This document shows positions 1 through 64,000 of a DNA stretch of 64,000 nt, piece after piece (within the stretch, counting starts at the first letter, position 1; every line of letters starts with the position of its first letter). The translations under genes and the position numbers were made by a program. The DNA is from Aquipseudomonas alcaligenes (GTDB lineage Bacteria > Pseudomonadota > Gammaproteobacteria > Pseudomonadales > Pseudomonadaceae): NCBI RefSeq assembly GCF_900156545.1, contig NZ_FTNW01000002.1, positions 310,001 to 374,000 of the forward strand, given 5' to 3'. Below the pieces are notes generated by a model. It ran no database searches. It had not been told where the DNA came from and saw nothing but the letters and a program-made list of their open reading frames with translations.

Positions 1-321
1 CAGCTCGGCGACAAAAGGCGGATCGCCCGGCTCCGCGCCACCGCCCTGCTGCAGCCAGTCGACGAACGCCTCGCCTATCTGCAGAAAGTAGGGCGTGGCG
101 CTGCGTTGCTCGCAGAGAAAAGCCCGCACCAGCCGGTGCCGGCGCGGCTCGCCGAGAATCCGGCAGAGCACCGGAAAACCGCTGGTGATGAAGCCGTCGA
201 GGTTGTTGAAGAACAGTTCCTCGTACACCGCCATGCGCGCCGCGGGGATGCCCGGCAACAGCGGCGTGGCCTGCGGGTCGCGGATGCGCGCGGCAAAGAG
301 CGCCTGATCACGTTCGCTCAT
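1..321 (-). CDS. DUF2063 (BufC/HvfC-type) partner protein, 3' end outside window
   Basis: The N-terminal 107 codons are present and the gene runs off the left edge. The protein opens [16 protein letters not shown] and continues with a [13 protein letters not shown] segment, which is the typical start of DUF2063 proteins (helical N-terminal domain with an aromatic F/YxxNNLDGF core). The ATG overlaps the TGA of the upstream MNIO gene (ATGA, 4 bp), so the two are translationally coupled. In characterised systems this family is the partner (precursor recognition) subunit of the MNIO enzyme that modifies Cys residues of the BufA/HvfA peptide. No catalytic role can be read from the visible part. 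Confidence 0.85.
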
Positions 322-1145
322 CGCGGCGCCTCCTGCTGCAGCGCGCGGATGTGCGCCACCTCGGCGTACAGCTCGGCCAGCGGCGGAAAGTTGAAGTCGC
401 GCTCCAGCAGGGTCGGACGCACGCCATGCACCGCGTAGGCGTGTGCCAGCAGCGCCCAGACCGGGTCGTCCACCGGCGCGCCGTGGGTGTCGATCTTCAG
501 GTCGGCCGCCTGGTCCAGGTGCCCGGCCACATGCAGATAGGCGATGCGCGCGCCGGGCATCGCCGCGATATAGGCGTACGGGTCGAAGCCGAAGTTATGG
601 GCATTGACCTGCACATTGTTGACGTCCAGCAGCAGCTGGCAGTCGGCCTCTGCCAGCACGGCGCGGACGAAATCCACCTCGTCCAGCTCGCCGGGCAGGC
701 GCGCATAGGCCGAGACGTTCTCGATGATCAGCGGCCGCTCCAGCACGTCTTCGACCTGGCGGATGCGCGCGGCCACCCGGCGCACCGCCTCAAAGCTGAA
801 GGGCAGCGGCATCAGATCGTACAACTGGCCGTCGTCGGCACAGGCCGACAGATGCTCGCTGTAGCCACGGATACCGTGCTCGTCGAGAAACGCCTTGATC
901 GCGCGCAGCAGCTCAAGGTCCAGCGGCGCGTAGCCGCCCAGGTTGAGGGACAGGCCATGGCAGAGGAACGGCACGCGCTCGGTCAGCGCACGCAGCTGGC
1001 GGCCGAAACGACCGCCAACGCCGATCCAGTTCTCCGGGGCGATTTCGAGAAAGTCCACCGCACCCAGGGCGCTGTCCTGCAGCGCCCCGAGCAGGCCGCG
1101 ACGCAGGCCCAGGCCCGCGCCGCTGACGAAGTTGCCGTTGGCCAT
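318..1145 (-). CDS. bufB: MNIO-family multinuclear non-heme iron oxidase (DUF692, BufB/HvfB-type)
   Basis: A 275-residue TIM-barrel DUF692 protein of full family length. Expected metal ligands are visible in order: EIAPENW, the His in [11 protein letters not shown], the Glu-His of YSEHLSA, the Glu-Asn of [23 protein letters not shown], the His pair of YLHVAGH, Asp-His in IDTHGAP, and the Glu of [10 protein letters not shown]. Known members convert Cys of a small precursor into an oxazolone-thioamide or thiooxazole that binds copper. It starts 12 bp after the precursor gene and overlaps the DUF2063 gene by 4 bp. The family is certain; the exact product chemistry is inferred from the EGKCG motifs of the neighbouring precursor. 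Confidence 0.92.
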
Positions 1146-1157
1146 GTCCCGACGCCC

Positions 1158-1496
1158 TTACTCGGCCTTGTCGCCGCCACACTTGCCTTCATGGCCGGCC
1201 TTGGCTTCCTCGCCGCAGCTGCCTTCTTTAGCCGCCTTGTCGCCGCCGCACTTGCCCTCGCCGCATTTGCCTTCCTTGCTTGCCTTGTCGCCGCCGCACT
1301 TACCTTCCTCGGCCTTCATGTCGCCGCCACACTTGCCCTCGCCGCAGGCGCCTTCATGGCCCTTCTCGTGGGCCGCCAGGCTGTAGCCGCTGGAGAGTTC
1401 CTGGCTGGCGAAAGGATTGCCGCCGGCCTGGGCGACGAAGGTGGAGCCGAGCAGGGCCGCGCCCAGGGTGATGGCGATGGTATTGCGCTGTTTCAT
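1158..1496 (-). CDS. bufA: Cys-rich RiPP precursor of the bufferin/HvfA type (copper-binding)
   Basis: A 112-residue exported peptide. An N-terminal signal sequence (basic MKQR, then a hydrophobic stretch to VAQA near residue 24) is followed by a Lys/Glu/Gly-rich, low-complexity tail. All seven cysteines (C51, C56, C67, C78, C83, C94, C106) lie in EGxCG motifs: five EGKCG, one EGACG and one EGSCG. EGKCG is the motif modified by MNIO/DUF2063 pairs in HvfA-type copper-binding RiPPs. A GGAG ribosome site precedes the ATG. The periplasmic copper-sequestering role is family knowledge; the number of modified Cys here is unknown. The seven motifs make it a repeat-rich variant. Confidence 0.88.
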   Translation of the reverse strand: MKQRNTIAITLGAALLGSTFVAQAGGNPFASQELSSGYSLAAHEKGHEGACGEGKCGGDMKAEEGKCGGDKASKEGKCGEGKCGGDKAAKEGSCGEEAKAGHEGKCGGDKAE

Positions 1497-1551
1497 GGAA
1501 TGTCTCCGTCAGAAAAAAGTGCGAGGGGCCGATCGGCCGCCTTCATCACAC

Positions 1552-1579
1552 TAGACGGAGCAACATCCTGCGCATTACA
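1552..1579 (-). promoter_or_regulatory. Candidate ECF-sigma promoter upstream of bufA
   Basis: Read on the minus strand, TGTAAT (1579-1574) and CGTCTA (1557-1552) are separated by exactly 16 bp and lie about 56 bp upstream of the bufA ATG. A GTAA-type -35 with a CGT-type -10 is the layout of ECF sigma promoters, and bufferin operons in other bacteria are under ECF sigma/anti-sigma control. No sigma gene for it lies in the window, so this is a motif-level guess. Confidence 0.3.
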
Positions 1580-1612
1580 GGCGCAGCAAAAAAAATTTCG
1601 CCAAGCACAGCC

Positions 1613-3211
1613 TTACTGCCGGCGCGGCCACATCAGGCTGAAACGCGCGCCCCCCAGGTAGGTGCCACGCCCGACGTAGGCACGCCCGCCGTGCCAGTAG
1701 ATGATCCGCCGCACGATGGACAGCCCCAGGCCGTGACCGCCGGAGGCCCGCGTGCGGCTGTCGTCCAGGCGCAGGAACGGTGTGAACACCCGCTCCCAGG
1801 CCTCTTCCGGCACGCCCGGGCCATCGTCCTCGATGTCGATCCAGCAGCGCTCGGGATCGATCCGGTAGGTGACCCGCACACGTGACTCGGCGTGGCGCAT
1901 GGCGTTGCTCACCAGGTTCTGCAGGGCGCGGTGCAGGTAGCGCGGCTCGGCATCCACCTGCGCCGTGTCGTCCGGCCCATCCTGGCAGGGGCCACGCTCG
2001 ACACGAACGGCCGCGCGCAGCGGCGCCAGCTCGCCGATCACCTGCTCGATCAGCGCACTCAGGTCCACCCGCTGGAAGTTCAGCTCGGGCGAGCCCTGCT
2101 CCAGGCGGGCGTAGACCAGCATCTCGTCGACCAGCTTGTCGAGGTCTTGGATATCGCCATCCATGCCCTCCAGGTATTTGCGCCGGGCCTGGTCGGTCTC
2201 GGCGTCGGCGATCATCTCCAGGCCGAAGCGCAGGCGCGCCACCGGGGTGCGCAACTCGTGGGACACCGCCCGCACCATCTCGCGCTGCACGCCGACCAGG
2301 CGCTGCAACTGCTCGGCCATGGCGTTGAAGGTGCTGGCCAGACGTCCCACCGAGTCGGCACCCTGGGTCGGCGCGCGCGCCTCGAAGCGCCCGCTGGCCA
2401 GCTGCGTGGCGGCGTTTTCCAGGCCCTGCAGGCGGCGCTCCAGGCGCCGCACCAGCAGATAGAGGATCATCCCCGTAAGCGTCAGCCCCAGCGCGCCGAT
2501 CAGCACCAGCAACTCCGTGGGGTAGGGATTCATCTGGTAGATTGGGCCGACTTCCAGCACCCAGGGCGTATTGACCATGCCGGCGATCACCCGGATCGAG
2601 TTGCCGTCCTTGCCCAGCGCCATCACCGTGTCGCCCTCGTCCACCCGGCGCTGCTGATCCTCATCCAGATCAACCTTCTCCAGCGTGACCAGGCGCAGGT
2701 CGAAGCCGAACCCCTTCTCCTCCTTCAACGCCGCCAGGCGCCTGGGTTGCTCGGCGATAGGCTGGCGCACCAGCTCGTCCATCAGCAGGTAGACGGTGGC
2801 ACGCGCCAACTGCTCGCTGATCTGCTCGATCTCGGCGGTCAGCACCAACTGCTCGTCGGCACTGACCAGCGCGTATACCCGCGCCTCGTGCGGCGCGCTC
2901 TGTTCCACCAGCACCTGCCCATTGAGCAGGCGCGCACGCGCACGCCCATCCAGCGGGTCGGAGCCCAGCGTGCGCAACTCCAGGGGTACGCCGAGCAGAC
3001 GGCTCCAGGTCACCAGGGCACGGCGCCGGTCGACATCGTCCATCGGTTGCAGGCTGTCCGCCATCAGGCGGAAGGTGCCGCGTGCCAGCTGCTCGCGGTA
3101 CTGGTCGCTGCGCACCTCGTTGGTCAGCTGCAGGGCGCTGACGCCAAGCAGCGCCACCAGCACCAGCGCGGCGATGATGCCGCCATAGATGCGCAGGAAG
3201 ATGGTGTTCAT
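1613..3211 (-). CDS. rstB: RstB/EnvZ-like membrane sensor histidine kinase
   Basis: A 532-residue inner-membrane kinase: N-terminal transmembrane helix (about 8-28), a periplasmic sensor region of roughly 210 residues, a second helix (about 235-255, LIGALGLTLTGMILYLLV), HAMP, then HisKA with the phospho-acceptor in AVSHELRTPVARLRF and a HATPase_c domain with N box (QNLVSNAMRHA), IEDDGPGV and GGHGLGLSIV. Its ATG overlaps the stop of the upstream response regulator (ATGA), so the pair is coupled. The position next to nrdA matches the RstAB-like pair of Pseudomonas aeruginosa (PA1158/PA1157). The stimulus cannot be read from the sequence. Confidence 0.88.
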   Translation of the reverse strand: MNTIFLRIYGGIIAALVLVALLGVSALQLTNEVRSDQYREQLARGTFRLMADSLQPMDDVDRRRALVTWSRLLGVPLELRTLGSDPLDGRARARLLNGQVLVEQSAPHEARVYALVSADEQLVLTAEIEQISEQLARATVYLLMDELVRQPIAEQPRRLAALKEEKGFGFDLRLVTLEKVDLDEDQQRRVDEGDTVMALGKDGNSIRVIAGMVNTPWVLEVGPIYQMNPYPTELLVLIGALGLTLTGMILYLLVRRLERRLQGLENAATQLASGRFEARAPTQGADSVGRLASTFNAMAEQLQRLVGVQREMVRAVSHELRTPVARLRFGLEMIADAETDQARRKYLEGMDGDIQDLDKLVDEMLVYARLEQGSPELNFQRVDLSALIEQVIGELAPLRAAVRVERGPCQDGPDDTAQVDAEPRYLHRALQNLVSNAMRHAESRVRVTYRIDPERCWIDIEDDGPGVPEEAWERVFTPFLRLDDSRTRASGGHGLGLSIVRRIIYWHGGRAYVGRGTYLGGARFSLMWPRRQ

Positions 3212-3927
3212 TGCAGCTCGGCAGCCGCCTCGGCGACGAACAGATAGCCCTTGCTGCGCACCGTCTTGATCAGGCGCGGGTGCATCGGGTCGTCACCGAT
3301 CTTCGGCCGGATGCGCGAGATGCGCACGTCGATGGAGCGGTCCTGGCCGTCATACTCGATGCCGCGCAGTGCGGTGAAGATTTCCTCGCGGGAGAGGATG
3401 CGCCCGGCGTTGGCCGCCAGCAGCCAGAGCAGATCGAACTCGGCGCTGGTCAGCTCGACACCGGCACCACGCAGCCAGGCCTCGCGCATCGCGCTGTCGA
3501 TCACCAGCGGGCCGAACTCCAGGCGCCGCGGGTTCTCCGTCGGCGCTTCGCCGCCCTCGCTGCGCCGCAACAGGGCACGGATGCGCGCCAGCAGCACACG
3601 CGGGCGCACCGGCTTGCACACATAATCGTCGGCGCCCATTTCCAGGCCGAGCACCTCGTCCATGTCGTCCGTGCGCGCCGTGAGCATCAGGATCGGTCCG
3701 GCGAACTGGCCGCGTACCTTGCGGCAGATGGACAGCCCATCCTCGCCCGGCAACATCAGGTCGAGCACCACCAGGTCCGGCTGCTCCTTGAGGATACGCG
3801 CCGCGGCACGGCCACCATCGGACTCGATGTCCACCTGCAGGCCGTTGCTCTGCAGGTACTCCTGGGTCAGCTCCGCCAACCGCTGGTCGTCCTCGACGAT
3901 CAGGATCCGCCAGGCCTCTTGCTCCAC
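3208..3927 (-). CDS. rstA: RstA/OmpR-like response regulator
   Basis: A 239-residue OmpR-family regulator. The receiver domain has the acidic pair in LIVEDDQR, the phospho-acceptor Asp in LVVLDLMLPGEDG, and the Thr and Lys switch residues in MLTARTD and VCKPVRP. The C-terminal winged helix contains LTSAEFDLLWLLAANAGR and DVRISRIRPKIGDDP with a terminal TVRSKGYLF. The GTG at 3927 is chosen because GGAG lies 8 nt upstream and the protein then begins VEQEAWRILIVEDD, the family norm; longer in-frame starts add unrelated residues. It is transcribed divergently from nrdA across an approximately 670-bp gap. Confidence 0.9.
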   Translation of the reverse strand: MEQEAWRILIVEDDQRLAELTQEYLQSNGLQVDIESDGGRAAARILKEQPDLVVLDLMLPGEDGLSICRKVRGQFAGPILMLTARTDDMDEVLGLEMGADDYVCKPVRPRVLLARIRALLRRSEGGEAPTENPRRLEFGPLVIDSAMREAWLRGAGVELTSAEFDLLWLLAANAGRILSREEIFTALRGIEYDGQDRSIDVRISRIRPKIGDDPMHPRLIKTVRSKGYLFVAEAAAELQ

Positions 3928-4004
3928 GACTTCTTCTCCAGCGCCAACACCATTAGTGGCGGCATTGTAACAACCGCGACCGGTTAGCACAGCGCATGCC
4001 AGAA

Positions 4005-4020
4005 ACACTACATATTGTGT
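4005..4020. promoter_or_regulatory. NrdR-box-like palindrome upstream of rstA
   Basis: The 16-mer ACACTACATATTGTGT fits the NrdR consensus acaCwAtATaTwGtgt at all but one position, and better than either box at nrdA. It lies 78 bp upstream of the rstA start and about 180 bp from the tandem boxes. It could serve the rstAB pair or act as a distal nrdA site; a self-operator for RstA cannot be excluded. Confidence 0.45.
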
Positions 4021-4151
4021 TAGGGTCGATAAGGTTTCAGAGCGTGTCGCAACCTGAGAAAAGCATGACTCAGTGGCGACGAACGGTAGAAGCCAGGGTT
4101 AACGGGGCTTGCCGCACAAACCACCGAAACGACCCACAATTCACCCACAAG

Positions 4152-4160
4152 TTATCCACA
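4152..4160 (+). promoter_or_regulatory. Perfect DnaA box upstream of nrdA promoter
   Basis: TTATCCACA is an exact match to the DnaA box consensus TTATNCACA. It lies 21 bp upstream of the proposed -35 of nrdA, with related CCCACAA strings just before it (4133-4150). DnaA boxes in ribonucleotide reductase promoters are known from E. coli nrdAB, so the placement is functionally plausible. Confidence 0.6.
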
Positions 4161-4181
4161 GCAGGCGCCTTCTCGGCTCCC

Positions 4182-4210
4182 TTGCAAAGCCCCCGATAGC
4201 GCATTATCTT
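4182..4210 (+). promoter_or_regulatory. Candidate sigma70 promoter of nrdA
   Basis: TTGCAA (4182-4187) and TATCTT (4205-4210) are separated by 17 bp. The -10 lies inside the first NrdR box, which is the usual repression geometry. Transcription would start near 4217 and leave a leader of about 380 nt before the nrdA ATG. Confidence 0.55.
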
Positions 4211-4245
4211 GTATCCCCATCGCGCCTCACCCCAATATCTAGTGG
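4199..4245 (+). promoter_or_regulatory. Tandem NrdR boxes controlling nrdA
   Basis: Two imperfect 16-bp palindromes occupy 4199-4214 (core CATTATCTTGTAT) and 4230-4245 (core CAATATCTAGTGG). They start exactly 31 bp apart, three helical turns, which is the diagnostic spacing of NrdR operator pairs. Box 1 covers the -10 and box 2 lies just downstream of the expected start. NrdR represses ribonucleotide reductase genes when bound to ATP/dATP. The nrdR gene itself is not in the window. Confidence 0.75.
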
Positions 4246-4595
4246 GTAGAACGAGGCCAGGGACACTAAGAATAAAGAATGCAGAGGGGCCCGATCCACG
4301 CGCTACCGTTAGCATTTACGCCCAGCCGCCAACCGTGCGGCCGGCCTAGCACGGACCGCGTAGAACACTCCCCCGCATTCACCAAACGACCGCGAAGTCG
4401 CGCCGCGTCGATCACTACAGGTTGTGGTCACGCCAAACGCCTTCAGCCGTGGTCTGCAGCCAGGACGGCCCCGCGTCACCCTGTACTGCCGCAGTTTCTC
4501 GATGCCTGGCCGGACGCCGGATATCGCGATGTTTTATCAAGGGAATGAACACAAGACACCTGGCGTGTCCAAACCAATTAGAAGTGGAGAACCTC
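4246..4595 (+). other. Long nrdA leader, no gene seen
   Basis: About 350 bp between the NrdR operator and the nrdA ATG. Reading frames continue upstream from nrdA in the same frame but lack ribosome sites and family similarity, so I treat the stretch as untranslated leader. No obvious riboswitch, terminator or leader peptide was recognised. Confidence 0.5.
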
Positions 4596-7478
4596 ATGCA
4601 CACCGACACAACTCGCGAGAACCCGCAGGCCGTGGCGCCGCAGGCCGCCGAATCCAGTCAGGATCTGGCCGCCACCGCCCCGGGCCAGCTGCGCGTGATC
4701 AAGCGCAACGGCACCGTCGTCCCCTACACCGACGACAAGATCACCGTGGCCATCACCAAGGCGTTCCTCGCAGTTGAAGGCGGCACTGCCGCTGCCTCGT
4801 CGCGTATCCATGAAACCGTCGCGCGCCTGACCGAGCAGGTCACCGCCACCTTCAAGCGCCGCATGCCGTCCGGCGGCACCATCCACATCGAAGAGATCCA
4901 GGACCAGGTCGAACTGGCCCTGATGCGCGCCGGCGAGCAGAAAGTCGCCCGCGACTACGTGATCTACCGTGAATCCCGCGCCCAGGCGCGCAAGAGCGGC
5001 GCCGCCGACGTGGCCCAGCCGCACCCGAGCATCCGCGTGACCCGCGCCGACGGCAGTGTGCAGCCGCTGGACATGGGCCGCCTGCAGACCATCATCCGCG
5101 AAGCCTGCGAAGGCCTGGCCGAAGTCGACGGCGCGCTGATCGAGTCCGAGACCCTGAAGAACCTGTACGACGGCGTGGCCGAGAAGGACGTCAACACCGC
5201 CCTGGTGATGACCGCCCGCACCCTGGTCGAGCGCGAGCCGAACTACTCCTACGTCACCGCCCGCCTGCTGATGGACAACATCCGCGCCGAAGCCCTGGGC
5301 TTCCTCGGCATCGCCAGCAGCGCCACCCACCACGAGATGGTCGACCTCTACGCCAAGGCCCTGCCGGCCTATGTCGAGAAGGGCGTGGAGTTCGAGCTGC
5401 TCGATCCCAAGCTCAAGGACTACGACCTGGCCAAGCTGGGCGCCGCGCTAAACCACGAGCGCGACCAGCAGTTCACCTACCTCGGCCTGCAGACCCTGTA
5501 CGACCGCTACTTCATCCACAAGGACGGTATCCGCTTCGAACTGCCGCAGGTGTTCTTCATGCGCGTGGCCATGGGCCTGGCCATCGAAGAGCCGAAGAAC
5601 CGTGAAGAACGCGCCATCGAGTTCTACAACCTGCTGTCCTCGTTCGACTACATGGCGTCGACCCCGACCCTGTTCAACGCCGGCACCCTGCGTCCGCAGC
5701 TGTCCTCCTGCTACCTGACCACCGTGCCGGACGACCTGTCGGGCATCTACGGCGCCATCCACGACAACGCCATGCTGTCGAAATTCGCCGGCGGCCTGGG
5801 CAACGACTGGACCCCGGTGCGCGCGCTGGGCTCCTACATCAAGGGCACCAACGGCAAGAGCCAGGGCGTCGTGCCCTTCCTCAAAGTGGTCAACGACACC
5901 GCCGTGGCCGTGAACCAGGGCGGCAAGCGCAAGGGCGCCGTGTGCGCCTACCTGGAAACCTGGCACCTGGACATCGAGGAATTCCTCGAGCTGCGCAAGA
6001 ACACCGGTGACGACCGCCGCCGCACCCACGACATGAACACCGCGAACTGGATTCCCGACCTGTTCATGAAGCGCGTGTTCGACGATGGCCAGTGGACCCT
6101 GTTCAGCCCGTCCGAAGTACCGGACCTGCACGACCTGACCGGCAAGGCCTTCGAAGAGCGCTACGAGTACTACGAAGCCCTGGCTGGCTACGGCAAGATC
6201 AAGGTCTACAAGACCATTGCCGCCAAGGACCTGTGGCGCAAGATGCTGTCCATGCTGTTCGAAACCGGCCACCCGTGGCTGACCTTCAAGGACCCGTGCA
6301 ACCTGCGCAGCCCGCAGCAGCACGTGGGCGTGGTACACAGCTCCAACCTGTGCACCGAGATCACCCTGAACACCAACAAGGACGAGATCGCCGTCTGCAA
6401 CCTGGGCTCGATCAACCTGGTCAACCACATCGTCGACGGCAAGCTGGACACCGAGAAGCTCGGCCGCACCGTGAAGACCGCCGTGCGCATGCTCGATAAC
6501 GTCATCGACATCAACTACTACAGCGTGCCGCAGGCGAAGAACTCCAACCTCAAGCACCGTCCGGTCGGCCTCGGCCTGATGGGCTTCCAGGACGCCCTGT
6601 ACCTGCAGCACATCGCCTACGGCTCCGACGCGGCCATCGAGTTCGCCGACAAGTCCATGGAAGCGATCAGCTACTACGCCATCCAGGCCTCCTGTGACCT
6701 GGCCGACGAGCGCGGCAGCTACAGCACCTTCGAAGGCTCGCTGTGGTCCAAGGGCATCCTGCCGCTGGACTCCCAACAGATCCTGATCGAGGCCCGTGGC
6801 CAGAAGTACATCGACGTCGACCTGTCCGAGTCGCTGGACTGGGCGCCGATCCGCGAGCGCGTGAAGAAGGGCATCCGCAACTCCAACATCATGGCCATCG
6901 CGCCGACCGCGACCATCTCCAACATCATTGGCGTGTCGCAGTCCATCGAGCCGACCTACCAGAACCTGTACGTGAAATCGAACCTCTCCGGCGAATTCAC
7001 CGTGATCAACCCCTACCTGGTACGCGACCTGAAAAACCGCGGCCTGTGGGACAGCGTCATGGTCAACGACCTGAAGTACTACGACGGTTCCGTGCAGCAG
7101 ATCGAGCGCATCCCGCAAGACCTGAAAGACCTGTACGCCACCGCCTTCGAAGTGGAAACCAAGTGGATCGTCGACGCTGCCAGCCGTCGCCAGAAGTGGA
7201 TCGACCAGGCTCAGTCGCTGAACCTGTACATCGCCGGCGCCTCGGGCAAGAAGCTGGACGTGACCTACCGCATGGCCTGGTACCGTGGTCTGAAAACCAC
7301 CTACTACCTCCGCGCCCTGGCCGCCACCAGCACCGAGAAGTCCACCATCAACACCGGCAAGCTCAACGCGGTGTCCAGTGGTGCGATCGACGAAGGCAAC
7401 TTCGCTGCGCCGGCCGGTCCGGCTCCGGTGCCGAAGGCATGCTCCATCGACAACCCCGACTGCGAAGCCTGCCAGTAA
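4596..7478 (+). CDS. nrdA: Ribonucleoside-diphosphate reductase class Ia, alpha (catalytic) subunit
   Basis: A 960-residue large subunit that reduces NDPs to dNDPs with NrdB. Two N-terminal ATP-cones are visible (about 32-125, beginning LRVIKRNGT; about 145-235, beginning IRVTRADGS), the arrangement known from Pseudomonas. The catalytic region has the SSCYLTT cysteine, the NLCTEI radical-site Cys/Glu, the partner Cys in AVCNLGSINL, the PTATISNI motif and the YY dyad (TTYYLRAL) of the radical path. The C-terminal swinging arm ends CSIDNPDCEACQ. The ATG at 4596 is preceded by GGAG at 8 nt; the longer frame upstream has no support. ATP-cone allostery plus NrdR give activity and expression control. 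Confidence 0.97.
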   Translation: MHTDTTRENPQAVAPQAAESSQDLAATAPGQLRVIKRNGTVVPYTDDKITVAITKAFLAVEGGTAAASSRIHETVARLTEQVTATFKRRMPSGGTIHIEEIQDQVELALMRAGEQKVARDYVIYRESRAQARKSGAADVAQPHPSIRVTRADGSVQPLDMGRLQTIIREACEGLAEVDGALIESETLKNLYDGVAEKDVNTALVMTARTLVEREPNYSYVTARLLMDNIRAEALGFLGIASSATHHEMVDLYAKALPAYVEKGVEFELLDPKLKDYDLAKLGAALNHERDQQFTYLGLQTLYDRYFIHKDGIRFELPQVFFMRVAMGLAIEEPKNREERAIEFYNLLSSFDYMASTPTLFNAGTLRPQLSSCYLTTVPDDLSGIYGAIHDNAMLSKFAGGLGNDWTPVRALGSYIKGTNGKSQGVVPFLKVVNDTAVAVNQGGKRKGAVCAYLETWHLDIEEFLELRKNTGDDRRRTHDMNTANWIPDLFMKRVFDDGQWTLFSPSEVPDLHDLTGKAFEERYEYYEALAGYGKIKVYKTIAAKDLWRKMLSMLFETGHPWLTFKDPCNLRSPQQHVGVVHSSNLCTEITLNTNKDEIAVCNLGSINLVNHIVDGKLDTEKLGRTVKTAVRMLDNVIDINYYSVPQAKNSNLKHRPVGLGLMGFQDALYLQHIAYGSDAAIEFADKSMEAISYYAIQASCDLADERGSYSTFEGSLWSKGILPLDSQQILIEARGQKYIDVDLSESLDWAPIRERVKKGIRNSNIMAIAPTATISNIIGVSQSIEPTYQNLYVKSNLSGEFTVINPYLVRDLKNRGLWDSVMVNDLKYYDGSVQQIERIPQDLKDLYATAFEVETKWIVDAASRRQKWIDQAQSLNLYIAGASGKKLDVTYRMAWYRGLKTTYYLRALAATSTEKSTINTGKLNAVSSGAIDEGNFAAPAGPAPVPKACSIDNPDCEACQ

Positions 7479-7660
7479 TGGCAGGCGCGGGAATCTGAGC
7501 GGCGCCCGCGTTGTTGCCCGGCAGCTCCGCCCCCATCACGTGCAACAGCACGCTCAGGGGCTCGAACCTGCCAGGCGCCTAGCGCTCACTCGCTCAGCTT
7601 CGCGCTCACACCGAGTTGCCTGGTAAGAGCAAAACGCCAAAGCAACTCGGACGGCTGTTT

Positions 7661-7693
7661 CCCTCTCCCCCCGGGAGAGGGCTAGGGTGAGGG
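7661..7693 (+). repeat. REP-like inverted repeat between nrdA and nrdB
   Basis: A CCCTCTCCCCCCGGGAGAGGG hairpin followed by CTAGGGTGAGGG. The same repeat family occurs twice at 60111-60202 of this window. It is the main recognisable feature in the 399-bp nrdA-nrdB gap (7479-7877); the rest has no gene. A tcaGGAGaccacc ribosome site precedes nrdB. Confidence 0.7.
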
Positions 7694-7877
7694 ACCCAGG
7701 CCCAGCGCCGAATCCCTCAACGAACACTCCCCTCGCCCGCTCTGCGGGCCTGGGCGCCACCAGTCGGGTGGCACTGTTTGACCCTTGCGCGCTGTACGCA
7801 ACGGAACATAATCAGAATTACTGGACATACATACAGGCCGCCAAGCTACGGCCGTCAGCACCAAGCAGGAGACCACC

Positions 7878-9122
7878 ATGCTCAGCTGGGACGAATTCGA
7901 TAAGGAAGATGCCACCGAAGCGGCCGCCAAGCCTGCCGCTGCCGTCGTTGGCGCCGCGCTCGATCAACTGGACAGCGACGCCGCCGGCTCCGTCGAGGAA
8001 GCCCGTGCCGTTTCGGCCGACGACTCCGACGCCGTCGCCCGCGCCAAGAAGGCCCTGAACGACCTGGACATCCAGGAAGGCCTGGACGACCTGGAAGGCG
8101 CCAGCGCCCGCGTGCACGTCGGCGACAAGCAGATGATCAACGCCCGCGCCGACCTCAACCAGCTCGTACCCTTCAAGTACGACTGGGCCTGGCAGAAGTA
8201 TCTGGATGGTTGCGCCAACCACTGGATGCCGCAGGAAGTGAACATGAATGCCGACATCGCTCTGTGGAAGAGCAAGGACGGCCTCTCCGAAGACGAGCGC
8301 CGCATCGTCAAGCGTTCGCTGGGCTTCTTCTCCACCGCCGACAGCCTGGTCGCCAACAACCTGGTGCTGGCCGTGTACCGCCTGATCACCAACCCCGAGT
8401 GCCGCCAGTACATCCTGCGCCAGGCCTTCGAGGAAGCGATCCACACCCACGCCTACCAGTACTGCATTGAGTCGCTGGGCATGGATGAAGGCGAGATCTT
8501 CAACATGTACCACGAGATTCCTTCGGTCGCGAAGAAAGCCTCCTGGGGCCTGAAGTACACCCGCTCGATCTCCGACCCGATGTTCCAGACCGGCACCCCG
8601 GAGACCGACCGCCAGTTCCTGCGCAACCTGATCGCCTACTACTGCGTTCTGGAAGGCATCTTCTTCTACTGCGGCTTCACCCAGATCCTCTCCATGGGCC
8701 GCCGCAACAAGATGACCGGCACCGCCGAGCAGTTCCAGTACATCCTGCGCGACGAGTCCATGCACCTGAACTTCGGCATCGACGTGATCAACCAGATCAA
8801 GATCGAGAACCCGCACCTGTGGGACGCCGCGATGAAGGACGAAGCGACCCAGATGATCCTGCAGGGCACCCAGCTGGAGATCGAATACGCGCGTGACACC
8901 ATGCCGCGCGGCGTGCTGGGCATGAACGCGGCGATGATGGAGGACTACCTGAAGTTCATCGCCAACCGTCGTCTGACCCAGATCGGTCTGAAGGAAGAGT
9001 ATCCGGGCGCGACCAACCCGTTCCCGTGGATGAGCGAGATCATGGACCTGAAGAAGGAGAAGAACTTCTTCGAGACGCGTGTGATCGAGTATCAGACTGG
9101 TGGCGCGTTGAGCTGGGATTGA
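7878..9122 (+). CDS. nrdB: Ribonucleoside-diphosphate reductase class Ia, beta (radical) subunit
   Basis: A 414-residue small subunit carrying the di-iron tyrosyl radical. Expected ligands are present: Asp155 in TADSLVANN, Glu186 and His189 in FEEAIH, radical Tyr193 (HTHAY, spacing as in E. coli H118-Y122), Glu in [10 protein letters not shown], and Glu/His in [10 protein letters not shown]. It has an Ala/Asp-rich N-terminal extension of about 70 residues compared with the E. coli protein, as in other pseudomonads. It lies 399 bp downstream of nrdA and may have its own promoter. An intrinsic terminator follows. Confidence 0.96.
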
Positions 9123-9199
9123 TTCCTGGGTCTAGACCGTTAGGACAAATTACAAGCGCTTTACCTGATTACGGATGTTCGGGGCAGCGAGAGAAACTA

Positions 9200-9228
9200 A
9201 AAGCCCCGCCTTGTGCGGGGTTTCTTTT
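9200..9228 (+). terminator. Rho-independent terminator of nrdB
   Basis: AAAGCCCCGC / GCGGGGTTTCTTTT hairpin with a short TTGT loop and a T-rich tail, 78 bp after the nrdB stop. It marks the left edge of the AT-rich cassette: the next ATG is only 15 bp beyond. Confidence 0.85.
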
Positions 9229-9243
9229 ATAAGAGAAGAAACA

Positions 9244-10263
9244 ATGAAGCTGGACTTCACAGAAGTTACTCAAGGCAACCACTCTTTCTTTCTGACAGTA
9301 ATGCCTGCTGGCCTACTCACAAAAATCGCCTATGCAGCAGTACGCCGACAGGACAATGAAGAGGGCGCTGTTCAACGCATACTTAACCAATCGCGCATCA
9401 TAAGCATCAAAAATTTCGCACTGCAAAACGGCATATTCCCAGCAAGCATTGTACTGAACTGGAACAGCGAGCCAATTGGCATAGAAGACGATCAACTAGA
9501 AATACCCGACGAAGAGCGAATCGCACAAATAATTGATGGCCAGCATCGCGTTGCAGGAATTCGAGCAGCAATCGAAGAAAACCCTGAAATAAGTAATCTT
9601 CAACTGCCCGTTGCAATTTACGCAAACCTAAACACAACCGAATGTGCAAATATTTTCCTATCCATCAACACAGAGCAGAGACCTGTACCTAGAAGTTTGG
9701 TATTTGATCTTTACGGAATTGCCAATGAAGAACTAATTGACCCTTCCGCATATCGTGCCAGAGACATTGCCATGGCTCTAAACATGGAGGATGCTCCATA
9801 CGCAGAACTCATAAAGCTCCCCAACTCACCAAGACAAAAAGGTGGCATCGCCCTATCAACTGCGGTATCAGCAATCAAACCCCTAGTAGAACCAAAAGGC
9901 CTTTTTGAACAAGTTGGCGCCACATCACTCGAAACGCAAACGACCATCTTCAAGAATTTCTTTGAAGCCATTTCCGAAAAATATGGCGATGCTTGGCAGG
10001 ACAGAAGTAATGCCTTTATCTATGCAGCAGGATTTGTGGGCGCCGTTGACTTCCTGAAGCTAGTACTTATTCCATATTGCACAAACAGAAAATCCTTCAA
10101 AAAGGATTTAATCTCCGAAACAATAAAAATTGACCACACAAACCTAATTTTACAAGACGAGGTGAAAGGTTTGGGAGGAAAAGATGCCCCCAAGAGAGTC
10201 TACGAGAGACTTCTTGACTCATTTGAACCTCTCGAAGAAGAGCATGGTGCATTTGAGCTGTAA
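9244..10263 (+). CDS. DGQHR-domain protein (DndB/DpdB-like superfamily)
   Basis: A 339-residue cytosolic protein with the signature IIDGQHRVAGIRAA (DGQHR at 98-102) and the second conserved block FLSINTEQRPVPRSL (138-152), both typical of DGQHR proteins. Characterised relatives include DndB of DNA phosphorothioation systems and ParB-fold proteins of DNA-modification islands. Base composition is AT-rich with A/T-ending codons, unlike the GC-rich flanks. The ATG at 9244 follows a weak AGAGAAG site; its promoter may lie within or beyond the nrdB terminator. It is followed after 5 bp by a second AT-rich gene. No DndCDE, Dpd or methylase genes are present, so the function is open. Confidence 0.8.
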   Translation: MKLDFTEVTQGNHSFFLTVMPAGLLTKIAYAAVRRQDNEEGAVQRILNQSRIISIKNFALQNGIFPASIVLNWNSEPIGIEDDQLEIPDEERIAQIIDGQHRVAGIRAAIEENPEISNLQLPVAIYANLNTTECANIFLSINTEQRPVPRSLVFDLYGIANEELIDPSAYRARDIAMALNMEDAPYAELIKLPNSPRQKGGIALSTAVSAIKPLVEPKGLFEQVGATSLETQTTIFKNFFEAISEKYGDAWQDRSNAFIYAAGFVGAVDFLKLVLIPYCTNRKSFKKDLISETIKIDHTNLILQDEVKGLGGKDAPKRVYERLLDSFEPLEEEHGAFEL

Positions 10264-10268
10264 GAATT

Positions 10269-11021
10269 ATGCATCGACTTAATAACTCAATCTGCATTGA
10301 ACTGGCTGCCTGGGCACCGAATCCTACAACCAGTTTTACATTGACAGCACCAACATCAATCGCACTTGATGCAAATCTAGAGAAAGATTCCACCGACTAT
10401 TTCTATAACGCAGCCTGCACATTCCTAGAGGCATTCAAAAGCCTCTTGAACGGAAGCTTTGCTTGGTCAACAGTCCAACTGTATTACTCTATTTTCTACT
10501 CCACAAGATCAATACTAGCCATAAATAAGATCGCAATCTTTTACGAGAACAGAAAACATTACAGCATCCAAACACTACCCAACCATTCACCTCAAAAAGA
10601 AAGCGGAACCACACACGAAATAGCGTTTAAGATACTAAATCGACAGCTATCCATTCCAGAACTCTGTCAGCCCATTGACGGAATAACACCTTCTGAATGG
10701 CTAAAATCAAAAAGAGAAGAGGCTAACTATAAATTAGCCAAATTTTATGACCCAAACATGCCACCGCATTTCAACTACACCAACGTCGAATCACTTGTAA
10801 AGGCAACCAAAGCTTACATACAAGACATACAAAGCAATTCTCTCACGCTAACACACGACAAAGATCACGCCGCAATCGCCTACCCACTCCTTTGCCTTAA
10901 AAAGAATAAAGACAGGCTCATATCAAACAAAATCTTCCTCTTAGACCCAGACATATCCTACCTCAGTAGCCTACTACCAGAGGAATTTGGTCATATCAAT
11001 AATTTCCTATTCAGCGATTAG
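10269..11021 (+). CDS. HEPN-like all-helical protein of unknown function, paired with DGQHR gene
   Basis: A 250-residue protein, predicted soluble and helical, AT-rich like its partner. The block FAWSTVQLYYSIFYSTRSIL (64-83) resembles the core helix pair of HEPN proteins, and KREEANYKLAKFYDP (148-162) is a second conserved-looking motif. A clear Rx4-6H ribonuclease motif is not seen, so nuclease activity cannot be claimed. It begins 5 bp after the DGQHR stop, so it is almost certainly co-transcribed and possibly coupled. The family assignment is pattern-based only. Confidence 0.5.
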   Translation: MHRLNNSICIELAAWAPNPTTSFTLTAPTSIALDANLEKDSTDYFYNAACTFLEAFKSLLNGSFAWSTVQLYYSIFYSTRSILAINKIAIFYENRKHYSIQTLPNHSPQKESGTTHEIAFKILNRQLSIPELCQPIDGITPSEWLKSKREEANYKLAKFYDPNMPPHFNYTNVESLVKATKAYIQDIQSNSLTLTHDKDHAAIAYPLLCLKKNKDRLISNKIFLLDPDISYLSSLLPEEFGHINNFLFSD

Positions 11022-11045
11022 CGCGAACACCCTATTTGGATATGA

Positions 11046-11066
11046 ATAAAGGGGACAGATTTATTT
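11046..11066 (+). other. AAAGGGGACAGATTTATTT motif at cassette end
   Basis: Directly after the helical gene lies AAAGGGGACAGATTTATTT. From memory, strings like this recur next to IS200-like/RAYT transposases in gammaproteobacteria; no transposase remains here. It could be a transposition scar marking the right edge of the cassette. This is unverified. Confidence 0.25.
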
Positions 11067-11107
11067 TCTCAGCAACTGAGATCAACTAATCATCCCTTTT
11101 CGCCCTC

Positions 11108-11400
11108 ACGGCGAGTCACTTTCTCTTGCGTGCCCAAGAGAAAGTAACCAAAGAGAAAGGCACCCCGACATCCGGGTCGCGCTATGCGCGACTTCCCTCC
11201 CTCCGGTGCCGCTCCGGGGGCCGGCTTACAAGGGCCATCCATGGCCCTTTAAGCCTCTCGCGGCCATCCGGGCCGCTCGTCCCCCTGCGCAACACCTCCA
11301 CTCGGCCTCCTGACGGGGACTCGGGCTCCGAGTTGCCGGGTGGTTTTTCTTTGCGCTGCGCGCATGAATCGTTTCCACGCTGCGCGAGGCATTGGGAGAG
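11108..11400 (-). repeat. Diverged inverted copy of the 0.37-kb repeat unit
   Basis: Read on the minus strand, this stretch follows the same order of blocks as the three units downstream: a hairpin, a palindrome built on GGGCCATGGATGGCCC, a CCGG-rich block and a terminal AAAG-rich hairpin (11111-11145). Sequence identity is clearly lower than among the other units. It opens as CTTTCTCTTGCG/CAAGAGAAAG. No protein gene is supported; open frames across it are side effects of high GC. Confidence 0.55.
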
Positions 11401-11411
11401 CAAGAGAGCGG

Positions 11412-11776
11412 CGTAGCCCGGATGCAATCCGGGAAAGGCCCAACACCCAATTCCCGGATTACATCCGGGCTACCCAAACGGTTTGGCGCCTGCCCCTCTC
11501 CCGCCAGCGGGAGAGGGATTCAGAAAACGAACCTTCAGGCAACACCAAACGCCCCCTTCAGGAGGCCGAACGGAATCGTTGCGGAAGGGAGCGAGCCGCA
11601 TGGATGCGGCGAGAGGCTTAAAGGGCCAGGGACGGCCCTTGTAAGCCGGCCCCTGGAGCGACGATGGAGTGAGGGAACCCCGCCGCAGGCGGGGCCGGAT
11701 GTCGGGGGCAAGCCCTTTTGGTTCCTTTTGGGGCGACTGCCAAAAGGAACCCGCCCAGCAGGGCGGAACCACTGCC
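11412..11776 (+). repeat. Repeat unit 1 (REP head, ~365 bp)
   Basis: Begins with an approximately 60-bp REP-type inverted repeat (arms GTAGCCCGGATGCAATCCGGG and CCCGGATTACATCCGGGCTAC, 11412-11473). A body follows with nested palindromes (GCCGCATGGATGCGGC; AAGGGCCAGGGACGGCCCTT), and the unit ends with a CCTTTTGG/CCAAAAGG hairpin and a GCCCAGCAGGGCGG hairpin. It is the most diverged of the three direct units. Confidence 0.75.
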
Positions 11777-11820
11777 CCAGCCAACACGAAAACGAGCAGC
11801 GGCAAATAAGCAAACCAGCG

Positions 11821-12183
11821 CATAGCCCGGATGCAATCCGGGAAAGGCCCAACACCCAATTCCCGGATTACATCCGGGCTACATAAATGGTTTGGCGCAT
11901 GCCCCTCCCACGCCAGCGGGAGAGAGATTCAGACGACGAACCTTCAGGCAACACCAAACGCCCCTTCAGGAGGGTGAGCGGAATCGTTGCGTAGAGGGGT
12001 GAGCCGCATGGATGCGGCGAAAGGCGTAAAGGGGCATGGACGCCCCTTGTACGCCGACCCTCGGAGCAGCGATGGAGCGAACGAACCCGGAGCGAAGCGC
12101 AGGGCCGGATGGCGGGGCTAGACCTTTTGGTTCCTTTTGGGGCAATGCCAAAAGGAACCCGCCCAGCAGGGCGGAACCACTGC
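11821..12183 (+). repeat. Repeat unit 2 (REP head, ~363 bp)
   Basis: Same architecture as unit 1. From 11885 to about 12118 it is almost identical to unit 3, with only isolated differences seen, implying recent duplication or gene conversion. It contains GGGGCATGGACGCCCC and GCCGCATGGATGCGGC palindromes and the terminal CCAAAAGGAACC hairpin arm. Confidence 0.8.
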
Positions 12184-12205
12184 CGAAGCCAACACGAAAA
12201 GCAGC

Positions 12206-12585
12206 GCGTAGCCCGGATGCAATCCGGGAGAGGCCCAACACCCAATTCCCGGATTACATCCGGGCTACATAAATGGTTTGGCGCCTGCCCCTCCCACGCC
12301 AGCGGGAGAGAGATTCAGACGACGAACCTTCAGGCAACACCAAACGCCCCTTCAGGAGGGTGAGCGGAATCGTTGCGTAGAGGGGTGAGCCGCATGGATG
12401 CGGCGAAAGGCGTAAAGGGGCATGGACGCCCCTTGTACGCCGACCCTCGGAGCGGCGATGGAGCGAACGAACCCGGAGCGAAGCGCAGGGCCGGATGGCG
12501 GGGCAAGCCCTTTTGGTTCCTTTTTGGGGGCCGGCCATCCGGGCGACAGCCAAAAGGAACCCGCCCAGCAGGGCGGAACCACTGC
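12206..12585 (+). repeat. Repeat unit 3 (REP head, ~380 bp)
   Basis: The third direct copy, slightly longer because the terminal hairpin region carries an extra GGCCGGCCATCCGG segment. Its REP head (12206-12268) matches units 1 and 2. The array then stops and sequence becomes AT-rich. Confidence 0.8.
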
Positions 12586-12911
12586 ATCACCCAATGAGGA
12601 AACGAGCAACAGCACATTCCCCCATAAAAAACGAGACTTAACTCACTAAACGCTAGCCACCAAAGCCAGCCGCATGATATGCAATGAATTGTTTTTTGAC
12701 ACCAAAAGTATCAAAGACAAAAAAATGGCGCGCCAAAAAATCAACAGCGCATTACAAAGCACCAGCCGACACCCAAAGCAGGATTTGTAGACGCATCAAA
12801 CATCACATGGGGAATTGAAATTTAATTAAACGACAGACTGACTACCGCACAGCAATACCGGACAGCGACTGTTAACCCTAATTAAATTTTCACAGTAAAA
12901 GTCCTGCAGAT
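12586..12911. other. AT-rich intergenic stretch before a GGDEF gene
   Basis: About 325 bp without a supportable gene. It is noticeably AT-richer than most of the window, with runs such as AAACGACAGACTGACT and TTAATTAAAC, and probably holds the promoter of the downstream cyclase. No confident -35/-10 pair was assigned. Confidence 0.5.
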
Positions 12912-14324
12912 ATGATGAACAGCATATACGCCAGCAGTACGCAAACCGTATTCGTATTACTCCTCCTGCTCTGCGCAAGCATCGCTTACAGCATCCATAT
13001 CAAACGCAAACTGGCCAGATCCACAGTCAAGGCCGACCTCGCCATCAACGAACTGAAAGCCCAACTCGACAATAACAGCGCTCTGCTGCGCACAGCCGTG
13101 GACGGTATTCATGTCATCAACCTGCAAGGTGACCTTATCATGGCCAACGACGCATTTTGCCGGCTGTTGGGCTACGACATGGACGAAGTCATGCAGCTGA
13201 ATGTCACCCAGTGGGACGCCTATCTGGACAAGGACGAGCTTATCCCCAACATCGTAAAACTGCGCGGGCAAGTCAGCACCTTTGAAACGCGCCACCGACG
13301 AAAGGACGGAACTATTCTGGATGTAGAGATCAACACCGTCGGCGTTGATATCAACAACACGCCACTGCTGTTCTGCTCCGCCCGGGACATTACAGAAAGA
13401 AAGGCCATTGAACATCAACTTAGGCAAGCCGCGAATGTTTTCCACTATTCCCAGGAAAGCCTGATGATCATCAATAACAAAGGCATTATTGCCGATGTGA
13501 ACAATGCCTTTACCCGTATCACCGGCTACACCCGCGAGGAGGCCGTAGGCCAGTGTCCGCCACTGATAAATGCCGAGCAAAACGACGCGCAGATTTGCCT
13601 GCATATCCGTAACGCGCTGGATAACTCGGGTTACTGGAGCGGTGAAACCTGGAATGTCCGCAAGAATGGCGAGGTGTATGCCACCAACCTGACCATCAGC
13701 CGGGTAACGGATCAGTCGGGGCGTATCAGCAATCTGGTCGGTATCTTTAGTGACATCACGCCCTCCAAACGTTATCAGGAACAGTTGGAGCAGATCGCCC
13801 ATTACGATCCGCTGACGCAGTTACCTAATCGTCTGCTCTTTGCCGACCGGCTACAGCACGAAATTGTCCGGGCATCACGCAATAACACCATCGTGGCGGT
13901 TGTGTATCTGGATCTGGACGGCTTCAAGCAGGTCAATGACACCTGCGGCCATGCTGCCGGGGACCAGCTGCTGAGCACGCTGGCAACCCGCATGAAGTGC
14001 GCGCTGCGCGATGAGGACACCCTGGCGCGCATCGGCGGTGACGAGTTTGTCGCCGTTCTGGTGGATCTGGAATCGGTAGAGGCTTGCGAGGTTGTTTTGA
14101 AGCGTCTGCTCAGCGCGGCGGCGGCGTCCGTGATAATCGATAACCAGCCCCATCAGGTTTCTGCCAGCATCGGCGTGGCCTGTTATCCCCATGACGGCAT
14201 TGACGCAGACCAACTGATACGACGCGCCGATCACGCGATGTATCAGGCCAAGCAGAGCGGTAAAAACCGCTATCAGTTCAGCCAGGCGGTCCGACCTGGC
14301 GAGCCGACGGACTCCCACACCTAG
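12912..14324 (+). CDS. Membrane-anchored PAS-PAS-GGDEF diguanylate cyclase
   Basis: 470 residues: one N-terminal transmembrane helix (about 10-28), a short coiled segment, PAS 1 (about 45-165, ending ARDITERK), PAS 2 (about 175-285, ending FSDITPSKR) and a GGDEF domain (about 300-455). The active site is ARIGGDEFVAV, with an intact inhibitory I-site RDED five residues upstream, so c-di-GMP synthesis with product inhibition is expected. Composition is less GC-rich than the core genes, and it directly follows the repeat array, which suggests it belongs to the variable part of the locus. Its signal is unknown. Confidence 0.9.
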   Translation: MMNSIYASSTQTVFVLLLLLCASIAYSIHIKRKLARSTVKADLAINELKAQLDNNSALLRTAVDGIHVINLQGDLIMANDAFCRLLGYDMDEVMQLNVTQWDAYLDKDELIPNIVKLRGQVSTFETRHRRKDGTILDVEINTVGVDINNTPLLFCSARDITERKAIEHQLRQAANVFHYSQESLMIINNKGIIADVNNAFTRITGYTREEAVGQCPPLINAEQNDAQICLHIRNALDNSGYWSGETWNVRKNGEVYATNLTISRVTDQSGRISNLVGIFSDITPSKRYQEQLEQIAHYDPLTQLPNRLLFADRLQHEIVRASRNNTIVAVVYLDLDGFKQVNDTCGHAAGDQLLSTLATRMKCALRDEDTLARIGGDEFVAVLVDLESVEACEVVLKRLLSAAAASVIIDNQPHQVSASIGVACYPHDGIDADQLIRRADHAMYQAKQSGKNRYQFSQAVRPGEPTDSHT

Positions 14325-14336
14325 CGATCCACTCCT

Positions 14337-14366
14337 GGCTGAGTCACGGAGCAAACTGACTCAGCC
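14337..14366. terminator. Perfect 9-bp inverted repeat after the cyclase gene
   Basis: GGCTGAGTC and GACTCAGCC are separated by 12 bp, 13 bp after the cyclase stop. There is no T-run, so it is a weak terminator candidate or a transcript 3'-end hairpin. Confidence 0.4.
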
Positions 14367-14465
14367 ATCCGCCGGGACAGAATACGCCTTGTACCGAGTA
14401 AAGCCTCTGGCCGTGCGCCGTGAGAAAGCATGCCTTCCTTGCGCGGTAAGCCTGATAGGCAGTGG

Positions 14466-15209
14466 CTACACCTTCACGCACACAAAAATCGCATTCCCCG
14501 AAACCTGATCCCAGGGAATGATCTTCTCGTAGTCATGCTCGAACACATGCACCTCGAAGTAAGGCCGTAACACCTCCTGCAACTCGGCGAAGCTGACCGC
14601 CACCATCGGATGCTCATCGCGCCAGACCTGCGTTTCATCGCCCGTCGCCTTTTCGATGCGCAGGCGCAATGACTGCCGCTCGCCCTCACCCGAATAATGC
14701 CAGCCGGAGCTGAAGGTGAACTGGCTGCCCTCGTGCTGCACGCTGTGCGTCACCGACAACGCGTTATCAATCCGCTCGCGGTCCACCGCGTTGAAGCAGA
14801 ACACGCCCTGGCTGTTCAGCGCCGCATGCACGCTGGCCACACAGGCTTTCAGACGTTCGATGCCGGCGCTGTAGTGAACCGAATACAAAAAGCAGGTAAT
14901 CAGGTCCAGGCGCTCGGCCACGCTGAACGCGCACATATCCTGCCGGGAGAACTGCGCCTCCGGACAGCGAATCGCCGCCAGGTCGAGCATCGGCTGGTGG
15001 ATGTCGAGGCCACTGCTGGCGTAACCGGCATCGATGAAATGACGGATATGCGGGCCGGTGCCACAGGCCATGTCCAGATGACGGACGCCACCATTGCCGA
15101 ACAGCTGCTGTAGCCGGTGAATGCAGTGACTCTGCGCCTGGTAATCGATGTCGGCACACATCAGGTCGTAGTAACCGGACAGGTCGGTATAAAGGGCGTT
15201 GACGGACAT
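14466..15209 (-). CDS. Class I SAM-dependent methyltransferase
   Basis: A 247-residue protein with motif I HLDMACGTGPHIRHF, an acidic residue ending beta-2 (SGLDIHQPML), motif II FSRQDMCAF and a post-motif LDLITCFLYSVHY. The layout is a small-molecule-type class I methyltransferase; the substrate is not deducible. It stands alone, divergent from the following acetyltransferase with 136 bp between starts. Confidence 0.8.
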   Translation of the reverse strand: MSVNALYTDLSGYYDLMCADIDYQAQSHCIHRLQQLFGNGGVRHLDMACGTGPHIRHFIDAGYASSGLDIHQPMLDLAAIRCPEAQFSRQDMCAFSVAERLDLITCFLYSVHYSAGIERLKACVASVHAALNSQGVFCFNAVDRERIDNALSVTHSVQHEGSQFTFSSGWHYSGEGERQSLRLRIEKATGDETQVWRDEHPMVAVSFAELQEVLRPYFEVHVFEHDYEKIIPWDQVSGNAIFVCVKV

Positions 15210-15345
15210 GGTGACCTGAAGGTGCTAACCGGCATGAATGAGGGCGCGCATGATAGCCCAGTCGGACGACGGCATGAGCCGGGGCGCAGTCGCGGCAGAC
15301 GGGCGTTACAATGGCGCCACGCCGATGCCCGGAAGCAGACTCTCG

Positions 15346-16029
15346 ATGTTCACCCTCACCCACCTCACCACCCCGCCGCCCGAATCGCTGAAAAGCCAGG
15401 TGCTGCAGATGGTGGTCGATTACTTCAGCGACCTCAGCCCGGCCCCGCTGACGCCGAGTAACCCGCTGTACCAGCTGTACCAGTACGTCATCGGCTACGA
15501 GGTGCACCTGTACCTGCAGGCCATGGGCAGCGAGCCGGCCAGCAGCGCCAGGCTGGTCCTCGCCCTCGACGATGAAGACCCGTCGCGTGTGCTGGGCTTC
15601 GCCCTCTACCTGCCCAGCCCGGATGATCCCGAGGCCTGCACCCTCGTCTACAGCGCCGTACAGGCCAGCCACCGCCGCCAGGGCATCGCCCGCGCCATGC
15701 TGCAGCAGATGCAGCTGCTGCATCCGCATGCGGCGCTGGCCTGCGTGGCAGATCGGGTACCGACCTTCGAGGCGATGGGCTTCGTCGTGCTTGGCGCGCG
15801 CGGGCCACAGTTGTTGATGAATACCCGGCGTAAGGCATCGGATGGCTGGGTAGCGGTGCAGGACCTGGCGCCGATCTTCCAATCCAAGGAAGTGCGGCAG
15901 ATCCACAGTTACCTGGTCAAACAACATGGCGAGCGGGCCATGCGCGACGCCGAAAAACAACGCGACCGCCTGCTCGATCAACTGACCCGCCAGGCCGAAG
16001 CGCTCGCCGCCACGCGCCGCCTACACTGA
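15346..16029 (+). CDS. GNAT-family acetyltransferase
   Basis: 227 residues from the ATG at 15346, chosen because GGAAG lies upstream and the protein then begins MFTLTHLTT; longer in-frame starts add a compositionally odd tail. The GNAT core includes VLGFALYLP, the acetyl-CoA loop VQASHRRQGIARAML (RRxGIA) and FEAMGFVVLG. The C-terminal ~50 residues are helical and charged. The substrate is unknown. Confidence 0.75.
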   Translation: MFTLTHLTTPPPESLKSQVLQMVVDYFSDLSPAPLTPSNPLYQLYQYVIGYEVHLYLQAMGSEPASSARLVLALDDEDPSRVLGFALYLPSPDDPEACTLVYSAVQASHRRQGIARAMLQQMQLLHPHAALACVADRVPTFEAMGFVVLGARGPQLLMNTRRKASDGWVAVQDLAPIFQSKEVRQIHSYLVKQHGERAMRDAEKQRDRLLDQLTRQAEALAATRRLH

Positions 16030-16059
16030 GCCCCGGGATAACATCACAGGAGCGGCACC

Positions 16060-16500
16060 ATGCGCATGATCGCGGTCTCGGCAACGCTGCTCACCTTCGC
16101 CCTGAGTGGCTGCACCAGCCACGGCGGCGGCGAGCATGTGCAGATGCGTCTGACCGGCACGGCGAAGAATGCCGGCCGCATCGGCCAGGCCACGCTGTCG
16201 CCGCGCGGCGAGCTGACCGACGTGTCGATCTTCGTCAGCGGCGTGCCCTTCGGCGTGACGTTGCCGGTGCGCCTGTTTGCCTATGTCTACCCCGGCAGCT
16301 GCGCGGCACGGGGCGCGCAACCGAGCTACGCGTTGAACAACACGGTGCTGACCGAGCACCGCGGCTCGGCCGATGGCTGGCGGCTGTCACGCATCGCCCG
16401 GGCACCACTGACCAAGCTGCGTGCCGCGCCGCACGCGCTGGTACTGCGCACCGCGCCGGCGGATGGTAGTCAGGACATCTTCTGCGGCGAGATTCCCTAG
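16060..16500 (+). CDS. Small predicted lipoprotein
   Basis: A 146-residue protein with a lipobox: MRMIAVSATLLTFALSGC, Cys at about residue 18 followed by Thr-Ser, so outer-membrane sorting is likely. The body is beta-rich (repeated Val/Leu/Arg strands) with two further Cys (SCAARG and FCGEIP) that could pair. A ribosome site (CAGGAG) is present. No family recognised. Confidence 0.7.
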   Translation: MRMIAVSATLLTFALSGCTSHGGGEHVQMRLTGTAKNAGRIGQATLSPRGELTDVSIFVSGVPFGVTLPVRLFAYVYPGSCAARGAQPSYALNNTVLTEHRGSADGWRLSRIARAPLTKLRAAPHALVLRTAPADGSQDIFCGEIP

Positions 16501-16583
16501 GGAACCTGGCGCAATTTCCGGCAGTCTCAACCGGCCTAGTGATCACCGGACGGCCCTCCAGGCCCACACAGCAAGGACACCCC

Positions 16584-17060
16584 ATGACCCATCGCCCACT
16601 CCCGTTCTTCGCCCTCGTCTGCGCACTTCCACTGGCTGCCTGCGCCGCCACGCCGGAAATCATCAAGCCCTACCCGCAGGCCGGCGAGGGTCAGCAGCGC
16701 CATGTGATCGAGGTACCGCCCCAGGCCAACGAGGCCGACTACCGGGTGGAGCTGATTGCCGGCAAGACCCTGGACGTGGACTGCAACCAGCAGCATCTGG
16801 CTGGCCAGTGGCAACGCAAGAGCGTGCAGGGCTGGGGCTACGACTATTACGAGCTGAAGCAGGTCGGCCCTGCCATGAGCACCCTGATGGCCTGCCCGGA
16901 TGACAGCCGCCGCAAGGCCTTCGTCACCGTGGGCGGCGAGCCGCTGCTGGTGCGCTACAACAGCACGCTGCCGCTGGTGGTCTACACCCCGGCCGATGTG
17001 GAGGTGCGCTACCGCATCTGGTCTGCCGCAGAAAACAGCAGCACCGCGGCGAAGCGCTAA
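16584..17060 (+). CDS. eco: Ecotin, periplasmic serine-protease inhibitor
   Basis: A 158-residue precursor. Ecotin signatures are clear: KPYPQAGEGQQRHVIEVPPQ, VELIAGKTLDVDCNQ, GWGYDYYELKQV and VVYTPADVEVRYRIW. The reactive loop is STLMACPD with Met at P1, as in E. coli, and the loop Cys pairs with that of VDCN. It inhibits trypsin-fold proteases and in P. aeruginosa protects against host elastase. Oddity: the leader ends ALPLAAC, which also fits a lipobox, so the protein may be lipid-anchored rather than free. Confidence 0.93.
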   Translation: MTHRPLPFFALVCALPLAACAATPEIIKPYPQAGEGQQRHVIEVPPQANEADYRVELIAGKTLDVDCNQQHLAGQWQRKSVQGWGYDYYELKQVGPAMSTLMACPDDSRRKAFVTVGGEPLLVRYNSTLPLVVYTPADVEVRYRIWSAAENSSTAAKR

Positions 17061-17144
17061 GCGGCTAGCGAGGGCGTCCTGCGGTTGCCTGGAGCTGCGG
17101 ATTGCACCGACACTCCAGGCCTGCACCATCGACAAGGACGCCCG

Positions 17145-17762
17145 ATGCCCCCGCGCCACCCGCTTGCGAAGATCGCTCTGACCCTGCTGCTCAAGCTCGC
17201 CATTCTGGCGCTCATCGTCCCTGTCCTGGTGATCTCGAACATCCTGGCCATGTCCCCATTCATCCGCCTGGGGTTCAATTGGCCACCGTTCATCCATGCC
17301 TGCGCAGCAGTGATTGGCTGCTGCGCCCTCCTTGCATGGCGCAGGCGCGACTGGGGGCCACTCGCCATGGGCTTCGCCACAATAGCGACTGCAGGTGTGA
17401 TGTACCTCCACTCGCCCGCCATGCCGGGAAGAGGCGCAGAGTGGGTTCTCACCGCCCTGTCGATGCCTGCTGCAATCAACTTTCTTTATCGCAATCGGAT
17501 CACGGAGCCGATGCTGATCTTTTCGGCCCTGATCGTTTTGGCCTTCGCCTTCACGGACATCCTGTATCCCGCCGTGCTCCTGCTTTGGGCCTCTTTCTCT
17601 GCGGGTTACCCGCTAGGGATGAAGGATGTCTGGACCATACTGAGAAGCGTTGAAATGCTTCTGGGCGTTGCTCCTACTGCCCTTATCTATTGGCTCGGCA
17701 AGCACGGCTACGCCCCCTGGCTGAACAGGCTGCAGGTACAGCTGCAGCGCCGCTCCGCATAG
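17145..17762 (+). CDS. Polytopic inner-membrane protein, unknown function
   Basis: 205 residues with about five or six hydrophobic helices separated by short basic loops (RRRDW, YRNR). The ATG at 17145 follows AAGGA at 7 nt. No family is recognised. It lies between eco and rlhA without obvious operon partners. Confidence 0.6.
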   Translation: MPPRHPLAKIALTLLLKLAILALIVPVLVISNILAMSPFIRLGFNWPPFIHACAAVIGCCALLAWRRRDWGPLAMGFATIATAGVMYLHSPAMPGRGAEWVLTALSMPAAINFLYRNRITEPMLIFSALIVLAFAFTDILYPAVLLLWASFSAGYPLGMKDVWTILRSVEMLLGVAPTALIYWLGKHGYAPWLNRLQVQLQRRSA

Positions 17763-17869
17763 GCACCCTCCGTTTACCGCGCGACCACTAGGCACCTCAG
17801 GGTGCCACCCTCCCCGCCTCCCGCTACAATGCGCGCCTTGCCGTGCCACGCCGATAAAGAAGAAACACC

Positions 17870-19885
17870 ATGTCCTTGCCGAAGAACCATCTGGAACTGC
17901 TCAGCCCTGCCCGCGATGTGGCCATCGCCCGGGAGGCCATCCTGCATGGGGCCGATGCCGTGTATATCGGTGGGCCGAGCTTCGGCGCGCGGCACAACGC
18001 CTGCAACGAGGTGAGCGATATCGCCGAGTTGGTGAAGTTCGCCCGCCGCTACCACGCGCGGGTGTTCACCACCCTCAACACCATCTTCCACGACGACGAG
18101 CTGGAGCAGGTGCGCACGCTGATCCACCAGCTGTACGACGCTGGCGTCGATGCGCTGATCGTGCAGGACATGGGCGTGATGGAGCTGGATATCCCGCCGA
18201 TCGAGCTGCATGCCAGCACCCAGACCGATATCCGCACCCTGGACCGGGCCAAGTTCCTCGACCAGGCCGGCTTCTCCCAGCTGGTGCTGGCGCGCGAGCT
18301 GAACCTGCAGGAAATCCGCGCCATCGCCGACGCCACTGACGCCTCCATCGAGTTCTTCATCCACGGCGCGCTGTGCGTGGCATTCTCCGGCCAGTGCAAC
18401 ATCTCCCACGCGCAGACCGGCCGCAGCGCCAACCGTGGCGACTGCTCGCAGGCCTGCCGCCTGCCGTACACCCTGAAGGACGAAAAAGGCGGGGTGATCG
18501 CCTACGAGAAACACTTGCTGTCGATGAAGGACAACAACCAGAGCGCCAACCTGCGCGCGCTGGTCGAGGCCGGCGTGCGCTCGTTCAAGATCGAGGGGCG
18601 CTACAAGGACATGGGCTACGTGAAGAACATCACCGCCCACTACCGCAAGGAACTCGACGCCATCCTCGAAGACCGCCCGGACCTCGCCCGCGCCTCCAGC
18701 GGCCGTACCGCGCACTTCTTCCAGCCCGACCCGGACAAGACCTTCCACCGCGGCAGCACCGACTACTTCGTCACCGAGCGCAAGGTCGACATCGGCGCCT
18801 TCGACTCGCCGACCTTCACCGGCCTGCCGGTGGGCCATGTCGAGAAGGTCAACAAGCGTGACCTGATCGCCGTCACCGACACCCCGCTGTCCAACGGCGA
18901 CGGCCTCAACGTGCTGGTCAAGCGCGAGGTGGTGGGCTTCCGCGCCAACATCGCCGAGCTGAAGAACGAATTCGAGGAAGACGGCAAGAAGCGCTACCGC
19001 TACCGCGTCGAGCCCAACGAGATGCCCGAGGGCCTGTTCCGCCTGCGCCCGAACCACCCGCTGTCGCGCAACCTCGACCACAACTGGCAACAGGCGCTGC
19101 AGAAGACCTCGGCCGAGCGCCGCATCGGCGTGAGCTGGAAGGTCGAACTGCGCGAGGAGCAGCTCAAGCTGATCGCCACCAGCGAGGAAGGCATCAGCGC
19201 CCTGGTGGAGCTGCCCGGCCCGTTTGGCGTAGCCAACAAGCCGGAGCAGGCACTGGACGGCCTGCGCGATCTGCTGACCCAGCTCGGCACCACCGACTAC
19301 CACGCCCTGGACGTGGTGCTGGATGCCCCGCAGGCGTTCTTCGTGCCCAACTCGCAGCTCAAGGCGCTGCGTCGCGAGGCCATCGAGAAGCTCACCGAGG
19401 CACGCGTCGCCGCTCACCCACGCGGCAGCCGCAAGGCCGAAGCCACTCCGCCGCCTGTGTACCCGGAGTCGCACCTGAGCTTCCTGGCCAACGTCTACAA
19501 CCAGAAGGCCCGCGACTTCTACCACCGCCACGGTGTGCAACTGATCGACGCGGCCTACGAGGCCCACGAGGAAGAAGGCGAAGTACCGGTGATGATCACC
19601 AAGCACTGCCTGCGCTTCTCCTTCAACCTCTGCCCCAAGCAGGCCAAGGGCGTCACCGGCGTGCGCACCAAGGTCGCGCCGATGCAGCTGATCCAGGGCG
19701 ACGAGGTGCTGACCCTGAAGTTCGACTGCAAGCCCTGTGAGATGCACATCATCGGCAAGATGAAGGGCCATATCCTCAACCAGCCGCAACCGGGCAGCGC
19801 GGCTCACAGCAAGATGGTCGCCAGCATCAGCCCGGAAGACCTACTCAAGACCATCCGCAACAAGCCGACCGGCTACAGCCACTGA
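17870..19885 (+). CDS. rlhA: 23S rRNA 5-hydroxycytidine (C2501) synthase, U32 family
   Basis: A 671-residue protein of the U32 family. The N-terminal barrel begins LELLSPARDVAIAREAILHGADAVYIG-like and carries the cysteine cluster ALCVAFSGQCNIS...GDCSQACRLPY expected to bind an iron-sulfur cluster. Length matches RlhA (E. coli YdcP, 653) rather than the shorter tRNA enzyme TrhP. A late Cys set (KHCLRFSFNLCPK...CKPCEMH) is also typical of the long form. RlhA hydroxylates C2501 of 23S rRNA in an iron- and prephenate-dependent way. Transcribed alone. Confidence 0.9.
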   Translation: MSLPKNHLELLSPARDVAIAREAILHGADAVYIGGPSFGARHNACNEVSDIAELVKFARRYHARVFTTLNTIFHDDELEQVRTLIHQLYDAGVDALIVQDMGVMELDIPPIELHASTQTDIRTLDRAKFLDQAGFSQLVLARELNLQEIRAIADATDASIEFFIHGALCVAFSGQCNISHAQTGRSANRGDCSQACRLPYTLKDEKGGVIAYEKHLLSMKDNNQSANLRALVEAGVRSFKIEGRYKDMGYVKNITAHYRKELDAILEDRPDLARASSGRTAHFFQPDPDKTFHRGSTDYFVTERKVDIGAFDSPTFTGLPVGHVEKVNKRDLIAVTDTPLSNGDGLNVLVKREVVGFRANIAELKNEFEEDGKKRYRYRVEPNEMPEGLFRLRPNHPLSRNLDHNWQQALQKTSAERRIGVSWKVELREEQLKLIATSEEGISALVELPGPFGVANKPEQALDGLRDLLTQLGTTDYHALDVVLDAPQAFFVPNSQLKALRREAIEKLTEARVAAHPRGSRKAEATPPPVYPESHLSFLANVYNQKARDFYHRHGVQLIDAAYEAHEEEGEVPVMITKHCLRFSFNLCPKQAKGVTGVRTKVAPMQLIQGDEVLTLKFDCKPCEMHIIGKMKGHILNQPQPGSAAHSKMVASISPEDLLKTIRNKPTGYSH

Positions 19886-19927
19886 CGGCCGTAGCCCAGA
19901 TGCCATCCGGGAACGCCACCAGAGACA

Positions 19928-20218
19928 TCAGGCGCTGAGCATCTCGATCTCGCGGATCTCGAAGTCGCGCTGCAGGTAGTCCATGCGCCGTTCGCTGAAC
20001 GCGCGCATGTGCGGCAAGGCCGTGTGCTCGGCGAAGGCCTCGCGCGACGCCCACACCTCGAAGAAGATGAACAGGCTCGGATCGGCCGCATCGCGCAGCA
20101 TGTGGTACTGCACGCAGCCGGGCTCGGCACGGCTGGGTTCGACATAGGCGCGGAACAACCGCTCGAAGGCCTCGGCCTGTTCGGGTTTGGTATGGGCGTG
20201 AAGGATAAAGCCGTACAT
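19928..20218 (-). CDS. Antibiotic-biosynthesis-monooxygenase (ABM) fold protein
   Basis: 96 residues from the ATG at 20218 (MYGFILHAHTKP); the upstream in-frame codons lack a ribosome site. The ABM ferredoxin-like fold is shown by GFILHAHTKPEQAEAFE, EPGCVQYHMLRD, LFIFFEVWAS and the helix HTALPHMRAF. Such proteins degrade quinones or methylglyoxal-like compounds, or act as small monooxygenases; substrate unknown. The 41 bp after its stop contain a degraded REP arm (19888-19908). Confidence 0.8.
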   Translation of the reverse strand: MYGFILHAHTKPEQAEAFERLFRAYVEPSRAEPGCVQYHMLRDAADPSLFIFFEVWASREAFAEHTALPHMRAFSERRMDYLQRDFEIREIEMLSA

Positions 20219-20370
20219 GGTGAACTCCGCAGGGATGATGCCCACACCCTAGCGCAACAGCAGCACCAGTATTCGTGACATATCGGCAATAATCATTTGC
20301 CCACGGGCAGCTGTTTCAGGGGCGCCCGCCTGCGTAACCTGCCGGCCATTCGAGATGCCCGGAGGCTCCC

Positions 20371-20958
20371 ATGAAAAAGATCCTGCTCCTCAACGGCGGC
20401 AAGCAGTTTGCCCATTCCGACGGTCGCTACAACGCCACCCTGCACGACGCCGCCGTCGCCTTCCTCGACCGCGCCGGTTTCGACATCAGGACCACCTTTA
20501 TCGACGGCGGCTACGACATCGAGGAGGAAGTGCAGAAGATCCTCTGGGCCGACGTGGTGATCTACCAGATGCCCGGCTGGTGGATGGGCGCGCCCTGGAC
20601 GGTGAAGAAGTACCTGGACGAGGTGTTCACCGCCGGCCACGGCAGCCTCTACGCCAACGACGGCCGTACCCGCGCGGACGCCTCGCAGAAGTACGGCAGC
20701 GGTGGCCTGATCCAGGGCAAGCAGTACCTGCTGTCGCTGACCTGGAACGCCCCGCAGCAGGCCTTCGACGACCCCAGCGGCTTCTTCGAGGCCAAGGGCG
20801 TGGACGCGGTGTACTTGCCCTTCCACAAGGCCAACCAGTTCCTCGGCATGCGCGCCCTGCCGACCTTCCTCTGCACCGACGTGATGAAGCAGCCGAACAT
20901 CGAGCGCGACGTGACGCGCTACCAGCAGCACCTGGCCGAGGTGTTCAACCTCGCTTGA
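20371..20958 (+). CDS. mdaB: NAD(P)H:quinone reductase MdaB (flavodoxin-like)
   Basis: A 195-residue flavoprotein close to E. coli MdaB along its length: LLNGGKQFAHSDGRYN (phosphate loop region), WADVVIYQMPGWWMGAPWTVKKY, the stretch HGSLYANDGRTR, KYGSGGLIQGK and YLPFHKANQFLGM. It performs two-electron reduction of quinones, limiting redox cycling. GGAGGC precedes the ATG. It converges directly on the CAP-domain gene with no gap between the stop codons. Confidence 0.93.
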   Translation: MKKILLLNGGKQFAHSDGRYNATLHDAAVAFLDRAGFDIRTTFIDGGYDIEEEVQKILWADVVIYQMPGWWMGAPWTVKKYLDEVFTAGHGSLYANDGRTRADASQKYGSGGLIQGKQYLLSLTWNAPQQAFDDPSGFFEAKGVDAVYLPFHKANQFLGMRALPTFLCTDVMKQPNIERDVTRYQQHLAEVFNLA

Positions 20959-21795
20959 TCAGGGCGCGCCGAACAGCGCCGTCCAGTAGATGCCGGCGTC
21001 GCTCTTCGGGTCCACCGCGTAGCCGGCGCCCAGTTCGCTGAACGCCGGGCTCATCAGGTTGGCGCAGTGGCCGGGGCTGGACAGCCAGCCGGCCACCACC
21101 TTGTCGGCGGCATCCAGGCCGGCGGCGATGTTCTCGCCGATCTGCATGCCGCTGTAGCCGGCCAGCTCGGCGCGGTCGCCGGGGGTGCGGCCGTCGCGGT
21201 CGCGGTGGTCGAAGTAGTTACCGTTGGCCATCGCGCGGCTGTGGCTCTCGGCGGTACCGGCCAGGGTGGCGTTCCAGGCCAGCGGCGCGCTGGCGGCAAA
21301 GGCCTGGCCGCCGCATTGGCGGGCCTGCGCGCGGGCGGCGTTGATCCGTTCCAGCAGCTTCTGCCCTTCCGCCTGCCAGTCACCCAGGCGACCGCCCAGC
21401 AGCGGCCGCGCCAGCACGATGCGCCAATCACGGTCCACGCGACTGACGCCGACATCGACGAACTGCGGGTCGAGCACCACGCGGCAGAAACTCTCGCGCA
21501 GCGCCTGCATGGCACTCTGCGCATCGCGCGGGCCGGACAGGGTGATCGCCTGCACGTTGACCATCGGGTAGCCATTGCGCGCCAGGCTGTCCTGCAGGTC
21601 GCCGCCCACCACCGGCAGTACCAGGCGCGGATCGCTGGCCAGCGGCGGCAGTTCCGGCGACGCCAGCGCGCCGCAGCGCTGCACCTGGCCACGGTAGGCG
21701 TTGATCGCCTCGACCAGTTGCGCCTCGTCGGCAGCCAAGGCACTGCCGCCGAAACCCAACGACAGGATGAGCAGAACGGATGAAATGGCGCGCAT
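20959..21795 (-). CDS. Secreted CAP-superfamily (SCP-like) protein
   Basis: 278 residues from the ATG at 21795 (GGGAGG ribosome site). Signal peptide MRAISSVLLILSLGF...ALAA, a poorly conserved N-terminal region (about 25-150), then a CAP domain (about 155-278) with AESHSRAMANGNYFDH, GYSGMQIGENIAAG and WLSSPGHCANLMSPAF, the His/Glu cavity signatures. Bacterial CAP proteins are exported, with lipid-binding or unclear roles. The stop is back-to-back with mdaB. Confidence 0.88.
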   Translation of the reverse strand: MRAISSVLLILSLGFGGSALAADEAQLVEAINAYRGQVQRCGALASPELPPLASDPRLVLPVVGGDLQDSLARNGYPMVNVQAITLSGPRDAQSAMQALRESFCRVVLDPQFVDVGVSRVDRDWRIVLARPLLGGRLGDWQAEGQKLLERINAARAQARQCGGQAFAASAPLAWNATLAGTAESHSRAMANGNYFDHRDRDGRTPGDRAELAGYSGMQIGENIAAGLDAADKVVAGWLSSPGHCANLMSPAFSELGAGYAVDPKSDAGIYWTALFGAP

Positions 21796-21898
21796 GGGGA
21801 CCTCCCTGAAACCGATGGCCGCCATCATGCGCGATTCCACCCTTGCCTTGCCACGCCCTTGGCTCTACCGTCGACCACCCGAGCAAAGGAGTGCCGCC

Positions 21899-22726
21899 AT
21901 GAACGAATCGTTCGACGTGAACCGCGCCAACTGGAACGAGCGCGCCGACCTGCATGCCGCCTCGCCGGACTATCAGGTCGAGCAATTCGTCAGCCAGCCG
22001 GAGCATCTCTCCGAGGTGGTGCGCTTCGACCTGCCGCGCCTGGGCGATATCGCCGGGCTGCGCGCCGTACACCTGCAATGCCATATCGGCACCGACGCCC
22101 TGTCACTGGCGCGTCTGGGCGCGCAGGTCAGTGGCCTGGACTTCTCGCCCGCCTCGCTGGCCCAGGCACGCCGCCTGGCCGAGCGCTGCGGCGCGGCCAT
22201 CGACTATGTCGAAGCCTCGGTGTATGACGCCGCCAGCGTGCTGCCGACGGAAAGCTTCGATCTGGTCTACACCGGCATCGGCGCACTCAACTGGCTGCCG
22301 CGCATCGACGGCTGGGCGCGCAACGTGGCGGCTCTGCTCAAGCCCGGCGGACGCCTGTTCCTGCGCGAGGGGCATCCGCTGCTGTTCGCCCTGGACGAGG
22401 ACTGCCAGGACCAGCTGGTGATCGGCTTCCCCTACTTCGAGCACGCCGAGCCCACGGTATGGCAGGACGAACACACCTACGTGGAGACGGACCAGCTACT
22501 CAGCGCCAGTATCACCCATGAGTGGAACCACGGACTGGGCGAAATCATCACCGCCCTGCTGCGCCACGGCATGCAACTCAGCGCGCTGGAGGAGCACGAC
22601 AGCATCCCCTGGGAGGCCCTGCCCGGGCAGATGGCGCTTGGCGCGGACGGCGAGTGGCGGCTGCGCAGCGGACGTGAGCGCGTGCCGCTGAGCTACACGC
22701 TGCAGGCGATCAAACGTAGATGCTGA
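21899..22726 (+). CDS. Class I SAM-dependent methyltransferase
   Basis: 275 residues; ATG at 21899 follows AAAGGAG. Motif I is unusual (LQCHIGTDALSLARLGA in place of the GxGxG form), followed by VSGLDFSPASLAQAR and FDLVYTGIGALNWLP. This Cys-His-Ile-Gly version is shared by a common pseudomonad methyltransferase family. Substrate unknown. The last 17 bp overlap the convergent neighbour. Confidence 0.85.
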   Translation: MNESFDVNRANWNERADLHAASPDYQVEQFVSQPEHLSEVVRFDLPRLGDIAGLRAVHLQCHIGTDALSLARLGAQVSGLDFSPASLAQARRLAERCGAAIDYVEASVYDAASVLPTESFDLVYTGIGALNWLPRIDGWARNVAALLKPGGRLFLREGHPLLFALDEDCQDQLVIGFPYFEHAEPTVWQDEHTYVETDQLLSASITHEWNHGLGEIITALLRHGMQLSALEEHDSIPWEALPGQMALGADGEWRLRSGRERVPLSYTLQAIKRRC

Positions 22727-23165
22727 CACCGCCCCTGGCCTGCAGCCAGTCGCGGTAGGTGGCCAGCGAGTCGGTCTGCTGGCCGGCATTGAAGCCGACG
22801 AAGCTGCTGCTGTCACCGAGGCCCGCGTCGATCAGCTTGTCGACCTGTACCAGCAGCTTGGCCGCGTCGTCGCGGTCCATGGCAGCCACGTCGGGCAACT
22901 CGATCTTCGCCCCCGACTCACCGACCTTGTTGCCCGACAGGCTCTGGCTGATGCTCGGCTGCAGGCTGCCACCGCCATTGAGCGCGCGCAGCAGCCCGCC
23001 CTCGCTGCGCGCCACCATCTGCCGGGCCAGGCTGCGCAGCTCGGCAATCGGGTCCTTGCTGCTCTCGGCCGGTTTCTCCTGGCTGCTGGCAGTGGTTGCA
23101 GTGGTGGCCTTGCCGGCGCTGGCGAGGTAGCTGGCCAGCGGCGAGCTGGTGTTGATGGTGGTCAT
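22710..23165 (-). CDS. Conserved-looking hypothetical protein, no signal peptide
   Basis: 151 residues. The N-terminal third is Ser/Thr/Ala-rich and likely disordered, followed by helical segments around PIAELRSLARQMVARSEGGLL and AAKLLVQVDKLIDAGL. No family or motif recognised. Codon use matches the core genes. It overlaps the upstream methyltransferase tail to tail by 17 bp. Confidence 0.6.
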   Translation of the reverse strand: MTTINTSSPLASYLASAGKATTATTASSQEKPAESSKDPIAELRSLARQMVARSEGGLLRALNGGGSLQPSISQSLSGNKVGESGAKIELPDVAAMDRDDAAKLLVQVDKLIDAGLGDSSSFVGFNAGQQTDSLATYRDWLQARGGVSIYV

Positions 23166-23312
23166 GGCGGTGCCCTGCGAAAGTCCGTTTCAAGGTCCTA
23201 AGCAGAATGCGCGCCACCTTGCCGCAAGCCCCATGCCTGCTGGGCTGGCGCCGTACCGACAACCTCAGCCAGCGGAACGGCCTTGCCGCCTGGGGCAAGG
23301 CCTTGCCACCCA

Positions 23313-24497
23313 TCAGCCCGGATGCCCGTCGACCCGCGCCGTGCAGAACATCGCCGCGTAGTGGCGCAGGAACAGACCGAAGGCCAGGCACCAGCACAGC
23401 GCCGCCAGCCACAGGCCACTGACCGCGAAGGCCGCCAGCAGCACGCGGCTGAGTGCCGCTACCTGCAGCAGGGCGAAGGCCCAGGTCATGGCCGGCGGCG
23501 GCTGCAGTGGACGCCCGGTATGACCGAGGCTGACCCGCGCCAGCATGGCCAGGATCAGCCCGCCCATCGCCCCGACCGCCAGCGCATGGCTGGCCAGGCT
23601 CGGCTGCGCCAGCCAGCCCAGGTGCCAGGCGGCCATCAGCAATCCAGCGATGGCCAGCCAGGCATAGGCCAGGTGCAGCGACCACAGCAGCGGTACGCGC
23701 CAGATGCCGCGCGCCCGCCACTGCCAGAGGCGCAGGCCGTGCAGCATGGCCACGGCGAGGAACAGCGGCGCCAGCCATGAGCTGGGCACCTGGCCAAGGC
23801 CGGCGACAATGGTCGCGGCGATCGCCAACGAACCGCCCAGCAGACTCCACATCAGCCAGGGTCGCGCCGGCGCCTGGCTGGCCAGCCCCAGCCCGCGTGC
23901 GGTGAAGAAGGGAATCACCCGCCCGCCGATGATCGCCATCAGCGCCGCCACCAGCCACAGCGCGGCCAGCACGCCGCGCCGCTGCAGGCTATCGTCGGCC
24001 AGCTGCAGGCCATACAGGTTCAGCGCCTGGCAGGCACCGAGCAGCGCCAGCACCAGCACGACCGGAGCGTTATGCCACTGCCGGGCCCGCAGGATCAGCC
24101 GGCCGAAGGCCAGCAGCAGGGCCAGGGCGAAGGCCAGTTCGAGCGCCGCCAGCGCGGCCAGCGGCATAGGCAGGAACCAGGCCAGGCGGCCTGCCAGCCA
24201 CAGGCCGAACAACAGCATCAGCGGCCGACCGGACAGGCTCGGCTGGCCAGTCCAGGTCTGCACGGCGGTGAGCAGGAAGCCGGCGATGATCGCCAGGCCG
24301 AAGCCGAACGGCATCTCGTGACGGTGCCAGGCCAGCCAGCCGCCGAGCGGCTGCAAGACCAGCCAGCCATTCAGCGCCGACACCCAGGCGGCCATGGCCA
24401 GCAGGGCGAACAGCGCCCCGCCGAGAAAGAACGGACGAAAGCCCAGACGCCAGAGCGGCGCGATGGCCAGGGCCTGGCTGCGCTCAAGCACTTGCAC
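23313..24497 (-). CDS. nnrS: NnrS-family membrane protein
   Basis: A 394-residue protein with about 12 transmembrane helices. Family hallmarks are APLWRLGFRPFFLGGALFA at the N-terminus, WHRHEMPFGFGLAIIAGFLLTAV (His pair) and GGRVIPFFTARGL. NnrS proteins are heme/copper membrane proteins that protect against nitrosative stress. The GTG start at 24497 has GGGAG 8 nt upstream and overlaps the ppyR stop by 14 bp, so the two are coupled, as for PA2663-PA2662 of P. aeruginosa. Confidence 0.9.
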   Translation of the reverse strand: MQVLERSQALAIAPLWRLGFRPFFLGGALFALLAMAAWVSALNGWLVLQPLGGWLAWHRHEMPFGFGLAIIAGFLLTAVQTWTGQPSLSGRPLMLLFGLWLAGRLAWFLPMPLAALAALELAFALALLLAFGRLILRARQWHNAPVVLVLALLGACQALNLYGLQLADDSLQRRGVLAALWLVAALMAIIGGRVIPFFTARGLGLASQAPARPWLMWSLLGGSLAIAATIVAGLGQVPSSWLAPLFLAVAMLHGLRLWQWRARGIWRVPLLWSLHLAYAWLAIAGLLMAAWHLGWLAQPSLASHALAVGAMGGLILAMLARVSLGHTGRPLQPPPAMTWAFALLQVAALSRVLLAAFAVSGLWLAALCWCLAFGLFLRHYAAMFCTARVDGHPG

Positions 24498-24741
24498 AGC
24501 AACGCTCCCAGCCAGCCGTGCGTTGCAGGTGCTGGGCCAGCAACCGCATCACATAACCGATCTTCAGCAGACTGGGGCCGAGAATCACCGCCGAATGCGC
24601 CGCCACCTGGGTAGCGATGCTCAGCCGGCTGTCCAGGCCGTAAGCGACCACGACGCCGACCAGCAGCAGGGCCAGCCCAGCCAGCAGCAATTGGGTGGAT
24701 ACCCGCAGAAGGTTCTTAGGGCAGCTCAGGTACTCGATCAT
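24484..24741 (-). CDS. ppyR: PpyR-like small membrane protein
   Basis: 85 residues with two hydrophobic segments (about 15-37 and 45-65). Position directly ahead of nnrS and size match PpyR of P. aeruginosa, described as a membrane regulator influencing psl and pyoverdine expression. An NO-responsive promoter appears to lie upstream. The name rests on synteny and length more than on motifs. Confidence 0.65.
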   Translation of the reverse strand: MIEYLSCPKNLLRVSTQLLLAGLALLLVGVVVAYGLDSRLSIATQVAAHSAVILGPSLLKIGYVMRLLAQHLQRTAGWERCCASA

Positions 24742-24793
24742 GGCGGCATCTCCCTGGAGTTGGAGGGTGAAACCCCTCTATGCCCTGATCCTT

Positions 24794-24809
24794 ACAGAAC
24801 CCATGCCAA
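24794..24809 (-). promoter_or_regulatory. Sigma54-like -24/-12 promoter of ppyR-nnrS
   Basis: On the minus strand TTGGCATGGGTTCTGT fits the sigma54 pattern TGGCAC-N5-TTGCA: the -24 GG is perfect, while the -12 element is CTGTA with GT in place of GC. It lies about 50 bp upstream of the ppyR ATG and just downstream of three NorR-type sites, which require sigma54. Confidence 0.5.
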
Positions 24810-24849
24810 TAAAATAATTATTTAAAATCAATAAGTTGAGAAATTAAGA

Positions 24850-24904
24850 GTCATATAGACACATGGCAATAGGTGTCCTTATGACCACATATTGTCATAA
24901 AGAC
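24850..24904 (-). promoter_or_regulatory. Three NorR/FhpR-type enhancer sites
   Basis: Three GT-N7-AC cores close to GTCA-N3-TGAC: GTCATATAGAC (24850-24860), GTCCTTATGAC (24875-24885) and GTCATAAAGAC (24894-24904). NorR binds three such sites upstream of sigma54 promoters in E. coli norV, and FhpR is its pseudomonad counterpart. The sites lie 40-110 bp upstream of the -24/-12 element. The activator gene is not in the window. Confidence 0.65.
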
Positions 24905-24972
24905 AACAGCAGCTAGCTCCATCGGGCAATCTGCTGGCAACATGGGTGAACAGGAAGCCATCAGGGACAAGG

Positions 24973-25542
24973 ATGATGCCCACCCTCTCAACGCTCAGCA
25001 CTCCGCGCCTCACCCTACTCCCGCTGCAACTGCAAGACGCCCCGGCGATCCAGGCGCTCTTTCCGCAGTGGGAAATCGTCCGCCACCTGGCCAGCCGCGT
25101 GCCCTGGCCTTACCCCGCCGATGGCGCCCTGCTCTATCTACGCGACATTGCGTTGCCCGCCATGCAACGGGGCCGAGAATGGCATTGGACTCTGCGCCTC
25201 CAGCAGCACCCGCGACAGTTGATCGGGCAGATCAGCCTTTACGACTCCCCCAACGACAACAGTGGACTCTGGCTCGCTCCCGAGTGGCAGGGCCAGGGAC
25301 TGATGCAAGAGGCTCTCATGGTGGTGATGGCCTATTGGTTCGAAGTCCTTGATCAGCCATCGCTACGCGCCACCAAAGCCTGCGCCAACCAGGGCTCACG
25401 CCGCCTGTCCGAACGCTGCGGCATGCGCCTGATCGCTACCGCCGAGAGCGACTACGTGGCAGGCAGACTGGCCAGCGAAGTCTGGGAAATCACCCGTGAG
25501 CACTGGCTGCAGCAGCGTCTCACGACGGATGCCCTGCCATAG
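24973..25542 (+). CDS. RimJ/RimL-type GNAT acetyltransferase
   Basis: 189 residues from the ATG at 24973 (a second ATG at 24976 is equally placed after AGGGACAAGG). RimJ-like features: LSTPRLTLLPLQLQDAPAIQ at the start, then LIGQISLYD, GLWLAPEWQGQGLMQEAL (acetyl-CoA loop Q/RGxG) and NQGSRRLSERCGM. Substrate unknown. It is divergent from ppyR and shares the intergenic region that contains the NorR-type sites. Confidence 0.85.
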   Translation: MMPTLSTLSTPRLTLLPLQLQDAPAIQALFPQWEIVRHLASRVPWPYPADGALLYLRDIALPAMQRGREWHWTLRLQQHPRQLIGQISLYDSPNDNSGLWLAPEWQGQGLMQEALMVVMAYWFEVLDQPSLRATKACANQGSRRLSERCGMRLIATAESDYVAGRLASEVWEITREHWLQQRLTTDALP

Positions 25543-25592
25543 CGCCGCGCTTTGCGTTAGGCTCTGCCGCCTATTCAACAGGAGGACACCCC

Positions 25593-25874
25593 ATGCCCCG
25601 CGCCAGCGCCCGCCACATCCTGGTTTCCAGCGAAGCCAAGTGCAACGAACTGAAAGCCGCCATCGAAGCCGGTGCCGACTTCGCCCAGGTGGCCAAGGAC
25701 AACTCCAGCTGCCCGTCCAGCCGCGACGGCGGCAACCTCGGCTCCTTCGGCCCCGGCCAGATGGTTCGCGAATTCGATCAGGTGGTATTCAGCGCCCCGG
25801 TCGGCGTAGTCCAGGGTCCGGTGAAGACCCAGTTCGGCTACCACCTGGTGGAAGTCACCAGCCGCCAGGACTGA
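25593..25874 (+). CDS. ppiC: Cytosolic parvulin-type peptidyl-prolyl isomerase
   Basis: A 93-residue single-domain parvulin without signal peptide, the same size as E. coli PpiC. Active-site features: ARHILVSS at the start, the CPSSRDGGNLGSFGPGQMV loop, REFDQVVFSAPVG and TQFGYHLVEVTSR at the end. AGGAGG precedes the ATG. A strong bidirectional terminator follows. Confidence 0.95.
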   Translation: MPRASARHILVSSEAKCNELKAAIEAGADFAQVAKDNSSCPSSRDGGNLGSFGPGQMVREFDQVVFSAPVGVVQGPVKTQFGYHLVEVTSRQD

Positions 25875-25888
25875 TCCTGCGGACAAAT

Positions 25889-25917
25889 AAAAACGCCGGC
25901 GAGTGCCGGCGTTTTTC
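25889..25917. terminator. Bidirectional terminator between ppiC and hpf-like gene
   Basis: AAAAACGCCGGC-GAGT-GCCGGCGTTTTT hairpin with A and T runs on both sides, placed between the convergent stops. Confidence 0.92.
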
Positions 25918-25929
25918 ATGGTGCGGGAA

Positions 25930-26346
25930 TCAGGCGTTGCGCAGTTGCTGCTCGGCCAGGAAATCCTCTTCCAGCAGTTGGTCCTGGGCGGCGACATCAC
26001 CTGCCTCGACGCCATCGCGGTGGCTCGGTCCACGCTTGTTGCGCAGCTTGCCGAGCTGGTGATCGAGTGCATGCCCGAGCTTCTCGATGGCGCCATCGAG
26101 GGCGAACTCCAAGGACTCGGCCTTGTGGGTCACGGACAGAGGCTGCAACCCCTTGGGCCGGACCTCGATCTGGCAGCGCTTGTCCTGGGCACCGGCCTTG
26201 CTGCCGTTCTCGTCGTTGAAATGCACGACTACGCGAGTCAGTTCCTCGTCGTAGCGCTCCAGTTGGCTGCCGAGGGTAGCGCTGACCCAGCTGGCGAGAC
26301 GGGCGCTGCCGTCGATATGGTTATCACTGTGAACCTGGATTTGCAT
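25930..26346 (-). CDS. HPF/RaiA-family ribosome-associated protein
   Basis: 138 residues from the ATG at 26346, where MQIQVHSDNHIDGS begins the family fold. Other marks are VVVHFNDENGSKAGAQDKRCQIEVRPKG-type beta strands and EFALDGAIEKLGHALDHQLGKL. An acidic tail (QDQLLEEDFLAEQQ) follows the domain. Members dimerise or silence ribosomes in stationary phase; this copy is not next to rpoN and is probably a paralog of the main HPF. Confidence 0.82.
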   Translation of the reverse strand: MQIQVHSDNHIDGSARLASWVSATLGSQLERYDEELTRVVVHFNDENGSKAGAQDKRCQIEVRPKGLQPLSVTHKAESLEFALDGAIEKLGHALDHQLGKLRNKRGPSHRDGVEAGDVAAQDQLLEEDFLAEQQLRNA

Positions 26347-26573
26347 AAAGCCTTCCTTATTCAACTTCAACCATGCGTCGCACTGAGCGACGACTTCAGC
26401 CTACGCCATTCGACGCCCCATGGGGCACTCTGTTGCACCAGGAAACACTCTTTGCTGACCTGGGTCACGCGCGTAACGACCGCCTCGCGCCAGCTCTGGA
26501 CTTTCTCGCCAGCCGGCACCTAGCATGGGCCGGATGGATGCCCGCAAGGGCTCGTTCGACACCAGGGAAGGCC

Positions 26574-27167
26574 ATGGAAAACCTCTACCGCACGCCACAA
26601 GCACAACTCGTCGACGCCCCGCTGGCCGGCGCCGAGGGTCACTTCTTCACCACCTCCATCCGCAAGATGAGCATCCTGTTCATCGCCACCATGGGCCTAT
26701 ACATCCTGTACTGGGGCTACAAGCAGTGGGATAGCCAGCGCAGCCGCATGCTGCCGAAGAAGATCATGCCGGTGTGGCGCTCGATCTTTTCGATCTTCTA
26801 CATGCACAGCCTGTCCGGCCTGATCGACGAGCAGCTGCGCCAGCAGGGCAAGCCTCTGCTGGGCTCCGGCCCGGCCACGCTCTACGTGGTGGTGGTCATC
26901 GGCAGCGCGCTGCTCGGCCAGGTGAGCTCCCGCATCGAGAACCTGCCGGTACTGCTCGACGTGTTCCTGATGCTGCTGCAACTGTGCATTCTGCTGCCAA
27001 TGATCAGCATCCAGCGCCAGGCCAACCTGGCCAGCCAGGACCCGCAAGGCAGCGGCAACGCGCAGATGTCGGGAGCCAACATCGGCTTCATCGTAGCCGG
27101 CGTGCTGTTCTGGTGCCTCTATCTGGGCAGCATCGCCACCCTGCTGATCCTCGGCGTACCGGCCTGA
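26574..27167 (+). CDS. Inner-membrane protein, unknown
   Basis: 197 residues from the ATG at 26574 (AGGGAAGG ribosome site). About four transmembrane helices (for example SILFIATMGLYILYWGYKQW and GFIVAGVLFWCLYLGSIATL). The FTTSIRKMSILFIATMGLYILYW segment resembles DUF4234-like small membrane proteins, but I do not assign it. It ends one base before the convergent omptin stop. Confidence 0.65.
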   Translation: MENLYRTPQAQLVDAPLAGAEGHFFTTSIRKMSILFIATMGLYILYWGYKQWDSQRSRMLPKKIMPVWRSIFSIFYMHSLSGLIDEQLRQQGKPLLGSGPATLYVVVVIGSALLGQVSSRIENLPVLLDVFLMLLQLCILLPMISIQRQANLASQDPQGSGNAQMSGANIGFIVAGVLFWCLYLGSIATLLILGVPA

Positions 27168-27168
27168 A

Positions 27169-28119
27169 TCAGAAGCGGTAGTGCATGCCCAGGCTGGCGT
27201 GCACGGTGCGGTTGGACATGCCTCCCGCATCACCCTCGATCACCTCGCGGGTAACGCTGTCGTCAATCTTCACCTTGCCCTTGCCCTCGGTGAACTCCTG
27301 GTACTCCACCTGGCCACGCAGGCTGAGCTGCTCGCTGAAGCGATAGGCCAGGCCCAGGCTGGCAGCGCGCAGGCGTGAACCCTCACCGGTACCGGCAAAG
27401 GTGGTGGAGCGCAGGTGATGGATGTCGTAATCCTCGGCATCGACCCAGTCACTACCCTTGAGCGTGGCGTCGAGCTGCCAGTCCTGCCACTGATAGCGCC
27501 CGGTCAGCCCCAGATAGGGAGCCTTGTAGGTCTGCTGGTAGGTGATGCCGACTTCGCCATCCGGGAAGGTGCCCGTCATATCGCGGAAGCCCCAGTCAGA
27601 GGAGTAGGTGTAGCTACCACCCTTGGCCTCCCACTTGTAGTGGGTGCGCTGATACCCCGCGAGCAGACCAAGCTGCCAGTCGGCCTCACGCAGCACCCAC
27701 ACACTGGCCGCAAACTCGGCCTGGTATGCGCGGATCAGACGGGTGTCCGGGTGATAGGAGCGATCGCTCCAGGCGCTTTCCTGCTGGCTCAGCCAGTCGT
27801 AGTCGGTCATCGTGCTGTCGCCCGAATCGAGCTTGCTCCAGCCTTGCAGCGAGAGGGTCAGCCACGGATTCGGGTCGAGACTGAAGCCCGCATGCAGCGT
27901 AGGCGCCTGCTCGATCTCCCAGAACAGCTGGCTGATCTTCGCCCCGCTCTGCGGGTCATAGACCTTCTCCTGAGAGCGCCCGGTCAGGTAGCCGACACCC
28001 AGGCTCACCTGCGCCTTGTCCCACTGCCAGCTGGCTTCCTGCGTCCTCACCGCTTCGGCCTGCGCCACACCACCGATCAACGCCAGGCAAACGCCCGACA
28101 GGTTTACTAGATTGCGCAT
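27169..28119 (-). CDS. Omptin-family outer-membrane aspartyl protease
   Basis: A 316-residue precursor; the mature part (about 294) matches omptins (OmpT 297). The catalytic set is complete: the Asp pair in MTDYDWLS (OmpT D83/D85) and the Asp-His couple in YDIHHL (D210/H212). SYHPDT, GGSYTYSSDWGFRD and GITYQQTYKAPYLGLTG align with conserved barrel segments, and the protein ends in HYRF with a terminal Phe for Bam insertion. ATG at 28119 with GGGAGGGG upstream. Omptins cleave between basic residues, for example in antimicrobial peptides, and usually need LPS. Confidence 0.92.
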   Translation of the reverse strand: MRNLVNLSGVCLALIGGVAQAEAVRTQEASWQWDKAQVSLGVGYLTGRSQEKVYDPQSGAKISQLFWEIEQAPTLHAGFSLDPNPWLTLSLQGWSKLDSGDSTMTDYDWLSQQESAWSDRSYHPDTRLIRAYQAEFAASVWVLREADWQLGLLAGYQRTHYKWEAKGGSYTYSSDWGFRDMTGTFPDGEVGITYQQTYKAPYLGLTGRYQWQDWQLDATLKGSDWVDAEDYDIHHLRSTTFAGTGEGSRLRAASLGLAYRFSEQLSLRGQVEYQEFTEGKGKVKIDDSVTREVIEGDAGGMSNRTVHASLGMHYRF

Positions 28120-28286
28120 GCTGCCCCTCCCTGAAAAAAAGCGCGCATTCTGGCGCCCTGTTACTGTGCATTCAATAGCGTCAACCGTGACCTGATACGC
28201 GGTATCAGGCATTACCACCAGCATGCCCTAGCCAGACTGCTCGGCTTGCGCAGACACTGCGCCCCCCGCAGTCAGGAATATTGCGC

Positions 28287-28649
28287 ATGGATCGCCAACC
28301 CCGCTCGCTTATCAAGATCATCCTCGCCCTGCTGGCGTTTAGCGCCGCCTGCGTCATCGGCCTGGGGCTCTGGACGGCATTGCCGGCGTTCAACGATCTG
28401 TTCGCCGCCTTCGGCGCCGATCTGCCCGGGCCCACCCGCTGGGTGATGGAGAATCCCGACGGCGTGCTGCTGCTCCTGCGCAGCCTGCTGATCCACAACC
28501 TGGTCTGGCTGATCGCCTGGCTCTGCGTACGCCAGCGCTGGGTCGGCCTGCTGCTGAGCCTGGCCACGCTGCTGGTATGGCTGGCGCTGGCAATGCTGGT
28601 CGCTGCCGCCTATCTGCCGATCTTCACGATGAGCGTCGTGGTCAGCTGA
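28287..28649 (+). CDS. Small membrane protein with three transmembrane helices
   Basis: 120 residues from the ATG at 28287 (AGGA upstream). Helices at about 9-28, 60-80 and 87-112. The loop LPAFNDLFAAFGADLPGPTR is reminiscent of GspF-type loop motifs, but the size excludes a full GspF. Function unknown. A GC-rich hairpin (28723-28741) lies between it and the next gene. Confidence 0.6.
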   Translation: MDRQPRSLIKIILALLAFSAACVIGLGLWTALPAFNDLFAAFGADLPGPTRWVMENPDGVLLLLRSLLIHNLVWLIAWLCVRQRWVGLLLSLATLLVWLALAMLVAAAYLPIFTMSVVVS

Positions 28650-28770
28650 GGCGCATTGCCACGGCGGGCCATCGGCGGGATGCCGAGGCCGAAGCAACCC
28701 GTTAGAATCTGCCTCCTGAATTCGCCCCGCCCTGCGGGGCGCCGTCCCCCTCAGCCTGCGAGAACACCCC

Positions 28771-29472
28771 ATGGGCGCTCAGTGGAAAGCCAAACCCAAA
28801 GAAGCAGCAGCCAACGCCAGAGGCAAGATCTTCGGCCGTCTGGTCAAGGAAATCATGGTCGCCGCGCGCAACGGTGCTGACCCGGACACCAACGCCAAGC
28901 TGCGTGTGGCCGTGCATGCGGCCAAGAAGGCTTCGATGCCCAAGGACACCCTGGAGCGGGCGATCAAGAAAGGCGCCGGCCTCTCCGGCGAGGTAGTCAA
29001 CTACGAACGCACCCAGTACGAGGGTTTTGCCCCGCACCAGGTGCCGGTGATCGTCGAATGCCTGACCGACAACGTGAACCGCACCGTGGCCGAGATCCGC
29101 GTGCTGTTCCGCAAGGGCCAGATGGGCGCCGCCGGCTCGGTGAGCTGGGACTTCAACCATGTCGGCATGATCGAAGCCTCCTCCGACACCGGCGCCGACC
29201 CTGAGCTGGCCGCCATCGAAGCCGGCGCCCAGGACTTCGAGCCGTCCGATGAAGGCAACACCCTGTTCGTCACCGACCTGACCGACCTCGACGCCGTGTG
29301 CAAGGCCCTGCCGGAGCAGGGTTTCACCGTCAACTCGGCGAAGATCGGCTACATGCCGAAGAACCCGGTCAGCAACCTGACGCCCGAGCAGATGGAAGAG
29401 GTCGAAGCCTTCCTCGAAGCGCTCGACAACCACGACGACGTCCAGAACGTCTACGTCGGCCTGAGCGGCTGA
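28771..29472 (+). CDS. YebC/PmpR-family regulator or translation factor paralog
   Basis: A 233-residue YebC-fold protein: N-terminal [19 protein letters not shown], helical domain with [19 protein letters not shown], then [33 protein letters not shown] and [13 protein letters not shown]. Length is slightly below the ~245 of the ruv-linked YebC, and this gene is not next to ruvC, so it is probably the second, YeeN-like paralog. YebC proteins act as transcription regulators and in ribosome rescue on proline stretches. Confidence 0.85.
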
Positions 29473-29480
29473 CGCCGCGC

Positions 29481-29669
29481 GTGAGCCGCAGCCAGTTCCA
29501 CCAGCAGCACGCCGCACGCGCCGAGGCCGAAGCCAGGCGCCTGCTGGCACAGCGCGCCGAACTCGGTGCGCGCTGGCTGGACTGGGTGGCCGCCGAGCTG
29601 TACCAGCTGACCCCGCCCGAATACGCCGCCATGGTGCGCCGGGAACTGCAGCGCCTGAACACCCCATGA
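29481..29669 (+). CDS. Small charged helical protein
   Basis: A 62-residue frame starting with GTG at 29481, mostly alpha-helical and Arg/Ala/Glu-rich (HQQHAARAEAEARRLLAQR, AELYQLTPPEYAAMVRREL). It starts 8 bp after the YebC-like gene and its stop overlaps the ATG of a NUDIX remnant (ATGA), an operon-like arrangement. There is no clear Shine-Dalgarno. Function unknown. Confidence 0.5.
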   Translation: MSRSQFHQQHAARAEAEARRLLAQRAELGARWLDWVAAELYQLTPPEYAAMVRRELQRLNTP

Positions 29670-29824
29670 CTGGACTGACCATCGCAGCCGCCTGCCTGCT
29701 CAATGATGCCGGCCGCCTGCTGCTGGTGCGCCCTCGAGCCCCCCGATACCGCCGATCTGGCCCACTGCTGCGCCGGCATGTATTGCCGCGCCTGCGCCGC
29801 CGAACGGGGCTATGCTGCAGTTAA
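29666..29824 (+). pseudogene. Truncated NUDIX hydrolase remnant
   Basis: Starts like a NUDIX domain (TIAAACLLNDAGRLLLVRPR) but after about 22 residues the frame becomes Arg/Leu-rich and stops at 53 codons; the NUDIX box GX5EX7REUXEEXGU is absent. Downstream in another frame lies a Cys-rich stretch (CCAGMYCRACAAERGY), so the junction near 29730 looks like a deletion fusing two former genes. Confidence 0.6.
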
Positions 29825-29915
29825 TGTACAGCGCAGGCTGGCTCAGCCTGGGAGGTGGTGATGACCGACGAGAACTGCCGTTGCTAACGACTCGCCATTT
29901 CCGGAGGAAAGCACC

Positions 29916-30047
29916 ATGAGCAAAGGTCTGGACCGGCACAAGGAGGCGAAGAAGAAGCCTCTGAAGACTGCCAACGAAAAACGCATGGCCAAGCGCAACA
30001 GGAAGTCCGGCAATACCCTGCTGGGCAGCCATGCCCCGAATGCATGA
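29916..30047 (+). CDS. 43-residue basic protein
   Basis: Preceded by a strong GGAGGAAAG ribosome site. The product is very Lys/Arg-rich: MSKGLDRHKEAKKKPLKTAN, then EKRMAKRNRKSGNTLLGSHA. It looks like a short nucleic-acid- or ribosome-binding peptide. A nine-codon frame (ATGACCGACGAG..., 29860-29886) ends upstream and could be a leader. No family recognised. Confidence 0.6.
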   Translation: MSKGLDRHKEAKKKPLKTANEKRMAKRNRKSGNTLLGSHAPNA

Positions 30048-30188
30048 CCCACTCGCACCCGGCATCGCCGGATGCCCATCTGCCACTTTGATCCAGAGCA
30101 AGACGGCTCCGCCGTCATGCTCTAGGATCGCCGGCAAAACATAACGACAACGCCCTGCGTGCAGACCCAGTCATCAACAGAGGTTTGC

Positions 30189-30509
30189 ATGAGCACCACT
30201 TCATCCACCATCTGCGCCGCCGCCGACGCCCTGCAGGGCCTGGTCGGCTACAACGCCAAGAGCGGCCACCATATCGTCCGTTTCAGTGAGGACTCCTTCG
30301 GCCTGGACGTCACCGAAGAGAGCATCCAGCCCTGCGCCGAATTCGTCTGGCAGCCCCTCAAAGGCGCGCTGATGACCCTCAGCCGCGAGCGTCTGGGTCT
30401 GCTTCTGGAGCAGCGCATCGACGAACGCCTGAACATCACCGAGCCCCTGCGCCTGTACCTGAAGCGCCACGACCTGCCGGAGATCATTGCCGAACGGCGC
30501 AAGACCTGA
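30189..30509 (+). CDS. Hypothetical cytosolic protein
   Basis: 106 residues, ATG at 30189 with AGAGG upstream. Mixed alpha/beta, no signal peptide. Recognisable segments are KSGHHIVRFSEDSFGLDVTE and ERLGLLLEQRIDERL. Codon use is typical of the core genome. I do not recognise the family. Confidence 0.65.
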   Translation: MSTTSSTICAAADALQGLVGYNAKSGHHIVRFSEDSFGLDVTEESIQPCAEFVWQPLKGALMTLSRERLGLLLEQRIDERLNITEPLRLYLKRHDLPEIIAERRKT

Positions 30510-30589
30510 GGACGACCCGGCTGGCATAATGCGCGCACCACCCTGATGCGTCTGCGCGCATCCCCTGCGAATGGAAAGGATTGCCATCG

Positions 30590-31435
30590 ATGTTCCCGCG
30601 GCGCCTGCTGCTGGCCCTGCTACTGATCGTCCCGCCAGCCCTGGCTGCGAACGATGTCATGCGTTACCCCCGCGCGCCGGCCGGCGACGAATTCCGCCCA
30701 CTCTACCCACTGGCCCTGCTGCAGCTGGCTCTGGACAAGGCCGGCAGTGACCTGCGCCTGGAGCCATCGGAACACCACATGGAGCAGCAGCGCGCCCTGC
30801 TCAATCTGGAGCGTGGCGAAGCAGTGGACGTGGTATGGACCATGACCAGCATCGAGCGCGAGCAGCGCCTGCTGCCGGTGCGCATTCCTCTGGACAAGGG
30901 CCTGTATGGCTGGCGCATCGCCCTGCTGCGCGCTGACCGGGCGCAGCTGCTGCGCGATGTGCGCACGCTCGACGACCTGCGCCGGCTGCGCGCCGGCCAG
31001 GGCCACGACTGGCCGGACACCGCCATCTTGCGGCACCAGGGCCTGCCGGTGGAAACCAGCTCCAGCTATGACAGCCTGTTCCTGATGCTGCGCGCCGAGC
31101 GCTTCGACTACTTTCCGCGAGCCGTGCTGGAAGCCAACGCCGAGTTGCAGCACATGCACATCGACGACCTGACACTGGACCGCCACCTGGTCCTGCACTA
31201 CCCCACCGCGCTGTATTTCTTCTTCTCGCCACAGAAGCCGCAACTGGCGGACACGGTGCGCCAGGGGCTGGAACTGGCGCTGGCAGACGGCGCCTTCGAC
31301 CGCCTGTTCCAGCAACACCACGCCGACGACCTCCGGCGCGCCAGGCTGGACCAGCGGCGCATCATCGAACTCGACAACCCGCTGCTGCCACCGCAGACGC
31401 CTTTGCAACGGCGCGAGCTGTGGTATCACCCCTAG
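30590..31435 (+). CDS. Periplasmic solute-binding-protein-like protein
   Basis: 281 residues with a cleavable signal peptide (MFPRRLLLALLL...ALAA). The fold resembles type 2 periplasmic binding proteins of the amino-acid type (LALLQLALDKAGSDLRLEPS; YDSLFLMLRAERFDYFPRAV; HYPTALYFFFSPQ), but no permease or ATPase gene is nearby. Such stand-alone proteins often serve as sensors or orphan binding proteins. Its stop overlaps the convergent phospholipase-like gene by 4 bp. Confidence 0.75.
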   Translation: MFPRRLLLALLLIVPPALAANDVMRYPRAPAGDEFRPLYPLALLQLALDKAGSDLRLEPSEHHMEQQRALLNLERGEAVDVVWTMTSIEREQRLLPVRIPLDKGLYGWRIALLRADRAQLLRDVRTLDDLRRLRAGQGHDWPDTAILRHQGLPVETSSSYDSLFLMLRAERFDYFPRAVLEANAELQHMHIDDLTLDRHLVLHYPTALYFFFSPQKPQLADTVRQGLELALADGAFDRLFQQHHADDLRRARLDQRRIIELDNPLLPPQTPLQRRELWYHP

Positions 31436-32742
31436 TTGGCCGGCAAGGTCCCTTTCAGGGCGTTGCGACTGTGTGCGCCGAAGTGGCGGAACAGCTCGAC
31501 CAGCAGCTGCTCCAGCGCCGGATCGGGCATGACCGGCTGTAGCTGGTTGCTCTCGCTGAAGCCCTTGCCCGCCGCCGCCTTGTGCGTCGCGACCCGTGCC
31601 ATCCACTCGCCGATCAGTGCATCAAACGGATCGGCGCGGGCATGCGACTCGGCCGCCACCACCTGGGCCGCGTAGTCCACGTCGAACGGCGGATAGTCAG
31701 CGTCCTGCTGCCGCTCGCCATAGGCTGCCAGCAGCGGATGGTCTAGCTCGTCCGCAAGGATCAGCGCCTGCATGCGGTCGAACTGATACTGCTCGATGGC
31801 GGTGTGACGATCGGCCACGCGCTGGATGGCGGCTTCGCGATCCTCGGGGTACCCCGCCTCGGCCTTGGCCGCGATCAGCACCATGCCGCGGGTACCCACG
31901 CCCGGCAGCACGCTGGCGTGATAAGGCTGAGTGAGGTCCTGCAGGTAGTGCATGGCCCAGCCGAGGAAACGATAACCCCAGTAGGGATGGCCGCTGGCAA
32001 AGGCCAGGCGCGCCAGGCCGCTGTACTGGTAGACCCGCCAGTGCGGCAGCGTCTGCCCCAGGTAGGGCGCGGCGGCGAAGATCAGCGCCGACTCGTGGTA
32101 GTAGCCGATGTGGAACGGCGCCTGCGAGGAATATTCGAAGCGCGCATCGCCGAACGGCTGCGGGCCGAAGTTGTAGCGCTGCCCGGTAGCCCCCGGATTG
32201 TCGCTGAACAGGTTGATGTCATGGCCGTAGTCCGGCTCGTCCGCCGCGCTGGCCAGCACCTGCAGCGCCTCTACCCGCTCGCCGTCGCGCAGCGCCAGGT
32301 AGCGCCAATGCGTCCAGGGACCGACCTTGTGGAACACCAGCACGTCCTCGCCCTTGAGCAGCGGCCTGCCGCCGGCATCCTGTCCCGGGAGTTGCTGGAT
32401 GAAGCTGGCGAGCTTGATGTCCGGGTTGATGCGCAGCGCCTGGAGAAACGTGGCGCGGCGGTCGCCGCCGGCATCGGCACGCCAGCGCAGCTCATCGGGG
32501 CGCGCCGGGTAATAGGAGAAGTGCTCGCGGGCGTAACGCTCCTGCTCGTCCAGCAGTCGCTCGATGGCCGGCGCCTGGTCGGCGAGGAAGGCCTCCAGCG
32601 GCTCCACCTGCACCTCCTGGCGCAGCGCGGATTCCTCGCGCAGAGCCAGCAGGCTGCCCAGCGAATGGTTGGACCAGGCCAGTGCGTGGGAGGACAGGCC
32701 GGCCAGCAGGCCGGCGCACGACAGCAGAACGAGTGACTTCAC
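31432..32742 (-). CDS. Zinc-dependent phospholipase C / S1-P1 nuclease-fold protein
   Basis: 436 residues from the GTG at 32742 (GGAG 5 nt upstream). Signal peptide about 1-22 ends at HALA, so the mature protein begins with Trp (WSNHSLG), the N-terminal zinc ligand of this fold. Further ligands: His in FHKVGPWTHW, His/Asp in YGHDINLF, and the hallmark WAMHYLQDLTQPYHAS (HxxxDxxxPxH). A PlcB-like role on phospholipids is likely; a nuclease role is less so because this version is longer. It lies 96 bp behind the FHA gene. Confidence 0.8.
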   Translation of the reverse strand: MKSLVLLSCAGLLAGLSSHALAWSNHSLGSLLALREESALRQEVQVEPLEAFLADQAPAIERLLDEQERYAREHFSYYPARPDELRWRADAGGDRRATFLQALRINPDIKLASFIQQLPGQDAGGRPLLKGEDVLVFHKVGPWTHWRYLALRDGERVEALQVLASAADEPDYGHDINLFSDNPGATGQRYNFGPQPFGDARFEYSSQAPFHIGYYHESALIFAAAPYLGQTLPHWRVYQYSGLARLAFASGHPYWGYRFLGWAMHYLQDLTQPYHASVLPGVGTRGMVLIAAKAEAGYPEDREAAIQRVADRHTAIEQYQFDRMQALILADELDHPLLAAYGERQQDADYPPFDVDYAAQVVAAESHARADPFDALIGEWMARVATHKAAAGKGFSESNQLQPVMPDPALEQLLVELFRHFGAHSRNALKGTLPAN

Positions 32743-32838
32743 GGCTACTCCGATGCGTGAGGCTAGTCGGGCAAGGCTAACCTCGGCAGCCGCCCGAGGC
32801 ACTGTCGGGCTGCGCCAGCGGCACTCACCGATCAGGCA

Positions 32839-33696
32839 TCAGAACAAGAAGGCGGCCGCCGCTCCGGCAATCACCAGTAGCACCGCAAGCGCCAGGCCGA
32901 CGCCCAGCGCCGGCCCCGCCGACTTGGCAGCCGGCGCCGGCGCGGCCTGAGCCTGGGCTGCCGCACGCAACGGGTTGACCGTCGGCGCCGCGCCGTTGGC
33001 CGGCCTGGGCCTGGCCTGCGGCTTGGGCAGATCGACGGCACGCACGAACACGGTGGCGTCTTCGTTTTCGTCCGCCGGCGCCTCCTGGGCCTCGACCTTG
33101 GGCCCGATCACCAGCAATACCACCGACCCCATGCGCACCTGGTCACCGGGCTTGAGCACCGCAGCAGCGGTCTTCTCGCCGTTGACCTGCACGCCGTTGG
33201 CCGACGCCAGGTCCTTGACCTCCAGCACCTCGTCGCGCAGGAAGAACTCGCAGTGGCGACGCGACAGCTGGGCGTCACTGAAGCACAGCTCGCACTTGAC
33301 CGAACGACCGAAGGTCATCGAGCCGCTGACATGGAACTTCTTGCCTTCGTGCTCGCCCTGGATCACCTGGAGGAACCAGCGCTGGCCGGCTTCGGCACGT
33401 GGCGCGACCTTGCCCGGGTCGGTCAGTTGCAACTCCACCTCGCCCAGGCGCAGACAGTCGCCCGAACGCAGCTGGTAACGGCTGGCGATACGCTCGTCGT
33501 TGACGAAGGTGCCCAGCTCGCTGTCGCAGTCACTGATGTAGTAGAGGCCGTTGTCCTGGCGGATCTCGGCGTGAAAGGCACTGATCCCCACATCGGTCAG
33601 GACCAGGTTGTTGCGCTTGTCCTGGCCCAGGGTGAAGCGGTCCTCGACCAGCCAGATGGGGGCCTGGCGACTGTCCTTGAAATGCAGCTTGAGCAT
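32839..33696 (-). CDS. Tandem-FHA, tail-anchored membrane protein
   Basis: 285 residues: FHA 1 (about 1-92: FTLGQDKRNNLVL, ISAFHAEIRQDN, GTFVND), FHA 2 (about 108-205: MTFGRSVKCEL, LSRRHCEFFL, LASANGVQVNG), a Pro/Ala-rich linker and one C-terminal transmembrane helix, so both FHA domains face the cytoplasm. FHA domains bind phosphothreonine. Two phosphopeptide pockets next to a kinase and phosphatase suggest a membrane scaffold. It starts 11 bp after the kinase stop. Confidence 0.88.
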   Translation of the reverse strand: MLKLHFKDSRQAPIWLVEDRFTLGQDKRNNLVLTDVGISAFHAEIRQDNGLYYISDCDSELGTFVNDERIASRYQLRSGDCLRLGEVELQLTDPGKVAPRAEAGQRWFLQVIQGEHEGKKFHVSGSMTFGRSVKCELCFSDAQLSRRHCEFFLRDEVLEVKDLASANGVQVNGEKTAAAVLKPGDQVRMGSVVLLVIGPKVEAQEAPADENEDATVFVRAVDLPKPQARPRPANGAAPTVNPLRAAAQAQAAPAPAAKSAGPALGVGLALAVLLVIAGAAAAFLF

Positions 33697-33707
33697 GGGT
33701 ACGGGTC

Positions 33708-35405
33708 CTACTGACCGAAGATGTTGTTCCAGGCACGTTTGATCGGGTTGCTGTTACTTTCACGCTCCTCGCGCGCCGCGCGATCGGCGGCAGCGCGGGC
33801 ATTGGCGGCACGGGCTTCGGCCAGCAGCTGCTGGTGTTCGCCCTGCATCTGCAGCAGCTCCGGATTCTGCGGCTCGGCCTGCAGGCCGCGCTCGATCATG
33901 GCCAGGGCAGCCGGGAAGTCGCTACGCCGATAGGCGGCATTGGCCAGGTCACGGTACAGCAGGGCAACGCGATTGAGGCCGGCCAGGGCCTCGGCGTTGT
34001 CCGGCGACCAGCCGAGAATCTGCCGGTAGTAGTACACCGCGCTGTCCTCCTCGGGCAGCAGCAGGCGCTTGTCGGCGATGCTCTGCTCGGCCAGCGCCAG
34101 GTAGCGGGCGATGCGCGCCTGCAGTACACGGCTCAACCCGTCGAGCGCGCCGGCGTGCTGCGGGTCGATGGTCAAGGCCTGGCGGTAGTAGAAGTCGGCG
34201 TTGTCCTCGCTCGGCTCGGTCAGCAGACCGTCGGCCAGGCGCTGCTCGGCCAGGTCGGTGAAGACCTTGATGCGCGCCTCGCGAATGCGCTGCAGGCCGG
34301 CCAGTGCCTCGCTGCTGTCGGCATCGATGGCAAGGATCTGGTTGAAGTAATGCTCGGCGCTGTCCTGCTCTGGCTCGATCAACTGGCCGGCGGCGAAGCG
34401 CTGCTCGGCCTGGACCAGCAGCGCTTCGATCTGCCGCTGCTGCTGGATGTACAAGCCAGCGGAGGTCAGGGTACCGATCAGCACCAGTAAGCTGAGCACC
34501 ACCAGCAGCGGCATGGCCGAGCGGCGCGGGCGCGGCGCGGGCGCTGCAACCGGCGCGGCAGGTTCGGGCAGCACCAGCGCCGGACGGATCTGGGTTTCCT
34601 CCAGATCGCTCAGCTCCACCTCGTCCAGCGCGGCGAGCAGCGCGCGGCAGTCGGCGAAACGCTCGTCCGGCTTCTTCGCCAGCATGCGCGCCAGCACGCC
34701 GCGGAAGGCGCCGAGACTGTCCGGCAGCGGCGGTTCCATCTGCACGTGGTTGACCACGGTCTGGGTGTAGTTGCCGCCGCGGAACGGATTGCTGCCGGTG
34801 AGCATCTCCAGCAGGATCACGCCCAAACTGTAGATGTCGCTGCGCGCATCCAGCGCCTGGCACTGGGCCTGCTCGGGGCTGCTGTAGGCCGGGCTGCCGA
34901 CGGCCACGCCGAACTGGGTCAGCTCGCTGTCGATGTCCAGGTCCTTGGCCACGCCGAAGTCGGTGAGCACGGCAGTGCCGTCGCCACGAAACAGCACATT
35001 GGCCGGTTTCACGTCGCGATGCACCAGGCCCTTGTCATGCACCACGGCCAGGCCGCTGGCGACCTGGCGCACGATCTGCAGAGCGCGCTCAGGGGCAAAC
35101 AGCTCGCCCTTGTGCCGCGCCAGGTCGCCGCCGGGGAGGAACTCCATGGCCAGGTAGTAGCGGCCGTCAGCCAGGCGGTCGATGTCATAGATGGTGATGA
35201 TCGACGGGTGGTTGAGCGAGGCGACGATGTGCGCTTCCTTGATGAAGCGCTGGCTGAAGGTCTCGTCTTCGGCGCTGCGCAGCACCTTGATCGCCACCTT
35301 GCGGCTCAATGACTCCTGGGTGGCCAGGAATACCTCGGCCATGCCGCCCTTGCCCAGCTGGCCGTGGACCCGGTAGCCGGGGATTTCAAGCAGAGTGGTG
35401 CTCAT
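33708..35405 (-). CDS. Hanks-type Ser/Thr protein kinase with periplasmic repeats
   Basis: 565 residues from the ATG at 35405. Kinase domain about 10-265 with GKGGMAEV (P-loop), Lys40, HRDVKPAN (129-136), DFG (149-151) and the SPEQ activation region. A transmembrane helix at about 298-320 is followed by three TPR-like repeats with a 53-residue period (AEQR/S blocks at 333, 386 and 439), ending in an Ala/Arg coiled segment. The repeats would face the periplasm. It sits between a PP2C and an FHA gene; no secretion genes are nearby. Confidence 0.93.
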   Translation of the reverse strand: MSTTLLEIPGYRVHGQLGKGGMAEVFLATQESLSRKVAIKVLRSAEDETFSQRFIKEAHIVASLNHPSIITIYDIDRLADGRYYLAMEFLPGGDLARHKGELFAPERALQIVRQVASGLAVVHDKGLVHRDVKPANVLFRGDGTAVLTDFGVAKDLDIDSELTQFGVAVGSPAYSSPEQAQCQALDARSDIYSLGVILLEMLTGSNPFRGGNYTQTVVNHVQMEPPLPDSLGAFRGVLARMLAKKPDERFADCRALLAALDEVELSDLEETQIRPALVLPEPAAPVAAPAPRPRRSAMPLLVVLSLLVLIGTLTSAGLYIQQQRQIEALLVQAEQRFAAGQLIEPEQDSAEHYFNQILAIDADSSEALAGLQRIREARIKVFTDLAEQRLADGLLTEPSEDNADFYYRQALTIDPQHAGALDGLSRVLQARIARYLALAEQSIADKRLLLPEEDSAVYYYRQILGWSPDNAEALAGLNRVALLYRDLANAAYRRSDFPAALAMIERGLQAEPQNPELLQMQGEHQQLLAEARAANARAAADRAAREERESNSNPIKRAWNNIFGQ

Positions 35406-35422
35406 GGATGTGCGTCGATCAT

Positions 35423-36202
35423 TCAGTGCTTGCGGGAATGGAGCCAACGGCTGAGAAAGTTGCGCGGCCTGGCGTCGATCTCCGTCGATTCCGCCATGCT
35501 ACGACCCAGCACGATGCAGGAGATATTGTCCTTGCCGCCCAGCCGATTGGCCAGCCCTATCAGCTCCTCGACCAGCTCATCGAGGGTGGCCGCACCGGCA
35601 CAGACCTCCTGGATCTGCTCGTCGGTCAACTCGCCGGTCAGGCCGTCGCTGCACAGCAGCAGCAGTTCGCCGGGCGCCAGACTGCCCTGCACACGCCCGA
35701 CCTCGAGCTCCTGCTCGCCCTGCCCCAGGCACTGGGTCACGATGTTGCGCCGGGGATGCTGGCGCGCGTCGTCGAGGCTCAGCTCGCCCGCATCAATCAT
35801 CGCCTGCACCCAGCTGTGGTCGCGGGTCAGGCGCACGATGCCGTCCAGGCTGATGCGGTAGGCACGACTGTCGCCGATCCAGGCCACCTCGTAGTCGGCG
35901 TCGACAAAACGCACGGCCACCACGGTACTGCCCATGCGCCGGCCACCCTCCTCCTGCACCGCCGCGAGGATCGCCTGGTGCGCCGCGTGGATGGAGGATT
36001 CGAGACCGCTACCGGCGACAACGGACTGGCGCAACGTGTCCAGGGCCAGGGCGCTGGCGACTTCACCACACTCATGCCCGCCCATGCCATCGGCCACCGC
36101 CCACAGGCCAAGCTCGGGGAGGCAGAGCACGGCGTCTTCGTTATGCCCACGAACCCGGCCCGCGACGCTCTGCGCCGCAAACCCCAGGGACTGCATCGAC
36201 AT
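35423..36202 (-). CDS. PP2C-type protein phosphatase
   Basis: 259 residues, cytosolic. All PP2C metal motifs are present: GRVRGHNEDAV, VADGMGGHECGE, GSTVVAV, AWIGDSRAYRI, LLLLCSDGLTGEL and GGKDNISCIVL. It is 17 bp ahead of the kinase gene and should reverse its phosphorylation. It is the first gene of the phosphatase-kinase-FHA operon. Confidence 0.93.
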   Translation of the reverse strand: MSMQSLGFAAQSVAGRVRGHNEDAVLCLPELGLWAVADGMGGHECGEVASALALDTLRQSVVAGSGLESSIHAAHQAILAAVQEEGGRRMGSTVVAVRFVDADYEVAWIGDSRAYRISLDGIVRLTRDHSWVQAMIDAGELSLDDARQHPRRNIVTQCLGQGEQELEVGRVQGSLAPGELLLLCSDGLTGELTDEQIQEVCAGAATLDELVEELIGLANRLGGKDNISCIVLGRSMAESTEIDARPRNFLSRWLHSRKH

Positions 36203-36296
36203 GGCTGCTGCTTACCTTATGAATCTGCACTGCCGTGCATGATGCTGCGCCCGGCCCTGGCTGTCAGCCTGAAGCGCGCGAACTGTTAAACAGTCG

Positions 36297-36623
36297 TCAG
36301 CGGCGGCGCTGCACCTCTTGACCACTCTGCCCCGGATAACGCCGTACCTCGATGCCGCCCGGATACTCGGTGCTCTGGCGGATGCCGCCGCTCTGGCGCA
36401 CGCTGGAACCACCGTGGATCTGCACCTCGCGGCCGCCATACCCCTGAATGGGGACGGCGTGACCGCCATACAGGTCATAGCGCTGGCTGTAACTGGAGCC
36501 GCTGACACTCCCGGAAGCGCCCGGGGTGACATACTCGATGGGCACAGGCTGCGAGCGCAGCGGCTCGTTCGCCAGGACCGGGCCGCCACACAGCGCGGCC
36601 AGCAACAACAGCGGATAGCGCAT
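36297..36623 (-). CDS. Small secreted Gly/Gln/Tyr-rich protein
   Basis: 108 residues with a signal peptide (MRYPLLLLAALCGGPVLANE). The mature part has repeated short motifs (SGSVSGSSYSQRYDLYGG, GGREVQIHGGSSVRQSGGIR), resembling a beta-structured or disordered surface protein. Divergent from endA with about 118 bp between starts. No family recognised. Confidence 0.6.
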   Translation of the reverse strand: MRYPLLLLAALCGGPVLANEPLRSQPVPIEYVTPGASGSVSGSSYSQRYDLYGGHAVPIQGYGGREVQIHGGSSVRQSGGIRQSTEYPGGIEVRRYPGQSGQEVQRRR

Positions 36624-36741
36624 AACGACTGTCTCTTCGAACATTCGGGCCGTCGATGCTACGTCAGGCGCTGGCGCCTTGCCATGCTTGGCACAAGGCG
36701 CCGAGCCGGTATGATGCGGCCCTTTTTGGGATGCCGTATCC

Positions 36742-37461
36742 ATGCCCAAGCGCCTCGCCCTGTTGTTGCTCTGCTGCATCGCCCTACCAACGCTCGCGGA
36801 ACCACCACGCACCTTCGCCGAAGCCAAGAAGATCGCCTGGTCGCTCTATGCCCAGCAGTCGGTGGAGTTCTACTGCGGCTGCCGCTACAGCGGCAATCGC
36901 GTCGACCTGAAGAGCTGCGGCTACCAGCCACGCAAGAATCCGCAACGCGCGGCGCGTATCGAGTGGGAGCATCTGGTACCGGCGTGGGTCATCGGCCATC
37001 AGCGCCGCTGCTGGCAACAGGGCGGCCGCAAGCACTGTGCGCGCAGCGACGAGACGTTTCGCCGCGCCGAGGCAGACCTGTTCAATCTGGTGCCCAGCAT
37101 CGGCGAGATCAACGGTGATCGCAGCAACCTGCCCTTCGCCTGGCTGCCCCAGCCGCCCACCCAGTACGGCACCTGCCCGATGGTGATCGACTTCAAGGCA
37201 GGCAAGGCGATGCCAAGGCCCAAGGTACGCGGGATGATCGCCCGCACCTACTTCTACATGAGCCAGCGTTACGGCCTGCGCCTGTCCAAGCAGGAGAGCC
37301 ATCTGTTCGAGGCCTGGAGCAAGCACTACCCGGTGGAATCCTGGGAGCGCCAGCGCAACCAGCGCATCGCCTGCGTCATGGGCTGGAGCAATCCTTTCGT
37401 CGGCCCCGTCGATCTGCGCAGCTGCGCCGGGTCATTTACCGGAAAAGGCAAAAATGATTAG
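36742..37461 (+). CDS. endA: Periplasmic/extracellular endonuclease I
   Basis: 239 residues with a signal peptide cut near LAEPP. The EndA/Vvn signature is present: RIEWEHLVPA (general-base His) and FNLVPSIGEINGDRSN (magnesium-binding Asn). Cys residues FYCGCRYSG...LKSCGY and RCWQQ...KHCARS should form structural disulfides. It degrades double-stranded DNA and RNA non-specifically in the periplasm. Confidence 0.94.
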   Translation: MPKRLALLLLCCIALPTLAEPPRTFAEAKKIAWSLYAQQSVEFYCGCRYSGNRVDLKSCGYQPRKNPQRAARIEWEHLVPAWVIGHQRRCWQQGGRKHCARSDETFRRAEADLFNLVPSIGEINGDRSNLPFAWLPQPPTQYGTCPMVIDFKAGKAMPRPKVRGMIARTYFYMSQRYGLRLSKQESHLFEAWSKHYPVESWERQRNQRIACVMGWSNPFVGPVDLRSCAGSFTGKGKND

Positions 37462-37629
37462 GTGTTTTGGCACTTTGCCTGTAGGGTAGCGAGTACTGTG
37501 CTGCATGTGTCACCGCAAATCGACCGGTTTAGATTTCGGTCCAACCTCCCTCGGTTTCTTTACTCTTTGCACTCAGTCATGGCCTGGGCTGTTCCAGCGC
37601 TGTGTTCACTTTGTTCAAGGAGAAATCCC

Positions 37630-37839
37630 ATGTCCGTACGTCAAACTGGCACCGTCAAGTGGTTCAACGATGAGAAAGGCTTCGGCTTCATCACTCCGGA
37701 AAGCGGCGCCGACCTGTTCGTGCACTACCGCTCCATCCAGAGCGCCGGCTTCAAGAGCCTGAAGGAAGGCCAGCAGGTCTCCTTCATCGCCGTACAAGGC
37801 CAGAAAGGCATGCAAGCCGACGAAGTCCAGGTCATCTAA
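37630..37839 (+). CDS. CspA-family cold-shock protein
   Basis: A 69-residue single cold-shock domain. RNP1 is [11 protein letters not shown]2 is [10 protein letters not shown] with Tyr in place of the usual Phe. AAGGAG precedes the ATG. A 168-bp leader without frames separates it from endA, fitting the long cold-shock 5' UTR. A strong terminator follows. Confidence 0.95.
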
Positions 37840-37860
37840 GACCTGCACTGCGCCGCAAGG

Positions 37861-37886
37861 AACCGGCCTCAGGGCCGGTTTTTTTA
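37861..37886 (+). terminator. Intrinsic terminator of the cold-shock gene
   Basis: AACCGGCC-TCAG-GGCCGGTTTTTTTA hairpin, 21 bp after the stop, with a seven-T tract. Confidence 0.92.
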
Positions 37887-37909
37887 TCCCTGCAAGATAG
37901 AGGAATACC

Positions 37910-38092
37910 ATGAGCGCCAAGAAGTCCACCCAGCAGCCCAAGCCGCAAGCGGCCGTGGCAACCAGTGAATCCCTTGAAGCCCAGGTGGCAGCCTTCCTCA
38001 ACTCCGGCGGCGAAATTCAGCAGATCGCCAAGGGCGTCAGCGGTCAGTCCTGGAGCGCGCCGAGCCGACATATCGTGATCGGCAAGAAATAA
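37910..38092 (+). CDS. 60-residue hypothetical protein
   Basis: ATG at 37910 preceded by AGAGGA. Lys/Gln/Ala-rich N-terminus (MSAKKSTQQPKPQAAVA), then a predicted helix-loop LEAQVAAFLNSGGEIQQIAKGV and a basic end RHIVIGKK. It sits 23 bp behind the cold-shock terminator, so readthrough or an own promoter is needed. It looks like a real small protein with unknown role. Confidence 0.6.
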   Translation: MSAKKSTQQPKPQAAVATSESLEAQVAAFLNSGGEIQQIAKGVSGQSWSAPSRHIVIGKK

Positions 38093-38206
38093 GCAGCCCC
38101 AGCACTACTGGCACTTTGCCTAACAGTTCCTTGCCGACACGCACAAAGCCCTGCATCCTTGATCTCATAACAACGAAAAACGCGCCACTGGCCAGAGATC
38201 TCGCTG

Positions 38207-39226
38207 ATGTTCAAGCGACTGCGCAATGATTTCCAGCTGTCCATCATCACCCTCATGGGTGTCATCGGCGTGCTCGGCATCAGCCCCTACGCGTTTTACC
38301 GCCTGCTAAACGGCAACCTGCTGGTGGGCATCGCCGACAGCGTGATCGTGCTGTCGACACTGGCCGCCGTGGCCTACGCCTGGCGCACCGGCGATACGGA
38401 AAAACCGGGCATCTACCTGGCCGCCGTGTTCTCCGTGGGCGCGACGCTGATCGCCATCAACCTGGGCGTCAACGGTCTGTTCTGGATCTACCCGCTGATC
38501 CTCTTCAACTTCTTCATGGTCTCGCCCGGCAAGGCGATCGCCGCCACCCTGCTGGTGCTACTCGGCCTGGTCGCGCATGCCCTGTGGGTACCCGGCAGCG
38601 TGTTCGAAAGCCAGTACCAGATGGTGTCCTTCCTGGTGACCAACGCCATGGCCGGCATCCTGACCTTCATCTTCGCCTACCGCACCCGCACCCAGCGTGA
38701 GCAGCTGCAGGCCCTGGCCATTCAGGATCCGCTGACCGGCGCGCGCAACCGCCGGGCCATGAACGAAGAACTGAAGATCGCAGTGTCCAGCAAACGTCGG
38801 CATGGCCGCAGCTACGGCGTGCTGGCCATGGACCTGGACCATTTCAAGCAGATCAATGACCAGCACGGCCACCAGGCCGGGGATCAGGTACTGATCAACT
38901 ACGTGAAGCTGATCAAGGCCTGCTCACGCCAGGAGGACCGGCTGTTTCGCTTCGGCGGAGAGGAATTCCTCCTGCTCCTGCCGGATGTCGACCTGCAGGG
39001 CCTGGAAGCCGCCGCCCAGCACCTGCTGGTCTCAGTGCGCGAGCAGCTGAACGGCCCTGGCGGCGCAGTTACCGTCTCGATCGGCGGCGCCATGCTGCGC
39101 AACGACGAACCCTGGGGACAGTGGCTGCAGCGTGCCGACCAGTGCCTTTACCAGGCCAAAAGCAGCGGACGCAATTGCATCATCATCGACAGACCCACCG
39201 TCGGCGACCTGGCACCCAGCCACTAG
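38207..39226 (+). CDS. Membrane diguanylate cyclase (GGEEF)
   Basis: 339 residues: about six transmembrane helices in the first 165 residues, then a GGDEF domain (about 170-330) with FRFGGEEFLLLLP and an I-site RQED five residues upstream. Substrate-binding Asp/Asn are in MDLDHFKQINDQHGHQAGD. Active c-di-GMP synthesis with product inhibition is expected. The integral-membrane sensor is of the minimal unclassified type. Confidence 0.9.
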   Translation: MFKRLRNDFQLSIITLMGVIGVLGISPYAFYRLLNGNLLVGIADSVIVLSTLAAVAYAWRTGDTEKPGIYLAAVFSVGATLIAINLGVNGLFWIYPLILFNFFMVSPGKAIAATLLVLLGLVAHALWVPGSVFESQYQMVSFLVTNAMAGILTFIFAYRTRTQREQLQALAIQDPLTGARNRRAMNEELKIAVSSKRRHGRSYGVLAMDLDHFKQINDQHGHQAGDQVLINYVKLIKACSRQEDRLFRFGGEEFLLLLPDVDLQGLEAAAQHLLVSVREQLNGPGGAVTVSIGGAMLRNDEPWGQWLQRADQCLYQAKSSGRNCIIIDRPTVGDLAPSH

Positions 39227-39350
39227 CAGGCAACTGCCGACCAATCGGCCGAGGCATCGGCCGAGGCACAGCACCCAGGCTCGTCCATAGCCCTGAACTA
39301 GAATGCCTGTGCAGCCCCCACCTCCCCGACCGCAAAGCGCTGCGCACACC

Positions 39351-40112
39351 ATGACGATACCCCTGCTTCTGCCACTGACCATCAGCCTGCTGCTCAGCGG
39401 CCTGGCCAGTGCCGCGCCCGTCCAGCTGGTGACAGGCGACGACTATGCCCCATTCACCGACCGCGAACTGCCCCAAGGCGGCATGTTGACCGAACTGGTT
39501 CAGCAGGCGCTGCTGCAGGCCGGGCATCAGCCCAAGCTGAGCTGGCTGCCGTGGAAACGTGGCTACCAGGCCACACTCCGCGGCCAGTTCGACGCCACCT
39601 TTCCCTACCTGAAAACGGCCGAACGAGAAGCCGACTACCTGTTCTCAGCCCCTCTCTACGAGATCACACAACGACTGTTCAGCCGCGTCGACGATGCCCT
39701 GGAACCCGACAAACTGGAACAGCTGGCCGGCAGGCGCATCTGCGTGCCACTCGGCTGGCAGCCGGCACCCCGCGTGAGCGAACTGCTGGCGGCAGGGAAG
39801 CTGATGGTCCATCAACCGCAGGACCTCACGGCCTGTGCTCGCCTGGTCGACATGGGCCGCGACGACTTCTTCATCGCCGACAGCCTGCTGGGCGAACGCG
39901 CCATTCACCTTTCGGGAGTCAGCCACCAACGCTTCCATGTCTCCCGACAGGCAGTCGGCAGTCACACCCTGCACTTCCTGGTGCCACGCAAGCGTGCCGA
40001 CGCCCAGCCGTTACTCGACGAGTTCGACAGCGGCCTACGACGACTGCGGGACAGCGGTGAGTACCAGCGCATCCTCGACACCCATCGCGAGCATGCGCTG
40101 CGTGCTGAATAG
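39351..40112 (+). CDS. Periplasmic solute-binding protein, family 3 type
   Basis: 253 residues from the ATG at 39351 (hydrophobic signal ending ASAAP). Family 3 hallmarks are VTGDDYAPFTDRELPQGGMLTELV, LPWKRGYQATLRGQFDATFPYLKT and AGRRICVPLGWQPAPRV. No transporter genes flank it. It ends three bases before the convergent pdxJ stop. Confidence 0.85.
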   Translation: MTIPLLLPLTISLLLSGLASAAPVQLVTGDDYAPFTDRELPQGGMLTELVQQALLQAGHQPKLSWLPWKRGYQATLRGQFDATFPYLKTAEREADYLFSAPLYEITQRLFSRVDDALEPDKLEQLAGRRICVPLGWQPAPRVSELLAAGKLMVHQPQDLTACARLVDMGRDDFFIADSLLGERAIHLSGVSHQRFHVSRQAVGSHTLHFLVPRKRADAQPLLDEFDSGLRRLRDSGEYQRILDTHREHALRAE

Positions 40113-40115
40113 ACC

Positions 40116-40862
40116 TCAGCCGCGGTGGGCGGCGGCGACGATCAGCTGCTTCATTTCCGCCACGGCCCCCTTGAAACCGACGAACAACGCATGGGCGACG
40201 ATGGCGTGACCGATGTTCAGCTCGTGCACCCCGGCGATTGCCGCTACCGGTTCGACGTTGTGGTAGTGCAGACCGTGGCCGGCGTTGACGATCAGGCCAT
40301 GAGCCAGGCCGCAGGCCACGCCATCACGGATGCGCGCCAGCTCACGGGCAGCCTCCTCAGCCGTGTGGGCATCGGCGTAACGTCCGGTGTGCAGCTCGAT
40401 GGCCGGCGCACCAATGCGCCGGGATGCTTCGATTTGCCGTTCCTCGGCGTCGATGAACAACGATACCTCGCAACCCAGCTTGCTCAGACGCTGTACCGCA
40501 GCCCTGATCCGCTCTTCCTGACCAGCCACGTCAAGGCCACCCTCGGTGGTCAGCTCCTGACGGGTCTCCGGCACCAGGCAGATGTGCTCGGGACGGATCT
40601 GCTCGGCGAAGTCGAGCATGAAGTCGGTCACGCCCATCTCGAAGTTCATGCGCGTCTGCAGCACGCCCTTGAGCAGGCGCACATCGCGCTCCTGGATATG
40701 CCGGCGATCCTCGCGCAGGTGCACGGTGATGCCGTCGGCGCCCGCCTCTTCGGCATCCAGCGCCGCCTTGACCGGGTCCGGGTAACGGGTGCCGCGAGCC
40801 TGGCGCAGGGTGGCGACGTGGTCGATGTTGACGCCGAGGAGAATGCGGTTGGCTTCAGTCAC
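40116..40862 (-). CDS. pdxJ: Pyridoxine 5'-phosphate synthase
   Basis: 248 residues. PdxJ marks: [68 protein letters not shown] and [11 protein letters not shown]. It condenses 1-deoxyxylulose 5-phosphate with aminoacetone phosphate to pyridoxine phosphate. The GTG at 40862 (AAGGA site) overlaps recO by 8 bp, the standard recO-pdxJ pairing. Confidence 0.97.
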
Positions 40863-41553
40863 GAGCAGGTTCCTTGAGAGTCATGAAAAGTTCGCGGCTG
40901 ACCAGCGGTCGGCCGCCCAGATGAGGAGCCAGGGCCTGGCGCATCAGGCGCTTGGCGGCAGCAAGGGCACCGGGAGATGACCAGTCGGCCTGCGCCATCG
41001 CCAGCAAATCGGCACCCTGGAATAGACCGGGTTGCAATTGTCCCACCGGCTCCAGACCGGCATCCGGCTGCAGGCGGTACAGTCCCTCTGCGGCGATGGG
41101 TCGACCGGCAATATCGATATCCAGGGCAAAACCATAGCCCAGCTCGTCCAGCAGGCGCCATTCGAAGGCACGCAACAGCGGCTCCAGCGGCGGATTGGCG
41201 GCCAGCGCCTGCAGGGTCAGAGCGTAGTGTTCGAACAGGCCAGGATGAGCATCCTCGGCGGGCAGCAGGCGCAGCAACAGCTCATTGAGGTAGAGCCCAC
41301 TGTAAAGCGTCTGCCCCTGCAGCCACACCGCCAGCCCGGAGGCCTCCAGGCGCGCCACGTTCTTCAGCTCGCCGCGCCCACGCAACTCCAGCTCCAGCGG
41401 CGCAAAAGGCCGTGCCAGGCTACCAGCCTTGCCGCGCGCGCCACGCAGCACCGCGCGCAGGCGCCCTTGCGGGGTAAGGAAATCGACCAGCGCGCTGGTT
41501 TCCTTATAGGGCCGGCTATGCAGGACGAAGGCCGGAAGCGCGCCGGAGAGCAT
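40855..41553 (-). CDS. recO: DNA repair protein RecO
   Basis: 232 residues: OB-fold N-terminus ([20 protein letters not shown]), then the helical domain including [23 protein letters not shown]. The C-terminal zinc cysteines of Gram-positive RecO are missing, as usual for this clade. It loads RecA on SSB-coated gaps with RecR. Starts 5 bp after era. Confidence 0.95.
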
Positions 41554-41558
41554 CGGGA

Positions 41559-42453
<895 letters not shown>

Positions 42454-42461
<8 letters not shown>

Positions 42462-43143
42462 GGCTGTTCTCCACGCCCAGGGCCACCAGCGCGGCGGCAG
42501 CGGCCACCTGCTCGGCGATGCGCCGGCTGGCGCCCTGCCCCTGGGTCTTGTCGGTCAGCAGGGCGATTTCGCACTGCACGAAGAAGGTCCGGCAATGCGG
42601 CTCGCCCTGGATATCCACCACCTCGTAGCGCGGCAGCTCGGCGGCACGCGACTGCAGGAACTCCTGCAGACGGGTCTTGGGATCCTTGTTGGTATCCACC
42701 AGGGTCAGGCCGTCCAGCTCGTTGGTCAACCAGTCCAGGACACGGGCACGCGCCACATCCATGCCAGCATCCAGGTAGATGGCACCGATCAGCGCTTCCA
42801 GTGCATCGGCCAGAATCGACTCGCGGCGAAAACCACCGCTCTTCAATTCCCCCGAGCCCAGGCGCAGGTACTCACCCAGCTCGAAGCCACGGGCCAGCAC
42901 AGCCAGGGTTTCACCCTTGACCAGGCGCGCGCGCAGACGCGACAGCTGCCCCTCGCGGGCCTGCGGGAAGCGCTCGAACAGCGCCTCACCGGCAACGAAG
43001 TTGAGGATGGCATCACCGAGGAATTCCAGACGCTCATTGTTGCGTCCGGCAAAGCTGCGGTGCGTCAGCGCCAGGAGCATCAGCTCCTGATTCTGGAAGG
43101 TATGACCGAGCCGACGCTCGAGACGGGAAAGAGATTGGCTCAC
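42454..43143 (-). CDS. rnc: Ribonuclease III
   Basis: 229 residues. RNase III signature [13 protein letters not shown], the second acidic site [15 protein letters not shown], and a C-terminal dsRNA-binding domain with [11 protein letters not shown] and [18 protein letters not shown]. Processes rRNA precursors. Its ATG overlaps the DUF4845 stop by 4 bp. Confidence 0.97.
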
Positions 43144-43517
43144 TGGGCTCGGATTCGGAATTCTTTGTCGAAAGTAGCAACGAGGTCGAGGTTGCGAATC
43201 AGCGGCTCACGCTTCTCGTACTGTAGATGAACCATAAAATCCCCGCCCTCGAGCTTGATCTCCACAATATCCTTGGAACTCAGGTCGCGTATGCCATTAA
43301 CCTGCATGGACTTATCGATGTGGCTGTAAAAATCGGAGACAGTGGAAACACCCAGAGCCCGGTCGGTTTCAACTGACTGTATGGCCTTCTCCAAAGACCA
43401 GAAATCCATGTAGTGCGGGAGCATCTTGAAGGCCGTGCTGGCAAGAAAAGCCACCAGCGCCAAGACCACCATCCAGCCCAGCATGGACATGCCTTTCTGC
43501 GAACGCGCAAGTTTCAT
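43140..43517 (-). CDS. DUF4845 single-span membrane protein
   Basis: 125 residues from the ATG at 43517. One N-terminal helix ([21 protein letters not shown]) preceded by a pilin-like basic start, then a periplasmic domain ([39 protein letters not shown]). Always located between lepB and rnc in pseudomonads; role unknown. Confidence 0.9.
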
Positions 43518-43608
43518 GGTCGACCCCAATTCCAATGTTGTTGTGATGGTGATGACTATATCTAAGCAGGCGCCGCCGGGTTGAACAGCGCCTCGCAAAA
43601 CCGGGTGA

Positions 43609-44460
43609 TCAGCGAATCAGACCGACCCGAGAGAAGTTCGGCAGACTGCGCAGCTTGGGCTCGGACCAGGTCATCCATACGGCGAACGCCTTGCCCACGA
43701 TATTGCGGTCAGGAACCATGCCCCAGTCTTCCTTGGCAATATGCGCGTCCTGCCAGTAGCGGCTGTCGTTGGAGTCATCGCGGTTGTCACCCATCATGAA
43801 GTAATGCCCTTGCGGCACTACCCACTCGTCGCCCGGCCGGACATTGCGATGCAGCTGCTTGCGGATCATGTGCTCCGCCTCACCCAGCTTCTCCTTGTAC
43901 AGCAGGGTGCGCCCCAGAGAACCGGGTTCCTCGCCCAGCAGCGTCTCGGCTACCAGCTGGCCATTGACCAGCAGATGCTTGTCTGCCGTGTAAGCGATGC
44001 GATCCCCTGGCAGGCCGACCACACGCTTGATGTAGTTGATGCTCGGGTTGCTCGGATAGCGGAAAACCATGACATCGCCGCGCTGCGGATCGCCGACTTC
44101 GATGATCTTGGTGTCGATCACCGGCAGGCGGATGCCATAGGCAAACTTGTTGACCAGAATGAAGTCGCCCACTTCCAGAGTCGGCTTCATCGAGCCGGAG
44201 GGAATCTGGAACGGCTCCAGCAGGAAGGAGCGCAGCACCAGGACGATGGCCAGCACCGGAAAGAACGACTTGCCGTACTCGACCAGCAGCGGCTCCTTGT
44301 TCAGACGCTGCAGAACCTGCTCGTCCGGCTCGCTGACCTGGCCTTCATAAGTCGCGATGGCCGCCCGGCGCCGCGGCGCCAGCAGCAGCAGATCCAGCAG
44401 GGCGAGAGCGCCGCACACAGCGACGGCGATGACCAGAATCAGCGGGAAGTTGAACGACAT
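43609..44460 (-). CDS. lepB: Signal peptidase I
   Basis: 283 residues with two N-terminal transmembrane helices. Catalytic Ser in EPFQIPSGSMKPTLEVGD, general-base Lys in MVFRYPSNPSINYIKRVVGLPGD, and conserved GDNRDDSNDSRYW. Cleaves Sec and Tat signal peptides at the inner membrane. It starts 5 bp after lepA. Confidence 0.97.
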   Translation of the reverse strand: MSFNFPLILVIAVAVCGALALLDLLLLAPRRRAAIATYEGQVSEPDEQVLQRLNKEPLLVEYGKSFFPVLAIVLVLRSFLLEPFQIPSGSMKPTLEVGDFILVNKFAYGIRLPVIDTKIIEVGDPQRGDVMVFRYPSNPSINYIKRVVGLPGDRIAYTADKHLLVNGQLVAETLLGEEPGSLGRTLLYKEKLGEAEHMIRKQLHRNVRPGDEWVVPQGHYFMMGDNRDDSNDSRYWQDAHIAKEDWGMVPDRNIVGKAFAVWMTWSEPKLRSLPNFSRVGLIR

Positions 44461-44465
44461 GGGAG

Positions 44466-46265
44466 TTAACTATCCACCTTGAGTACGGCGAGGAAGGCTT
44501 CCTGCGGGATTTCCACGCTGCCGACCTGCTTCATCCTTTTCTTACCGGCCTTCTGCTTCTCCAGCAGCTTCTTCTTACGGCTGACGTCACCGCCGTAGCA
44601 CTTGGCCAATACGTTCTTGCGCAATGCCTTGACCGTGGTCCGGGCGATGATCTGGCCGCCAATGGCCGCCTGGATCGCCACATCGAACATCTGCCGAGGG
44701 ATCAGTTCTTTCATCTTCTCGGTCAACACCCGGCCTTTCTGGTGAGCACGATCACGGTGCACGATCAACGCCAGGGCGTCGACCTTCTCACCGTTGATCA
44801 TCACATCCAGACGCACCAGGTTGGCCGACTGGAAGCGATCGAAGCTGTAGTCCAGCGAGGCGTAGCCGCGGCTCACCGACTTGAGGCGGTCGAAGAAGTC
44901 CAGCACCACCTCGTTCATCGGCAAGTCGTAGGAGACCTGCACCTGGCTGCTGAGGAACTGCAGGTCGCGCTGCACGCCGCGCTTCTCGATGCACAGGGTG
45001 ATGACGTTGCCCAGATGCTCCTGCGGCACCAGGATATTGGCGCGCACGATCGGCTCGCGCATATCGAGAATGCCGGCCGGATCGGGGAGCTTGGACGGGT
45101 TATCGACGTAGATCGTCTCGCCGTTCTTCATCTCCACTTCGAAAATCACGGTCGGCGCGGTGGTGATCAGGTCCAGGTCATACTCGCGCTCCAGGCGCTC
45201 CTGGATGATCTCCATGTGCAGCATGCCGAGGAAGCCGATGCGGAAGCCGAAGCCCAGGGCATCGGAGCTTTCCGGCTCGTACTGCAGGGCGGCATCGTTC
45301 AGGGTCAGCTTCTGCAGGGCCTCGCGGAAGTCCTCGAAATCATCGGAGCTGACCGGGAACAGGCCGGCATAGACCTGCGGTTTGACCCGCTTGAAACCTG
45401 GCAGTACATCGACGTCCGGGGTGGTGGACAGGGTCAGGGTATCCCCCACCGGCGCGCCGTGAATGTCCTTGATGCCGGCGATGATGAAGCCCACCTCGCC
45501 AGCCTTGAGGTCGGAGGTCTCGGTGTGCTTCGGAGTGAACACGCCGACGCTGTCGACCTGGTGCATCTTGCCGGTCGACTTGACCAGGATCTTGTCGCCC
45601 TTCTTTACCCGACCGTGCTTGACCCGCACCAGCGAGACCACGCCCAGGTAGTTGTCGAACCAGGAGTCGATGATCAGTGCCTGCAGCGGCGCGTCGAGTT
45701 CGCCCTCTGGCGGCGGAATCACCTTGACCAGGTGTTCCAGCACGTCGATCACGCCCATGCCGCTCTTGGCACTGCAGGGCACGGCGTCGGTCGCATCGAT
45801 GCCGATGATGTGCTCGATCTCGTCCTTGACCCGCTCCGGCTCGGCCTGCGGCAGGTCCATCTTGTTCAGCACCGGCATGACCTCAAGGCCCTGCTCGATG
45901 GCGGTGTAGCAGTTGGCGACCGACTGCGCTTCCACGCCCTGGCCGGCATCCACCACCAGGATCGCGCCCTCACAGGCGGCCAGCGAGCGGCTGACCTCGT
46001 AGGTGAAGTCGACGTGGCCGGGAGTATCGATGAAGTTCAGCTGATAGGTCTTACCGTCCTGCGCCGGGTAGTGCAGGGTCACGCTGTGCGCCTTGATGGT
46101 GATGCCGCGCTCACGCTCCAGGTCCATGGAGTCCAGGACCTGGGCTTCCATCTCGCGGTCGGACAAGCCGCCACAGATCTGGATGAAGCGGTCGGCCAGG
46201 GTCGACTTGCCATGATCGATGTGGGCGATGATGGAAAAATTGCGGATATGACTCAGGTCACTCAC
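44466..46265 (-). CDS. lepA: Elongation factor 4 (back-translocating GTPase)
   Basis: 599 residues, the usual length. G1 [13 protein letters not shown], the switch RGITIKAH, G3 DTPGHVDF and G4 NKMDLPQA are present, and the C-terminal LepA-specific domain ends with [21 protein letters not shown] start at 46265, giving the conserved [17 protein letters not shown]. First gene of the lepA-lepB-DUF4845-rnc-era-recO-pdxJ operon. Confidence 0.98.
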
Positions 46266-46359
46266 GGATCAACACTCGAAAAAGCCGCAGGCAGGCTGCC
46301 CGCCGAAAAATAGCCGGGGATTCTACCCGATCGGCGACCAAGCCGTCACGGGCAGGCAT

Positions 46360-46387
46360 GAAAAGGGCGGCCGAAGCCGCCCTTTTT
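46360..46387. terminator. Terminator between mucD and lepA
   Basis: AAAAGGGCGGC-CGAA-GCCGCCCTTTTT hairpin; on the minus strand it ends the algU-mucABD transcript 14 bp after the mucD stop. It looks functional on both strands. Confidence 0.9.
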
Positions 46388-46401
46388 CACTCGCCGGCCG
46401 T

Positions 46402-47823
46402 TTACTCGGCCAACTTGAAGGTAATGAAGCTGGCACGCCCCTGACGCAGCACGCGCATGGACACCGAGCGGTTGACCGGCAGCGCCTTGGCCACTTCGGC
46501 AAACTGCTTGGCGGACGTGATGGCCTGATTGTTCAGGTGCGTGATGATATCGCCGGGGCGCAGACCGATAAGGGCTGCCGGACCGTTCTGCACCTCCTTG
46601 ATGACCACACCACCGCGCAGGTCGAGCGCTTTCTTCTGCTCACCACTCAGCTCCACCACCGAGACACCCAGCCGATTGCTACTGCGCTCGACACCCTCGG
46701 CAGCGCCCAGCGCAACTTCCTCACCCTCTTCTGGGAGAGCACCGATGGCCAGCCTGATGGTCTTGCGCTCACCCTCGCGCACCACCTCCAGAGCGGCCTG
46801 CTCGCCAGGCTTGAGCGCCCCGACCAGATGCGGCAGATCTGCCGACATGACGATCGGCTGACCGTTGAGACTGAGGATCACATCGCCGACCTGCAGACCA
46901 CCCTTGGCTGCGGGGCCCTCCTCGAGCACCTGAGCCACCAGGGCGCCGGCCGGCTTGTCCAGCCCGAAGGACTCGGCCAGATCCTTGTTGACCTCCTGGA
47001 TCACCACACCCAGCCAGCCTCGGCTGACCTTGCCCGCGCCCTTCAGCTGATTGGCCACATCCATCGCCACATCGATCGGAATGGCAAAGGACAGCCCCAT
47101 GAAGCCGCCGGATCGGGTGAATATCTGCGAGTTGATCCCGACCACCTCACCTTCCAGATTGAACAGCGGGCCGCCGGAGTTACCCGGATTGATCGCCACG
47201 TCGGTCTGGATGAAGGGCACGTAGTTCTCGTTGGGCAGGCTGCGCCCCTTGGCGGAAACGATGCCGGCGGTCACCGAGTGGTCGAAGCCGAACGGCGAGC
47301 CGATGGCCAGCACCCACTCGCCCACCTTGAGCTCATCCGATTTACCCAGCTTGACCGTGGGCAAATCCTTGCCCTCCACCTTCAACAATGCCACGTCGGA
47401 ACGCGGATCCGCGCCAATCAGCTTGGCTTCCAGCTCACTGCGGTCGGACAGGCGCACAATGATCTCGTCGGCATCAGCCACCACGTGATTATTGGTCAGT
47501 ACATAACCGTCATCGGAAATGATGAAACCCGAGCCCAGCGACTGCGCCTCGCGTTGCCGGCCGCCAGGGCCACGCGGCATCTGCGGGACATTGCGCTCGA
47601 AGAACTCGCGAAACATCGGCGGCAGCCCTTCGAGATCCGGAATCTGTCCCTGGATCGCCACCTCGCGCTGCGGCAGCTTCTGCCGGGTACTGATGTTCAC
47701 CACGGCAGGTGAGGCTTCCTGCACCAATTCAGTGAATTCAGGGAGTTCGGCCTGCGCCAGGGACACCTGCCCCAACAGCAACAGGGCACACAGGCCAGTG
47801 AACGAGGATTTCAGGCTACTCAT
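46402..47823 (-). CDS. mucD: Periplasmic serine protease MucD (DegP/HtrA family)
   Basis: 473 residues from the ATG at 47823 (GGAG 9 nt upstream). Signal peptide ends AQAE. Trypsin-type triad: His in NNHVVADADE, Asp in RSDVALLKV, Ser in NPGNSGGPLF; two PDZ domains follow (SRGWLGVVIQ... and LGVSVVELSG...). Degrades misfolded envelope proteins and so dampens AlgU activation. Last gene of the operon. Confidence 0.96.
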   Translation of the reverse strand: MSSLKSSFTGLCALLLLGQVSLAQAELPEFTELVQEASPAVVNISTRQKLPQREVAIQGQIPDLEGLPPMFREFFERNVPQMPRGPGGRQREAQSLGSGFIISDDGYVLTNNHVVADADEIIVRLSDRSELEAKLIGADPRSDVALLKVEGKDLPTVKLGKSDELKVGEWVLAIGSPFGFDHSVTAGIVSAKGRSLPNENYVPFIQTDVAINPGNSGGPLFNLEGEVVGINSQIFTRSGGFMGLSFAIPIDVAMDVANQLKGAGKVSRGWLGVVIQEVNKDLAESFGLDKPAGALVAQVLEEGPAAKGGLQVGDVILSLNGQPIVMSADLPHLVGALKPGEQAALEVVREGERKTIRLAIGALPEEGEEVALGAAEGVERSSNRLGVSVVELSGEQKKALDLRGGVVIKEVQNGPAALIGLRPGDIITHLNNQAITSAKQFAEVAKALPVNRSVSMRVLRQGRASFITFKLAE

Positions 47824-47911
47824 GGACATCAGCTCCATCCACTCGGAAGACAGGACAAATTCGCAGCCGCTCGGAGTGCATGACTCTCCCCGCGGTCGCG
47901 ACCATCGAAAC

Positions 47912-48835
47912 TCACTGTGCGCTCTTGGCGTCACCGCCCTGCATCGACAGGGCCACACGCTCTGCGGTGCCCAGGGGAATTTCCCCCACCACGGTGACCA
48001 TCACGTCACCTTCGGCGGTATTCATGCGCCGGGACACCACGGCCGTCGGCCCAAACTGGCTGCGCGCGTCTTCGGCGGCAGCACCCCGCAGCGGCTCGAG
48101 AAAAATACTGAAACGCGCCAGTCCGTCGCCGTAGAGCAAGTAGGCCACCGGCTCGGAAGACAGCGGGCTGGTTCTCTCCAGCGCCTGGTTCAACTCGAAA
48201 CCAGGCGGCACCCAGCCGGCCTGCCAGGATTGCGAAAGGCCGGGCGACTTGTCGAAGCTGACCGGCTTGCAGGCAGCGCTCGGTTGCAACGCGTCCTCGC
48301 TTTCGAAGGGCGCCAGGCTGATGAACTGGAAGCGCTCCAGCAACTGCCCCTTCTCGTTAATCAGCAACGATTTCAGCGGCAGCGCCGTCTCGTCATCCAG
48401 ATGCAATTCGAAGGCGTAGCGATGGCGGTCGCGGGGAATCAGCGCCAGCACAGTGGCAGTGCGACCGGCAACCCGCGAACCGCCCAGCACGCGGAGGTCG
48501 TAATGCTGCTGCAGCTGCGCCGCATTCAGCTCACGAGCCGGCCACTGCGCCTCGACCGCGTGCCCAGCCAGGGCGTCGGTCATGCACTGCGGACGTCCGT
48601 CGACCCGCAGAACTTCCTGGGCAGGGCCGTCGAGCTGCAGCAAGCGCTCGCTTATCGCGTTCTCGCCCCCCTTGTGCCAGACGGCATGGGTGGAGAAGCT
48701 GCCGTTGCGCTCGTAGATGAAGGTGCCCTGAAAACTCTGATGTTCGGCCTGGGTCAGGCGCTGCAGCCAGTTCTCGGCAGCCTGGACGGGCTGGACCAGA
48801 CAGCTGCCGAGCATGGCGAGAAGGACGACGCGCAT
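47912..48835 (-). CDS. mucB: Periplasmic negative regulator MucB (RseB-like)
   Basis: 307 residues with a signal peptide (LVQPVQAAENW cleavage region). LolA-like large domain and smaller C-terminal domain (FQGTFIYERNGSFSTHAVWHK; GWVPPGFELN; GDGLARFSIFLEP). Binds the periplasmic part of MucA and blocks its cleavage by DegS-type AlgW. Only 88 bp separate it from mucD, so no mucC is present. Confidence 0.95.
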   Translation of the reverse strand: MRVVLLAMLGSCLVQPVQAAENWLQRLTQAEHQSFQGTFIYERNGSFSTHAVWHKGGENAISERLLQLDGPAQEVLRVDGRPQCMTDALAGHAVEAQWPARELNAAQLQQHYDLRVLGGSRVAGRTATVLALIPRDRHRYAFELHLDDETALPLKSLLINEKGQLLERFQFISLAPFESEDALQPSAACKPVSFDKSPGLSQSWQAGWVPPGFELNQALERTSPLSSEPVAYLLYGDGLARFSIFLEPLRGAAAEDARSQFGPTAVVSRRMNTAEGDVMVTVVGEIPLGTAERVALSMQGGDAKSAQ

Positions 48836-48843
48836 AGAGGCTC

Positions 48844-49425
48844 TCAGCGGTTTTCCAGGCTGGCGGCACGGGCATAGGGCAGGACCGAATCGTTCCCGCT
48901 GGCAGCCGCCTGTTGCGCATGCTGGCGCAGGTAGTTCGGCAGACGCTGCTCATACCAGCCGGAAGCCGGCTGCTGCACGTTCTGCCGCACCGGCGCGGCG
49001 GACTCGGTATAGCCTGCCAGCACCGCCGGCCCCTGCACCTGCGGCAGGGTCAGACTCGGCTGACCGGCCTGCTGGGCCAACTGAGCACCGGACAGCTCGT
49101 CCTGATTGTAGAAACGCACACCGGCCAGCACCGCCAGGGTCACGGAAGCGGCTACCGCCACGCGTCCGAGGGTACGCCAGGAGCGCTTTATGGCAGGCGC
49201 AGGCACCGCCTCTTCGGCCAGCGCGGCGGAAACCGCCGCGGCGATATCCAGGCGCGGCTCCAGCAGCTCCTTGTGCATCACAGCGCGGGCAATCTGGTAG
49301 CGCGACCAGGTGCCTCGCAACTCGGCGTCGTCGCCGGCGGCAGCCAGCACTCGACGCAGCTCCAGTTCGTCCGCTTCGTTATCCATCACCGCGGACAGCG
49401 ATTCCTGCAGGGCTTCACGACTCAT
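48844..49425 (-). CDS. mucA: Anti-sigma factor MucA
   Basis: 193 residues from the ATG at 49425 (AGAGGAAAC ribosome site). Cytosolic RseA-like domain (SREALQESLSAVMDNEADELELRR-type start), transmembrane helix about 84-104, and a periplasmic tail ending ARAASLENR. The frame is intact, with no premature stop of the kind found in mucoid isolates. Sequesters AlgU at the membrane. Confidence 0.96.
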   Translation of the reverse strand: MSREALQESLSAVMDNEADELELRRVLAAAGDDAELRGTWSRYQIARAVMHKELLEPRLDIAAAVSAALAEEAVPAPAIKRSWRTLGRVAVAASVTLAVLAGVRFYNQDELSGAQLAQQAGQPSLTLPQVQGPAVLAGYTESAAPVRQNVQQPASGWYEQRLPNYLRQHAQQAAASGNDSVLPYARAASLENR

Positions 49426-49456
49426 GGCGTTTCCTCTCTTGGCTGTCGCCGCTGTC

Positions 49457-50038
49457 TCAGGCTTCCTGCAGCAACGGCTGCAGGGCTTTATCGATGGCCT
49501 CGCGAGCACGGAAGATCCGTGACCTCACAGTGCCGACCGGACACTGCATCACATTGGCAATGTCCTCATAACTCAGACCGTCGAACTCGCGCAGGGTGAG
49601 CGCCGTACGCAGGTCTTCCGGCAACTGCTGGATGGTTCGATGCACGGTGGCCTCGATCTCATCCCGCAACATGGCGCGCTCCGGCGACTCGATGTCCTTC
49701 AGGGCATGATCGCCCTCGTAAAACTCGGCATCCTCGGCGCTGACATCACTGTCCGGCGGCCGACGACCGCGCGAGACCAGATAGTTCTTCGCCGTGTTGA
49801 TGGCAATGCGATACAGCCAGGTATAGAAAGCACTATCACCGCGGAAGTTGCCCAACGCCCGGTAGGCCTTGATGAACGCTTCCTGGGCGACATCCTGCGC
49901 CTCATGACTGTCATGTACGAAACGCACCACCAGACCGAGAATCTTGTGCTGGTACTTGAGCACCAGCAGATCGAAGGCTCGTTTGTCGCCCCGCTGCACA
50001 CGCTCGACCAGCTGCTGATCGTCTTCCTGGGCTAGCAT
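49457..50038 (-). CDS. algU: ECF sigma factor AlgU (RpoE-like, sigma22)
   Basis: 193 residues. Region 2 (DLLVLKYQHKILGLVVRFV; AFIKAYRALGNFRGDSAFYTWLYRIA) and region 4 (ALTLREFDGLSYEDIANVM; GTVRSRIFRAREAIDKAL) are complete. Start ATG at 50038 after GAGGAG. Drives envelope-stress and alginate genes. First gene of algU-mucA-mucB-mucD and divergent from nadB, the classic Pseudomonas layout. Confidence 0.98.
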   Translation of the reverse strand: MLAQEDDQQLVERVQRGDKRAFDLLVLKYQHKILGLVVRFVHDSHEAQDVAQEAFIKAYRALGNFRGDSAFYTWLYRIAINTAKNYLVSRGRRPPDSDVSAEDAEFYEGDHALKDIESPERAMLRDEIEATVHRTIQQLPEDLRTALTLREFDGLSYEDIANVMQCPVGTVRSRIFRAREAIDKALQPLLQEA

Positions 50039-50264
50039 GAATACTCCTCGTTCGCCTCGGAGGGAGTCAGCATCGTCCAGTCTGTCGGTCTGCCAAGATA
50101 GACTCGGGTGCTGTGCAAAAGTTCTCCCCTCCGAACAAGCTTCGCGAGGCCTGCAAGGCCTGCGCAAAACGGAGCAGCGGCTGGCTCCAGCCACTGCCCG
50201 AATGATCCTTGTAGTCGACCCACTGACCACCCGACAAGGGTAGCCATGATGCCGACAACTTCCT

Positions 50265-50291
50265 TTGGAACCTGACTGACTAAGAAAGTTC
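50265..50291 (-). promoter_or_regulatory. AlgU-dependent promoter of algU
   Basis: On the minus strand GAACTT (50291-50286), a 16-bp spacer and TCCAA (50269-50265) fit the sigma22/sigmaE consensus GAACTT-N16-TCYAA. It gives a leader of about 220 nt and closes a positive autoregulatory loop. Confidence 0.8.
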
Positions 50292-50389
50292 CGATTCGCA
50301 TTATTGCGTCATAAGCCTGGCTATTGTGCGTCTGCCCCCCTCTATATACTAGGCGGCGCCATTTAGCCCCCCCGCGGAACCAGCAGTAG

Positions 50390-52006
50390 ATGAGCCAACA
50401 CTATCAGCATGACGTCCTGGTCATCGGCAGCGGCGCTGCCGGCCTGACCCTGGCCCTGACCCTGCCCGGGCACCTGCGCATCGCCGTGCTGAGCAAGGGT
50501 GACCTGGCCAATGGCTCCACCTACTGGGCCCAGGGCGGCGTGGCGGCCGTGCTGGACGACGCCGACACCGTCGAGTCCCATGTCGCCGACACCCTCAACG
50601 CCGGCGGCGGCCTGTGCCGCGAAGACGCCGTACGCTTCACCGTCGAGCACAGCCGCGAAGCCATCCAGTGGCTGATCGAACAGGGCGTGCCCTTCACCCG
50701 CGACGACGAGCAGGAGCGCGAGGACGGTGGCTTCGAGTTCCACCTCACCCGCGAGGGCGGCCATAGCCACCGGCGCATCATCCACGCCGCCGATGCCACC
50801 GGCGCCGCGATCTTCAACACCCTGCTGCAGCAGACCCGCCAGCGCGTCAATATCGAACTGCAGAAACAGCGGGTGGCGGTCGACCTGATCACCGAGCGCA
50901 AGCTCGGCCTGCCCGGTCAGCGCTGCGTCGGCGCCTATGTGCTCAACCGCACCAGCGGCGAAGTCGATACCTACCACGCGCGCTTCGTCATCCTCGCCAC
51001 CGGCGGCGCGGCCAAGGTCTACCTCTATACCAGCAACCCGGACGGCGCCAGCGGCGACGGCATCGCCATGGCCTGGCGCGCCGGCTGCCGGGTCGGCAAC
51101 CTGGAATTCAACCAGTTCCACCCGACCTGCCTGTACCACCCGCAGGCCAAGAGCTTCCTGGTCACCGAGGCCCTGCGCGGCGAGGGCGCGCACCTCAAGC
51201 TGCCCAACGGCGAACGCTTCATGGAACGCTTCGACCCGCGCGCCGAGCTGGCCCCGCGCGACATCGTCGCCCGCGCCATCGACCACGAGATGAAGCGCCT
51301 GGGTATCGACTGCGTGTACCTCGACATCAGCCACAAGCCGGCCGAGTTCGTGAAGTCGCACTTCCCCACCGTCTACGAGCGCTGCCTGACCTTCGGCATC
51401 GACATTACCCACCAGCCCATTCCGGTGGTGCCGGCGGCGCACTACACCTGCGGCGGCGTGGTCGTCGACCAGCACGGCCACACCGACGTACCGGGCCTGT
51501 ACGCCATCGGCGAAACCAGCTTCACCGGCCTGCACGGCGCCAACCGCATGGCCAGCAACTCGCTGCTCGAATGCTTCGTCTACGCCCGCTCGGCCGCCCA
51601 GGACATCGTTGCGCAGCTGGATCGGGTACCGATGCCGCAGGGGCTGCCAGCCTGGGATGCCAGCCAGGTGACCGACTCGGACGAAGACGTGATCATCGCG
51701 CACAACTGGGACGAACTGCGGCGTTTCATGTGGGACTACGTCGGCATCGTGCGCACCAACAAGCGCCTGCAACGCGCCCAGCACCGGGTGCGCCTGCTGC
51801 TCGACGAGATCGACGAGTTCTATTCCAACTACAAGGTCAGCCGCGACCTGATCGAGCTGCGCAACCTGGCCCAGGTCGCCGAGTTGATGATCGAATCGGC
51901 CATGCTGCGTCGCGAGAGCCGCGGCCTGCATTACACCCTGGACTACCCGGACCTGCTGCCCGAGGCCCGCGACACTATCCTGGTGCCGCCCACCTACGCC
52001 GGCTGA
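50390..52006 (+). CDS. nadB: L-aspartate oxidase
   Basis: 538 residues. FAD-binding [17 protein letters not shown], capping-domain signatures [12 protein letters not shown] and [16 protein letters not shown], and catalytic [11 protein letters not shown] and [12 protein letters not shown]. Oxidises aspartate to iminoaspartate in the first step of NAD synthesis. The final 32 bp overlap the convergent ygfX gene. Confidence 0.97.
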
Positions 52007-52427
52007 ACTTCAGGCGCACGCGCAGACGCCGGTGCGCCTCGCGTGTCAGTGCATCACGCGGGATGCACAGGCCGCGCACGCGCCGCTCACCAACCAGGCG
52101 AAAGCGCAGCACCACGGCGAGCGGCAGCGCCAGGCTGTCCGGCCGCAGCTGCACCGACTGCCAGCCATTGCGCGTGCTGAACAGCTGCCAGCCCTCCTCG
52201 TCCCGGCGCAGACCGGTGAAGGCCGACGGATGGCGCAGCAGAATATGCCGCGGCAACGTCCAGGCCGCATGCCCCAGGGAGGCCAGCACACCGAGCGCAG
52301 CGGCCCAGAGGGGCAGGTCGATGACCAATAGGGTAAGCAGCGCCAAGCCGAGCGCCGCCAGGTAGAGCGTCAGCAGCAGGCGCGAGGCCTGCCAGTGACA
52401 TTCGAAGTGCTTACTTGGGCTGGACAC
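51975..52427 (-). CDS. ygfX: YgfX/CptA-family small membrane protein
   Basis: 150 residues with two adjacent transmembrane helices (about 15-34 and 38-55), then a basic cytosolic part. [15 protein letters not shown] and [20 protein letters not shown] fit the YgfX family. It overlaps sdhE by 17 bp, the conserved pairing. A CptA toxin role has been proposed for YgfX in E. coli; whether it applies here is open. Confidence 0.8.
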
Positions 52428-52665
52428 GATCCAGGATCATGCGAACCATGCGGCGCAGATCGGCATCCTCCGGCTCGCCGCGCTGCATGAACCAGCCGAA
52501 CATGTCCTGGTCCTCGCACTCCAGCAGCTTGCGGTAGCGCGCCTGGTCCTCGGCGTCGAGGCTGGGGTAGACCTCCTTGACGAAGGGCACCAGCAGCACA
52601 TCCAGCTCCAGCATGCCGCGGCGGCTATGCCAGAAGAGTCGGTTCAGTTCGGTCGCGTCGGCCAT
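52411..52665 (-). CDS. sdhE: Succinate dehydrogenase flavinylation factor SdhE
   Basis: 84 residues from the ATG at 52665. The conserved [11 protein letters not shown] (RGxxE) motif and [18 protein letters not shown] are diagnostic. Helps attach FAD covalently to SdhA. Paired with ygfX and divergent from ygfZ. Confidence 0.95.
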
Positions 52666-52784
52666 GCAGCAGGCTCCTGTGCAAAGGGGCGCAGTATAAC
52701 GGCGCGCGGCGCGCTCGGCACCCGCTGACAAGGCGCCGGACGGCCTCTATGATGACGGCCTGACTTATTGCCCAGCGATCGCCC

Positions 52785-53726
52785 ATGGCCGACTCTGCCT
52801 TCTTCACCCCGCTCAATCACGAAGCCCTGCTCGCCGTACGCGGCCCGGACGCTGCCAAGTTCCTCCAGGGCCAGCTCACCTGCAACCTCAACTATCTCGA
52901 CGAACGGACCTCCAGCCTGGGCGCCCGCTGCACGCCCAAGGGCCGCATGATCTCTAGCTTCCGCATCGTCCAGGAAGGCGACGGCTACCTGCTGGCGCTG
53001 GCCAGCGAACTGCTCGAAGCGCAACTGACGGATTTGAAGAAATACGCGGTGTTCTCCAAGTCCAGCCTGGCCGACGAATCTGCCGCCTGGGCCCGCTTCG
53101 GCCTCAGCGGCGGCGATGGTGCGCTGGTGAGTCTCGGCCTGGATCTGCCACAACAGGCCGATGCCGTAGCCCGTGCCAATGGCCTGCTCGCCTTGCGCCT
53201 GCCCGGCGGCCGGGCAGAACTCTGGGCCCCGGCCGCCCAGGCCGAAAGCCTGCAGGCTCGCCTGGCTGCCCAGCTGACGGAGGCCCCGCTCAACGACTGG
53301 CTGCTCGGCCAGGTACGCGCCGGCATCGGCCAGGTGTTCGGCGCCACCCGCGAGCTGTTCATCCCGCAGATGATCAACCTGCAGGCCGTCGGCGGCGTCA
53401 GTTTCAAGAAGGGCTGCTACACCGGCCAGGAAATCGTCGCGCGCATGCAATACCTCGGCAAACTCAAGCGCCGCCTGCAGCGCCTGAGCCTGCCCCAGGG
53501 CGAACAGCCGGCCGTAGGCAGCGAACTGTTCTCGCCAGTACACGGCTCCAGCGTCGGCGAAGTGGTCCTGGCAGCCGGTAACGGTGGCGGCGCCGAGCTG
53601 CTGGCGGTACTGCAGGAAGATGCCGTCGCCGATGGCCGCATCCACCTGGGAAGCCCCGAGGGCCCAGCCCTCGAACTGCTGGAAATGCCCTACCAACTGG
53701 ACGCAGATCGCGAAATCCAGCGCTAG
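52785..53726 (+). CDS. ygfZ: Folate-binding YgfZ/GcvT-like Fe-S maintenance protein
   Basis: 313 residues. GcvT-like fold with the family motif KGCYTGQEIVARMQYLG and early FLQGQLTCNL. Uses tetrahydrofolate to support assembly or repair of certain iron-sulfur proteins. Next to sdhE-ygfX as in many gammaproteobacteria. Confidence 0.94.
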   Translation: MADSAFFTPLNHEALLAVRGPDAAKFLQGQLTCNLNYLDERTSSLGARCTPKGRMISSFRIVQEGDGYLLALASELLEAQLTDLKKYAVFSKSSLADESAAWARFGLSGGDGALVSLGLDLPQQADAVARANGLLALRLPGGRAELWAPAAQAESLQARLAAQLTEAPLNDWLLGQVRAGIGQVFGATRELFIPQMINLQAVGGVSFKKGCYTGQEIVARMQYLGKLKRRLQRLSLPQGEQPAVGSELFSPVHGSSVGEVVLAAGNGGGAELLAVLQEDAVADGRIHLGSPEGPALELLEMPYQLDADREIQR

Positions 53727-53836
53727 GTAAAAAAGCTGATGCATGATCCCGGGCAAACGCGGTACAACCCGGACAGACCCGAACACAGTCCGCCTCAGCA
53801 CCTAAACTGAGGCAGTCGAGCGACCCGAGAAGCGAA

Positions 53837-54673
53837 ATGAGCAAGCTTGCCGAGAAAGTCCAGGAAGAACTGATCCAGGCCATCGAGAACGATGAACTGG
53901 TACTGCCGACCCTGCCGGAAGTCGCATTGAAGGTGCGCGAAGCGGCCGAAGACCCGAATGTCAGCATCCCTGCCCTGAGTAAAGTGATCGGCAACGACGC
54001 GGCCCTCACCGCGCGCATCATCAAGGTGGTGAACAGTCCGCTGCTGCGCACCAGCAAGGAAATCACCGACATCCAGATGGCCGTCAGCCGCCTGGGCATC
54101 AACTACACCTGCAACCTGGCCACCGGCCTGGCCATGGAGCAGATGTTCCAGGCCACCAGCGATGTGGTCGACCGCAAGATGCGCGAAGTGTGGAACAAGA
54201 GCACCGAGATCGCCGGTATCTGCCACGTCCTGTGCCGCCATTACACCAAGCTGATGCCCGATCAGGCCACCCTGGCCGGCCTGGTCCACCAGATCGGCGT
54301 GCTGCCGATCCTCACCTATGCCGAAGAGAACAACGCGCTGCTGGCCGACTCGATCAGCCTCAACCATGTGATCGAGAAGATCCATCCGATCATCGGCGAC
54401 CGCATCCTGCGTGCCTGGGAGTTCCCCGAGCCGATCGCCATCGTGCCCAGCCAGCACCTGAACTTCAGCCGTAACTCGGCCAAAGTGGACTACGTGGATA
54501 TCGTTCAGGTCGCCACCCTGCAGAGCTACCTGGGCAGCGAGCACCCCTACACCCAGCTGGACTGGAGCCAGATTCCGGCCTTCGCCAAGCTCGGCCTCGA
54601 CCCGAATGTCGACATGCAGGCCGACGAAGATCTCTCCGCCGCCATGGAAGCGGCCACCAGCATGCTGCAGTGA
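53837..54673 (+). CDS. HDOD-domain signalling protein
   Basis: 278 residues, a single HDOD domain (about 18-215) with LPTLPEVALKVREAAEDPNV, LSKVIGNDAALTARIIKVVNSPLL and GLVHQIGVLPIL. The catalytic HD residues are not present as a pair, as usual for HDOD. Such proteins work as scaffold or output domains in motility and biofilm control. A perfect GCCCGGCGCG/CGCGCCGGGC palindrome (54740-54757) follows in the gap. Confidence 0.88.
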   Translation: MSKLAEKVQEELIQAIENDELVLPTLPEVALKVREAAEDPNVSIPALSKVIGNDAALTARIIKVVNSPLLRTSKEITDIQMAVSRLGINYTCNLATGLAMEQMFQATSDVVDRKMREVWNKSTEIAGICHVLCRHYTKLMPDQATLAGLVHQIGVLPILTYAEENNALLADSISLNHVIEKIHPIIGDRILRAWEFPEPIAIVPSQHLNFSRNSAKVDYVDIVQVATLQSYLGSEHPYTQLDWSQIPAFAKLGLDPNVDMQADEDLSAAMEAATSMLQ

Positions 54674-54739
54674 GGCCCGGGCGACCCTCCGTCGCCCGCC
54701 CCACCCCGGCCAGGCTGATCCTGACTAGACTGCAAGCAA

Positions 54740-54757
54740 GCCCGGCGCGCGCCGGGC
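54740..54757. terminator. 18-bp perfect palindrome after HDOD gene
   Basis: GCCCGGCGCGCGCCGGGC, 66 bp beyond the HDOD stop, without a T-run. It may act as a 3'-end hairpin or as part of the leader of the next gene. Confidence 0.4.
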
Positions 54758-54832
54758 GGCGTCAACGGAAGTACGCCACGGCCCCGAAGGAATCGGGGTC
54801 GCAATGCTGGGTTCTGGGTAAGGAAATATCTC

Positions 54833-55588
54833 ATGCGCCTGCTGCCACTGCTGTTCGCCTTGCTCCTGCCGCTGGCCGCCACGGCCGATGAGGTCCGTCT
54901 GACCAACGGCGAATGGAGCCCCTACCTCGGCCAGAATCTGCCCCACCACGGCGTTGCCTCGCGCATCGTCGAGGAGGCCTTCGCCCTGGAAGGCATCCGG
55001 GTCAGGTGGGAGTTCTACCCCTGGGCTCGCGCCCTGCGCAGCGCCGAGCGCGGCAAGAGCGATGGCAGCGCCGTGTGGCTGCGCAGCCCCGAACGTGAGA
55101 AGACCTTCTACATCAGTGCCCCCGTGGTGGAGAGCGGCTTCTACCTGTTCCACCGCAAGGACCGCCCCATCGCCTGGCAACAGGCCAGCGATCTCGCGCC
55201 TCTGCGCCTCGGCGGCGCCATCGACTATGACTACGGCCAGGCCTTCCAGCAGGCCGAGCGCGACGGCCTGCTCAAGGTCAAGCGCCTGAGCAGCGAGGAA
55301 CAGGGCCTGCGCATGCTGCTGGCCGGTCGCCTGGATGCCTTCCCGATGGACAAGGTGGTGGCCTTCGACATGCTGCACAGCCAATTCAGCCGCGAGGAGC
55401 GCTCGCGCCTATCCTTCCACCCGCTGCCGCTACGCAGCGACAGCCTGCACCTGCTGCTGTCGAAGCAGGTGCCCGGCAACGCCGAACGCATGACGCGCTT
55501 CAATCGCGGCCTCAAGGCCCTGCAGGACAGCGGCAAGGTCAGCCAGTACCTGCTGGAAATCCAGCAGCCGCTGAGCCTGACCTACTAA
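54833..55588 (+). CDS. Periplasmic solute-binding protein, family 3 type
   Basis: 251 residues; signal peptide ends TADE. Family features: RLTNGEWSPYLGQNLPHHGV, EFYPWARALRSAERGKSDGS, FYISAPVVESGFYLFHRKD and LLAGRLDAFPMDKVVAFDML. No permease next door. It overlaps the convergent tctE stop by 4 bp. Related in type to the proteins at 30590-31435 and 39351-40112. Confidence 0.85.
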   Translation: MRLLPLLFALLLPLAATADEVRLTNGEWSPYLGQNLPHHGVASRIVEEAFALEGIRVRWEFYPWARALRSAERGKSDGSAVWLRSPEREKTFYISAPVVESGFYLFHRKDRPIAWQQASDLAPLRLGGAIDYDYGQAFQQAERDGLLKVKRLSSEEQGLRMLLAGRLDAFPMDKVVAFDMLHSQFSREERSRLSFHPLPLRSDSLHLLLSKQVPGNAERMTRFNRGLKALQDSGKVSQYLLEIQQPLSLTY

Positions 55589-56976
55589 TAGGCCGGCGGA
55601 AAACTCACCCGCACCCGCAAGCCGCCCAGCGCGCCCTGCCCCAGCTCGATCTCGGCGCGATGGGCGCGGCAGATCTCGCCGACAATCGCCAACCCCAGCC
55701 CGGCCCCGCCGGCATGCGGATTGCGCCGATAGAAGCGCTCGAATACCCGCGCGTGCTCCTCCGGCGGAATGCCGGGGCCATCGTCCTCCACCTCCAGCAG
55801 CGCCGGCGCCAGCACTCGCACCACCACGTTGCCACCCGGTGTATGAGCCAGCGCGTTGTCCACCAGGTTGTAGATCAGCTCGTGCAGCAGCATCGGCTCG
55901 CCGCGCAGCCACACCTCGGTATCGGCTTCCAGCGCCAAGGCGATGCCACGCTGGTGCGCCAGCGGTGCCAGGGCCATGCCCAGCTCGCGGGCCAATTGGG
56001 CCAGTTCGACCCGCTCGGCGCCGCCCTCAGCCACGGCGCGGGCGGCACGCTCGATACGCGCCAGCGACAGCAGCTGATTGGCCAGGTGGGTGAGGCGGTC
56101 GGTGCTCTGCGCCGCCTTCTCCAGGGTGCTGTGCCACAGCGCCGGCTCGCGCTCGCGCAGGCCCAGCTCGATGCGCGCCTTGAGCGCCGCCAGCGGCGTG
56201 CGCAGCTCGTGGGAGGCGTCGGTGATGAACTGCGCCTGGCGTTCGAACTGCTGGCGCAGACGCTCGGTGAAGTGGTTGAGCGAGGCCACCAGCGGGCGCA
56301 GCTCGTCCTGCACCTGAACCATCGGCAGCGGCTGCAGGTCGTCCGGCTGGCGCTCTTCCACCGCCGTGCGCAGGCGCTCCAGCGGACGCAGCGCGGCACT
56401 CACCGCCAGCCCCACCAGGGCCAGGGTGATCAGTGCCAGCAGGCCCATGCGCCACAGGGTATCGAGCAGCAGGCCACGGGCCATGCGCACCCGCGCCACG
56501 TCGGTCTCGGCCACGCGGATTTCCGCCATGCCGTTCATCCCCGGCTCGGAAACCGGCTGCAGCAGGCTGACCAGGCGCACGCCGACGCCGTCGAACTCAC
56601 CGTCATAGAAACGCGCCAGCGCCGGGTAGTCATCGGTACGCGGCGTGCCGGGCGGCGGCGGCGGCAGGCCGTCGTAGCCGGATACCACGCGCCCCTCGAG
56701 GTCGCTGACCTGATAGAAGATGCGTCCCTCCAGGTCATAGGCGAAGGGGTCCAGCGCCACGTAGGGCACGTCGGCGCGCAGTTTGCCATCCTCGGTGTAG
56801 AGCCCGTCGGCGATGGCCCGCGCCGAGGCCAGCAGGGTGCGGTCGTAGGCCGCGTCGGCGGCATGGCGGCCATTCCAGTAGGCGCTGAGGCTGCCGATCA
56901 GCAGCGGAATGGCCAGCAGGATGGCCAGCCGACGCAACAGCCGGCCGCGCAGGCTGCCCGCCGCCAGCTCAGTCAC
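55585..56976 (-). CDS. tctE: Tricarboxylate sensor kinase TctE
   Basis: 463 residues from the GTG at 56976, which overlaps the tctD stop by 8 bp. N-terminal helix, periplasmic sensor domain (about 40-180, with YDRTLLASARAIADGLY and FYDGEFDGVGVRLVSLL), second helix, HAMP, HisKA (ITDASHELRTPLAALK) and HATPase (YNLVDNALAHTPGG; EDDGPGIPPEE; GAGLGLAIVGEI). Length matches PA0757 of P. aeruginosa. Senses tricarboxylates together with the periplasmic TctC. Confidence 0.94.
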   Translation of the reverse strand: MTELAAGSLRGRLLRRLAILLAIPLLIGSLSAYWNGRHAADAAYDRTLLASARAIADGLYTEDGKLRADVPYVALDPFAYDLEGRIFYQVSDLEGRVVSGYDGLPPPPPGTPRTDDYPALARFYDGEFDGVGVRLVSLLQPVSEPGMNGMAEIRVAETDVARVRMARGLLLDTLWRMGLLALITLALVGLAVSAALRPLERLRTAVEERQPDDLQPLPMVQVQDELRPLVASLNHFTERLRQQFERQAQFITDASHELRTPLAALKARIELGLREREPALWHSTLEKAAQSTDRLTHLANQLLSLARIERAARAVAEGGAERVELAQLARELGMALAPLAHQRGIALALEADTEVWLRGEPMLLHELIYNLVDNALAHTPGGNVVVRVLAPALLEVEDDGPGIPPEEHARVFERFYRRNPHAGGAGLGLAIVGEICRAHRAEIELGQGALGGLRVRVSFPPAY

Positions 56977-57640
56977 CGGTAGCTTCCAGCAGGTAGCCCA
57001 GGCCGCGGAAGGTGACGATGCGCACCGCATCGCCTTCCAGCTTCTTGCGCAGGCGGTGCACGTAGATCTCGATGGCATCCGGGCTGGCGTCCTCGTCCAG
57101 GCCGAACACCTGGTCGGCCAGCTGCTCCTTGCTCATCACCCTTCCGGGGCGGGCGATCAACGCCTCCAGCACCGCCTGCTCGCGCGAGGTCAAGTTGAGC
57201 AACTGCGCGCCCAAGGTAAAGCGTCGGGTACCCAGGTCGTAGACCAGCGCGCCACAGCGTTGCTGCTGCTCGCCGCCGAGCACGCTGCGGCGCAGCAGCG
57301 CCTTGACCCGCGCCTCCAGCTCGGTGAGTTCGAAGGGCTTGGCCAGGTAGTCATCGGCGCCCAGGTTGAGACCATGCACACGGTCCTTGACCTCGCCGCG
57401 CGCGGTCAGCATCAGCACCGGCAGGGTCTTGCCGCGCCCGCGCACGCGCGCCAGCACCTCGAAACCGTCGAGCCGCGGCAGGCCCACGTCGAGCACCGCC
57501 AGGGCGTAGTCCTCGCTGGCCAGGGCGTGCTCGGCGGCCACCCCGTCGTGCAGCACATCGACGGTCAGTCCGGCGCCGCGCAAGGCCTGGGCCACGCTCT
57601 CGGCCAGGGGCAGATGGTCCTCGACCAGCAGGATTCGCAC
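56969..57640 (-). CDS. tctD: Tricarboxylate response regulator TctD
   Basis: 223 residues, OmpR family. Phospho-acceptor in LAVLDVGLPRLDGF, receiver switch Lys in YLAKPFELTEL; winged helix with LTSREQAVLEALIARPGR and EIYVHRLRKKLEGD. GTG start at 57640, GGAG 9 nt upstream. Divergent from opdH, whose promoter region holds a palindrome that may be its operator. Confidence 0.94.
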   Translation of the reverse strand: MRILLVEDHLPLAESVAQALRGAGLTVDVLHDGVAAEHALASEDYALAVLDVGLPRLDGFEVLARVRGRGKTLPVLMLTARGEVKDRVHGLNLGADDYLAKPFELTELEARVKALLRRSVLGGEQQQRCGALVYDLGTRRFTLGAQLLNLTSREQAVLEALIARPGRVMSKEQLADQVFGLDEDASPDAIEIYVHRLRKKLEGDAVRIVTFRGLGYLLEATGD

Positions 57641-57736
57641 GGCAACACACTCCGAAGTCTTGTCGTTATGCGCCGAGTTTAACCAGCGCGGGCGGCCTGT
57701 GAAGGGCGCCGCCGGTTTCTTTCACCCTGAAAGCCT

Positions 57737-57751
57737 GGCGAAAGTTTCGCC
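57737..57751. promoter_or_regulatory. Candidate TctD operator
   Basis: GGCGAAA-G-TTTCGCC, a perfect 15-bp palindrome, lies about 100 bp upstream of both tctD and opdH. A related half-site CTGAAAG sits just before it (57728-57734). OmpR-family regulators often bind direct repeats, so the two GAAAG half-sites may be the true element. Confidence 0.45.
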
Positions 57752-57848
57752 CCCTAGGATCACGATCAGGGTGGCTCGATCCACCCGTAAAACGCCGGGA
57801 GCGTGGTTGCCCCGGCGTGACAAGAACAACAATCGGAGACCACCTGCA

Positions 57849-59099
57849 ATGCCTATTGCACTGCCTGCGAACCGCCTCACCCTGGCAATCGTCGCCGCCA
57901 CTTGCGCCACCGGCGCGCAAGCCGCCTTCATCGAAGACAGCAGCGCCACCCTGACCACCACCAACATCTACCTCAACCGTGACTTCCGTGAAGGCGATGG
58001 CCAGAGCAAGCGCGAGGAATGGGGCCAGGGCTTCCTGCTCGACGTCCGCTCCGGCTACACCGACGGCACCGTCGGCTTCGGCCTCGACGCCCTCGGTATG
58101 CTCGGCCTCAAGCTCGACTCCGGCAAGGGGCGCACCGGCACCGACCTGCTGCCGGTGCAGGACGACGGCGGCACCCCGGACCAGTTCGGTCGTCTCGGCC
58201 TGACCGCCAAGGTCAAGCTCGCCGAGAGCGAGTTCCGCTACGGCTCGCATATCCCCGAGCTGCCGGTGGTCAAGGCCAGCGACAGCCGCCTGCTGCCGCA
58301 GGTGTTCGAGGGCGGTCTGCTGACCTACAGCGACATCGACAACCTGAGCTTCACCGGCGGGCGCCTGGACAAGGTGATCGACCGCGCCTCGACCAACTCC
58401 GAGGACCTCATCCTCAACAGCAAGAACAGCCGCTTCGCCGGCGGCGTGACGGCCGAGCACATGGACCTGGCCGGCTTCGATTACAGCTTCGCCAAGGGCC
58501 TGACCGGGCGCTACTACTACGCCGACGTCGAGGACATCTACCGCCAGCACTTCCTCGGCCTGCTCGCCAGCCAGCCTCTGGGCGGCGGCACTCTGAGCGC
58601 CGACCTGCGCGTCTCGATCAGCGACGACAGCGGCTCGGCCAAGGCCGGCAAGGTCGACAACAACGCCTGGAACGGCCTGGTCTCCTACGCCCACAGCGGC
58701 CACAAGATCGGCCTCGGCTACCAGCACCTGACCGGCGACACCGGCTTCGCCTACCTCGATGGCAGCGACCCGTTCCTGGTCAACTTCGTGCAGATCAACG
58801 ACTTCGCCAACGCCGACGAGCGTTCCTGGCAGGCCCGCTACGACTTCGACTTCGCCGGCCTCGGCGTGCCCGGCCTGAGTTTCATGACCCGCTACATCAA
58901 GGGCGACAACGCCCAGGTCAGCGGCAGTGATGAAGAAGGCCGCGAGTGGGAACGCAACATCGAGTTCAAGTACGTGGTGCAGAGCGGGCCGCTCAAGGAC
59001 CTCTACGTGCGCCTGCGCAACGCCAGCTTCCGTTCCAGCTTCGCCCGCGACGCGGACGAAAACCGTCTGATCGTCGGCTACAGCCTGCCGATCTGGTAA
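57849..59099 (+). CDS. opdH: OprD-family tricarboxylate porin OpdH
   Basis: 416 residues from the ATG at 57849; signal peptide cut near AQAAF. OprD features: FIEDSSATLTTTNIYLNRDF at the start, GYTDGTVGFGLDALGMLGLKLD, LTAKVKLAESEFRYGSHIP and the terminal strand ending SLPIW. Context between tctDE and tctCBA identifies it as the OpdH type that admits citrate and related acids through the outer membrane. Confidence 0.93.
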   Translation: MPIALPANRLTLAIVAATCATGAQAAFIEDSSATLTTTNIYLNRDFREGDGQSKREEWGQGFLLDVRSGYTDGTVGFGLDALGMLGLKLDSGKGRTGTDLLPVQDDGGTPDQFGRLGLTAKVKLAESEFRYGSHIPELPVVKASDSRLLPQVFEGGLLTYSDIDNLSFTGGRLDKVIDRASTNSEDLILNSKNSRFAGGVTAEHMDLAGFDYSFAKGLTGRYYYADVEDIYRQHFLGLLASQPLGGGTLSADLRVSISDDSGSAKAGKVDNNAWNGLVSYAHSGHKIGLGYQHLTGDTGFAYLDGSDPFLVNFVQINDFANADERSWQARYDFDFAGLGVPGLSFMTRYIKGDNAQVSGSDEEGREWERNIEFKYVVQSGPLKDLYVRLRNASFRSSFARDADENRLIVGYSLPIW

Positions 59100-59129
59100 G
59101 CCACAATAAAACTCCACAGGAGAAAGATC

Positions 59130-60104
59130 ATGAAGACTGCCTTGTCGCATATCGCCCTGGCCCTCGGTGCCCTCGCCCTCAGCAGCCAACTGCTGGCCGA
59201 GCCCAAGCGCCCCGAGTGCATCGCCCCGGCCAAGCCCGGCGGCGGTTTCGACCTGACCTGCAAGCTGGCCCAGAGCGGCCTGAAGGACAACGGCCTACTG
59301 CAGGCGCCGATGCGCGTTACCTACATGCCCGGCGGCGTCGGTGCGGTGGCCTACAACGCCGTGGTGGCGCAGCGGCCGAAGGACGCCGGGACCATCACCG
59401 CGTTCTCCTCCGGCTCCCTACTCAACCTGGCCCAGGGCAAGTTCGGCCGCTACGACGAGAACGCCGTGCGCTGGCTGGCCGGCATCGGTACCGACTACGG
59501 CGCCATCAGCGTACGCGCCGACTCGCCCTACCAGACCCTCGACGACCTGGTGCAGGCGCTGAAGAAGGACCCGGGCAGCATCGTCTTCGGCGCCGGCGCC
59601 ACCATCGGCGGCCAGGACTGGATGCAGACCGCGCTGATCGCCCGCGCCGCCGGCATCGACCCGCAGAAGCTGCGCTACGTGGCCTTCGAGGGCGGCGGCG
59701 AAACCCTCACCGCGATGCTCGGCGGCCATGTCCAGGTCACCTCCAGCGGCCTCGGCGAAGTCACCCCGCAACTGGCGGCGAACAAAATCCGCGTCATCGC
59801 CGTGCTGTCCGAGCAGCGCCTGCCGGGCAAACTGGCCAACCTGCCGACCGCCAAGGAGCAGGGCTACGACATCACCTGGCCGGTGATCCGCGGCTTCTAC
59901 ATGGGGCCGGAAGTCAGCGATGCGGACTACGCCTGGTGGAAGGGCCAGTTCGATACCCTGCTGGCCAGCCCGGAGTTCGCCAAGCTGCGCGAACAGCGCG
60001 ACCTGTTCCCCCTGAGCATGACCGGCGACGAGCTGAAGGCCTACGTGTTCAAGCAGGTGCAGGACTACAAGGCCCTGGCCGGCGAATTCGGCCTGGTCCA
60101 GTAA
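59130..60104 (+). CDS. tctC: Tripartite tricarboxylate transporter periplasmic binding protein
   Basis: 324 residues, signal peptide ends QLLAE. TctC/Bug family: PKRPECIAPAKPGGGFDLTCK, PMRVTYMPGGVGAVAYN and FGAGATIGGQDWMQ. Delivers tricarboxylates to TctAB and is a likely co-sensor for TctE. Starts 30 bp after opdH with an AGGAG site. Confidence 0.96.
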   Translation: MKTALSHIALALGALALSSQLLAEPKRPECIAPAKPGGGFDLTCKLAQSGLKDNGLLQAPMRVTYMPGGVGAVAYNAVVAQRPKDAGTITAFSSGSLLNLAQGKFGRYDENAVRWLAGIGTDYGAISVRADSPYQTLDDLVQALKKDPGSIVFGAGATIGGQDWMQTALIARAAGIDPQKLRYVAFEGGGETLTAMLGGHVQVTSSGLGEVTPQLAANKIRVIAVLSEQRLPGKLANLPTAKEQGYDITWPVIRGFYMGPEVSDADYAWWKGQFDTLLASPEFAKLREQRDLFPLSMTGDELKAYVFKQVQDYKALAGEFGLVQ

Positions 60105-60110
60105 GGCATC

Positions 60111-60202
60111 CCCTCTCCCCCCGGGAGAGGGTGGCCCGCAGGGCCGGGTGAGGGCATTGCATGCCCCTCACCCCTAGCCCCTCTCCCGGCGGGAGAGGGG
60201 AA
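60111..60202 (+). repeat. REP pair between tctC and tctB
   Basis: Two REP-like hairpins facing each other: CCCTCTCCCCCCGGGAGAGGG (60111-60131) and CCCCTCTCCCGGCGGGAGAGGGG (60178-60200), joined by a central inverted repeat GGGTGAGGGCAT/ATGCCCCTCACCC. The same family occurs at 7661. In an operon such elements can stabilise the upstream mRNA, here that of the abundant binding protein. Confidence 0.8.
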
Positions 60203-60229
60203 CCACCATCCTTGCTCAGGAATACCAAC

Positions 60230-60670
60230 ATGTATGACCGCCTGTTCGGCGCGGTCTGGCTGCTGCTGTGCGCCGGACTGGCCCTGATCGCCTGGGGCTT
60301 TCAACCGCCCTTCTCCTACGACCCGGTGGGCCCGCGCGCCTATCCGCTGCTGCTGCTCGGCCTGATGGGCGTCGGCGCGCTATGGATGTTGCTGCGCCCG
60401 AGCCACCTGGAGCACCTGCTGAACCGCGCGCAGAGCCTGCGCGCACTGCTCTGCGTGCTCTGCCTGCTGGCCTATGCGCTGCTGTTCGAGCCCCTCGGCT
60501 TCGTCCTCAGCACTGCCCTGGCCGCCGCCCTGCTCGGCCGCCTGTTCGGCGGCAAGCCGCTGCCCTGCCTGATTTCCGGCGTGCTGATGGGCGTGCTGCT
60601 GTACGTGCTGTTCGACCTGCTGCTCGACGTACCGCTGCCGCTGGGCGTCTTCTCTTTCCTGGTGGAGTAA
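60230..60670 (+). CDS. tctB: Tripartite tricarboxylate transporter small membrane subunit
   Basis: 146 residues with four transmembrane helices, the standard TctB topology: opening MYDRLFGAVWLLLCAGLALI, the loop FSYDPVGPRAYP and YVLFDLLLDVPLPLGVF at the end. Forms the membrane channel with TctA. Starts 28 bp past the REP pair. Confidence 0.95.
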   Translation: MYDRLFGAVWLLLCAGLALIAWGFQPPFSYDPVGPRAYPLLLLGLMGVGALWMLLRPSHLEHLLNRAQSLRALLCVLCLLAYALLFEPLGFVLSTALAAALLGRLFGGKPLPCLISGVLMGVLLYVLFDLLLDVPLPLGVFSFLVE

Positions 60671-60674
60671 CGAC

Positions 60675-62183
60675 ATGGAAACCTTGAACTTCCTGGCCCA
60701 GGGCTTCGATGTCGCCCTGCGCCCGATCAACCTGCTGATGGCGCTGTTCGGCGCCTTCGTCGGCACCATCGTCGGCATGTTGCCGGGGCTCGGCCCGATC
60801 AACGGCGTAGCCCTGTTGCTGCCGCTGGCCTTCGCCCTCGGCCTGCCGCCGGAGACCGCATTGATCCTGCTGGCCGCCGTGTACCTGGGCTGCGAGTACG
60901 GCGGGCGCATCTCGGCCATCCTGCTCAACGTGCCGGGTGACGCCGCAGCCATCATGACCACCCTCGACGGCTACCCGCTGGCACGCCAGGGCAAGGCCGG
61001 CATCGCCTTGTCGCTGTCCGCCGTGTGCTCGTTCATCGGCAGCACCATTGCCACCATCGGCGTGGTGCTGTTCGCGCCACTGCTGGCCAAGTGGGCCGTG
61101 GCTTTCGGCCCGGCCGAATACTTCGTACTGATGGTCTTCGCCATCACCTGCCTGGGCGGCATGGTCGGTGACAAGCCGCTGAAAACCCTGATGGCGGCCC
61201 TCATGGGCCTGGGCCTGGCCACGGTCGGCGTCGACGCCACCACCGGCGTGTACCGCTTCACCTTCGACAGCGTCAGCCTTTCCGACGGCATCCAGTTCGT
61301 CATCGTGGTGATCGGCCTGTTCAGCGTCAGCGAGATCCTGCTGATGCTGGAGAAGACCGCCACCGGCCAGCAGGCGATCAAGGCCAGCGGGCGCCTGCTG
61401 TTCAACTTCCGGGAATTCTGCTCGGTCGGCTGGACGGCCGTGCGCAGCGCCCTCACCGGCTTCGTTATCGGCACCCTGCCAGGCGCCGGGGCGACCATCG
61501 CCAGCGCCATGACCTACATGACCGAAAAGCGCCTGGCCGGCGCCAAGGGCCGCTTCGGCGAGGGTGACCTGCGCGGCCTGGCTGCACCGGAAGCCGCCAA
61601 CAACGCCTCGGCCTGCGGCTCGATGATTCCCATGCTGACCCTCGGCGTGCCGGGTTCGGGCACCACCGCCGTGATGATCGGCGCCCTGACCCTGTACAAC
61701 ATCACTCCCGGGCCGCTGCTGTTCGAGCAGCAGCCGGACGTGGTCTGGGGCCTGATCGCCTCGCTGTTCATCGGCAACATCATCCTGCTGGTGATGAACA
61801 TTCCGCTGGTCGGGCTGTTCTCGCGCATGCTCAGCGTGCCCAACTGGGTGCTGGTACCGGCCATCATCATCGTCAGCCTGGTTGGCGTGTACGCGGTGCA
61901 CAGCACCACCTTCGACCTGGTGCTGATGATCGGCCTCGGCGTGTTCGGCTACCTGCTGCGCAAGCTGGACTTCCCGCTGTCAGCGCTGATCCTCGGTTTC
62001 GTCCTCGGCGAGCTGATGGAAGACAACCTGCGCCGCGCCCTGTCGATCAGTAACGGCGATCTGGGCATCCTGTGGAACAGCCCGATCACCCTGGCGCTCT
62101 GGACCCTGGTCGCACTGATGCTGGCACTGCCGGGCATCCGCTGGTGGCGCAACCGGCGCAAGGTGCAGCTGGCCAGTGCCTAA
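60675..62183 (+). CDS. tctA: Tripartite tricarboxylate transporter large membrane subunit
   Basis: 502 residues, about 12 helices. Conserved TctA motifs: FVGTIVGMLPGLGPINGVALLLP, YLGCEYGGRISAILLNVPGDA, TLPGAGATIASAMTY and MLTLGVPGSGTTAVMIGAL. Imports tricarboxylates using the ion gradient. It overlaps the following gene by 8 bp. Confidence 0.97.
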   Translation: METLNFLAQGFDVALRPINLLMALFGAFVGTIVGMLPGLGPINGVALLLPLAFALGLPPETALILLAAVYLGCEYGGRISAILLNVPGDAAAIMTTLDGYPLARQGKAGIALSLSAVCSFIGSTIATIGVVLFAPLLAKWAVAFGPAEYFVLMVFAITCLGGMVGDKPLKTLMAALMGLGLATVGVDATTGVYRFTFDSVSLSDGIQFVIVVIGLFSVSEILLMLEKTATGQQAIKASGRLLFNFREFCSVGWTAVRSALTGFVIGTLPGAGATIASAMTYMTEKRLAGAKGRFGEGDLRGLAAPEAANNASACGSMIPMLTLGVPGSGTTAVMIGALTLYNITPGPLLFEQQPDVVWGLIASLFIGNIILLVMNIPLVGLFSRMLSVPNWVLVPAIIIVSLVGVYAVHSTTFDLVLMIGLGVFGYLLRKLDFPLSALILGFVLGELMEDNLRRALSISNGDLGILWNSPITLALWTLVALMLALPGIRWWRNRRKVQLASA

Positions 62184-63192
62184 GTGGTGGCTCACGCCGC
62201 TGGCCGGAGCGGCCGGCGGCGCCCTGGCCAGCCTGATCGGCTGGCCTTTGCCGTGGATGGTGGGTTCGTTGCTTGCGGTGATCCTGCTGCGCTGTCTGGG
62301 CGACCTGGACCTGCGCGAAGTGCCCGGCGCGCGCAAGGGCGGGCAGTGGCTGGTCGGCACCGGCATCGGCCTGCACTTCAGCCCGGCGGTGCTGGAGCAG
62401 GTGCTGGCCCACGGCGGCCTGCTACTGGCCGGCGCCGTGCTCACCAGCCTCACCAGCCTGATCGGCATCACCGTGCTGCGCGCCGCCGGCTACGACCGCG
62501 CCACCGCCTTCTTCGCCAGCATGCCCGGCGGCGCCAGCGAGATGGTCAACCTCGGCCAGCGCAACGGCGCCCAGGCCGGCGAGGTGGCGGCCGGACAGAG
62601 CCTGCGCCTGCTCCTGGTGGTGCTCCTGGTGCCAGCGCTGTTCCAGTGGTGGCTGGGCGCCGCGCCGGCACTGGCGCACGCGCACAGCCACAGTCAGCCC
62701 CTGGCGCTGGTTGCACTGCTGATTGGCGGCGCGCTGCTGGCCCTGCTCGGCCAGCGCCTGCGCCAGCCCAACCCCTGGCTGCTCGGGCCGATCCTGTTCG
62801 CCGCCGCCGGCGCGGTCTGGCTGGACCAGCCGCTGAGCCTGCCGCCCGTTGCCAGCGAGCTGGGCCAGTGGCTGATCGGCAGCGCCCTGGGCTGCCACTT
62901 CAGCCGCGAGTTCTTCCGCCGCGCACCGCGCTTCCTCGCCCTGGTGCTGGCCGCCACGCTGCTGGCCATGCTGGCCGCCGCCCTGGCCGCCGAAGCCCTC
63001 GGCTGGCTGGGCGCGCTGGATCAGCGCTCGCTGATGCTGGGCATGATGCCCGGCGGCATCGCCGAACTTAGCCTGACCGCCGAGGCCCTGGCCCTGTCGG
63101 TGCCACTGATCACCGGGCTGCAGGTGCTGCGCCTGATGTGCGTGCTGTTCCTCGCCGAACCGGCCTTCCGCCTGTGGCAGAGACAGCGCTGA
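62176..63192 (+). CDS. AbrB-family membrane protein (duplicated 5-TM repeat)
   Basis: 338 residues. Two homologous halves: WWLTPLAGAAGGALASLIGWPLPWMVGSLL with FFASMPGGASEMVNLG in the first, and LALVALLIGGALLALLGQRLRQPNPWLLGPILF with MLGMMPGGIAELSLTAEAL in the second. The SMPGG...E/MMPGG...E pairs are diagnostic. The GTG start at 62176 overlaps tctA, so it is part of the operon; its role in tricarboxylate use is not established. Confidence 0.85.
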   Translation: MPKWWLTPLAGAAGGALASLIGWPLPWMVGSLLAVILLRCLGDLDLREVPGARKGGQWLVGTGIGLHFSPAVLEQVLAHGGLLLAGAVLTSLTSLIGITVLRAAGYDRATAFFASMPGGASEMVNLGQRNGAQAGEVAAGQSLRLLLVVLLVPALFQWWLGAAPALAHAHSHSQPLALVALLIGGALLALLGQRLRQPNPWLLGPILFAAAGAVWLDQPLSLPPVASELGQWLIGSALGCHFSREFFRRAPRFLALVLAATLLAMLAAALAAEALGWLGALDQRSLMLGMMPGGIAELSLTAEALALSVPLITGLQVLRLMCVLFLAEPAFRLWQRQR

Positions 63193-63229
63193 ACCGTCGG
63201 TCGGCACCCTGCAAGAAAGCCTGTTGACC

Positions 63230-63490
63230 TCAAGCCGACTTGAACTCGTAGAGTCGTTTCACCCCCCTGAACGACTCCTGCGAGGTTCCCATGCACGACA
63301 TCCTGCTGCTCACCGCCATCGGCGCCGGCGCCGGCGCCACCAGGTTCAGTCGCATGCCTTCCCTTGCATGCTCCAGCGCCAGGCTGCGCACCCGCGCGCC
63401 ACGCTCAAGCAACTGCTCACACACGGCCAGACCGACACCGGAACTGGCGCCCGTCACTACCGCCAGGCGCTGTTCAAATTCATTGTTCAT
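63230..63490 (-). pseudogene. Short-chain dehydrogenase with large internal deletion
   Basis: Starts as an SDR (LAVVTGASSGVGLAVCEQLL, the TGxxxGxG motif), but at about residue 35 it jumps to LALEHAREGMRLNLVAP, which is the segment normally near residue 175 (xLAxExxxxGIRVNxVAPG). Roughly 135 residues, including the YxxxK active site, are missing. After VAPAP the frame reads antisense through another remnant. Confidence 0.65.
63291..63345 (+). pseudogene. Possible N-terminal scrap of a TauE/SafE-like permease
   Basis: MHDILLLTAIGAGAGA resembles the start of sulfite-exporter TauE/SafE proteins (AIGAGAGxxxGLLGxGGG), but similarity stops at about residue 16, where the SDR fragment begins on the other strand. 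Too short to be certain. Confidence 0.3.
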
Positions 63491-63552
63491 CACTTACCTC
63501 GAAAGCCGAGAAGAAGGGGCCGCTCCGGGCCTGGCCCGGAGCGCCGTCAGGA

Positions 63553-63900
63553 TCAATGGGAATAAAGCCGGCCCTGGCGCAGGTCGACCTGCTGGCCACG
63601 TTCGAAGCGCCGCTGCGGCGAGCGCACCCAGCGCTCCTCACCCGCCTCGTCACGCACCCGGTAGGCGGTGCCACTCTGCCCGCTGGCGCGCTGCACCTGC
63701 GCCCCGGACCAGCCACCTACCGCCGCGCCGACCACAGCCCCAACCGGCCCACCGGCCGCAGCGCCGACCATCAGCCCGGTCAGCCCACCGAAACCGGTGC
63801 CGACCGCGTTTTCTTCTCGCTCCGCCACCACTTCGGCGGCCTGGAGGGACTGCATGGCCAGCAGGCCAGTTGTGAAAGCAAGCAAGGCAAGGTGTTTCAT
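63553..63900 (-). CDS. Glycine-zipper (2TM) outer-membrane/periplasmic protein
   Basis: 115 residues, signal peptide MKHLALLAFTTGLLAMQSLQ. A glycine zipper (GTGFGGLTGLMVGAAAGG, GAVVGAAVGG) is followed by a charged C-terminal domain (TAYRVRDEAGEERWVRSPQ). Similar to RcpB/SlyB-type zipper proteins. The AT-rich upstream region to the window end (63901-64000) shows a strong CAGGAG ribosome site and no gene. Confidence 0.85.
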   Translation of the reverse strand: MKHLALLAFTTGLLAMQSLQAAEVVAEREENAVGTGFGGLTGLMVGAAAGGPVGAVVGAAVGGWSGAQVQRASGQSGTAYRVRDEAGEERWVRSPQRRFERGQQVDLRQGRLYSH

Positions 63901-64000
63901 CTGAGTACTCCTGTTTTGGGCATTGCGCCTGGAGTTACTCAGCTTTCGTGCCAGGTATTTTTCTATTTAATTTCAGATAGTTATGAAAACACGAAGTCAA

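Follow-up and report, generated by a model that had tools for sequence, protein, structure and literature searches.

GmrSD/BrxU and SspE are restriction proteins with a DGQQR motif or a ParB/sulfiredoxin (ParB/Srx) fold. DndB binds DNA and acts as a regulator at promoters, according to the available part of PMC4507180, and a DndB-like protein binds both ATP and GTP (accessible sections of PMC12704722). The available text of PMC12839542 places DndB and DpdB in DNA-modification systems and, together with that of PMC10853773, reports ParB/Srx proteins with nuclease and NTPase activity. The motif set QR, DGQHR and FxxxN is described in the part of PMC4619093 at hand. On the HEPN side, the accessible text of PMC3710099 (2013) defines the AF0298/AbiV type as one in which the Arg is kept and an alternative His lies in the insert that joins helix 2 to helix 3. 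The same text tabulates genes of the ParB type that adjoin, or are fused with, members of other HEPN families, and describes MAE_28990-type HEPN genes in an operon with a ParB nuclease and a methylase, as well as a Swt1-type HEPN fused to ParB (Saro_3948). AbiV is given in the titles of PDB entries 9bj5-9bj7 as the HEPN RNase of a two-component antiphage system.

The pair of genes considered here lies behind nrdB in the window (the whole stretch of 64,000 nucleotides that was analysed). Its features are:

7878..9122, + strand: nrdB, ribonucleotide reductase small subunit (ORF); left border of the cargo site, outside the module
9201..9223, + strand: intrinsic terminator hairpin of nrdB, 9 pairs, 6 of them G-C (fold computed)
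9244..10263, + strand: gene A, DGQHR / PF14072 protein of 339 aa (ORF, profile matches)
9373..9378, + strand: QR motif of gene A, Q44-R45, invariant in the 25 rows of alignment A1
9535..9549, + strand: DGQHR of gene A, residues 98-102, invariant in the 25 rows of A1
9655..9669, + strand: FxxxN motif of gene A, F138-N142, with F138 and N142 invariant in A1 (25 rows)
10269..11021, + strand: gene B, 250 aa, predicted HEPN fold, predicted RNase effector (ORF, family, predicted fold)
10614..10616, + strand: His116 of gene B, an alternative His predicted to be catalytic, between helix 2 and helix 3, present in 47/47 aligned homologues
10713..10730, + strand: R149-E-E-A-N-Y154 of gene B, the HEPN Rx4-6H position with Tyr for His (alignment)
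11393..12607, + strand: GC-rich direct-repeat array, right border of the module (repeat search)

Genes A and B are complete ORFs on one strand and together span about 1.8 kb. An earlier note on this DNA had described two co-directional AT-rich genes 5 bp apart, set between the nrdB terminator and a repeat array. Coordinates, strand and GC values agree with that description, and the terminator stem does precede the pair and the array follow it. The GC content of the pair is about 0.40-0.45, that of most upstream 500-base windows 0.60-0.70 and that of the repeat array 0.59-0.65; the stretch at 12.5-13.5 kb is likewise low in GC (0.47-0.52). The array adjoins the module and comprises three copies of a 300-nt unit (11393-12487); repeat starts lie about 390-410 bp apart, and some segments are inverted. 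Between the nrdB terminator stem and the start codon of gene A there are 20 nt, and a search of 9000-11200 for sigma-70-like sequences gave nothing on the + strand, so that the pair is likely to be expressed by read-through of the terminator.

Gene A belongs to the DGQHR family. It scores 136.9 bits against TIGR03187 (cut-off 58.85) and 85.2 bits against PF14072 (cut-off 29.1), and all three family motifs are present; the DGQHR sits at residues 98-102 and the FLSINTEQRPVPRSL segment begins at F138, both as the earlier note had it. The predicted structure consists of a ParB/sulfiredoxin fold followed by a C-terminal helical domain. A PDB sequence search returned no match for gene A, and Foldseek returned nothing at E<=0.001, the best match being ParB at 1.1e-3. 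Gene A was rejected as an equivalog of DndB (TIGR03233, 40.7 bits against a cut-off of 328) and of DpdB (NF041060, 54.3 against 300). Given these sub-cut-off scores, and with no match to DndC (TIGR03183) in this genome at E<=1e-5, a role of the pair as a Dnd or Dpd component was likewise rejected.

Gene B is predicted to adopt a HEPN fold of the AF_0298/AbiV type. The HEPN likeness that the earlier note had proposed is not significant from the single sequence (PF05168, E 0.15, 12.7 bits against a cut-off of 22), but the family backs it, with 24/34 members matching PF05168 at E<=1 (9.5e-5 at best), as does the predicted fold. Profile searches and structure prediction thus give a ParB/sulfiredoxin-like fold for A and a HEPN fold for B, both as predictions. 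No NCBIfam model matched gene B at E<=1; the PDB sequence search gave weak HEPN chains only, Foldseek by itself gave weak matches, and the alignment with 9xbc did not place R149/Y154 on a similar motif. A phmmer search with gene B found three relatives besides itself, a profile of those four added five more, and alignment A2 found no relative among the viral contigs. The gene-B family was recognised through the neighbours of gene A, not from gene-B searches by themselves.

The classical HEPN Rx4-6H motif is absent from gene B, which has R149-x4-Y154 with Tyr in 47/47 homologues. R149 is equally invariant and N153 occurs in 43/47. In the model, helices 64-85 and 141-155 flank His116, and the most distant homologues that keep H116, R149 and Y154 are only about 15% identical. 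Gene B thus has the AF0298/AbiV-type arrangement, with the Arg kept and an alternative His at a predicted position in the helix 2-3 insert, and it is predicted to be an RNase with a His116/Arg149 centre. The roles could also be reversed: A would be the effector and use its ParB/Srx fold to nick DNA or hydrolyse NTP, a role already suggested for DndB, and the HEPN protein B would have no catalytic activity and serve as an adaptor or as a sensor of RNA. Such an arrangement would fit the missing Rx4-6H His and the ParB/Srx proteins with nuclease and NTPase activity mentioned above, but we regard it as improbable: the H116/R149/Y154 set is kept across all 47 homologues as an active centre would be, and DGQHR also occurs with weak fused HEPN or NERD matches and beside membrane proteins (see below), where it looks like a constant sensor.

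The association of the two genes was followed from both sides. Scanning the gene-A alignment against the species-genome collection gave 34 loci, and in 33 of them a member of the gene-B family lies directly downstream of A. Twenty-nine of these B genes are full-length and four are cut or damaged (L003, where the contig ends, L027, L033 and L035); at the one other A locus, L036, the contig ends inside A. When a gene-B profile was searched without gene A, a DGQHR gene was found upstream at 12/12 viral-contig loci, of which three were already known from A and four (L118, L119, L120 and L126) are near-duplicates, so that about nine are distinct; three-frame inspection showed gene B to be open in both L122 and L125. 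Among 398 genomes of the phylum, the gene-B profile at E<=1e-5 matched four, including the window's, and in all of them B adjoins DGQHR, while the gene-A profile at E<=1e-20 matched those four and G328, the latter with no recognised partner. Of 249 genomes of the genus, four have gene A, among them the window's, and in all four it has a HEPN-like partner. The two-component arrangement put forward in the earlier note is therefore found elsewhere: homologues of gene B are linked to DGQHR in the 12/12 viral-contig loci and in 4/4 matched genomes of the 398, and the pair co-occurs in unrelated genomes, its loci coming from six phyla by record title. In plasmids, a search with the partner gene of the Pseudomonas phage PfAC19 gave 19 records (15 Providencia and 4 Burkholderia), and a search with DGQHR gave 47, with the same Providencia and Burkholderia numbers (compared by counts).

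Divergence of A and B also co-varies (Mantel r 0.773, 28 pairs, 0/5000 permutations as high), a correlation that would fit either partnership or joint inheritance. The set was drawn from 25 genome loci (out of 34) and two viral loci in addition to the window; damaged, end-cut and near-duplicate loci were left out. Mean pairwise identity is 51% for gene A and 29% for gene B.

By record title, the 34 A loci come from Pseudomonadota, Cyanobacteria, Acidobacteria, Myxococcota, Chloroflexi and Bacteroidota, with several metagenome bins among the sources. The record titled Bacteroidetes at L006 hardly differs from the betaproteobacterial L007; it may have been binned wrongly. Gene A is 61.8% identical to a Sphingomonas copy and 52.7% identical to that of P. 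parafulva, and a search with the single gene-B sequence found it in 1/148 genomes of the family. A vertical housekeeping role was rejected on account of this sporadic occurrence (B in 1/148 family genomes, A in 4/249 genus genomes) and the closer Sphingomonas copy. That the pair is not vertically fixed, a condition of the earlier note's reading, is borne out by the same genus count and by its absence from the nrdB site of the ten same-genus relatives in which nrdB was found. A and B form, judged by sequence, a two-gene module that moves horizontally and stands side by side in many bacteria, plasmids and prophages.

The site itself is variable. We found nrdB in 14/19 genomes, among them the window's and 10 other members of the genus (85-94% identity to nrdB of the window); the border gene of L003, the same gene as the window's nrdB, matches PF00268. 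At the nrdB site of those 10 relatives the pair is missing and other genes lie there, and the first cargo gene is AT-rich (GC 0.48 or less) in five. The stretch behind the nrdB terminator (9122-11400 in the window; L084-L093) is thus a variable cargo site in the genus, and in P. mendocina FFL34 this position holds a damaged version of the pair. In the window (9201-9244), as in L003, L072 and L075, the first cargo gene begins a few tens of bases past the terminator; this leaves little room for a promoter and suggests read-through expression from the housekeeping operon. Ten cargo proteins from six of the ten same-genus relatives were scanned with PADLOC, and matches of varying strength were found in the cargo of all six: BstA (4.3e-118), the TIR effector PDC-S35 (1.9e-70), PDC-M38A/B (4.2e-280 and 8.3e-156), PDC-S59 (5.7e-30), HipA, and a weak match to the PDC-M28C/ORC-CDC6-like ATPase (1.3e-7). 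The nrdB site resembles a hotspot for defence genes, of which a literature search gave no relevant report, and it may be a place to seek more defence genes in pseudomonads.

Related DGQHR/HEPN-like pairs occur on plasmids and in filamentous phage. The filamentous phage PfAC19 (L059) carries a distant pair, annotated as a DGQHR protein and a hypothetical protein. According to the available part of PMC11878078, its sister phages carry Retron, Kiwa, ShosTA, Gabija, IetAS and Avs, and the entry for PfAC19 reads 'TA; PfsE'. The Acinetobacter record MD-2021a, which has a related pair, is labelled as a phage, yet is a 207-kb assembly contig. The prophage pair L118 has no near-identical copy in the E. 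coli genomes of the collection, and its gene B matched no phage record at E<=1e-5; thus no ready laboratory carrier was found. The mobile-element context and the nrdB site together point towards defence; DNA surveillance, which the earlier note named beside it, is a conjecture.

Of the damaged copies, three (L027, L033 and G449) have lost B but retain A, one (L028) has a damaged A and an open B, and two (L003 and L035) are damaged or cut in both genes. Loss of B with A kept fits a costly B in this small sample. It also counts for the main rival explanation, a toxin-antitoxin or addiction module in which A is antitoxin and autorepressor and B an RNase toxin, maintaining mobile elements rather than defending against phage. 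The more frequent loss of B alone than of A alone is only suggestive here, but the gene order is that of such modules, with regulator first, toxin second and a 5-bp gap; DndB is a promoter-binding regulator, related pairs do lie on plasmids and prophages, and the 'TA' entry for PfAC19 could be read in the same way. We nevertheless consider this explanation rather unlikely. Gene A is large for an antitoxin and better conserved than its presumed toxin, many copies lie on contigs not known as mobile, defence genes occupy both the nrdB and the Pf sites, and autoregulation is not evident from the window copy, which lacks a sigma-70-like match on the + strand.

DGQHR genes occur in several other arrangements. 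Of 299 genomes searched with TIGR03187, 16 gave matches, at 21 places in all, and the neighbours were classed by eye from adjacent ORFs. A HEPN-like partner was present at 3/21 places (L102, L104, which is the window, and L106), a DndC-like gene follows at four (L094-L097), and a membrane protein lies upstream at two (L110 and L113); at the others the context was DpdB-like, long proteins or unclear. By this count, DGQHR genes paired with a HEPN gene are in the minority. In a second arrangement, a small membrane-type protein (157-260 aa) is encoded upstream of DGQHR (L040, L041, L043, L044, L055, L056, L061, L062, L067, L110 and L113). Nine upstream proteins of distant DGQHR genes were checked and have one to four hydrophobic segments on a simple scale, those of L041 and L044 being identical in sequence. 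Plasmid pNL1 (L066, 3302-5611) encodes DGQHR/DndB with a C-terminal Swt1-HEPN match in one polypeptide (E 8e-4, below the Pfam cut-off). A 761-aa DGQHR protein in L103 (814-3099) has an N-terminal NERD match (E 0.002, below cut-off), and its gene lies downstream of an ORF that by eye is methyltransferase-like. On plasmid pTR3_4 (L065), a methyltransferase, a NotI-family nuclease, DGQHR and a HEPN-like gene follow one another with gaps or overlaps of a few bases.

Several membrane-protein/DGQHR pairs adjoin D12-class or Dam-annotated methyltransferases or BglII-type restriction systems, and in MD-2021a an N6_N4 methylase adjoins the related pair. The view in the earlier note that the system acts without modification enzymes thus holds at the window locus, but not for some distant relatives. 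These neighbours, and the modification systems to which DndB and DpdB belong, would suit a modification-dependent system in which A reads methylation or another DNA modification made by an enzyme encoded elsewhere. We think this very doubtful for the window pair, beside which no methyltransferase-like ORF directly lies; none was present in the 25 most frequent of 91 Pfam families among 113 neighbours of close relatives, and the genome gave no DndC match at the threshold stated above. A broader proposal, made tentatively and with less than even confidence, is that outside Dnd and Dpd the DGQHR protein serves as a constant sensor in an immune family whose effectors can be exchanged. The effector would be a HEPN RNase with a His-Arg-Tyr centre encoded downstream, a membrane protein encoded upstream, or a NERD or Swt1-HEPN domain in the same polypeptide, and in some cases a DNA methyltransferase would be wired in. 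The window pair would then be its leanest RNase form, with an NTP-switch ParB fold coupled to RNA cleavage.

For the pair itself we lean, somewhat beyond even chances, to an anti-invader system of the abortive-infection type, where a HEPN RNase is predicted to be under the control of the DGQHR protein. The case rests on sequence, namely two-way linkage, co-varying divergence, the conserved motifs of A, the invariant His116/Arg149/Tyr154 of B, and variable sites with defence genes. The pair would be made at a low level through read-through of the nrdB terminator. A may bind NTP and either DNA or a phage product, which is supported by its ParB-like predicted fold and by the reports of DndB-type binding, and would keep B inactive, probably in a complex. 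Invasion would alter the state of A and so free or activate B. With its His116/Arg149 centre, B would then cut tRNA or mRNA, and the cell would be arrested in time to keep the invader from multiplying. The L028 locus, with A damaged and B open, argues against strict inhibition of B by A. If these proposals hold, DGQHR, familiar chiefly from DNA-modification islands, would prove to be a general sensor of invaders that commands different killing parts. The module is small (two genes, 1.8 kb), is present in phage-like and plasmid records, and offers exact residues for testing the role of DGQHR.

No system model in PADLOC-DB 2.0.0 (2023) covers the pair; A matched only the DndB/DpdB models, and B none at E<=1. 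A literature search, with preprints and most subscription papers outside its range, found no paper with both DGQHR and HEPN, and among papers that mention DGQHR no title or opening of an abstract describes the pair. The A-B pair is not described in the accessible portions of PMC4619093, PMC10853773, PMC3710099, PMC3506569, PMC12839542, PMC12704722, PMC4507180 and PMC11878078.

Gene A has in common with DndB and DpdB the DGQHR/PF14072 domain and a ParB/Srx-type fold (predicted here), but its equivalog scores are far below cut-off and its partner is a HEPN-fold protein. GmrSD has an HNH DNase part, whereas the partner of gene A is a separate HEPN-fold protein. Gene B resembles AbiV, as presented in the accessible text of PMC3710099, in its HEPN fold (predicted here), its kept Arg and a His moved into the helix 2-3 insert; it differs in having its own invariant Trp/Tyr/His set and a DGQHR partner. 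Compared with HEPN-T/PF05168 proteins such as AF_0298 (2hsb), gene B has extra N- and C-terminal helices, and its single sequence stays under the Pfam cut-off. The MAE_28990 type likewise has a ParB-fold gene adjoining a HEPN gene, but it keeps Rx4-6H, whereas gene B is without that His and no such model, which Pfam presumably includes, matched it at E<=1. The Swt1-HEPN/ParB fusion is comparable to the pNL1 DGQHR protein with its weak C-terminal Swt1-HEPN match, and our guess is that this protein is Saro_3948; the fusion is, however, a single polypeptide with a HEPN of another family than gene B's. We place the pair among two-gene HEPN conflict modules, as a variant that itself appears to be new.
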